A stretch of 32,207 nucleotides of DNA. It comes from Bacteroidales bacterium. Lineage in GTDB: Bacteria; Bacteroidota; Bacteroidia; Bacteroidales; UBA7960. Made by a program: the position numbers and the translations under genes. The DNA is taken from assembly GCA_003567205.1 (NCBI GenBank), contig PXAA01000032.1, positions 1-32,207 on the forward strand. Direction: 5' to 3'. Each line of letters opens with the position of its first letter. Within the stretch, counting starts at the first letter, position 1. Positions 1 to 32,207 of this stretch are shown piece after piece. The notes under the pieces were generated by a model, which saw only the letters and a program-made list of their open reading frames with translations, had not been told where the DNA came from and did not search any database.

Positions 1-269
1 ACATCTATACGGAAACCATCGGCAAAGATCTTTACGTTTCGCTTCACATGCCCTCCCTGGTTATCGGAACCGTAGGTGGCGGGGTTTCTTTACCCACACA
101 AAAAGAATGCCTTCAGATCATTGGCTGCCACGGGGAAGGAAAAGCGCTGAAATTTGCTGAAATAGCGGCAGCTACTGTTATGGCAGGAGAAATATCCCTT
201 GCTGCCTCCATTGTTGCCGGTGATTTTGTAACGGCACACGAAAAATTCGGACGGAACCGCCCTGATTGA
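1..269 (+). CDS. Hydroxymethylglutaryl-CoA reductase, C-terminal fragment (5' truncated by window)
   Basis: The gene enters the window already open; the first complete in-frame codon is at base 3 and the stop is at 267-269. HMG-CoA reductase makes mevalonate from HMG-CoA with NAD(P)H, the committed step of the mevalonate route to isoprenoids. The visible 88 residues carry the family's end signature: MPSLVIGTVGGG, then a Gln/Gly segment (QKECLQIIGCHG), AGEISLAASIVAG, and the terminal AHEKFGRNRP block whose His is the catalytic acid in this family. The GTVGGG and AHEKFGRNR pattern resembles class I (eukaryote/archaea-like) enzymes more than class II. It is convergent with the next gene, with a 6-bp gap and no obvious terminator. 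The family call is firm; the rest of the enzyme is outside the window. Confidence 0.9.
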   Translation, partial: IYTETIGKDLYVSLHMPSLVIGTVGGGVSLPTQKECLQIIGCHGEGKALKFAEIAAATVMAGEISLAASIVAGDFVTAHEKFGRNRPD

Positions 270-275
270 ACCCAA

Positions 276-2867
276 TCAGCTTCCTATGATTTGCCCGAAA
301 AACAAGGCATTCAAAAACAAACCGCTGGTACCGAACCAATACCCCCTGAAATTGGGGTTGTCGATCATGGATACAATCCGGCCCCGGCCCGTGCTGTGGA
401 TTAAAACACTGGCGGTGTGATCCTTAAAATCAGTGTATTTTTCCCATACATAGCCGCTCAGCAATGCATTTTCGGTAAAAATCACGGGATTTGCAAATGG
501 GTTTGCAAGCGGTTTGGCGGCAAGGGTTCCAGATACGTGAACAGGTAAAAGTTCGCGCTTATACCCGTAGGCTATCGGATGGCTTGTATCTATCCTGGCC
601 TGGTAAATGGAACCCGGAATTCTCCTTGCTCCGCGGTGACTTCGACGGCTATTGTAGGGGAGCATATCCGGTTCTTCTGTTTGGGGCAAATCAACAAATT
701 CAATGGTAATAAATTCATGGCGGTCGAGCCATTGGTTGGCGGTACCAAAGGCCACGATCGTTCCCCCGGAACGGACCCACCGGTCAAGTTTTTCACGGTC
801 TTCTGCACCGAGTTGGTTGTAAGAACCGGAGACCATCACAATAACATTGTACCTGTTCGGATCAACGGCAGAAAAACGCTCGAGTTCAACCATGGTGACC
901 GGAATTTGGAAGCGCTGGTCCAAAAGATGCCATATTTCACCGGCCTCCCTGCTGTTTGTTCCCTGACCGATCAGCATCAACACCCCGGGTTTGTTTACCA
1001 TCGCAAAACTGCCACTTCCAAGGTGAATGCCTTTTTCAGCACGGCTGGTCTCCACAGCATATATCTTAATTCCGGCATGCTCTGCAGCCTTTTTTATCAG
1101 TTCATACAACACGGAGGCATCCACATCCTGTGTCATTACCGGTACCATGATGCTTCCATAACCAAAATCCACCGATGACCCTGATGTCTTTATGGTTAAG
1201 GTTTCCGTGGCCACCTGCGTCCTCAGGCCATGCTTTTGAAGAAAATACAATGCTCGTGGGGCATAATACTCATTCCAGGAAAAAACATAGGCCACATGGC
1301 TCTCCTTACCCACCAGGCGGCCTGCGGGTATGCTAATGTCTGTGGTCCGTTCGCCCAAAATATCACGCAACTGCCTGTCTGATGTTATTTTATCAAATGG
1401 GATATTTAATGATAAAGGAATATTCCATGCCGACACATCATAAAATAAACTGTCTTCAAAAGTCAACACCTTTTCAAACATGCTCTGTATCAAACGGTAC
1501 TGTGCTTGTCGTAACGGCACCACCCAGGCACTTCCGGGCACATATGTGTGGCCGTTCAGGTCGAGTTCCCCTGTGATGTCATAAAATCGTACCCCATGTA
1601 TTTCCAGAATGTCGAGCAAATGATAATTTCTGCCCGAATCATGCGAGTCTCCGAATACATAGGCTGCAAATTCTTCCTTTGATGCCTCTTCAGGCGCCGA
1701 AGTAAAAAACCAGCGCAGATGCTCCAGGAGTGTTTCGCGCATCATCAGACCGGCTTCTATGGTGGACAGCGACACCAGCACCTGGTTACGGATTGTCTGG
1801 GAAAAATCGAGGATCCCGTGGATGGTTTCCTGACGGTGGCCCCGACTCGAGGCCTGTTCAAACAAAATGCCGATACTGCCCTGTACATCAGGATAGGTGG
1901 ATCCCTTCCCATAATAAAAATCATCAAAGCCCTGCTGCATATAATAGCTTTGGCCAATTTTGTCAAAGGCAGCAGCATGATAGCCGGCTACCTCAAGGGT
2001 TAGTTCATCGGTGCGTCGTGGCGTACGGGGATTGACACGGCTGGGTTCCCCTGGTTGAAAGAAAAAAGTGCTGTTTGGGCCAAATTCGTGGTGGTCGGTA
2101 TTTATATTTGGCATCCACTGGTGGTACGCGGCAATTCTACCCCTGCTCTCGGGTTGTTGAACCGGCAACCAGTCCCTGTTCAGGTCAAACCAGTAATGAT
2201 TGGTGCGTGACCCGGGCCATACATCCCTGAACTCCCTGCTGTTTGGATCAGGATTTAATGTCTGGCTTCTGTGCCTGTTTACCCAGCTGGCAAAACGGTC
2301 CTGTCCGTCCGGATTCAGGGAGGGATCTATGATAATGATCATGTTGTCAAGGATCTCCGATACTTTTTCATCCATGCCTGCAGCCAGGTAATACGCAACG
2401 AGCGGAGCCGCATTGTGCGCACTGGGTTCATTTCCATGAACGCCATATCCCAAACGCACCACTGCTGGCATATCACTGATGTCAATATCTGCAGAGATTT
2501 CCGGATCAATCAGTTTTAAGTGCCTGCTACGGATAGATTCAAGGTTGCGATGGTTTTCCTCGGAAGTAATGATCAGTTGAACCAGTGGCCGAAACTCATG
2601 TGAGCGGGCGTATTCGTACATGACCACCCTGCCGGAAGTTTCAGCAATCCGCTCCATATATTGTACCAATAGTGCGTGATTCAGGTGCCACTCTCCAATC
2701 TGATAGCCCAAAAAATCATTTGGGCTGGGTACGGATGCATCGTATTGGATATCCTCGATAAAATAGGTTATTGGCCGGTTGGCCTGTGCGGAAGATATTC
2801 CGGCTGTAAGCAACAGAAGAAAAATCCCGCACAAATGTCTGGGATTTAGATTCTTAAACAGATTCAT
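276..2867 (-). CDS. M14-family zinc carboxypeptidase-like exported protein
   Basis: An 863-residue protein with an N-terminal signal peptide (hydrophobic stretch to about residue 28, ending SSAQA). The M14 metallocarboxypeptidase domain lies at about 50-380. The zinc ligands can be placed: H144 and E147 in GVHGNEPSAH, and H259 or H260 in TDHHEFGPN. The motifs NPDGQDRF and DLNRDW precede the last His, and the general-base Glu is probably in ILFEQASSRG. The rest (about 400-863) is much longer than a minimal M14 enzyme and includes a class I glutamine-amidotransferase-like fold (VRSGGTIVAFGTANQWL), probably non-catalytic. It likely acts in the periplasm or at the outer membrane on peptides. It lies 18 bp downstream of the TPR lipoprotein gene and is probably co-transcribed with it. 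Confidence 0.88.
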   Translation of the reverse strand: MNLFKNLNPRHLCGIFLLLLTAGISSAQANRPITYFIEDIQYDASVPSPNDFLGYQIGEWHLNHALLVQYMERIAETSGRVVMYEYARSHEFRPLVQLIITSEENHRNLESIRSRHLKLIDPEISADIDISDMPAVVRLGYGVHGNEPSAHNAAPLVAYYLAAGMDEKVSEILDNMIIIIDPSLNPDGQDRFASWVNRHRSQTLNPDPNSREFRDVWPGSRTNHYWFDLNRDWLPVQQPESRGRIAAYHQWMPNINTDHHEFGPNSTFFFQPGEPSRVNPRTPRRTDELTLEVAGYHAAAFDKIGQSYYMQQGFDDFYYGKGSTYPDVQGSIGILFEQASSRGHRQETIHGILDFSQTIRNQVLVSLSTIEAGLMMRETLLEHLRWFFTSAPEEASKEEFAAYVFGDSHDSGRNYHLLDILEIHGVRFYDITGELDLNGHTYVPGSAWVVPLRQAQYRLIQSMFEKVLTFEDSLFYDVSAWNIPLSLNIPFDKITSDRQLRDILGERTTDISIPAGRLVGKESHVAYVFSWNEYYAPRALYFLQKHGLRTQVATETLTIKTSGSSVDFGYGSIMVPVMTQDVDASVLYELIKKAAEHAGIKIYAVETSRAEKGIHLGSGSFAMVNKPGVLMLIGQGTNSREAGEIWHLLDQRFQIPVTMVELERFSAVDPNRYNVIVMVSGSYNQLGAEDREKLDRWVRSGGTIVAFGTANQWLDRHEFITIEFVDLPQTEEPDMLPYNSRRSHRGARRIPGSIYQARIDTSHPIAYGYKRELLPVHVSGTLAAKPLANPFANPVIFTENALLSGYVWEKYTDFKDHTASVLIHSTGRGRIVSMIDNPNFRGYWFGTSGLFLNALFFGQIIGS

Positions 2868-2885
2868 ACTGGTTTGTTTTATTCC

Positions 2886-3773
2886 TTATTGAGCCCGACG
2901 GCGATAATACCTTGCATTATCATCGTCTTGGAAACGTTCATAAATATTGGCCATATAGCTGGCATACTCACCTCGTGGATCCTGGGTATACAACCTTTTG
3001 AAATAATCCAGTGCAATGCGCAAGTCGGTGTTCACAACTTCCAGAGCTTCCAGTAACCGGGCGTATTGTCTTTGGGTCCGGTTTTGTTCATAGGCTTGCA
3101 TCTCCCTGCGGTACAGATTATCTGCCTGCCTGAAATGCCTTTTTGCAAGCCAGTCGAGTGCTTTGATGTTATTTATGTTGACTTTAAGGATCTCCTCGGC
3201 CTTCAGCGTGGCCTGCCTTTCATGGCCAAGTGCCTGAAGGGTCTGCATATAAGCCGTCAGTAAAGCTTCGTCGGATTCCGGATCTGCGATCAACTGGGGC
3301 CAAAGTGTATAAGCCTGCTGATAATTAAGGCTTTCAACCAGGGTCTCAAAATAACGTCGTTGCATATCTTTGTATTCAGGCCCAAGGGGATAGTCTTCCA
3401 CATATTTTTCAAGCATGGTGATTTCGCGCGACAAGTTGTCTATTTCCCTGTAAGCTTTTGCTAACGTGCTATAGGTTTTTTCATCAGCTGCAGGGCTGTG
3501 CCTGGCCAATTCGAGGTATTCAATGGCCTTTGCTGTTTCATTCAAAGCGAAGGCAAGCAATCCGGCCCGCTGATAGATCATACCCTCAGGCTCCCGGCCC
3601 TGGTCTCTGTGTGCTTTGATCAGGCGGCCGTATGCTTCAAGGGCTTCTTCCTGTTTGCCGGCTTCGTATGCAGTGTCTGCGGTTTTTGACAATTCATCCA
3701 ACGATCTGAGAGAGGAACAGGAAACAAAGAACAGAAGTGTAAAAAGGACAGCAAATAAAACATGGTTCTTCAT
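2886..3773 (-). CDS. TPR-repeat lipoprotein
   Basis: A 295-residue protein with a type II signal peptide. The lipobox is LFFVSC, with the lipidated Cys near residue 19 followed by SSL, so it is predicted to be membrane anchored. The rest is almost all helical with tetratricopeptide-like helix pairs (AYEAGKQEEALEAYGRLIKA, AIEYLELARHSP, ALDYFKRLYTQDP), i.e. a protein-protein interaction scaffold. No catalytic motif is visible. It is first in a two-gene unit with the M14 peptidase gene (18-bp gap), so it may assemble or present that enzyme, but this is inference from position only. A Bacteroidota-type -7 element lies about 48 bp upstream of the start. Confidence 0.82.
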   Translation of the reverse strand: MKNHVLFAVLFTLLFFVSCSSLRSLDELSKTADTAYEAGKQEEALEAYGRLIKAHRDQGREPEGMIYQRAGLLAFALNETAKAIEYLELARHSPAADEKTYSTLAKAYREIDNLSREITMLEKYVEDYPLGPEYKDMQRRYFETLVESLNYQQAYTLWPQLIADPESDEALLTAYMQTLQALGHERQATLKAEEILKVNINNIKALDWLAKRHFRQADNLYRREMQAYEQNRTQRQYARLLEALEVVNTDLRIALDYFKRLYTQDPRGEYASYMANIYERFQDDDNARYYRRRAQ

Positions 3774-3820
3774 ATAGGCAGATTGGGTGGTTTTACATCA
3801 TTTTCCCGGTTAAGGAAAGG

Positions 3821-3828
3821 CAAATATA
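3821..3828 (-). promoter_or_regulatory. Candidate Bacteroidota -7 element upstream of TPR lipoprotein gene
   Basis: On the minus strand this reads TATATTTG, an exact match to the TAnnTTTG consensus of the Bacteroidota primary sigma factor. It would start transcription near 3814 and give a leader of about 40 nt. No clear TTTG -33 element is seen about 20 bp further upstream, so the call rests on the -7 box and its position. Confidence 0.4.
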
Positions 3829-3859
3829 CATGAATTTTCCAGGTCCGCCGCATCCATAA

Positions 3860-5102
3860 TCAATCCAGGTCTTTTATAGAATATCCCATTCCCAGCAGGT
3901 TTTCCGGTTTCAGCAATCCCCTGAGTTTTTCTTCAGGCATGACCTCGAGTGCCTTATTGGCTTCGATCACATCACATCCTTTCTCTTTCATATAATCAGC
4001 CATGCGGGAGGCGTTCCGGTAATCAATATAGGGAATCAGGGCCGTTGTGATGGATACACTATTCATAAGTTTATCACGGGCATCAGTGGCGTGTACTTTC
4101 AGATCCATCAACAGATTACTCCGGAGGGTCTGTCCGGCACCAATAAGCAGTTTTAAACTATCCAGCAAAGCATGCCCGATCACAGGCAAATAAGCGTTCA
4201 GGTCAAGGGAGCCCTGCCCGCTGAGTGAAGAAATCAGCATATCATTACTGTATACCATGTGCGCGACACCAATCACATACTCCGGAATAACCGGGTTTAC
4301 TTTACCTGGCATGATGCTGCTTCCGGGCTGACTGTCCGGGATTGATAATTCTGACCGGGCATTTAAGCCGGATGATAAAAGGCGTATATCCGAAGCGATC
4401 TTTTCCAGATTCACGGCATGGGCCTTTAAAATGGCGTGTACTTCCACCAGTGCATCCAGATTTTGCGTGGTATCTGGCAGATTTTCACTTCGTGTAACTG
4501 GCAGATTTGTGAGTTTTTGTAAAAAGGGTACCACCTCCATGATGAAATACCGTGGTATGGCCATGCCGCTTCCTGTAGCACCACCACCGAGGTTGACTAC
4601 TTTAATGCGCTCAAAACATTTTGAAACTCGCCACCAGTCGCGCGACAAAGCTTCACTGAAACAAATTGGCATGTTTGTACGGGTCAATGCTCACATAATT
4701 ACCGGGATGCATACCTTTTTTAACCAGGGCTACATTGCTGAGTATTTCATTGATGTTCATATTGATGGAGGTCCCTGCCCCACCCTGCATTGCCGGGACA
4801 ATAAAATGGTCAAAATGTTTGCCTGCTGCGATCTCTGCGGCAGCCTTCTCCAGCAATTCAAATACAGTGGCGTCTTCCAGTCCGGCCGGAAGGCCAGATG
4901 CAGGATACCTGCCAGTGGCGGCCGAATGGAACGCCACAATGCACTGGTAGCAAGCTTGTTTTACCAATCCCACGGCACGATACCACTCTTCATGAAAAAC
5001 CGGCCCCAGCGGAAAATTTTTAGTTGAACGCCAGGCATGGATGCCATACATGGCGTTACCCGGAAGCTTCACGCTTCCGAGAAAGTCTTTTTCTTCTCTC
5101 AT
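3860..5102 (-). pseudogene. aspA: Broken aspartate ammonia-lyase (aspartase/fumarase superfamily)
   Basis: Two out-of-frame pieces together look like one aspartase, which splits aspartate to fumarate and ammonia. The N-terminal piece probably starts at the Met at 5102 (MREEKDFLGSVKLPGNAMYG) and runs to a stop at 4653; it holds GGAGTSINMNINE and ends KHANLFQ-stop. The C-terminal piece resumes in another frame at SEALSRDWWRV and runs to 3860; it has the superfamily signature GSSIMPGKVNPVIPE with its catalytic Ser. By comparison with E. coli AspA, roughly 60-70 residues are missing at the joint, including the STND substrate-binding motif and the following Thr/Gln region. This is an internal deletion with loss of frame, not a simple 1-base slip. 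An assembly error is the alternative. Activity from either piece is unlikely because family active sites form from several subunits using all these motifs. Confidence 0.85.
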
Positions 5103-5144
5103 AAAGTAAAGATAAGATTTTCCAATAAATACTTTTTGCCTGGG

Positions 5145-5175
5145 TTTGCATTTAACCAAAATATTTTATAACTTG
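5145..5175 (+). promoter_or_regulatory. Candidate Bacteroidota promoter for the OmpA-family gene
   Basis: TTTG at 5145-5148 and TAACTTG at 5169-5175 are separated by 20 bp, the normal distance for the TTTG/TAnnTTTG promoter of this phylum. The -7 box is one T short of consensus. The expected leader is about 65 nt and AT-rich. Confidence 0.35.
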
Positions 5176-5248
5176 CCGCTAAATGTCACGGTAAGGCTTT
5201 AAACAAATTTTAAACTTTTTTATTTAATTATTCATTAAAACCTCTATT

Positions 5249-6457
5249 ATGAAAAAATTCATTACAATTACAATTGTACTGGTTTTATGCATCAATATGT
5301 CTTTCAGTAAGACATATGCGCAAAACGAAGACCAGAAATGGGCAATTGGTATCATCGCCGGAAAAAATGAGTACAAAGGGGATTTGGGCGACGCATTCTT
5401 CGATTGGAACAAAGCATTTTACGGATACCTTGGATTAACTGCCAACCGGTATGTATCCCCCTCATTTGACCTGAGGTTTGAAGGAACAATGGGTCGTTTA
5501 GGGCGTTGGATAGATAACGACAAAAACTTTAAGGGGATGAAGACCGACCTCAGCCTGCTGTTTTCATACAAGCTAAACAATGACTACCTGCTGCCCGAAG
5601 ACAGCTGGTTTGCTCCTTCCTTCCTTCTTGGGCCGGGCATTGCTTTTTATAATGAAGTGGATCATGCACTCGGACGCGTCGATGACGAAGGGATGGATAT
5701 TCTTTTTGTGGGCGGACTGAGTTTACGTTTCCAATTAAGCCAGCGTATAGCTATCCAGTTCCAGTCTACCTATAATATGATGAACAGCGACAACAGGGAC
5801 CTTATTGAGAACGATGAAAACGATAGATTTCTCAAGCACCACGGTGGGTTTATCATGAGCCTCGGACCGAGAGAAAAAGTTGAACCGCCTGTGGAAGTGG
5901 TTGATGTAGAAGCCCTGGAAAGGCGTATTGAAGAAGAGGAAGAAGCGCGCCAACGCGAAGAGGAAGAACGCAGAAGGCTCGAACAGGAACGATTGGAAGC
6001 CGAAAGGAAATTGCGTGAAGCCGAAGAAGAAAGAAGGCGTGCTGAGGAAGAACTCAGACGGGCCGAAGAAGAAAGAAAACGTATAGAGATCAAACAGGAA
6101 ATCGAGGCCGCCTTAGATCCGGAACTGGCTCACGTCCGTTTTGTCGTGGATGGAACTGATATTCATTCAAGGTATCATAACGCGTTGGAAACTGTTTACC
6201 AGCTCATGAATAAATATCCTGAATTGCAGGTAGAAATACATGGACATACCGACTTTACGGGAACTGCAGCGTATAATATGGGGTTGTCTGAAAGACGGGG
6301 CCAATCGGTCAAGCGTTATCTTGTTGCAAAAGGCATTGGCCCTGACAGGTTGATCATCACGGGGTTCGGAGAACATAATACCCGTGCGACCAACCAGACG
6401 ATCGAAGGACGGGCCATAAACCGAAGGGTAGAGTTCAAACCGATATTCTGGTTCTAG
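5249..6457 (+). CDS. OmpA-family outer membrane protein with long charged coiled coil
   Basis: A 402-residue protein with a signal peptide ending near residue 25 (FSKTYAQ). Residues about 26-210 look like an outer-membrane beta-barrel (alternating aromatic strands, GDLGDAFFDWNKAFYGYLG, PSFLLGPGIAFYN). Residues about 220-288 are an unbroken Glu/Arg-rich heptad-like region, a predicted single helix or coiled coil. The C-terminal 110 residues are an OmpA-type peptidoglycan-binding domain: HGHTDFTG, YNMGLSERRGQSVKRYL and INRRVEF. The likely role is a noncovalent outer-membrane to cell-wall link. It ends before a strong terminator at 6491, so it is probably transcribed alone. Confidence 0.9.
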   Translation: MKKFITITIVLVLCINMSFSKTYAQNEDQKWAIGIIAGKNEYKGDLGDAFFDWNKAFYGYLGLTANRYVSPSFDLRFEGTMGRLGRWIDNDKNFKGMKTDLSLLFSYKLNNDYLLPEDSWFAPSFLLGPGIAFYNEVDHALGRVDDEGMDILFVGGLSLRFQLSQRIAIQFQSTYNMMNSDNRDLIENDENDRFLKHHGGFIMSLGPREKVEPPVEVVDVEALERRIEEEEEARQREEEERRRLEQERLEAERKLREAEEERRRAEEELRRAEEERKRIEIKQEIEAALDPELAHVRFVVDGTDIHSRYHNALETVYQLMNKYPELQVEIHGHTDFTGTAAYNMGLSERRGQSVKRYLVAKGIGPDRLIITGFGEHNTRATNQTIEGRAINRRVEFKPIFWF

Positions 6458-6490
6458 ACTTTTAACTATCGGAAAACAGCGTATCTTTAT

Positions 6491-6537
6491 CAATGGTTGC
6501 CGGAAGGTTCATCCGGCAACCATTGGTATTTTTATTC
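6491..6537 (+). terminator. Strong intrinsic terminator after the OmpA-family gene
   Basis: A perfect 14-bp inverted repeat (6491-6504 and 6512-6525) with a 7-nt loop, followed by GTATTTTTATT. The stem core is GGTTGCCGGA. It sits 33 bp after the OmpA stop and inside the first possible ATG-to-ATG stretch of the next reading frame, so it also argues for the downstream start of the dihydrouridine synthase. Confidence 0.85.
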
Positions 6538-6543
6538 CGTTCA

Positions 6544-7539
6544 ATGATGACGGCTGTTACGCTTCACCTTGCGCCCTTCAGGGGGATTACCCATAAAGCA
6601 TACCGCAATGCCTTTGCCAGACATATGGGGCATATTGATGTATATTATGCGCCCTTCATCAGTGGTTCGGGATTAGAAAAGATCCATCCTAAAAAACTCA
6701 TTGACCTTATTCCCCTTTCAGACAATTATGCCCCAACGATACCCCAGATCATCAGTAACAATGCAGATGAAATCATACTGATTGACAATGTTTTATACGA
6801 AGAAGGCTACCACCACCTGAACTGGAACCTGGGCTGTCCCTTCCGGCGCATCGCCAATAAAAAAAGGGGTTGTGGTATGCTGCCCTATCCGGACGAAATA
6901 GACCGGATACTAAACAAAGTATGCGGCAGCCTGAAGACATCCCTGTCTGTTAAAACAAGGCTGGGCTACCATCGGCCCGACGAAATCACATCCGTTCTGG
7001 AAGTGTTCAACCGCTATCCAATATACAGAATAATCCTGCATTCGCGTACGGGGGTGCAGCTTTATGGCGGAAAAACAGATCCCGGAAAATATGCAGAATG
7101 CCTGAGCATTTCGAAGCACCCGATGGTCTACAACGGTGATATCTACAACCATTCACAATACAGGAAATTACAGGCCAGGTTTCCCGGACAAAAGGAATGG
7201 ATGCTGGGACGGGGTGCTTTGATCAATCCCTTCCTGGCCCTGGAAATCCGAAATATTTCACTCTCAGAAAAAGATAAAAAAAACCGGTTGGAGGTTTTTC
7301 ACGACGAGTTATGGGAATACACACAGGCCTGTATTCCCGGAGAAAAAAAGCAGATTGGATGGATGAAGGCCGTCTGGCACTATTTATCGGGTGTCTTTGC
7401 TGGAGGCCTGGAGGCCTTTGTTGATATCAAAAGATCGGATTCAGGAAAGAAATATCAGGTAGCGGTCCGGAATGTAATGCAAGGCGATTTTGCCAACGAA
7501 GAACAGATCAGGGCCCATTTCCTGGCCCTAACCAAATAG
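6544..7539 (+). CDS. tRNA-dihydrouridine synthase
   Basis: A 331-residue FMN enzyme that reduces specific uridines in tRNA to dihydrouridine. The TIM-barrel motifs appear in order: LAPFRGITHKAYRNAF at the N-terminus, NWNLGCP (catalytic Cys, which protonates uridine in this family), SVKTRLGY, LHSRTGVQLYGG, YNGDIYN and the phosphate-binding MLGRGALINP. The frame is open from an ATG at 6493, but that codon lies in the 5' arm of a terminator stem, so I place the start at 6544 (or the adjacent ATG at 6547). The Dus family is secure; which tRNA position it modifies cannot be told. The linker GCPFRRIANKKRGCGML has a second Cys where many relatives have small residues. Confidence 0.88.
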   Translation: MMTAVTLHLAPFRGITHKAYRNAFARHMGHIDVYYAPFISGSGLEKIHPKKLIDLIPLSDNYAPTIPQIISNNADEIILIDNVLYEEGYHHLNWNLGCPFRRIANKKRGCGMLPYPDEIDRILNKVCGSLKTSLSVKTRLGYHRPDEITSVLEVFNRYPIYRIILHSRTGVQLYGGKTDPGKYAECLSISKHPMVYNGDIYNHSQYRKLQARFPGQKEWMLGRGALINPFLALEIRNISLSEKDKKNRLEVFHDELWEYTQACIPGEKKQIGWMKAVWHYLSGVFAGGLEAFVDIKRSDSGKKYQVAVRNVMQGDFANEEQIRAHFLALTK

Positions 7540-7554
7540 CATTATAATGCTTTT
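7538..7554 (+). terminator. Weak hairpin at the end of the dus gene
   Basis: AGCATTATAATGCT is a perfect 14-bp palindrome (7538-7551) overlapping the stop codon region and followed by TTT. It could fold as a 5-bp stem with a TATA loop. It is too short to be a convincing terminator alone. Confidence 0.3.
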
Positions 7555-7674
7555 GCTAACATCACCTGGCTGGATCTGTTCCGGCTCCACAGCATACAAA
7601 TTCATACGATTCCTTGCGCATGTAAAAAAAATCATGTTATTTTACGGCCTCAATGGCAACCTTAAGTGCGAACC

Positions 7675-9156
7675 ATGCATAAATCCCCCAGACGCCCCAG
7701 GCTATTTGAGGCATTGATTCCAGTTATTTTCCTGACCGTCTTGATTTCTGTCAATGTCTTTATTTTTGGCGACGACGCACTGGCGGGATCCAATCAGATG
7801 GTTCTGATCCTGTCTGCGGCCCTGGCGGCCATTGTAGCGATCAGCCTGGGCCATCGCTATGAGACGCTCCACAAGGGGATTGTAAAAGCCATTGGATCAG
7901 CCATGTCGGCCATCTTGATCCTTTTTCTCATTGGCTCCCTTGCCGGCACCTGGCTGCTCAGCGGCATTGTACCCTCTATGATATATTATGGTTTACAGAT
8001 CCTTAATCCTACGATCTTTCTGGTGGCTGCCTGCGTGGTGAGTGCCATTGTTTCACTGGCTACCGGTAGCAGCTGGAGTACGGTGGCTACGCTTGGTGTT
8101 GCCCTGCTGGGAATAGGACGTACCCTGGGGATTCCGGAAGGGATCATCGGAGGGGCGATCATTTCCGGTGCATATTTTGGTGACAAGATGTCCCCTTTGT
8201 CCGACACCACTAATCTGGCACCGGCTATGGCAGGCACCGACCTGTTTACCCACATCCGATACATGGCATGGACAACTGTGCCTTCTATTTCCATTGCCCT
8301 GATCCTGTTTATGGTGATCGGCCTTACCCGGTCTCAGGACGGTGCCATCAACGACATCCAGCCTGTTTTGACAGCCATTAAAGGCACCTTTCGCATAACC
8401 CCCCTGCTATTCCTGGTCCCGGCACTGGTCATAGCCCTGATCATTCGTAAGGTCCCGGCCCTGCCTGCGCTGCTGGCAGGAACCCTGGCGGGCGGCGTGT
8501 TTGCTTTGATATTTCAACCCCACATCATCTACCAGGTCAGCGGAATGGAAGACAACTTCCTGGTGGCTGCCTATGTGGCCGTCATGAAAGCCATGTACAC
8601 CGACATTGCCGTAATCACCGACCACGCCATGGTCAACAACCTGCTGGAAACCGGTGGCATGAGCGGTATGCTGAATACGGTATGGCTCATTATATGCGCC
8701 ATGATCTTCGGAGGAATTATGGAATCGAGCGGATTGCTGCAGCGCATTACCGAATCCGTGATCAAGCTGGCACACAATACCGGCTCCCTGGTGGCAGCCA
8801 CCGCAGGCACTTGTATGTTTTTCAATGTAACTGCCAGCGATCAGTATCTGGCCATTGTTGTACCCGGGCGGATGTTTGCAGACACGTATAACAAGCGTGG
8901 ACTGAGCCCCCAGAACCTAAGCCGCACCCTCGAAGACAGCGGCACAGTGACCTCTGTCCTTGTTCCATGGAATACTTGCGGGGCCACACAATCTGCCGTA
9001 CTGGGCGTGCCCACCGTTGCCTTCATCCCTTACGCCTTCTTTAACCTGATCAGCCCATTTATGACCATTTTATTTGCCTATTTGAATATCCGGATCTCCA
9101 GATTAAGCAAAAACGAACAGGCAAAAAATGACGCGACTGACGAAAAATCTGCATGA
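7675..9156 (+). CDS. nhaC: NhaC-type Na+/H+ antiporter
   Basis: A polytopic inner-membrane protein of about 493 residues with around 11-12 hydrophobic segments. Family signatures are clear: ATGSSWSTVATLGVALLGIG, GGAIISGAYFGDKMSPLSDTTNLAPA, then GTDLFTHIRYM, with a C-terminal half holding TDHAMVNNLLETGGMSGM and the polar NTCGATQSAVLGVPTVAFIPYAFFN. NhaC proteins exchange internal Na+ for external H+ (some subfamilies exchange organic acids). A GTG at 7666 is also in frame, but the ATG at 7675 gives a more usual start. The last 4 bases overlap the glycosyltransferase start (ATGA), so the two are translationally coupled. It fits a sodium economy with the NSS symporter further right. Confidence 0.9.
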   Translation: MHKSPRRPRLFEALIPVIFLTVLISVNVFIFGDDALAGSNQMVLILSAALAAIVAISLGHRYETLHKGIVKAIGSAMSAILILFLIGSLAGTWLLSGIVPSMIYYGLQILNPTIFLVAACVVSAIVSLATGSSWSTVATLGVALLGIGRTLGIPEGIIGGAIISGAYFGDKMSPLSDTTNLAPAMAGTDLFTHIRYMAWTTVPSISIALILFMVIGLTRSQDGAINDIQPVLTAIKGTFRITPLLFLVPALVIALIIRKVPALPALLAGTLAGGVFALIFQPHIIYQVSGMEDNFLVAAYVAVMKAMYTDIAVITDHAMVNNLLETGGMSGMLNTVWLIICAMIFGGIMESSGLLQRITESVIKLAHNTGSLVAATAGTCMFFNVTASDQYLAIVVPGRMFADTYNKRGLSPQNLSRTLEDSGTVTSVLVPWNTCGATQSAVLGVPTVAFIPYAFFNLISPFMTILFAYLNIRISRLSKNEQAKNDATDEKSA

Positions 9157-10283
9157 AAAAAGTACACCTTTCGGTAACCAATGATGTGTTCACCGACCAG
9201 CGGGTGAACAAAATGGCGCAGACCCTGCATGCTATGGGTTTTGAAGTTTATATCACAGGGGTAAGGCGAAAAGACAGTAAGGCTTTTTCGCCGTTGTATG
9301 CCCGGGTCAAACGCATTTCCATGATGTTTCACAGAAAGTTTATGTTTTACGCCGAATACAATCTGAAATTATTTTTCTATCTTCTGTTCAAACGATTTGA
9401 TCTTCTGGTAAGCAATGATCTGGATACCCTGCTGCCCAACCATCTGGTCGCATTTTTCAAGCGCAAACCACTGGTATACGATGCCCATGAGTACTTTACC
9501 GGTACTCCGGAGGTTGTTTCCCGGCCACTGGTACAGCGTTTTTGGAAAAACCTTGAAAAGTTTTTGTTCCCGCGCCAAAAAACCATCATCACTGTCAACC
9601 ACTCCATGGCAACGCTTTACGGAAATGAATATGGCAAAAAGCTGCATGTGGTCAGAAACTTTCCACGCTACAAAGCGCCCCGCGGAAGTATTCCTGCCGA
9701 TGAGCTGAGTCTGCCTCCGGATAAAGATATCATCCTGTTGCAGGGCAGCGGCATTAATATCGACCGCGGCGGCGAAGAACTGGTCATGGCCATGCGTCCG
9801 GAATACGGTCTGAAACACGTGTTACTACTGATAATTGGTTCCGGCGATGTGATTCCCAAACTTAAATCCATGGCCGGAAAAGAAGGCCTGAATAACAGGG
9901 TCTGGTTCCTGGACAAAATGTCGCCGGAAGAACTTCACGAATATACCATCCATGCAAAAATCGGAGCCTCTCTCGACAAAGGCAGCAACCTGAATTACCG
10001 TTACAGCCTGCCAAATAAATTGTTCGATTACATGATGGCCGGGGTGCCTCAATTGACAACCAGGCTGCCGGAGATTGAGGCCATCGTCACAAAGTACAAT
10101 ACCGGCATGCTGATCCGGAATCATGACCCTGCACACATCGCACAATGTATCCGCGATATGCTTTCTGACCGGGACCGGTGGAATACCTGGCACCTGAACT
10201 CTTTGAAAGCCGCCAAGGAACTTTGCTGGGAAAATGAGGAAAAGATCGTTCGGAAGATTTATGACAGCTATATTCCGTCTTAA
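9153..10283 (+). CDS. GT4-like glycosyltransferase
   Basis: A 376-residue GT-B fold protein without membrane segments. The N-terminal half binds acceptor (NDVFTDQRVNKMAQTLHAMGFEVYITG; VYDAHEYFTGTPEVV). The C-terminal half has the retaining GT4 pattern: ILLQGSGINIDRGGEELVMAM, LLLIIGSGDVIPKLK and the nucleotide-sugar segment YSLPNKLFDYMMAGVPQLTTRLPEIEAIV with the conserved Glu near PEIE. It probably adds a sugar to a cell-surface glycan; donor and acceptor are unknown. It starts inside the end of nhaC (4-bp ATGA overlap), although the two have no obvious shared function. No polysaccharide cluster surrounds it. Confidence 0.85.
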   Translation: MKKVHLSVTNDVFTDQRVNKMAQTLHAMGFEVYITGVRRKDSKAFSPLYARVKRISMMFHRKFMFYAEYNLKLFFYLLFKRFDLLVSNDLDTLLPNHLVAFFKRKPLVYDAHEYFTGTPEVVSRPLVQRFWKNLEKFLFPRQKTIITVNHSMATLYGNEYGKKLHVVRNFPRYKAPRGSIPADELSLPPDKDIILLQGSGINIDRGGEELVMAMRPEYGLKHVLLLIIGSGDVIPKLKSMAGKEGLNNRVWFLDKMSPEELHEYTIHAKIGASLDKGSNLNYRYSLPNKLFDYMMAGVPQLTTRLPEIEAIVTKYNTGMLIRNHDPAHIAQCIRDMLSDRDRWNTWHLNSLKAAKELCWENEEKIVRKIYDSYIPS

Positions 10284-10301
10284 GCTTTGATCGGGCGAAA
10301 C

Positions 10302-11006
10302 TCAGGCTTCTGAATTTTGTGTGGTTTCGGGATCCATTTCCATTAATTTTCCACCTTCGCATTTAAAAATGCGCGCCGGAAACTTTTTAAACAAACTATA
10401 GTTGTGGGTGGCCATCAAAACGCCCCGGCCGCTGGTACTTATATCAAACATCAGCTCCATAATGCCTTCGCTGGTTTCCGGGTCCAGGTTTCCGGTAGGC
10501 TCATCGGCAAGAATCACATCCGGGTCATTGATCAGGGCACGTGCAATGACGACACGTTGCTGTTCGCCCCCGGATAATTCATGCGGCATCTTAAAGCCCT
10601 TGGTCCCCAAACCGACTTTCTCAAGTACATCCACCATCCTTTCTTCCATGGCGATCCTGTCGTGCCAGCCGGTGGCCTTCATCACAAACAACAGGTTGTC
10701 TTTCACCGTTCGGTCATTAAGCAATTGAAAATCCTGAAAAACAATGCCGATCTTACGTCGCAGAAAAGGAATATCCCTGTCCCTGATCCCCATCAGATCT
10801 GTCCCTGCAACCCTACCAGAACCATCCACCATGGGCAGGTCGGCATAAAGAATCTTCAACAGGCTGCTTTTACCCGAACCGGTCCGGCCGATGAGGTAAC
10901 AGAATTGCCCCCGTTCTACGCTGAAACTTACATCAGACAGAACCAGTATGTTTTTTTGGTATACCGGGACATCCTGAAGTTCGATGATTGTATCAAAAGC
11001 CATCAT
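10302..11006 (-). CDS. ftsE: Cell division ATP-binding protein FtsE
   Basis: A 234-residue ABC ATPase: Walker [10 protein letters not shown] near residue 40, Q-loop FQDFQLL, signature LSGGEQQR, Walker [14 protein letters not shown] and switch His in MATHNYSLF. The FtsE-specific combination of [27 protein letters not shown] and [20 protein letters not shown] separates it from general LolD-type ATPases. FtsE works with the membrane protein FtsX to control cell-wall hydrolases at the septum. No ftsX gene is next to it here. The start is one of two tandem ATGs at 11006 and 11003. It is separated from the upstream peptidase gene by a hairpin terminator. Confidence 0.87.
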
Positions 11007-11040
11007 GTTTTATTTGCAGTTTTGCTGCATAAAGTTAAAC

Positions 11041-11075
11041 ATAAAAGGAGCACCCGGTACAGGTACTCCTTTTAT
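11041..11075 (-). terminator. Hairpin terminator after the M3 peptidase gene
   Basis: ATAAAAGGAG (11041-11050) and CTCCTTTTAT (11066-11075) form a perfect 10-bp inverted repeat, extended by ACC/GGT after one mismatch. On the minus strand it follows the M3 peptidase stop by 15 bp. The A-rich and T-rich arms let it work in either direction. Confidence 0.75.
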
Positions 11076-11090
11076 ACTTGAACAATCAGG

Positions 11091-13187
11091 TTATTTTAAT
11101 CCGCTTCTTATCAGAAATGGCTCAATATCTGGCTCTTGTCTACGAAATTTTACATAGGCATCCATGCCATCCCTAAGCGAATTTTCTGCAAGGATGTATT
11201 TGCGGAAGCGTTCGGCCAGTTCCTGGTTGAAGAGATCATCGGATTCTTTGAAAGCCATAAAGGCATCGGCATCCAAAACGCCTGCCCAACGATACACATA
11301 GTATCCCGCCGCATAACCTGTTCCGAAAATATGGCCGAAATATGTGGTACGGTAACGGGGCTTGATTTCTTCAATAAGACCCATATTTTCTAAGGACGCG
11401 ATCTCAAATGCACGCACATCGATCTCTTCGCCATGGTCAGCAGTATGCCAATCCATATCAAGTATGGCTGCGGCAATGTATTCTGCATTGATAAACCCCT
11501 GGTTAAAAAATTCTGCATTGCGCATTTTCTGCTGCAGTTCCAGCGGCATGGGTTCGCCCGTTTCATAATGCAGGGCATATTTCTTAATCAGTTCAGGTTC
11601 TCCGGCCCAGTTCTCAAGGATCTGCGAGGGCAGCTCCACAAAGTCGCGAGGCACGCTGCGGCTGGTTCTCCTGTAACGGCCATCGGCAAAGAAATTGTGC
11701 AGGGCGTGGCCAAATTCATGAAAATAGGTGGTTGTTTCGTCCCAGGTCAGCAAGGCCGGTTGTCCGCCCGAAGGACGACTGAAGTTCATCACAATGGTCA
11801 CGATGGGATAGATCTTTTCACCGTTTTCATAGGCACCGCTGCGATAGGTTCCGCACCAGGCACCACCACGCTTGCCCGTACGTGGATGCGGGTCGATAAA
11901 CAGGATACCCAGGTGGCTGCCGTCATGGTCAAATACTTCATATGCTTCAACTTCTTCGTGATATACGGGAATCTCCGGACGTGCTTCAAATGTCAGTCCA
12001 AACAGTTTATTCGCCAGAATAAAGTTGCCTTCGCGTACATTCCCGATCGCAAAATAAGGCTTCAACTCGGCATCATCCAGATCATACTGCTCTTTCCGGA
12101 GAATCTCGGCATAATACCACCAGTCCCATGGAGCCAGTTTAAAATCGCCGCCTTCCCGCTCAATGATGGCCTGCATCTGGTCTCTTTCCTGTTTGGCAAG
12201 CGCCAGGGAGGGTTCCCAGATCTCATACAGAAAGTCATATACATTCTGTGGGTTTTGGGCCATCTGAATGGATTGGAAATATTCCGCATAATTGTTGTAT
12301 CCCATCAGGCGCGACATTTCCTGGCGAAGCTGCATCAGCTCGGCAAACAGGTCTTTGTTATCGTTTTCATTGTCGTTGTCGCCACGCATAAAATAGGCAG
12401 TGAATACTTTTTCACGCAAATCCCTTCTCTCGGAGTAGCGCAAAAATGGAATCCAGCTCGGATTATGCAGGGTAACAATGCCTAAAGCATCCACACCGGC
12501 TTTTTCAGCTGCTTCTGCAGCAGCATCCCTTACATTATCAGGCAAGCCGGCAAGGTCCTCTTCCGTTTCCAGTGTAAGTTGAAAAGCATTGGTTTCGGCC
12601 AACTGGTTCTCGCCAAGCTGTAGCGAAACCATGGACATTCTCGAGTTAAGTTCTGCCAGTTGTTCGCGCTGTTCTTCTGGTAATGCGGCACCACTGCGTT
12701 CAAAGTCCCGGTAATATTTCTCCACCACGCGCATTTGCTCCCTGTCAAGGCTAAGTTCTTCGCGTTGCTCATAAACTGCCTGAATGCGGGCAAACAATTC
12801 CTGGTTCATGCGAATGGAATTGCTGTGGTCCGACAACATAGGGGTGGCCTCGCGGGCAATTTCCTGCAAACGCGGATTGGTTTCCGCACCACGCAAACCT
12901 CCGAAAACAGGGTTCACACGCCGCAGTAATCCGCCGGCCTGATCATAAGCCACAATGGTGTTTTCAAAAGTTGGGGTCTCCGGATTACTGATGATGGCCT
13001 CGATTTCTGCCTGATGCTGGCGGATCCCTTCCTCAATGGCAGGAAGAAAATGTTCGTCATCAATCCTGTCAAACGGGGGGGCATCAAAAGGGGTGTTGTA
13101 ATCCGCAAAAAACGGATTCGGACTGCGGTCAGCACAACCGGATAGCATCATAATCAAAGGAATTAACAATAAAAATAAATGTTTCAT
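11091..13187 (-). CDS. dcp: M3-family peptidyl-dipeptidase lipoprotein (Dcp-like)
   Basis: A 698-residue zinc peptidase. The N-terminus is a lipoprotein signal (LIMMLSGC, Cys near residue 18), so it is probably periplasmic and membrane anchored, unlike cytosolic E. coli Dcp. The active site is YFHEFGHALH with HEFGH at residues 490-494, and the third zinc ligand is E518 in DFVELPSQILENW. The length and the C-terminal pattern (HIFGTGYAAGYYVYRWAGVLDADAF) match peptidyl-dipeptidase Dcp/oligopeptidase A. Dcp removes dipeptides from peptide C-termini. It is followed by a terminator and has its own candidate promoter, so it is likely monocistronic. It fits the peptide-use theme of the window. Confidence 0.93.
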   Translation of the reverse strand: MKHLFLLLIPLIMMLSGCADRSPNPFFADYNTPFDAPPFDRIDDEHFLPAIEEGIRQHQAEIEAIISNPETPTFENTIVAYDQAGGLLRRVNPVFGGLRGAETNPRLQEIAREATPMLSDHSNSIRMNQELFARIQAVYEQREELSLDREQMRVVEKYYRDFERSGAALPEEQREQLAELNSRMSMVSLQLGENQLAETNAFQLTLETEEDLAGLPDNVRDAAAEAAEKAGVDALGIVTLHNPSWIPFLRYSERRDLREKVFTAYFMRGDNDNENDNKDLFAELMQLRQEMSRLMGYNNYAEYFQSIQMAQNPQNVYDFLYEIWEPSLALAKQERDQMQAIIEREGGDFKLAPWDWWYYAEILRKEQYDLDDAELKPYFAIGNVREGNFILANKLFGLTFEARPEIPVYHEEVEAYEVFDHDGSHLGILFIDPHPRTGKRGGAWCGTYRSGAYENGEKIYPIVTIVMNFSRPSGGQPALLTWDETTTYFHEFGHALHNFFADGRYRRTSRSVPRDFVELPSQILENWAGEPELIKKYALHYETGEPMPLELQQKMRNAEFFNQGFINAEYIAAAILDMDWHTADHGEEIDVRAFEIASLENMGLIEEIKPRYRTTYFGHIFGTGYAAGYYVYRWAGVLDADAFMAFKESDDLFNQELAERFRKYILAENSLRDGMDAYVKFRRQEPDIEPFLIRSGLK

Positions 13188-13234
13188 GCTTTTACGGGTT
13201 AAGATTTATAATGGAATATTATGCTTTAAAGTAT

Positions 13235-13242
13235 CAAAGATA
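13235..13242 (-). promoter_or_regulatory. Candidate -7 element upstream of the M3 peptidase gene
   Basis: The minus strand reads TATCTTTG, an exact TAnnTTTG match, placed to give a start near 13228 and a leader of about 40 nt. No TTTG is seen at the -33 distance. Confidence 0.4.
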
Positions 13243-13333
13243 CATTTTTTCAGTGTCTGCACCCTGCGCCATTCTGTGTGCCTGCAAAAAACCGCACATT
13301 TTGGGAGCCCACCGGAGGTAATCTCCTGCTGTC

Positions 13334-14827
13334 CTATCGGTAAAGCTTGCCAATCTTTTTGTTAAAGATCAGAAACAAACCAATAACCAGCCCCCACTGT
13401 ACCAATACGGTCATCACGCTGAAGGGGTTCAGGGGGTTAAACCATGCATCAGGGGCAAATTCCGTGATGGACAGCCACATCCACCATATCAGCAAAATGA
13501 GGCCGGCCGAGGGCACAAAAAAACGAATGGGAATATCCCACCACATTCCGGGTTTCCAGTCGGTGGACGCAAATTCTGTTTCATTTTTAAGTTTTATGAT
13601 GCCATATCTAATACAAAACAAGGCAATAAAAACCCCGCTGACCATAAGACCCAGTCCCCAAACAAAATCCTGGTTACTCAGCACATTCAGACTCATGGCC
13701 GAAGGAATACCCAGCAGATACACAAAGGCAATGATAACCAGAACAGCTCTGTTTCTGCGCACCCCTCTGTCTACAAGGGCGCGGGTACTGAGTTCCAGCA
13801 TCGACATCAGGGAAGAAAAACCGGCAAAAGCAAGCCCCAGAAAGAACAGAACCGCCAGGATGCCCCCGGCACTCATGCGTTCAAAAAGCTGGGGCATCCA
13901 GATAAAAGTCAGGCCAGTGGATGCCGGTCCGCTGGTCTTCATCACCTCCAGCACCTCTGCATCTGCATAACCATATCCGTATTGCAGCACAGAGAACACC
14001 GTACCAAAGATCATGGTAGCCATCAACAGGGAAATGATGTTGTTGCCAAAACCAGTAATAAATGCATTTTTAACCGTTCCGTGCCGCGCATGCATGTAGG
14101 CGGCATAGGTCAGGAACAATCCCCATCCGGCGCCTGTATCCCAGGCGTTCTGAGTCAGGGCCTGCAGCCAAACACCAGGTGTTTTTAATTGCGCCCATTC
14201 AATGCGAAACAAATATTCGATTCCATCACCTGACCCTGGAAGGGAAATGGCACGTATAACGGCAGCAATAATGATGAGGATGAGTACCGGGATCAATACC
14301 TTGTTTACTTTTTCGATAGACCTCACCCCCCTCCATATGGCCAGTCCGCCAGCCGCAATGGCCAGAAAATGCATCACAAATGGCCACCAGGACGATTGAA
14401 AATTATCCCATAAAGCCATGGAGTCCGTATTGGATGCAGGCAGGGGATATAACAGCATTTGAAAGAAGTAATACAAACTCCATCCCACAATAACCGCATA
14501 AAAGAAACCGATGGCAGTGGCTACAAAAGCGACAAAAGCCCCCATCCAGGCGAATCGCCTGCCCATGCCTTTCGCAAAAGAACCTACAACGCCGAAACGG
14601 TATTTCCGACCGATCATATACTCAGCGATGATCAACGGAACACTCCACAACAGCAGAAAAACGATCCAGGCAAGTATAAGGGCCCCGGCACCCTCATCAC
14701 CCCCACTTTGTGCCGCGATTCTCGGAAAACGCCAAATGTTACCGGTACCCACAGCAATACCCAGCGCACTCAGCAACAAACCCACCCGGGTTCCAAAACG
14801 CTGATCAACCGAACGATCTATATCCAT
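13334..14827 (-). CDS. Neurotransmitter:sodium symporter (NSS/SNF) family transporter
   Basis: A 497-residue membrane protein with about 11-12 transmembrane segments. TM1 has the family hallmark GIAVGTGNIWRFPRIAA with the unwound Gly/Asn region that binds sodium and substrate. TM6/8 regions are visible as NAWDTGAGWGLFLTYAAYM and FAGFSSLMSMLELSTRALVD. Bacterial members such as LeuT, TnaT and MhsT import amino acids with Na+, so an amino acid is the likely substrate. The segment after TM1, usually NGGGAF, is QSGGDEGAGAL here, about three residues longer. It lies 39 bp downstream of the tricorn-type protease gene and may be read with it, coupling peptide breakdown to uptake, but an AT-rich palindrome separates them. 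Confidence 0.9.
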   Translation of the reverse strand: MDIDRSVDQRFGTRVGLLLSALGIAVGTGNIWRFPRIAAQSGGDEGAGALILAWIVFLLLWSVPLIIAEYMIGRKYRFGVVGSFAKGMGRRFAWMGAFVAFVATAIGFFYAVIVGWSLYYFFQMLLYPLPASNTDSMALWDNFQSSWWPFVMHFLAIAAGGLAIWRGVRSIEKVNKVLIPVLILIIIAAVIRAISLPGSGDGIEYLFRIEWAQLKTPGVWLQALTQNAWDTGAGWGLFLTYAAYMHARHGTVKNAFITGFGNNIISLLMATMIFGTVFSVLQYGYGYADAEVLEVMKTSGPASTGLTFIWMPQLFERMSAGGILAVLFFLGLAFAGFSSLMSMLELSTRALVDRGVRRNRAVLVIIAFVYLLGIPSAMSLNVLSNQDFVWGLGLMVSGVFIALFCIRYGIIKLKNETEFASTDWKPGMWWDIPIRFFVPSAGLILLIWWMWLSITEFAPDAWFNPLNPFSVMTVLVQWGLVIGLFLIFNKKIGKLYR

Positions 14828-14839
14828 TTATCGTCTAAA

Positions 14840-14858
14840 TAGTATTTATTAAATACTA
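14840..14858. repeat. 19-bp AT-rich palindrome upstream of the NSS symporter gene
   Basis: TAGTATTTA and TAAATACTA flank a single central T. The element sits 12 bp upstream of the symporter start and 8 bp past the tricorn-type gene stop. It could be a regulator operator or an attenuating hairpin; nothing in the sequence decides which. Confidence 0.5.
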
Positions 14859-14866
14859 ATCACCAA

Positions 14867-17800
14867 TTACCGCTGCCTACGTTCCGGCCTCCTGTACCGC
14901 ACCGGCGGCGGCGGCTCCGGTTTCAGTTCAATAGCTTCTGTTTCCAGCAGTTTCAGGGCTTCTTCCACGGCACGTTCCAGCTGTGGATCATGGCCCTCTA
15001 TGACCAGTACAGGCAATTGTTCAACCTTGATGTCGGGCGCAACGCCTTCGGCTTCCACAGCCCACTCGCCGTCGGTATTGAAGAAACCGCCACGTGGGGC
15101 CATCATCCGTCCACCATCAATAAAGGAAGGTGTATCCCATATGCCCACCAGTCCACCCCAGGTGGTGGTCCCGATCAGTGGACCGATTTCCATTTTGCGG
15201 AACATATAAGGCAAAAGATCGCCCCCTGATCCGGCACGCTCATTGATGAGCATCACCTTCGGTCCCCATATGCCGGCCATGGGTGTTGTAAAAGGCCTCC
15301 TGTCTGCCGCCCGGGAGTTAAAATAACCGTGCAACTGCCGCGACATGATGTCGACCATATAGTCGGCTGCAGAGCCGCCGCCATTGTTTCGTTCATCAAT
15401 AACAGCCCCCTTTTTATCCTGCTGGGCAAAATAATAGCGGTTAAAGAACTGATAACCCATGCCGCTGGTATTGGGCACGTAAACGTAGGCCAATTGACCG
15501 TCGGACAATTTGTCTACACGCCTGCGGTTGTCTTCCACCCAGTTCATCATGCGCAATTGGTATTCATTGGCTACAGGCACCACCGTTACCAGGCGGGAGC
15601 CATCTTTGGCCGGCCTGTCATTTACCCGGATCTGCGTCTGCCGGTTGGCCGTACCTTCAAAATACCTGTAAAGGTTCTCTTCAGGATCCACAGGAACGCC
15701 ATTCACTTCGAGCAGGTAATCGCCCTTGGAAACATTAACCCCCGGTACACCCAGGGGTGCCCGCAGGTTGGGGTTCCAGTCTTCTCCGTCGTATATTTTG
15801 CTGAAACGGACATATCCGCCTTCGATGGTATAGTCAGCACCCAGCAATCCAACCGCTACCCGCTCAATCTGTGGCATGTCCCCGCCAAAGATGTATGAAT
15901 GCCCAATGGCTACCTCACCCCCCATGATGCCGATTACATAATTCAGGTCGGTACGGTGACGCACATGCTCCACCCATGGGCGATACCACCCGTAAATCTC
16001 ATCCCAGGGCGCACCATGCACATTGTCCACATACAGGAAATCGCGCTGCAAACGCCAGCCTTCCCTGAACATCTGGCGCCACTCTTCCTTTGGTTCGATG
16101 CGCATACGCATATTGCTCACGGCTTCCAAACGTCCATCGCCCGGATTACGTGTGGCACCACTGGACGACACAATGCCCCATGTGGTGCCGCTACGATAAA
16201 GGAGGGAACTCCTGTCGTGCGAAGTCACGGCGTAATGCACAGGCGACAAAAAGGCTTCCGTTTTTCGATCTTTAAAATCGTAACGGTGCAGCGTGAGGCC
16301 CGGCTGATTGGGCACATTTTCAAAGTAAAACACGTATCCCTCAGGTCCCGCAATCAATCCTGTATAATCACGGGCAGGAATGTCTGCAGAAACAATGCGC
16401 CGCATCAGGCCATCCCGGTCAATCTTTATGGCATCGTCATTTTCTTCGCCATTGCCAGGCTCTTCTTCATCCGTTTGTTGCTCTTCATCGCTTTTGGGTA
16501 AAAACGGGGAAACACCGTCTTCGGCAAGTACCATTACATAAAGAGACCGGTTGATTGGGCTGTCGTAGGCACTCATATCGAGCCAGCCCGTATTGGGGCC
16601 ATAATCAGTACTTGCAAGAAAATACAAATAATCGCCCGAAGCGCACCAGACAGGGGTAATGGCATCGGCCATGCCGTCTGTTGCCTGGATCCGTTCACCG
16701 GTTTCCACATTATACAATATGATGGCTTTGAACATGCTCTCCAGGGTATGTGCATAGGCGATCCACCGGCTGTCGGACGACCACACCGGGTTCATCGTAC
16801 GCTGAGGGCGCACATACCGGTCGGTATCCACCAGGGTCACCATACCGGACTCCACATCTACAAAATACAGGTTCAGGTGGGTGTCGGTATAGGCAATGTA
16901 TTGGCCGTCGGGCGACCAATCGGGTCTGAAAAAAAATGAGGGCTCGGGAAGGGGGATGACCTTGATTTCACCCATACCCGACTGCTCACCGATTAGCAGC
17001 TGATATTCGCCCGATTCGTCCGAAAACCAGGCAATGCGGTTGCCGTCGGGCGACCATACAGGAGAGCGGTCGGCCACACCCGGGCTGCGTGTGATGTTTC
17101 TTGGATCCCCATGCTCCTTGGGTACGGTAAATATTTCGCCCCGGTATTCAAACAGGGCACGTTGCCCCGTGGGCGATAAAGACGCGTTTTGCAGGGCAAT
17201 GGGGCGGATATTTTCCCAGCGGGGCCGAGACCAGTGAAAATCGCCACGCACATGAATGGTCAGCTGTTCATGCTGTCCGTTCTGTGGATTAAAAATATGC
17301 AGCGCCCCGGCCTTTTCATACACCAGCATATCCCCGCCGCTATTGATGTTCTTCACATCAAAATCCACAAAAAAACTTTCCTGTTTGAGTTCCCCTGTAT
17401 CCACATTGTACGACCAAATGTTGGCTGCATAATCGCGTTCCGAAATAAAATACACAGTGTTTCCAAGCCAAACCGGACTCATATGCCGCTCACCGTCGGT
17501 TTGGGGGGTGGTTACCAGGCTGTAATCCTCCAGATCTACAATCCAAATGGGGTTTGCCTGACCGGCACGATAATTTCTCCATTCGGGATCGATAAAGCTG
17601 ACCTCCTGGTATGCAATAAACCGGCCATCAGGCGATAGCTGCCCGGTTACCGCCCTCGGAACGGGCAACGCTTCGGGCATTCCCCCGTCTTTATGAATGG
17701 TATAGAAACGGGATTCACGGGTGGGGACCCCCTCCCTGCCGGAAGTAAATAACACCCGCTCTCCATCGGGGGTCCAGCCACGGACCTGATCGGCTCCGGG

Positions 17801-18115
17801 GTGCCAGGTTAGCCTCATGGGCTGACCACCCTCAATGGGCACAACATATATGTCATCATTTCCATCATATTGTGCCGTAAAAGCGACCATTGTGCCGTCT
17901 GGAGAGATATGCGGCAAACGTTCCGATCCTTCATTGCTGGTCAGCCGCCAGGCATCTCCGCCTTCACGCTCAACAACCCAGAGATCATTGGCATAAACGA
18001 AAACAATATGGCTGTCGCTGATGGTGGGCTGACGCAACAAAAGCGTGCCATTATTTGCCCATAAAGCGATCCCCCAAAACCACATGGCCAGGGATAATAA
18101 AAATACTTTTTTCAT
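14867..18115 (-). CDS. Tricorn-type exported protease (S41 family with beta-propeller)
   Basis: A 1082-residue protein with a signal peptide (to about residue 20, ALWANN). Residues about 35-550 hold PD40/WD40-like propeller repeats (ISPDGTMVAFTAQYDG, WSPDGNRIAWFSDES, WSPDGQYIAYTD). A low-complexity acidic insert (EEQQTDEEEPGNGEEND) precedes the catalytic half. A PDZ-like segment (GVPGVNVSKGDYLLEVNGVPVDPEE) is followed by the S41 core: ERNNGGGSAADYM and NERAGSGGDLLPYMF, with the nucleophile Ser in GSGGD near residue 960. Tricorn proteases cut oligopeptides into small peptides. The archaeal one is cytosolic; this one should be periplasmic. It has a good candidate promoter and is divergent from the M28 peptidase gene. 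Confidence 0.93.
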   Translation of the reverse strand: MKKVFLLSLAMWFWGIALWANNGTLLLRQPTISDSHIVFVYANDLWVVEREGGDAWRLTSNEGSERLPHISPDGTMVAFTAQYDGNDDIYVVPIEGGQPMRLTWHPGADQVRGWTPDGERVLFTSGREGVPTRESRFYTIHKDGGMPEALPVPRAVTGQLSPDGRFIAYQEVSFIDPEWRNYRAGQANPIWIVDLEDYSLVTTPQTDGERHMSPVWLGNTVYFISERDYAANIWSYNVDTGELKQESFFVDFDVKNINSGGDMLVYEKAGALHIFNPQNGQHEQLTIHVRGDFHWSRPRWENIRPIALQNASLSPTGQRALFEYRGEIFTVPKEHGDPRNITRSPGVADRSPVWSPDGNRIAWFSDESGEYQLLIGEQSGMGEIKVIPLPEPSFFFRPDWSPDGQYIAYTDTHLNLYFVDVESGMVTLVDTDRYVRPQRTMNPVWSSDSRWIAYAHTLESMFKAIILYNVETGERIQATDGMADAITPVWCASGDYLYFLASTDYGPNTGWLDMSAYDSPINRSLYVMVLAEDGVSPFLPKSDEEQQTDEEEPGNGEENDDAIKIDRDGLMRRIVSADIPARDYTGLIAGPEGYVFYFENVPNQPGLTLHRYDFKDRKTEAFLSPVHYAVTSHDRSSLLYRSGTTWGIVSSSGATRNPGDGRLEAVSNMRMRIEPKEEWRQMFREGWRLQRDFLYVDNVHGAPWDEIYGWYRPWVEHVRHRTDLNYVIGIMGGEVAIGHSYIFGGDMPQIERVAVGLLGADYTIEGGYVRFSKIYDGEDWNPNLRAPLGVPGVNVSKGDYLLEVNGVPVDPEENLYRYFEGTANRQTQIRVNDRPAKDGSRLVTVVPVANEYQLRMMNWVEDNRRRVDKLSDGQLAYVYVPNTSGMGYQFFNRYYFAQQDKKGAVIDERNNGGGSAADYMVDIMSRQLHGYFNSRAADRRPFTTPMAGIWGPKVMLINERAGSGGDLLPYMFRKMEIGPLIGTTTWGGLVGIWDTPSFIDGGRMMAPRGGFFNTDGEWAVEAEGVAPDIKVEQLPVLVIEGHDPQLERAVEEALKLLETEAIELKPEPPPPVRYRRPERRQR

Positions 18116-18159
18116 GATTGCGCTAATTTAATTTGGAGATTATTAATGTGATTCAGCGC

Positions 18160-18190
18160 TAAAGTTACGGCAATATCGTATTCCTGCAAA
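18160..18190 (-). promoter_or_regulatory. Candidate Bacteroidota promoter for the tricorn-type gene
   Basis: On the minus strand TTTG (18190-18187) is followed after 19 bp by TAACTTTA (18167-18160), which matches TAnnTTTG except for the last base. Spacing is typical for the phylum and the leader would be about 40 nt. Confidence 0.5.
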
Positions 18191-18200
18191 AGAAATTTTG

Positions 18201-18208
18201 TAGATTTG
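18201..18208 (+). promoter_or_regulatory. Candidate -7 element for the M28 peptidase gene
   Basis: TAGATTTG is an exact match to TAnnTTTG, about 45 bp upstream of the M28 start, giving a leader of about 38 nt. Its -33 region would overlap the divergent tricorn-type promoter, and no clear TTTG is seen there. Confidence 0.42.
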
Positions 18209-18252
18209 GGCACACATACAAAAATTCCAAATAAACCATAGAATTCAAACCA

Positions 18253-19773
18253 ATGAAACAATTGTTAATTACACTTATTCTCCTTTTATTCTCGTTGCTG
18301 TCGCCAGCACAATATGTTGATGAGTATGGCAATAACGACCATGAGGTGCTCATCAGGGCCCTCCATTCGGTATCTGAAGAGGATATTTCCCGATGGATGC
18401 ATACGATGATATCCCCAGACATGCGTGGTCGCCTGGCCGGGGATATTGGCTATGACATGGCTGCAGACTGGGCAGCCGGGAAGCTTGAATCGTGGGGATT
18501 ACAGCCGTTCTTCCCAGAAAAAGGCTTTTTCCAGAAGTTTGACCAACCGTATACACTAATTAAAGACAAAGGCCGTTTGGAAATCCATATTCCTGCCGGC
18601 GATGAAACCATTACCAAACACTATCAATACGGTGATGATTACTGGCCATGGGGCATATCAGGCAGTGGTGAAGTAACGGCGGAAGTGGTATATACCGGAC
18701 ATGGCATATCCGCACCGGAGCTTGGTTATGATGATTATGCCGGCATTGACGTGGAAGGCAGGATCGTAATTACCGAACTGGGCATCCCTTACAGCGGAAG
18801 CAACCAGGACAGCCTTATGATGTGGCAGCCTTATGTGGATCACGCGAACAAGGTAAAGTTTGCCCTTGAAAATGGTGCGGCAGGCCTGATCTTTGCATAC
18901 CACGTTGCCAGTCCCAGACCCACTGCAGATCCAGACTTTATCTTTCTTGCGGCCTCTGACCAGGTGGTCAGAGACTTGCTGGCAGGCACAGGCAAAGACT
19001 TACAGGAAGTGAGGGAGCATATCAAAACCACCCTGACCCCCATGTCGTTCAATACTGGTAAAAAGGCCACCCTGGCACTTAGCTCGGAATATTATCCTGA
19101 CGGGACCACGGCCAATGTGGTGGCCATGATTGAAGGCAGCGACCCTGAATTGAGGGAGGAATACCTTATTATCGGCGCACACCTGGACCATCTGGGCATG
19201 ATGCCGGTGTTGTTTCCAGGGGCACTGGACAATGCGTCAGGCTGTGCCCTGGCCCTTGGGATTGCCAAAGCCCTGGCAACTTCAGAAGTGGAACTCAAAC
19301 GGACATTGATCATCCTGTTATTCGGGGCAGAAGAAGTGGGCCTGGTAGGTGCCCGGCAGTTTGTAGACCGCTTTCCCCATCCCAGAGAGCAAATCAAGAT
19401 GATGATAAACCTGGATATGGTAGGAAGGGGCAACGCCTTTTTTGCAGTTACTGCAGATCCCTGGAGTAATTTGCTGGAAGTGCTGGAACGCAATAACGAC
19501 CAATGGGTGCACCGCCCTTTTATGACACGGAGCAGCCACTGGCAACAACCCATCCGCCCACGCACCGATGGCATGGTATTCTACATGGAAAAAATTCCGG
19601 CCATCACCTTCGGTACCCGGGGCGCCACTACCCCTACCCTGTATCATGTACCTGAAGATACGATGGATCAGATCAACGTCGAAATCATGCGTGATGTAAT
19701 CAAAGTACTCACCATGAGCATGATAGAACTCGGAAACATGCCCAACATAACCCTGGAACCCATTAACCCTTAG
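18253..19773 (+). CDS. M28-family zinc aminopeptidase with PA-domain insert
   Basis: A 506-residue exported protein with a signal peptide ending near residue 19 (LLSPAQ). The M28 dinuclear zinc site is complete: GAHLDHLG, GALDNASG, FGAEEVGLVGARQF (Glu-Glu pair), INLDMVGRG, and a final His in LYHVPEDTMD. A protease-associated domain lies between (about 130-230; VVYTGHGISAPELGYDDYAGIDVEGRIVI). It probably trims N-terminal residues from peptides in the periplasm. It is divergent from the tricorn-type gene. Its TAG stop is formed by the first unit of the 8-bp repeat array, so the gene runs directly into the repeats. Confidence 0.92.
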   Translation: MKQLLITLILLLFSLLSPAQYVDEYGNNDHEVLIRALHSVSEEDISRWMHTMISPDMRGRLAGDIGYDMAADWAAGKLESWGLQPFFPEKGFFQKFDQPYTLIKDKGRLEIHIPAGDETITKHYQYGDDYWPWGISGSGEVTAEVVYTGHGISAPELGYDDYAGIDVEGRIVITELGIPYSGSNQDSLMMWQPYVDHANKVKFALENGAAGLIFAYHVASPRPTADPDFIFLAASDQVVRDLLAGTGKDLQEVREHIKTTLTPMSFNTGKKATLALSSEYYPDGTTANVVAMIEGSDPELREEYLIIGAHLDHLGMMPVLFPGALDNASGCALALGIAKALATSEVELKRTLIILLFGAEEVGLVGARQFVDRFPHPREQIKMMINLDMVGRGNAFFAVTADPWSNLLEVLERNNDQWVHRPFMTRSSHWQQPIRPRTDGMVFYMEKIPAITFGTRGATTPTLYHVPEDTMDQINVEIMRDVIKVLTMSMIELGNMPNITLEPINP

Positions 19774-19897
19774 ACAATTAGACAATTAGACCATTAGACC
19801 ATTAGACCATTAGACCCTTAGACCATTAGACCCTTAGACCATTAGACCATTAGACCCTTAGACCATTAGACCATTAGACCATTAGACATTTCGACCA
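19770..19897. repeat. 8-bp tandem repeat array (TTAGACCA-type), 16 units
   Basis: Sixteen contiguous 8-bp units fill the gap between the M28 peptidase stop and the molybdoenzyme start. Units 1-2 are TTAGACAA, nine are TTAGACCA, three (units 6, 8, 11) are TTAGACCC, unit 15 is TTAGACAT and unit 16 is the degenerate TTCGACCA. The first unit supplies the TAG stop of the upstream gene; the last base of unit 16 is the A of the downstream ATG. Because 8 is not a multiple of 3, the TAG in each unit falls in all three frames. No Bacteroidota promoter box is seen inside. The pattern suggests slipped-strand expansion; a regulatory effect is unproven. Confidence 0.95.
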
Positions 19898-22323
19898 TGA
19901 AAGAACACCAGATCGACCATATCCCGCCCAACGGAAATCCTGACCACCAGGGCATGGAACGTCGCTGTTTTATAAAAATGGGGGCAGTTTTTGCCGGCGG
20001 GATGGCAAGCCTTGGTTCCCTGCTTGGATGTACAGACGAAAAGCAGAGAATCCGTCTTCCGGGGCGTTTGGAAAAAGACGGGACGGTGGTCGTTCGTGCC
20101 GGTTGTCCTGCTCATAACTGCGGGGGTCGCTGTGTATTGAAACTATTTTTAAAGGACGGGGAAATTATCCGCATAGAAACAGACGACCGCCCTGGTGACG
20201 ACATCAGCGACCCGCAGCTTCGTGCCTGCGTACGGGGCCGGGCATACCGCCGCCGGCAATATCATCCCGACCGCCTAAAATATCCTATGAAACGTGTGGG
20301 CAAGCGGGGCGAAGGTCAATTCGAACGCATATCATGGGATGAAGCCCTGGATATGATGGCATCTGAGTTAAAAAGGGTAAAAAACACCTATGGCAATTCC
20401 GCCATCCTCGTGCCATACGGCACTGGCAGCTACAACCAGACCAATGGACGGCAGACAGCGGCAAGGCTCATGAACCTCTTTGGCGGCTCCCTTGGCTTTT
20501 ACAACAGTTACAGCTGGGCCTGCATCAGCCGGGCCACACCTTATGTATATGGTACCGGTGTTACCGGCAATCAGCGACAAGACTGGGTCAACTCTAAATA
20601 CATCATTTTGTGGGGCTGGAACCCGGCGGAAATGCGTGACGGGACCAACAGCGAATACTTCCTTAAAAAAGCCAGAGAGCGCGGGGCAAAGATCATTTGC
20701 ATAGACCCCCGCATGAGCATGAGCGCCACGGCATTGGCCGATGAATGGATTCCCATACGACCAGGTACCGACACCGCCCTGATGAGTGCTATGGCCCATG
20801 TGATTATTTCAGAAGGGCTGCATGACGAACATTTTATCCGTCGCTGCTGTATTGGTTTTGACCAGACGCAGATGCCCGAAGGTATGGAAAACGAAGAGAG
20901 CTATTGCGATTATATTTTCGGGACACACGATGGCCGGCCCAAAACACCCCAATGGGCAGAAGCCATAACGGGCATTCCCGAGAATACCATTATCCGTATT
21001 GCCAGGGAGTACGGATCCATTAAACCTGCCATGCTTTATCAGGGTTATGGTATGCAGCGCCGTGCATATGGGGAACAACCGGTACTGGGCGGGTGTGTCC
21101 TGGCGGCCATTACAGGCAATGTTGGCATTCCCGGCGGATGGGCCAGTGGCATCGCCTTGCAGGCCGATGACGGCGGACCGTTCTGGAACATCTTTCCCAC
21201 AGGAAGAAACCCGGTCAACGCCATGATCCCTGTATTTTTATGGACAGAAGCCATCTTAAGGGGAAAGGAAATGGGGGCCGAAGATGGGGTGATCGGGACC
21301 GACAAGCTCGATAACAACATCAAGCTCATTTGGTGCGTGGCCTCCAACATACTCATTAACCAGCATGCCGACACCAATCGAAGTGCCAAAATTCTGAAAG
21401 ATGAACGCCTTGTGGAATTCATTGCGGTACAGGACCAGTTCTTAACGCCATCGGCAAAATTTGCCGACCTGGTTTTGCCGGTTTGCACCCAGTTTGAGAT
21501 GTGGGGCCTTGAAGATGGCTGGAAATACGGTGATGAAGTGATCCTGATGCCCAAGGTGCTTGATCCACCGCATGAAACAAAAAGTGATTACCAGATTGCG
21601 GCCGGCCTGGCAGAACGCCTGGGTTTAAAAGAGGAATATACCCTGGGCCGCAATGAGCGCGACTGGATCGAATGGGCGGTCAAATATTTCCGGAATACCC
21701 GCTTCCCGGATATACCCGACCTTGAAAAGTTGCATGAAATGAACCGGGGCGTATATACCAGGCCCGTGCATGAACCAAAAGTAGCCTTCCGCGATTTTCG
21801 CAGGGACCCGGTCAAGCATCCTTTAAACACCCCATCGGGTAAGGTGGAGATTTTTTCCAAAACCTTGTTTGATATGGGCAAACCCGATACCATACCAGCC
21901 GTCCCAAAATACATACAGGAATGGGAAAGTCCTTTTGGCGAAGAAAGCAGGCGCTATCCCCTGCAAGCCATCGGGCATCACTATATGCCGCGGGTGCATT
22001 CCACCCACGACGGTATTGACTGGCTGGAAGAAGCCTTTCCGCAGCGTGTATTCATTAATCCCATTGATGCCCAAGCCAGGGAGATCAAAGATGGAAACAC
22101 AGTGCATGTGTACAACAGCCGGGGAGCAATAATGATTCCTTGCCGGATCACTCAAAAAATAATGCCCGGTGTGGTCAACATACCACAGGGTGCCTGGTGG
22201 GCACCCGACAAAGACGGCATTGACCGCCGAGGCAACGTAAATGTATTAACCAGCCATCGCTGGACTCCGCTGGCATTCGGTAATGCCCAGCATACAATGA
22301 TGGTGGAAGTAAAGAAAACATGA
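19897..22323 (+). CDS. DmsA-like molybdopterin oxidoreductase catalytic subunit
   Basis: An 808-residue bis-MGD enzyme of the DMSO reductase family. The N-terminus has a Tat signal (ERRCFIKMG, Arg22-Arg23) and a lipobox-like LLGC at about 42-45. The [4Fe-4S] ligands are CPAHNCGGRC plus the Cys of LRACVRGR. The segment DRLKYPMKRVGKRGEGQFERISW and IPIRPGTDTALMSAMAHVII closely resemble E. coli DmsA, and the probable molybdenum ligand is Ser206 in NSYSWACIS. The C-terminal cofactor domain ends NVLTSHRWTPLAFGNAQHT. It should reduce an S-oxide, N-oxide or similar acceptor outside the cytoplasm; the substrate cannot be fixed from sequence. A second in-frame Met at 19954 would place the Arg pair at residues 3-4. 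It overlaps the next gene by 4 bp (ATGA). Confidence 0.92.
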   Translation: MKEHQIDHIPPNGNPDHQGMERRCFIKMGAVFAGGMASLGSLLGCTDEKQRIRLPGRLEKDGTVVVRAGCPAHNCGGRCVLKLFLKDGEIIRIETDDRPGDDISDPQLRACVRGRAYRRRQYHPDRLKYPMKRVGKRGEGQFERISWDEALDMMASELKRVKNTYGNSAILVPYGTGSYNQTNGRQTAARLMNLFGGSLGFYNSYSWACISRATPYVYGTGVTGNQRQDWVNSKYIILWGWNPAEMRDGTNSEYFLKKARERGAKIICIDPRMSMSATALADEWIPIRPGTDTALMSAMAHVIISEGLHDEHFIRRCCIGFDQTQMPEGMENEESYCDYIFGTHDGRPKTPQWAEAITGIPENTIIRIAREYGSIKPAMLYQGYGMQRRAYGEQPVLGGCVLAAITGNVGIPGGWASGIALQADDGGPFWNIFPTGRNPVNAMIPVFLWTEAILRGKEMGAEDGVIGTDKLDNNIKLIWCVASNILINQHADTNRSAKILKDERLVEFIAVQDQFLTPSAKFADLVLPVCTQFEMWGLEDGWKYGDEVILMPKVLDPPHETKSDYQIAAGLAERLGLKEEYTLGRNERDWIEWAVKYFRNTRFPDIPDLEKLHEMNRGVYTRPVHEPKVAFRDFRRDPVKHPLNTPSGKVEIFSKTLFDMGKPDTIPAVPKYIQEWESPFGEESRRYPLQAIGHHYMPRVHSTHDGIDWLEEAFPQRVFINPIDAQAREIKDGNTVHVYNSRGAIMIPCRITQKIMPGVVNIPQGAWWAPDKDGIDRRGNVNVLTSHRWTPLAFGNAQHTMMVEVKKT

Positions 22324-22940
22324 ACCAATTGGCCTTTTATTTCGACGCCTCTTCTTGTTCGGGCTGCAAAACCTGTCAGGTAGCGTGCAAGGACAAACAC
22401 GATTTGCCCATGGCCGTGCTTTGGCGAAGGGTATATGAAGTGTGCGGGGGCGACTGGATCCGGAAGGGCCCTGCCTGGATCCCGAACATTTATGCTTACC
22501 ACATGTCTATGGCTTGTAATCACTGTGAAGAACCCATTTGTATGGATGCTTGTCCCACCAAAGCCATTGTAAAGAATGATCGGGGCATCGTACTGATCGA
22601 TTATGACCGGTGCATGGGATGTAAATATTGTGAGTGGACCTGCCCTTACGGTGCTTTACAATTCGACCCGGTTAAAAAGGTCATGACAAAATGCACTTTT
22701 TGCGCCGACTACCTGGAAGAAGGAAAGCCGCCGGTATGCGTATCTGCCTGTCCAATGCGGGCATTGGACTACGGCGATCTGGATGAACTGGCGCAACGGC
22801 ATGGCAGAAGCAATGAATACTTTCCGTTGCCAAAAGAAAAATACACCAAACCGGCCCTGGTCATTAGCCCGCACCTGCATGCCAGAAAAGCTGGCAACCG
22901 TGAATTCAAAATTGCTAATAAAGAGGAGGTTAAGCCATGA
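22320..22940 (+). CDS. DmsB-like four-cluster ferredoxin subunit
   Basis: A 206-residue electron-transfer subunit with four cysteine groups for four [4Fe-4S] clusters: CSGCKTCQVAC, CNHCEEPICMDACP, CMGCKYCEWTCPYG and CTFCADYLEEGKPPVCVSACP. Size and order match DmsB, which passes electrons from the membrane anchor to the catalytic subunit. It has no signal of its own and would be carried out with the Tat partner, as in other family members. ATGA overlaps with the genes on both sides show translational coupling. Confidence 0.93.
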   Translation: MNQLAFYFDASSCSGCKTCQVACKDKHDLPMAVLWRRVYEVCGGDWIRKGPAWIPNIYAYHMSMACNHCEEPICMDACPTKAIVKNDRGIVLIDYDRCMGCKYCEWTCPYGALQFDPVKKVMTKCTFCADYLEEGKPPVCVSACPMRALDYGDLDELAQRHGRSNEYFPLPKEKYTKPALVISPHLHARKAGNREFKIANKEEVKP

Positions 22941-23806
22941 ACAACAACGAATGGCCTTTGGTATTCTTCACCATGCTGTCGCAGATCAGCGTGGGCATTC
23001 TCATTGGAGGCCTTGCCTTGTGGCTGTCGGTAAAAAACACGGAGTCCACGGCCCTGGATACACTCAAAAAGGTGCTGATCATTAGCGCTTTTGGATCAAT
23101 GGGCATTGCCCTGCTAATATCTTTTCTGCATTTAGCCTCCCCCCTGCATTCGGTGTATGCCCTCAGCAACGCAGGCTCTTCCTGGCTGAGCAGGGAGATC
23201 ATCCTGACCTCCCTTTATTTGTTCAGCCTGGCAATATGTTTCACCTCCATTCTGTACAATGTTCCACACAGCAATCTGTTCGGACAACTATACCTGGCTT
23301 CCCTGATCATTGGCATTGTACTGATTTGGGCCATTTCACGGGTTTACATGATCCCTACTGTGCCTTTATGGGATACCCCGGCCACATCTGTTGCCTTTTT
23401 CAGCACGGCTCTGGTGCTCGGGGGCGGCATGGTACTGGTTATGATCAGCCTGCTGGCAGGCAAAAACATTCAATTGCCCGACATGGAAATATTACAATCG
23501 GCCATGTTTTACTTGGTGAGCGCAGCTGTTTTTATCACCCTTCTTAACATGCTCCTGATACAACCTGATATTAGTGCCGCAACCGGTAGTTTTCCGTTGC
23601 CTTATATTTCACAGTGGTGGAAAACAGTCCGGATCGTTTTTCTTCTGGCAGGATTTAGCGGCCTGACCTACTGGTTCACTTATCAATTGCCTTCATCGGG
23701 GGGAAGCACATCATGGTTAATCTACCTGTCCGTTGCCTGTCTGCTGTTCTCTGAAATTGCCGGAAGATATATATTCTATGCATCCTATTACCGGGTAGGC
23801 GTATAA
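22937..23806 (+). CDS. DmsC-like membrane anchor subunit
   Basis: A 289-residue protein with about eight hydrophobic helices and little else, matching the size and topology of DmsC. The opening EWPLVFFTMLSQISVGILIGG resembles DmsC N-termini, and FLHLASPLHSVYALSNAGSSWLSREI matches the family's loop after TM2, whose conserved polar and His residues lie near the quinol site. DmsC oxidises menaquinol and feeds the B subunit. It is coupled to the DmsB-like gene by a 4-bp overlap and followed after 20 bp by the membrane/NTPase fusion gene. Confidence 0.9.
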   Translation: MNNNEWPLVFFTMLSQISVGILIGGLALWLSVKNTESTALDTLKKVLIISAFGSMGIALLISFLHLASPLHSVYALSNAGSSWLSREIILTSLYLFSLAICFTSILYNVPHSNLFGQLYLASLIIGIVLIWAISRVYMIPTVPLWDTPATSVAFFSTALVLGGGMVLVMISLLAGKNIQLPDMEILQSAMFYLVSAAVFITLLNMLLIQPDISAATGSFPLPYISQWWKTVRIVFLLAGFSGLTYWFTYQLPSSGGSTSWLIYLSVACLLFSEIAGRYIFYASYYRVGV

Positions 23807-23826
23807 ACCAATTAACCCCGCATCCG

Positions 23827-25524
23827 ATGGACAAACAGCACGACATCTGGTTAAAAGCAGCCGTTATCGGCAGTTTGTGGGGTGCATCCGAAATCGTGCT
23901 GGGTAGTTTTCTCCACAATCTCAGGATTCCGTTCAGCGGCAATATGCTGACCGCCATCGGGATCATCCTGATGGTTTCCGGACACCGTTTGTGGCCCGAA
24001 AGGGGCCTTATTATCCGGGCCGGGCTGATATGTGCGGCATTGAAATCCCTGTCGCCAAGCCCCATTATCCTTGGCCCCATGCTTTCAATTTTTATGCAGG
24101 CCAGCCTGATGGAAGCCGCCCTGTTTATTGGCAGGCGCAGCCATGCCGGCTATATTCTGGGAGGCGGGCTGGCCGTGAGCTGGAACCTGCTTTACCGGAT
24201 CCTGTCTACCATTGTCCTTTATGGAAGTCCGTTCATTGCCCTGTATCAAAACCTGATTGATTTTTTTGTCAGCCAAACCTCCTGGCAAGTGAAAGGGTAT
24301 TGGGGCCCCATCCTCATCCTCTGGGCTGTATTTTTTTTATGGGGTGCTGCTGCTGCCATTGCTGGCATCATGATATCACGGAGTGCCGAAAAAGATGCCC
24401 ACAGGTGGGAAATTCCACCGGGAAAATCGAAAGATGCAGCACTGAACATGCCGGTTACAAAAGCAGGCGCAAGCTATTTATTACGACCGGTGGGTGTATT
24501 GTTCCTGATTGTTGCAGGCTTGTACAGCCTGGTCAACCTGGCATTCATCCTGACCATACCCATTCTGGCCCTTTTTCTGCTGATTTTATATATTTATGAC
24601 CGCCAGCTCTTAGCCCGGTTTGGCAAAAAGCGTGGATTCTGGCTGGCCATTGCCATCATGATTGCCTTGTCGGGCTTTTTGATGGGGCCCGATTACGGTT
24701 TCAGCCGCGACGGCCTGATTATCGGCCTGGAGATGGGCATGCGCGCCATATACGTAATCGGCGGATTTGGAATTATCAGCAATGAGTTGCAGCGACCCCA
24801 GGTGGTTTCCCTGTTCAGTGGAAAGAAAATGGCCCCCTTTTTGTCGGCTGTCCGGATTGCTTTTCAAACCACCCCCTTGCTCATTGAAACCATCCCCGGG
24901 AAAAAGGCATGGCGGCGACCGGCCAGGGTGCTTTCCGGTATGGTAGGAAGCATGGCCTATTCATTGGAATATATGCGCGCAAATAATCAGCAACATAAGG
25001 TGTTTTTGGTTGTTGGTGAAAAAGGTGCCGGAAAAACCAGCCTTGCCGGCCAGATTACAGACATCTTGAAAAACAATGGACTGCACGTTGCAGGCATTTT
25101 GGCGCCAGCTTATTTTGAAGCAGGAGAAAGATGTGGTTACATGGTCAAAAACATTGAAAGCGGTAAAGAAATCCCTTTGTGTAAGCGCACCACACGCACA
25201 ACGGAAAACATGCCGGGATGCTATGCCTTTGATCCGGGTGGTATTCGTTTCGGGGAAGAACTGCTTTCTGCAATAAATCACGAACACAAAGACCTGGTGG
25301 TCATAGATGAATTGGGCCCGTTTGAATTGAAAGGCATAGGCTGGGATCCCGCCCTCTCGAAACTTCTGAAACATTACAATGGACCGATGCTCTGGGTGGT
25401 GAGGGAAGCACTGACTGATGAAATATCAAATAAATACGGGGCTGCGGTCCTGGCAAGGTTTTATGCAGGGGAAACCCGGCCCGAAGAAGCAGCAGAGGTA
25501 ATCATTCAATCAATAACGGGGTGA
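23827..25524 (+). CDS. Fusion: ECF-transporter-like membrane regions + THEP1-like P-loop NTPase
   Basis: A 565-residue protein not matched by any single family I know. Residues about 8-185 hold roughly five or six helices in a compact block (IGSLWGASEIVLGSFLHNLRIPFSGN) reminiscent of ECF substrate-binding (S) components. Residues about 215-385 hold a second block (GLIIGLEMGMRAIYVIGGFGIISNELQRP; VRIAFQTTPLLIETIPGKKAWRR) resembling the T component (CbiQ/EcfT). Residues about 390-565 are a soluble NTPase with Walker A GEKGAGKTS (397-405), Walker B LVVIDELGPFEL and THEP1-like RFYAGETRPEEA. The NTPase call is firm; the S and T resemblances are inference. Between the DmsABC-like genes (20-bp gap) and mobA (11-bp gap), it may serve molybdate or tungstate uptake or cofactor supply. 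Confidence 0.72.
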   Translation: MDKQHDIWLKAAVIGSLWGASEIVLGSFLHNLRIPFSGNMLTAIGIILMVSGHRLWPERGLIIRAGLICAALKSLSPSPIILGPMLSIFMQASLMEAALFIGRRSHAGYILGGGLAVSWNLLYRILSTIVLYGSPFIALYQNLIDFFVSQTSWQVKGYWGPILILWAVFFLWGAAAAIAGIMISRSAEKDAHRWEIPPGKSKDAALNMPVTKAGASYLLRPVGVLFLIVAGLYSLVNLAFILTIPILALFLLILYIYDRQLLARFGKKRGFWLAIAIMIALSGFLMGPDYGFSRDGLIIGLEMGMRAIYVIGGFGIISNELQRPQVVSLFSGKKMAPFLSAVRIAFQTTPLLIETIPGKKAWRRPARVLSGMVGSMAYSLEYMRANNQQHKVFLVVGEKGAGKTSLAGQITDILKNNGLHVAGILAPAYFEAGERCGYMVKNIESGKEIPLCKRTTRTTENMPGCYAFDPGGIRFGEELLSAINHEHKDLVVIDELGPFELKGIGWDPALSKLLKHYNGPMLWVVREALTDEISNKYGAAVLARFYAGETRPEEAAEVIIQSITG

Positions 25525-25535
25525 TTGATTAAGAA

Positions 25536-26093
25536 ATGGTAACAATTAGTGGTGTGGTGCTTGCCGGAGGCAAAAGCCGGCGGTTCGGCCAGGATAAAGG
25601 CCTTTATCCATTCAGGGGAAAGCCCCTGGTGATGCATGCCCTGAAAATTCTCCGGCCCCACTGCGATGAACTGCTGATCAGCACCAATAATCCGGAAGGC
25701 TTCAAGGCCTTCGGTGTGAAAACCATCAAGGATATTCACCCGGATTGTGGACCCCTGGGGGGCATCCACAGTGGACTGACCTGTGCCGGCGGGGATCTGA
25801 TCGCCCTGATTCCCTGCGACACCCCTTTTGTTCCTTCATCCTTGTACACTTTTCTTTTGCATCATATCGGCAGCCACCAGGCCATCATGCCCACCCACGG
25901 CAAATATACAGAGCCCATGTGTGCCATTTATGCAAAAAACTGCCTGGACCAGATTGAACAAGCTATGGCTGAAAAAAGATACAAGATCCTCGATGCCCTG
26001 AAAACAATTGATGCATCATTCATCAACGTAGAAACCCAGGCCTTTTTCAGACCGGATATCTTCCATAATATAAACTACAAAAAGGATCTGTGA
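25536..26093 (+). CDS. mobA: Molybdenum cofactor guanylyltransferase
   Basis: A 185-residue enzyme that joins GMP from GTP to molybdopterin to form the guanine dinucleotide cofactor used by DMSO-reductase-family enzymes. The GTP-binding motif LAGGKSRRFGQDKG is at residues 9-22, the Mg2+-binding segment is LIPCDTPFV, and the CGPLGGIHSGL motif is present; the length is typical. It closes the molybdoenzyme operon, 11 bp after the fusion gene. No other cofactor genes (moaA, moeA, mobB) are in the window, so the pathway must be completed elsewhere. Confidence 0.93.
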   Translation: MVTISGVVLAGGKSRRFGQDKGLYPFRGKPLVMHALKILRPHCDELLISTNNPEGFKAFGVKTIKDIHPDCGPLGGIHSGLTCAGGDLIALIPCDTPFVPSSLYTFLLHHIGSHQAIMPTHGKYTEPMCAIYAKNCLDQIEQAMAEKRYKILDALKTIDASFINVETQAFFRPDIFHNINYKKDL

Positions 26094-26144
26094 AAAAGCA
26101 CCCGTCAGGGCAATGCACAAACATCAGGCTGTCAGCCAGCAACT

Positions 26145-26366
26145 TCACATCCCCAGATACTTCATCAGTTCATACACCATAAATGCAGGCCACACGATCG
26201 CTTTGACGACCCCAAACACGCCGCCCCAGAACGAAACGGCGGTGGTTATGTAATAAATGACTGCCCCAATAAAACCTAAGCCGTAAACGGCATTTTGCTG
26301 GGTGTTTTTATGGATTTCACGAACAGGGCCCTTCGAGGTCTGTTGGAGGGTTGTTGTTTCTTCCAT
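26145..26366 (-). CDS. Small two-helix membrane protein, unknown function
   Basis: A 73-residue protein that fills its own space and has two hydrophobic segments (AVYGLGFIGAVIYYITTAVSFWGGVFG and VVKAIVWPAFMVYELMKYLGM) after a polar N-terminus of about 25 residues. I recognise no catalytic motif. Small proteins of this look occur in Bacteroidota, but I cannot name a function. It is last in the minus-strand run recA, S9, M15, with a 32-bp gap to the M15 gene, so it could be co-transcribed. Confidence 0.7.
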   Translation of the reverse strand: MEETTTLQQTSKGPVREIHKNTQQNAVYGLGFIGAVIYYITTAVSFWGGVFGVVKAIVWPAFMVYELMKYLGM

Positions 26367-26398
26367 CTATTATAGATTTAAAAGATAAATAATTTATA

Positions 26399-27253
26399 TC
26401 AAAAACAAGCTTGATCGATGCCCATCACATAGTGATCAATGACCTTTAACCCTTTTGCCGTTTCATCACCATCAAACCCACGAATATCACCGTATGAAAT
26501 AATTTCCTGGTAGGCATGGAGAAATTCCGAAGCAATGGGCCGGTAAGACCAATGCCATTTTTCTTCCTCATAACCGTCTTCCCGTTGTTTTCCGCGTGCC
26601 GTATAGGGCTGGCAAAAACCGAAGCTGTCGGCATGGTCCTGAAGCCAACGGTACACCCTTTTCCCCTCTCCTGATTCAAAATATGAATTCTGCAAACTGT
26701 TCAGATCAATGTCTGTGCCCCAGTGGTGGCGAGAGGTGCCGGGCATGGCGCTGAATCGGAGGATCTCAAGGGCCCTCTCCATAGGGTCGGGAATATCCGT
26801 GGCTATGACATTCCCATGCAATACCTGCAGGCCATTCCATTTATTTTCCCAAATGCGTCTCTGATGGTTGAAAGGACGGGTAGCCGATAATATGATCAGG
26901 CTGACCCCGTCATCTCTGGCAGCAGAGCGCATTTCCAGAAAAGCATGATAGGCTGCAGAACGCATATACATTCCGGAACGGCTGGCATAGGTTTCGTCAA
27001 TCAATTCGAAACCAGAGTCGTTTGCCGGATCGATATGGCCCAGGAGCATGTCTTTTGTTATATCGGGCAAAGGAATGGCATGGCCTTGTATCATATTTGT
27101 ATCTGTTTTTTGTTCGGTTTCATTTGCCGGAATATGAATCCGCCGGGCCGCACGATAGCCCCGGGAAAAAATCATCAGCAGGGCCAACAGCACCACCAGG
27201 GCGATCAGAAAGGCCCGGTGCCATGACGATACATAATTTCCTTTTCCACTCAT
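26399..27253 (-). CDS. M15-family D-alanyl-D-alanine carboxypeptidase (VanY-like)
   Basis: A 284-residue protein with an N-terminal transmembrane anchor (about residues 12-30, HRAFLIALVVLLALLMIF) and a periplasmic zinc peptidase domain. M15 motifs are in order: SATRPFNHQRRIWENKW, MPGTSRHHWGTDIDLN (His and Asp zinc ligands), FGFCQPY and EEKWHWSYRP (third ligand His after the catalytic Glu). Such enzymes remove the terminal D-Ala from peptidoglycan stems. It sits 10 bp after the S9 peptidase gene and is likely in the same transcript. Vancomycin-related function is not implied; no other van genes are present. Confidence 0.88.
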   Translation of the reverse strand: MSGKGNYVSSWHRAFLIALVVLLALLMIFSRGYRAARRIHIPANETEQKTDTNMIQGHAIPLPDITKDMLLGHIDPANDSGFELIDETYASRSGMYMRSAAYHAFLEMRSAARDDGVSLIILSATRPFNHQRRIWENKWNGLQVLHGNVIATDIPDPMERALEILRFSAMPGTSRHHWGTDIDLNSLQNSYFESGEGKRVYRWLQDHADSFGFCQPYTARGKQREDGYEEEKWHWSYRPIASEFLHAYQEIISYGDIRGFDGDETAKGLKVIDHYVMGIDQACF

Positions 27254-27263
27254 AACTCATAAC

Positions 27264-29294
27264 TCACTTCAGCCACTCATCCAGCCACCGGAAGAATTCC
27301 CGTTGCCACAAAATCCCGTTCTGGGGCTGCAGGACCCAGTGGTTCTCTTCGGGGAAAAACAACAAACGGCTGGGGATTCCCTGCAACCGGGCTACATTGA
27401 ATGCCTGCAGGCCTTCAGCATACGGAACACGATAATCTTTAGCGCCATGGATCACCAGCATCGGGGTATCCCAGCGATGCACATGCAAGTGCGGAGAAAA
27501 ATCGTAACTATGCGGACGCGGTTCTTCCCAATAACCACCGCCCAGATCATGGTTGGCAAAGAACATTTCTTCGGTGCTGGCGTACCAGCTTTCCAGGTTA
27601 AACAATCCGCAATGCGATATAAAGGCGCTGAAGCGCTTGTCGTGGTTACCAGCAAGCCAGAAGACACTGTATCCCCCATAGCTGGCGCCAACAGCACCCA
27701 AACGCCTTTCGTCCACAAAGGGCTCTATCTTCACTGCATCAATGGCACTCAGGTAATCCTTCATGTTTTGTCCGCCATAGTCCAGGCTGATCTGGTCGTT
27801 CCATTCCTGGCCAAAGGTCGGCAACCCCCTTCTGTTTGGCGCTACAACAATATAGTCGTTGGCGGCCATGATCTGGAAATTCCAGCGATAAGAGAAAAAC
27901 TGGCTGACTGCGCTCTGGGGGCCCCCGCCGCAATACAGCAGGGCCGGATATTTCTTTGAAGGATCGAAATTTGGCGGGTAAATAACCCAAACCAGCATCT
28001 CTTTGTTGTCGGTTGTGGTGACCCAGCGCTCCTCTACCCTGCCCATGCTGATCCTGTCGAAGATCTCCCGGTTGACATAACTCAATTGTATCTGGTCACC
28101 GCTTTCAATGTGGACCCGGAAAATTTCCGTGGGCATCGACATCGACATGCGTTCAGCCAGCAGGTAATCGCCTGAAACAGCCACCGACTGGTAATTGTGG
28201 TGTCCTTCTGTCAACTGTTTGATGTCTCCTGATGCAATGTCCAGGGCAAAAAGCTGGTAGGTGGCATGGACACCGCTCACAAAAAACAGCGCCCGGCTGT
28301 CGGCAGACCATGTAAAACCACTGGAACTCTGGTTAAAACCGGCCGAATAATCGCGATATTTGCCCGTAGCCAGGTCCATGACCATGATGCGGTTCTTATC
28401 CGACTCAAATCCTGGTGTGGCCATACTCTCCCAGGCCATATAATTGCCATCGGGTGAAAAGACCGGATTTTTATCATACCCTTCATTAAAGGGTGTCATG
28501 TTCTCGGTAACCCCATTTTCTGTATAATAGAAGTAAATATCGGAATTGGTGGATGTGGTCCAGTCTTTTCCGGTCTTTTTCTTTGCGGTATAGGCCAGAA
28601 ACCGGGCATCTGCGCTCCATACAATCTGTGAACTGCCCCCGAAGGGAGGCAGTGGGGAATGCCAGGTTTCGCCTTCCATAATGTCCTTGCCCTCCCCGAT
28701 TTGCTCATCATTGTAAGCAGCAATAAACACATGGCTGAACTTGCCGTCGTGCCAACGGTCCCAGTGCCTGTACATTAAATCATCTGCAATGTACGCATTG
28801 GCTTTTTGCAGGTCGGGATGCCGGTCGGTGGCAACAGGCTCCACTTTAACCCGCCTGGTATAATAAATGTGTTGCATATCGGGTGCATAGCCAAAGCCGG
28901 TGATGCCCCCTTCGATCCGGGTCAACTGCCTGATGTTTTGCCCATCAGGATCCATCTCAAAAAGTTGATTACTGCCCTCGACCGATTTCAAAAATCCGAT
29001 TCGCTGTCCATCCGGGCGCCATACTGCAGCGGATTCAGACACATCCGAATTGGTAATATTCACCGGTTCACCACCTTCTGAAGAAAGTACAAAAAGGTCG
29101 CGAACACCTTTATTTTCCTGGATATTGTAATGTGTGACCCCGAAAAGTATGGTATTACCATCGGGCGATATCCGGACATCGCCAATACGCCCGAATTCCC
29201 ATAGGGTTTCCGGTGTCATGGTCTTCGATTGTCCATTGGATGAAGCAGGAATAGTCATAAGAATCAGCGTTGTAATAATAATCAGTTTTTTCAT
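27264..29294 (-). CDS. S9-family dipeptidyl-peptidase (DPP5-like)
   Basis: A 676-residue exported serine peptidase with a signal peptide (to about residue 21, SSNGQ). Residues about 30-410 form a propeller with TolB/PD40-like repeats (ISPDGNTILFG, WRPDGQRIGFL, FSPDGNYMAWES). The C-terminal alpha/beta hydrolase has the triad Ser538 (GASYGGYS), Asp620 (GAKDYRVP) and His652 (EENHWV). Length and the GASYGGYSVF context resemble the DPP5 group, which releases dipeptides from the N-terminus. It follows recA by 35 bp and precedes the M15 gene by 10 bp. Confidence 0.92.
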   Translation of the reverse strand: MKKLIIITTLILMTIPASSNGQSKTMTPETLWEFGRIGDVRISPDGNTILFGVTHYNIQENKGVRDLFVLSSEGGEPVNITNSDVSESAAVWRPDGQRIGFLKSVEGSNQLFEMDPDGQNIRQLTRIEGGITGFGYAPDMQHIYYTRRVKVEPVATDRHPDLQKANAYIADDLMYRHWDRWHDGKFSHVFIAAYNDEQIGEGKDIMEGETWHSPLPPFGGSSQIVWSADARFLAYTAKKKTGKDWTTSTNSDIYFYYTENGVTENMTPFNEGYDKNPVFSPDGNYMAWESMATPGFESDKNRIMVMDLATGKYRDYSAGFNQSSSGFTWSADSRALFFVSGVHATYQLFALDIASGDIKQLTEGHHNYQSVAVSGDYLLAERMSMSMPTEIFRVHIESGDQIQLSYVNREIFDRISMGRVEERWVTTTDNKEMLVWVIYPPNFDPSKKYPALLYCGGGPQSAVSQFFSYRWNFQIMAANDYIVVAPNRRGLPTFGQEWNDQISLDYGGQNMKDYLSAIDAVKIEPFVDERRLGAVGASYGGYSVFWLAGNHDKRFSAFISHCGLFNLESWYASTEEMFFANHDLGGGYWEEPRPHSYDFSPHLHVHRWDTPMLVIHGAKDYRVPYAEGLQAFNVARLQGIPSRLLFFPEENHWVLQPQNGILWQREFFRWLDEWLK

Positions 29295-29329
29295 GATGAT
29301 ATTGGTTTACATTGATTGTGCATAAGGGT

Positions 29330-30370
29330 TTAAGATGATCCGGCAAGTGCCTCCTTAATTTTTTCTTCCAGTTCTTCGGCAAGTTCCACATTGTCCACCA
29401 ACAGTTCCTTTACGGCATCACGACCCTGTCCAAGCTTGGTATCACCGTAGCTGAACCATGAACCGGATTTCTTGACAATGTTATTGTCTACAGCCAGGTC
29501 AATAATTTCCCCTGTCTTCGAAATACCCTTTCCGTAAATGATGTCAAATTCAGCCTGGCGGAAAGGGGGTGCAAGTTTGTTTTTCACCACCTTGACACGG
29601 GTGCGGTTGCCCATCACTCTGTCGCCTTCTTTGATCTGTGACGAGCGCCGGATATCAATGCGCACGGAAGCATAAAATTTTAAGGCATTGCCCCCGGTGG
29701 TTGTTTCAGGATTGCCAAACATGACCCCGATCTTTTCGCGCAGCTGGTTGATAAAAATACAGCAGCAATTGGTTTTGTTGATGGTGCTGGTGAGTTTACG
29801 CAGTGCCTGCGACATCAGCCGGGCCTGTAAACCCATTTTCGAATCACCCATTTCTCCTTCGATCTCGCTCCTGGGGGTCAGGGCGGCCACGGAGTCAATT
29901 ACGATGATGTCAATGGCACCCGAACGAATCAGGTTTTCTGCAATTTCGAGGGCTTGTTCGCCATTATCGGGCTGGCTGACCAAAAGGTTTTCAATATCCA
30001 CGCCCAATTTCCCTGCATAATTGCTGTCAAATGCATTCTCTGCATCAATAAATGCCGCCACACCACCCAGTTTCTGAGCCTCTGCGATGGCATGGATGGC
30101 CAGGGGTGTCTTTCCCGATGCCTCCGGTCCGTAAATTTCCACCACACGCCCTCGCGGCAATCCCCCGGTACCCAATGCCAGGTCAAGCGTCAGTGAACCG
30201 GTGGGAATTACATCCACAGGAACTACTGCTGAATCGCCCAATTTCATGACTGTTCCTTTGCCATAAGATTTTTCGATTTTGTCCAGGGTCAATTGCAAGG
30301 CTTTCATCTTTTCCTTATTGACCGCCTTTTCTTTGTTCTGCTCTGCGCCTTGTTCTTTTTCTTTGCTCAT
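29330..30370 (-). CDS. recA: Recombinase RecA with an unusual Walker A
   Basis: A 346-residue RecA, which drives strand exchange in DNA repair and the SOS response. The core is conserved: catalytic Glu111 (DAEN), [61 protein letters not shown] and the [18 protein letters not shown] segment. Two positions depart from the norm: Walker A is [10 protein letters not shown], with Pro89 where GKTT is usual (E. coli T74), and DAEN has Asn112 in place of the common His (E. coli H97). Lys87 and Thr88 are kept. The N-terminus is a Lys/Glu-rich extension, and the acidic C-terminal tail of E. coli RecA is absent, as is normal in many phyla. It starts the run recA, S9, M15, 73-aa gene. Confidence 0.96.
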
Positions 30371-30408
30371 GATAATATGTTTTATGTTTTAATTAATTGT
30401 ATTGTTAA

Positions 30409-30416
30409 CAAAGATA
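30409..30416 (-). promoter_or_regulatory. Candidate -7 element of recA
   Basis: The minus strand reads TATCTTTG, an exact TAnnTTTG match in a very AT-rich 72-bp gap, giving a leader of about 32 nt. I see no -33 TTTG and no LexA-box-like inverted repeat that I can defend. Confidence 0.42.
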
Positions 30417-30442
30417 ATAAATTATTTATTTTATCGATATTT

Positions 30443-31060
30443 TTAATACATATGAATCAATTTTTTTGTTTCAAAAAATGGTTCAGAAAAAACCACCGAT
30501 AAATCAAAAACCTGGTACTTGCAATCCAGTTCATCCAGTTCATTGTCAAAATCACCACCCTTCAGGTAGAGAATCCCATTGGCAAGGGTATGTCTGTGAG
30601 GTGTTTTGATTTTATCCGCTATCCAGCGGTAAAAAACCGGCAGCGATTTGACTGCCCTGCTGGTAATGAAATCAAAATGGCCATCCACATCTTCGGCCCT
30701 GATTTTCATTGTGCTGACATTATTAAGGCCCAGTTTTTGAACCACCTCTTCAACCACCATGATCTTTTTCCCGACCGAATCCACCAGCAAAAACTGTGCA
30801 TCCGGACTGCATATCGCCAGGGGGATCCCCGGAAAACCACCCCCGGTACCCACATCCAAAACAGAAGCACCCGGCCTGAAAGTGATCACTTTCAGAATCG
30901 CCATGGAGTGGAGCACATGCCTTATATAAAAATGGTCTGTGTCTTTTCGGGATATTACATTGATCTTTTGGTTCCAGTATTTGTAAAGCGGCCACAGTTG
31001 CTGCAGTTTGTCAAACTGCCATTGTGCCAGACCGGGAAAATATTTTTTTATGATTTCCAT
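30443..31060 (-). CDS. rsmG: 16S rRNA (guanine-N7) methyltransferase RsmG
   Basis: A 205-residue SAM-dependent enzyme that methylates G527 of 16S rRNA. Family features: NQKINVISRKD and HVLHSMAI at the N-terminus, SAM-binding VLDVGTGGGFPGIPLAI, the acidic loop LLVDSVGKK, and FDFITSRAVKSLPVFYRW. Length is usual for the family. The C-terminal region is AT-rich and ends in FFETKKLIHMY. It is divergent from the glucosaminidase gene and separated from recA by the recA promoter gap. Confidence 0.95.
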   Translation of the reverse strand: MEIIKKYFPGLAQWQFDKLQQLWPLYKYWNQKINVISRKDTDHFYIRHVLHSMAILKVITFRPGASVLDVGTGGGFPGIPLAICSPDAQFLLVDSVGKKIMVVEEVVQKLGLNNVSTMKIRAEDVDGHFDFITSRAVKSLPVFYRWIADKIKTPHRHTLANGILYLKGGDFDNELDELDCKYQVFDLSVVFSEPFFETKKLIHMY

Positions 31061-31082
31061 TCAACAAATGCAGGAATTGGTG

Positions 31083-31090
31083 TATTTTTG
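31083..31090 (+). promoter_or_regulatory. Candidate -7 element for the glucosaminidase gene
   Basis: TATTTTTG matches TAnnTTTG exactly, 67 bp before the ATG at 31157, giving a leader of about 60 nt. No -33 TTTG is evident. A second box on the opposite strand (31143-31150) could serve divergent rsmG with a longer leader. Confidence 0.33.
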
Positions 31091-31156
31091 AAACCCAAAA
31101 AGATCAGATAAGCCCATAAGCTCCTTAGGTATTTTTATCTATCAAAAATAGTGTTT

Positions 31157-32140
31157 ATGCATCAATTATTGAAAGGCATTTTAAAAAAGCTGTTACTTTC
31201 TTTATTTCTACTGCCTGCCACCCTGTTTGCCCAGGAAAAGATGACGCTTCCGGAATACATCGAAACCTATAAACACATTGCCATGGCAGAGATGCGTGAA
31301 TCGGGTATCCCCGCAAGCATCAAACTGGCACAGGCCATCCTGGAATCCGGTTTCGGAAACGGCGAACTGGCCGTAAATGCGAATAATCATTTTGGCATTA
31401 AGTGCCATGGCTGGCCGGGCATGACTTATTATTATGATGACGACGAACCCGGCGAATGTTTCAGAAAATATACCGATCCCCTTCAGTCTTTCCTTGACCA
31501 TTCCGAATTTTTGTCCACACGACCCTGGTATGCACCCCTGTTTGAACTTGAACCGGACGATTATGAAGCATGGGCCCACGGACTCAAAGAAGCAGGATAT
31601 GCCACCAATCCGCAATATGCCCATCAACTCATCCGGCTAATAGACGAGCACGAGCTTCACCGTTTTGACCGGAAAGCGTTTGATCCTGTTTACCTGGCCA
31701 CTGACCATCCGTACATTGGCGTGCCGGACGAAAAAGACATAACACTTGCGGAGGAAGCAGATGATCACAGGAGAATCCTAATATACAACCGCATAAAATA
31801 TGTTGTTGCCATGGATGGCGACACCCCGCGTTCCCTGGCCCGGGAACTGGACATGCGCCCCCGGCAGATCATCAATTATAATGACCTGGACGGACCGGGA
31901 CCTCTCGAAGAGGGTCAGAGGGTATATCTTCAACCCAAAAGACGCAAAGGAGGTGAAGAATACCATGCAGCCCGTAAAGGAGACAGCATGGTAGAAATTT
32001 CTCAGGAATACGGCATACGCATTGAAAACCTCTACCGCCGAAACGACATGACTTATGGTATGGAACCGGAACCTGGCCAAAAGATTTTGTTGCAGGAATA
32101 TAAGGGAACATTTTTCCAATACCTGTTTCGCCGGCCATAA
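31157..32140 (+). CDS. Glucosaminidase (GH73-type) with two LysM domains
   Basis: An exported peptidoglycan hydrolase of about 327 residues. The signal peptide ends near residue 26 (PATLFAQ). The glucosaminidase domain at about 30-170 shows PASIKLAQAILESGFGNGELAVNANNHFGIKC, with the catalytic Glu in LESGFG, then GECFRKYTDPLQSFLDHSEFL. Two LysM peptidoglycan-binding modules follow: KYVVAMDGDTPRSLARELDM (about 212-260) and EYHAARKGDSMVEISQEYGI (about 270-315). It probably cuts glycan strands during growth or division. A GTG at 31151 is also in frame; ATG at 31157 is preferred. Confidence 0.9.
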   Translation: MHQLLKGILKKLLLSLFLLPATLFAQEKMTLPEYIETYKHIAMAEMRESGIPASIKLAQAILESGFGNGELAVNANNHFGIKCHGWPGMTYYYDDDEPGECFRKYTDPLQSFLDHSEFLSTRPWYAPLFELEPDDYEAWAHGLKEAGYATNPQYAHQLIRLIDEHELHRFDRKAFDPVYLATDHPYIGVPDEKDITLAEEADDHRRILIYNRIKYVVAMDGDTPRSLARELDMRPRQIINYNDLDGPGPLEEGQRVYLQPKRRKGGEEYHAARKGDSMVEISQEYGIRIENLYRRNDMTYGMEPEPGQKILLQEYKGTFFQYLFRRP

Positions 32141-32144
32141 TCAC

Positions 32145-32207
32145 ATGAGCATAATTATAAACCATTTAAATTCAAGGGTACATGATCGAGGTCTTGATCA
32201 TTATGTC
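32145..32207 (+). other. Possible start of a further gene (open at window end)
   Basis: An ATG at 32145 opens a frame (MSIIINHLNSRVHDRGL) that runs out of the window after 21 codons. An alternative ATG at 32182 in another frame has a purine-rich AAGGG 6 bp upstream. Too short to identify, and either or neither could be used. Confidence 0.2.

Follow-up and report, generated by a model that had tools for sequence, protein, structure and literature searches.

The window, that is, the whole stretch of 32,207 nucleotides analysed here, is a 32 kb contig of a 1.72 Mb draft genome that is 75% complete. It carries on its forward strand, in this order, genes for the DmsA-, DmsB- and DmsC-type subunits of a molybdenum enzyme, an open frame for a 565-residue fusion protein, and a gene for a MobA-type guanylyltransferase (Table 1). 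The fusion protein joins two membrane blocks to a THEP1-type NTPase domain and is encoded by a single copy in the window's own genome. A sequence-only reading of the same DNA had given gaps of 11-20 bp throughout this operon, which is correct on either side of the fusion (20 bp on the DmsC side, 11 bp on the MobA side) and incorrect for the Dms genes, which overlap one another by 4 bp. The dms operon is preceded, again on the forward strand, by a gene for an M28-family peptidase (18253-19773). Elsewhere in the window, two overlapping minus-strand frames (3860-4687 and 4653-5159) resemble, by eye, a single enzyme of aspartase/fumarase type that is interrupted by a frameshift.

Table 1. Features of the fusion gene and its operon, with positions in the window
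Feature	Position	Strand	Support
S-T-THEP1 fusion protein P0001	23827..25524	+	open frame, AlphaFold2 model, relatives
Block 1, ECF S-component-like, residues 1-195	23827..24411	+	5EDL (YkoE) fold match; residue conservation
Block 2, ECF T-like, residues 206-389	24442..24993	+	EcfT/CbiQ top fold matches
THEP1-type NTPase domain, residues 389-565	24991..25521	+	PF03266 E 5e-19; 1YE8, 2I3B folds
Walker A GEKGAGKTS, residues 397-405	25015..25041	+	G-x4-GK[TS] in 57/61 relatives
Walker B region, residues 490-501, D494-E495	25294..25329	+	D494, E495 in 61/61 relatives
DmsA-type molybdenum enzyme, catalytic subunit	19897..22323	+	TIGR02166 916 bits, over cut-off
DmsB-type iron-sulfur subunit	22320..22940	+	TIGR02951 231 bits, over cut-off
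DmsC-type membrane anchor	22937..23806	+	PF04976 E 1e-25
MobA-type guanylyltransferase	25536..26093	+	PF12804 E 8e-40; TIGR02665 134 bits, below 152-bit cut-off

A whole-protein AlphaFold2 model was built from 61 sequences (mean pLDDT 83.6, pTM 0.67). It consists of helices at residues 3-190, a low-confidence linker at 194-213, helices at 219-387 and, from residue 390 on, an alpha/beta domain that is soluble; this comes close to the two polytopic blocks (8-185 and 215-385) and P-loop domain of the sequence-only reading. Residues 1-385 match no Pfam or NCBIfam family above its cut-off, and comparison of the membrane part with the sequences of solved chains gave no match up to E 10. Of 145 Pfam families matched in all, the 25 that were matched by most of the 61 members include no CbiQ or S-component family.

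Block 1 matches entry 5EDL, which we take to be YkoE, both in Foldseek (prob 1.00, E 0.23, TMt 0.58) and in the VIA structural aligner (Z 15.6, 172 residues aligned, rmsd 7.4), where the next-best row, Lnt, is far below it at Z 7.5. By this match block 1 has the S-component fold of ECF transporters. Its nearly invariant residues are E22, H30, N31, K73, S76-P77-S78 and P84-M85, of which E22, H30, N31, K73, P77 and S78 are constant in 61/61 relatives, in an alignment (A3) whose block 1 conservation is partly forced by the patterns used to find the relatives. A recheck on 35 proteins found by profile showed the same six residues in 34/34 proteins with a residue at that place, and C69, invariant in A3, to be variable. 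The six are candidate residues of a binding pocket.

Block 2 was folded alone (20 sequences, pLDDT 78.1), because NTPase rows fill the fold-search list of the full-length protein, and ECF rows missing from that list were not counted as absence; block 1 was compared within the full-length model. The five best Foldseek rows for block 2 are all EcfT (E 0.13-0.7, prob 0.38-0.93), and the nine best VIA rows are EcfT or CbiQ (Z 7.4-8.9), with the next unrelated row at 6.4. Block 2 is thus predicted to have a T-component fold, with scores that are modest for a helical bundle and a likeness at the level of fold only. Its conserved residues are W272, R306, A307, F314 and P350. ECF T components carry two A-R-G/S coupling motifs; the motif pattern is found nowhere in block 2 of 59/61 members and once in 2/61, so that none has the pair. 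The fold comparison proposed by the sequence-only reading therefore bears out its ECF S-like and T-like blocks, clearly for block 1 (YkoE) and modestly for block 2 (best EcfT/CbiQ).

The soluble domain belongs to the THEP1/NTPase_1 group by sequence family, fold and both Walker motifs. Residues 394-535 match PF03266 with 69 bits against a cut-off of 23.9, and a match is present in 61/61 members at a search threshold of E up to 10 (best E 5e-30). The family profile finds THEP1 entry 1YE8 among PDB sequences at E 4e-14, and the fold matches 1YE8 (Z 15.9) and 2I3B (Z 15.2). The ABC signature pattern occurs in none of the 61 NTPase domains, and no ABC ATPase pair (EcfA/EcfA') was found in the fusion or among the operon genes scanned. 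The PF03266 and 1YE8 matches uphold the earlier placement of a THEP1-type NTPase where an ABC ATPase would be, its role being a predicted one. Two readings of that role remain: the domain may be a motor in place of the ABC ATPase pair, or an enzyme, weakly MobB-like, that acts on an incoming cofactor. Judged by sequence and model, the fusion appears to be an ECF transporter in outline that falls outside the standard ECF architecture.

YkoE is described as the S component in a thiamine ECF system of group I (PMC5037267). The fusion is like YkoEDC of group I in the S fold that block 1 shares with YkoE, in the resemblance of block 2 to EcfT/CbiQ and in having its dedicated parts encoded together. 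It differs from YkoEDC in being one polypeptide with a THEP1 domain, in lacking an ABC signature and the paired A-R-G/S motif, in its gene context, and in a membrane part that has no detectable sequence similarity to solved chains. The third domain has in common with THEP1/NTPCR NTPases (PF03266; 1YE8, 2I3B) its fold, its Walker A motif and a Walker B with D-E; the solved chains, however, have 178 and 189 residues, and in the fusion a transporter-like membrane protein is attached to this domain. ModABC and WtpABC resemble the fusion in their linkage to molybdoenzymes and cofactor genes; unlike them, the fusion and the operon genes scanned include no binding protein, ABC permease or ABC ATPase, and the family occurs both with and without ModB/WtpB-like permeases.

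Relatives were sought at several taxonomic depths. The family was matched in 28/41 genomes searched near the window's genome, its own included. A scan of GTDB genomes by pattern and tblastn turned up 385 loci that encode relatives of the membrane part, and 80 of these were kept for inspection. The taxon titles, which cover those 80, are mainly of Bacteroidota, with four Ignavibacteriales and one each of Elusimicrobia, KSB1, Fimbriimonadaceae and Alphaproteobacteria. Membrane and THEP1 parts lie in one frame at 78/80 loci; one exception is cut by a contig end (L045), and at the other (L110) separate genes next to one another encode THEP1, MobA and the membrane protein. With matches in 28/41 nearby genomes and one frame at 78/80 loci, the fusion is not a product of chance.

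A class-level survey yielded 2/149 matching genomes, namely the window's genome and a weak match (L112). The weak match (L112:955-2031, minus strand) is a divergent protein of 358 residues that is related to block 1 (37.5 bits) and has no THEP1 part; its 3.4 kb of sequence contain three more frames that reach 100 residues, none of them recognised by eye as a molybdenum gene. The family is thus patchy. The profile test was carried out at order level, where 48/148 genomes carry the family. In 12 of these 48 the membrane part forms a frame of its own, 398-438 residues long and lacking THEP1; a few of the remainder are fragments. At least four of the 12 membrane-only genomes have a separate THEP1 gene: adjacent in G221, nearby in G233 and elsewhere in G031 and G038. 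The split of THEP1 from the membrane part in these 12 genomes, and its position beside MobA at L110 and L158, is compatible with both a motor and an enzyme role. The separate THEP1 gene of G038 (L160) lies near XdhC-like and xanthine-dehydrogenase-like genes, a further molybdenum link for THEP1.

Gene neighbourhoods were examined within three same-strand genes of the family at the 80 loci, with MobA/MocA-like, DmsA-like, XdhC, ModE-like, MoeA, XDH and DUF364 genes being tracked; 9/80 family genes are located at a contig edge. Neighbours were labelled by local profiles made from neighbour clusters, representatives of which were checked against Pfam. One or more tracked genes adjoin the family at 50/80 loci, against 3/169 control positions chosen within these loci at a distance of seven genes or more, and this bears out, for the family as surveyed, the link to molybdoenzyme and cofactor genes seen in the window. 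The commonest neighbour cluster is MobA/MocA-like (23/80 loci), and it supplies the immediate same-strand neighbour at 15/80. It mixes MobA-like and MocA-like proteins: seven of the 23 look MocA-like by a start motif that we presume to tell the two apart. DUF364 is encoded directly upstream of the family at 22/80 loci, and MoeA directly downstream in two genomes (G191, L069). A gene for a ModE-like HTH protein is near the family at 5/80 loci, 'ModE-like' being our own label for proteins of which the two scanned match HTH_1 alone, below its cut-off. An M28 peptidase cluster is close to the fusion at 10/80 loci. No tracked gene is nearby at 26/80 loci, including those of Maribellus (L053, L073).

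Some operons stand out. L084 and L098 have ModE-like, TonB receptor, DUF364 and fusion genes. The operon of G191 (L196), a genome without a MoaC match, consists of TonB receptor, DUF364, fusion, MoeA and MogA-like genes. In G031 and G038, the order is MobA, membrane part, molybdoenzyme, Fe-S protein and a protein that we take to be NrfD-like; the enzyme of G031 is PhsA-like.

Co-occurrence was tested in 148 order-level genomes, 147 of them requested at a completeness of at least 90% plus the window's own. PF01568 served as the marker for DMSOR-type molybdoenzymes and MoaC as that for cofactor synthesis; TupABC, xanthine-oxidase-type enzymes and MoaD/MoaB/MoeB lie outside the marker set. Positive genomes numbered 68 for PF01568, 63 for MoaC, 65 for MoeA, 38 for MoaA_C, 27 for ModA, 13 for NifD and 10 for MoaE. 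ModB was over its cut-off in 20, and 50 had a weaker, WtpB-like match.

The family tracks molybdoenzymes even where MoaC-based synthesis is missing. The 85 MoaC-less genomes divide into 15 with enzyme and family, two with the enzyme only, two with the family only and 66 with neither. As would be expected of a hypothetical importer of molybdenum cofactor (Moco), the family is present in 15/17 MoaC-less molybdoenzyme genomes, compared with 2/68 genomes that have neither MoaC nor the enzyme; Fisher tests, which treat the genomes as independent of kinship, give p 1e-12 for this comparison and p 4e-12 when the window's genome is left out. A stricter comparison within molybdoenzyme genomes finds the family in 15/17 without MoaC versus 26/51 with MoaC (p 0.009). 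The 15 genomes are spread over 12 taxonomic families. Among all 48 family-positive genomes, 46 have MoaC or a PF01568 molybdoenzyme and 31 have MoaC. The genomes with the enzyme and neither MoaC nor family are G190 and G282; those with the family and neither MoaC nor PF01568 are G036 and G313, the latter with a ModA match below cut-off. Ten enzymes from MoaC-less genomes were scanned, and four are over cut-offs, as NapA (G221, G312), FdhA (G218) and DmsA (G210); the other six have PhsA as their best match, below cut-off.

No MoaA_C match was found in any of the 85 MoaC-less genomes, and MoeA is present in three of them; it occurs in 3/17 family-positive MoaC-less genomes and is without a match in 12/15 of those that have the enzyme. 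A WtpB/ModB-like permease is present in 26/31 family-positive MoaC-positive genomes, and no ModB/WtpB-like match was found in the 17 family-positive MoaC-less ones. Nitrogenase was considered as a reason for molybdenum uptake in MoaC-less genomes and rejected, NifD being present in 13/148 genomes and 0/48 family-positive ones.

Draft gaps account poorly for the missing synthesis genes. When one minus completeness is taken as the chance of missing a gene, 2.7 missed MoaC genes are expected among the 68 molybdoenzyme genomes and 17 were seen, a number reached in 0 of 200,000 simulations; with miss rates doubled, p is 3e-5. Nine of the 15 MoaC-less enzyme-and-family genomes are at least 95% complete. 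MoaE was rejected as a further marker of lost synthesis, since 53/63 MoaC-positive genomes have no match to it and all ten with a match are MoaC-positive. MoaA_C (PF06463) is also insensitive here, with matches in 38/63 MoaC-positive genomes. Because MoaE is rare despite MoaC, the synthesis pathway of these bacteria is partly non-canonical, and the absence of a known gene tells less here than it otherwise would. In most of these Bacteroidota the known large subunit of molybdopterin synthase seems to be lacking (MoaC 63, MoaE 10). The window's genome has no MoaC, MoaA_C, MoeA or WtpB-like match; G014 and G016, from the same genus, have matches to all four, and for this reason the window's species, known from a 75% complete genome, may also make the cofactor. 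Import and synthesis may both be open to it.

The fusion is very probably an ECF-like importer. Its likeliest cargo, which we name with moderate confidence, is molybdopterin, either metal-free or bearing Mo/W (Moco). Enzymes in genomes without MoaC and MoaA would need molybdopterin from outside, and the co-occurrence favours molybdopterin or the finished cofactor over molybdate or tungstate. A probable importer with the fold of vitamin transporters, frequently adjacent to MobA and at some loci accompanied by an outer-membrane receptor, would suit that need. The MoeA and MogA-like genes beside the fusion of G191 fit import of metal-free molybdopterin with subsequent metal insertion; the 12/15 genomes without a MoeA match fit import of a metal-bearing cofactor. 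The complete proposal, a dedicated single-polypeptide S-T-NTPase importer of molybdopterin or Moco that is powered by a THEP1-type NTPase and not by ABC ATPases, is offered tentatively.

From the architecture, predicted folds, gene linkage and co-occurrence we infer transport, cargo, order of steps and a role for NTP hydrolysis as follows. The TonB-dependent receptor, the gene of which adjoins the fusion in some relatives, would carry the compound over the outer membrane. The fusion would then act as an inner-membrane importer of molybdopterin, metal-free or with Mo/W: its S-like block would bind the pterin on the periplasmic side, its T-like block would support passage as in ECF vitamin transporters, and its THEP1 domain would bind and hydrolyse a nucleotide, as the motor of the cycle or as an enzyme that works on the cofactor once it arrives. 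Inside the cell, MogA and MoeA, where present, would insert the metal, and MobA would add GMP, giving the bis-MGD cofactor that the DmsA-type enzyme encoded nearby would use.

The sequence-only reading had put molybdate or tungstate first as cargo. That the same S-T-THEP1 machine imports such an oxyanion, or a metal-chelate by way of the TonB receptor, now seems unlikely. The family is most enriched in genomes that lack MoaC and MoaA and, for the most part, MoeA, to which an oxyanion would be of no use (15 family-and-enzyme genomes without MoaC or MoaA_C, 12 of them without MoeA); a WtpB/ModB-like permease is there already in 26/31 of the family-positive genomes with MoaC; and the fold match of block 1 is to a vitamin S component. 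On the other side, the absence of a ModB/WtpB-like permease match from the 17 family-positive MoaC-less genomes would suit an oxyanion importer, as would the gene labelled ModE-like (HTH_1 below cut-off) at 5/80 loci and DUF364, which is annotated 'putative heavy-metal chelation' and linked in its structure paper to tungstate/molybdate transport genes (PMC2954201). Molybdate import fails to explain the MoaC-less genomes unless they have a pterin pathway of a new type, an escape that the rarity of MoaE makes real.

It is less likely still that the fusion imports a pterin of another kind, a cofactor precursor or some compound resembling flavin, the link to molybdoenzymes being indirect. The same structure paper ties DUF364 to flavin/pterin chemistry as well as metal uptake (PMC2954201), and such a cargo would suit the 26/80 loci without tracked neighbours and the two genomes with neither marker (G036, G313). 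Against it are the presence of MoaC or a PF01568 molybdoenzyme in 46/48 family-positive genomes, the rank of MobA/MocA-like genes as commonest neighbour (23/80) and MoeA directly downstream in G191 and L069.

A very doubtful alternative is a membrane-bound, MobB-like assembly protein that loads cofactor, handing Moco to MobA and the enzyme with no transport: the THEP1 domain is weakly MobB-like (PF03205 E 0.02, 15 bits against a cut-off of 26.6; MobB-type structure 2F1R at Z 6.4), MobA adjoins the fusion and DmsA-like genes are in the same operon, but the S-like and T-like membrane blocks and the TonB receptors of some operons argue against it and it leaves molybdoenzymes without MoaC unexplained.

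Import of molybdopterin or Moco would bear on a recognised puzzle. The prevailing view, as given in PMC9793310, is that cells must make Moco de novo, with movement between organisms by unknown means. In a survey that covered almost 5,900 organisms, 292 bacteria without nitrogenase and 13 with it are listed as having molybdoenzymes and no complete cofactor pathway (PMC6147048); the survey's passages on these orphan molybdoproteins suggest new synthesis parts or Mo-independent forms, leave the reason open and do not raise import (PMC6147048). The presence of the family in 15/17 orphan-enzyme genomes offers one testable answer, which is that the cofactor is taken up. The nearest parallel is dietary Moco uptake in C. 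elegans, which likewise takes ready-made cofactor from outside (PMC9793310); it differs in being an animal system in which transport is by unknown means, with no related gene named in the account available (PMC9793310). Our literature search found no paper that characterises a bacterial importer of molybdopterin or Moco, and passing mentions only: 'molybdopterin uptake' is speculated for T11SS (PMC12282271), a 'molybdopterin import cluster' is named in D. hafniense without detail (PMC4511579), and 'molybdenum cofactor transporters' of possible bacterial origin are mentioned for the fungus Geosiphon, with credit to another paper (PMC13315312). If the proposed import is real, Bacteroidota could live on a neighbour's molybdenum cofactor, Moco would be a shared good in anaerobic communities and part of the 'orphan' molybdoenzymes would be explained. 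THEP1 NTPases would gain a role, and the ECF design a non-ABC version.

Of the two genomes with the enzyme and neither MoaC nor the family, G190 encodes an MFS protein between MobA and NarG. The narG operon of G282 encodes, before MobA, a 213-residue protein with a GSLWG-like start (L195:1003-1644). This protein resembles block 1 no more than suggestively (4.3 bits, a score that 2/500 shuffles also reached; hhalign probability 27%), and it was not counted as a member of the family. With its GSLWG...E...H motif, this membrane protein may be a stand-alone S component.
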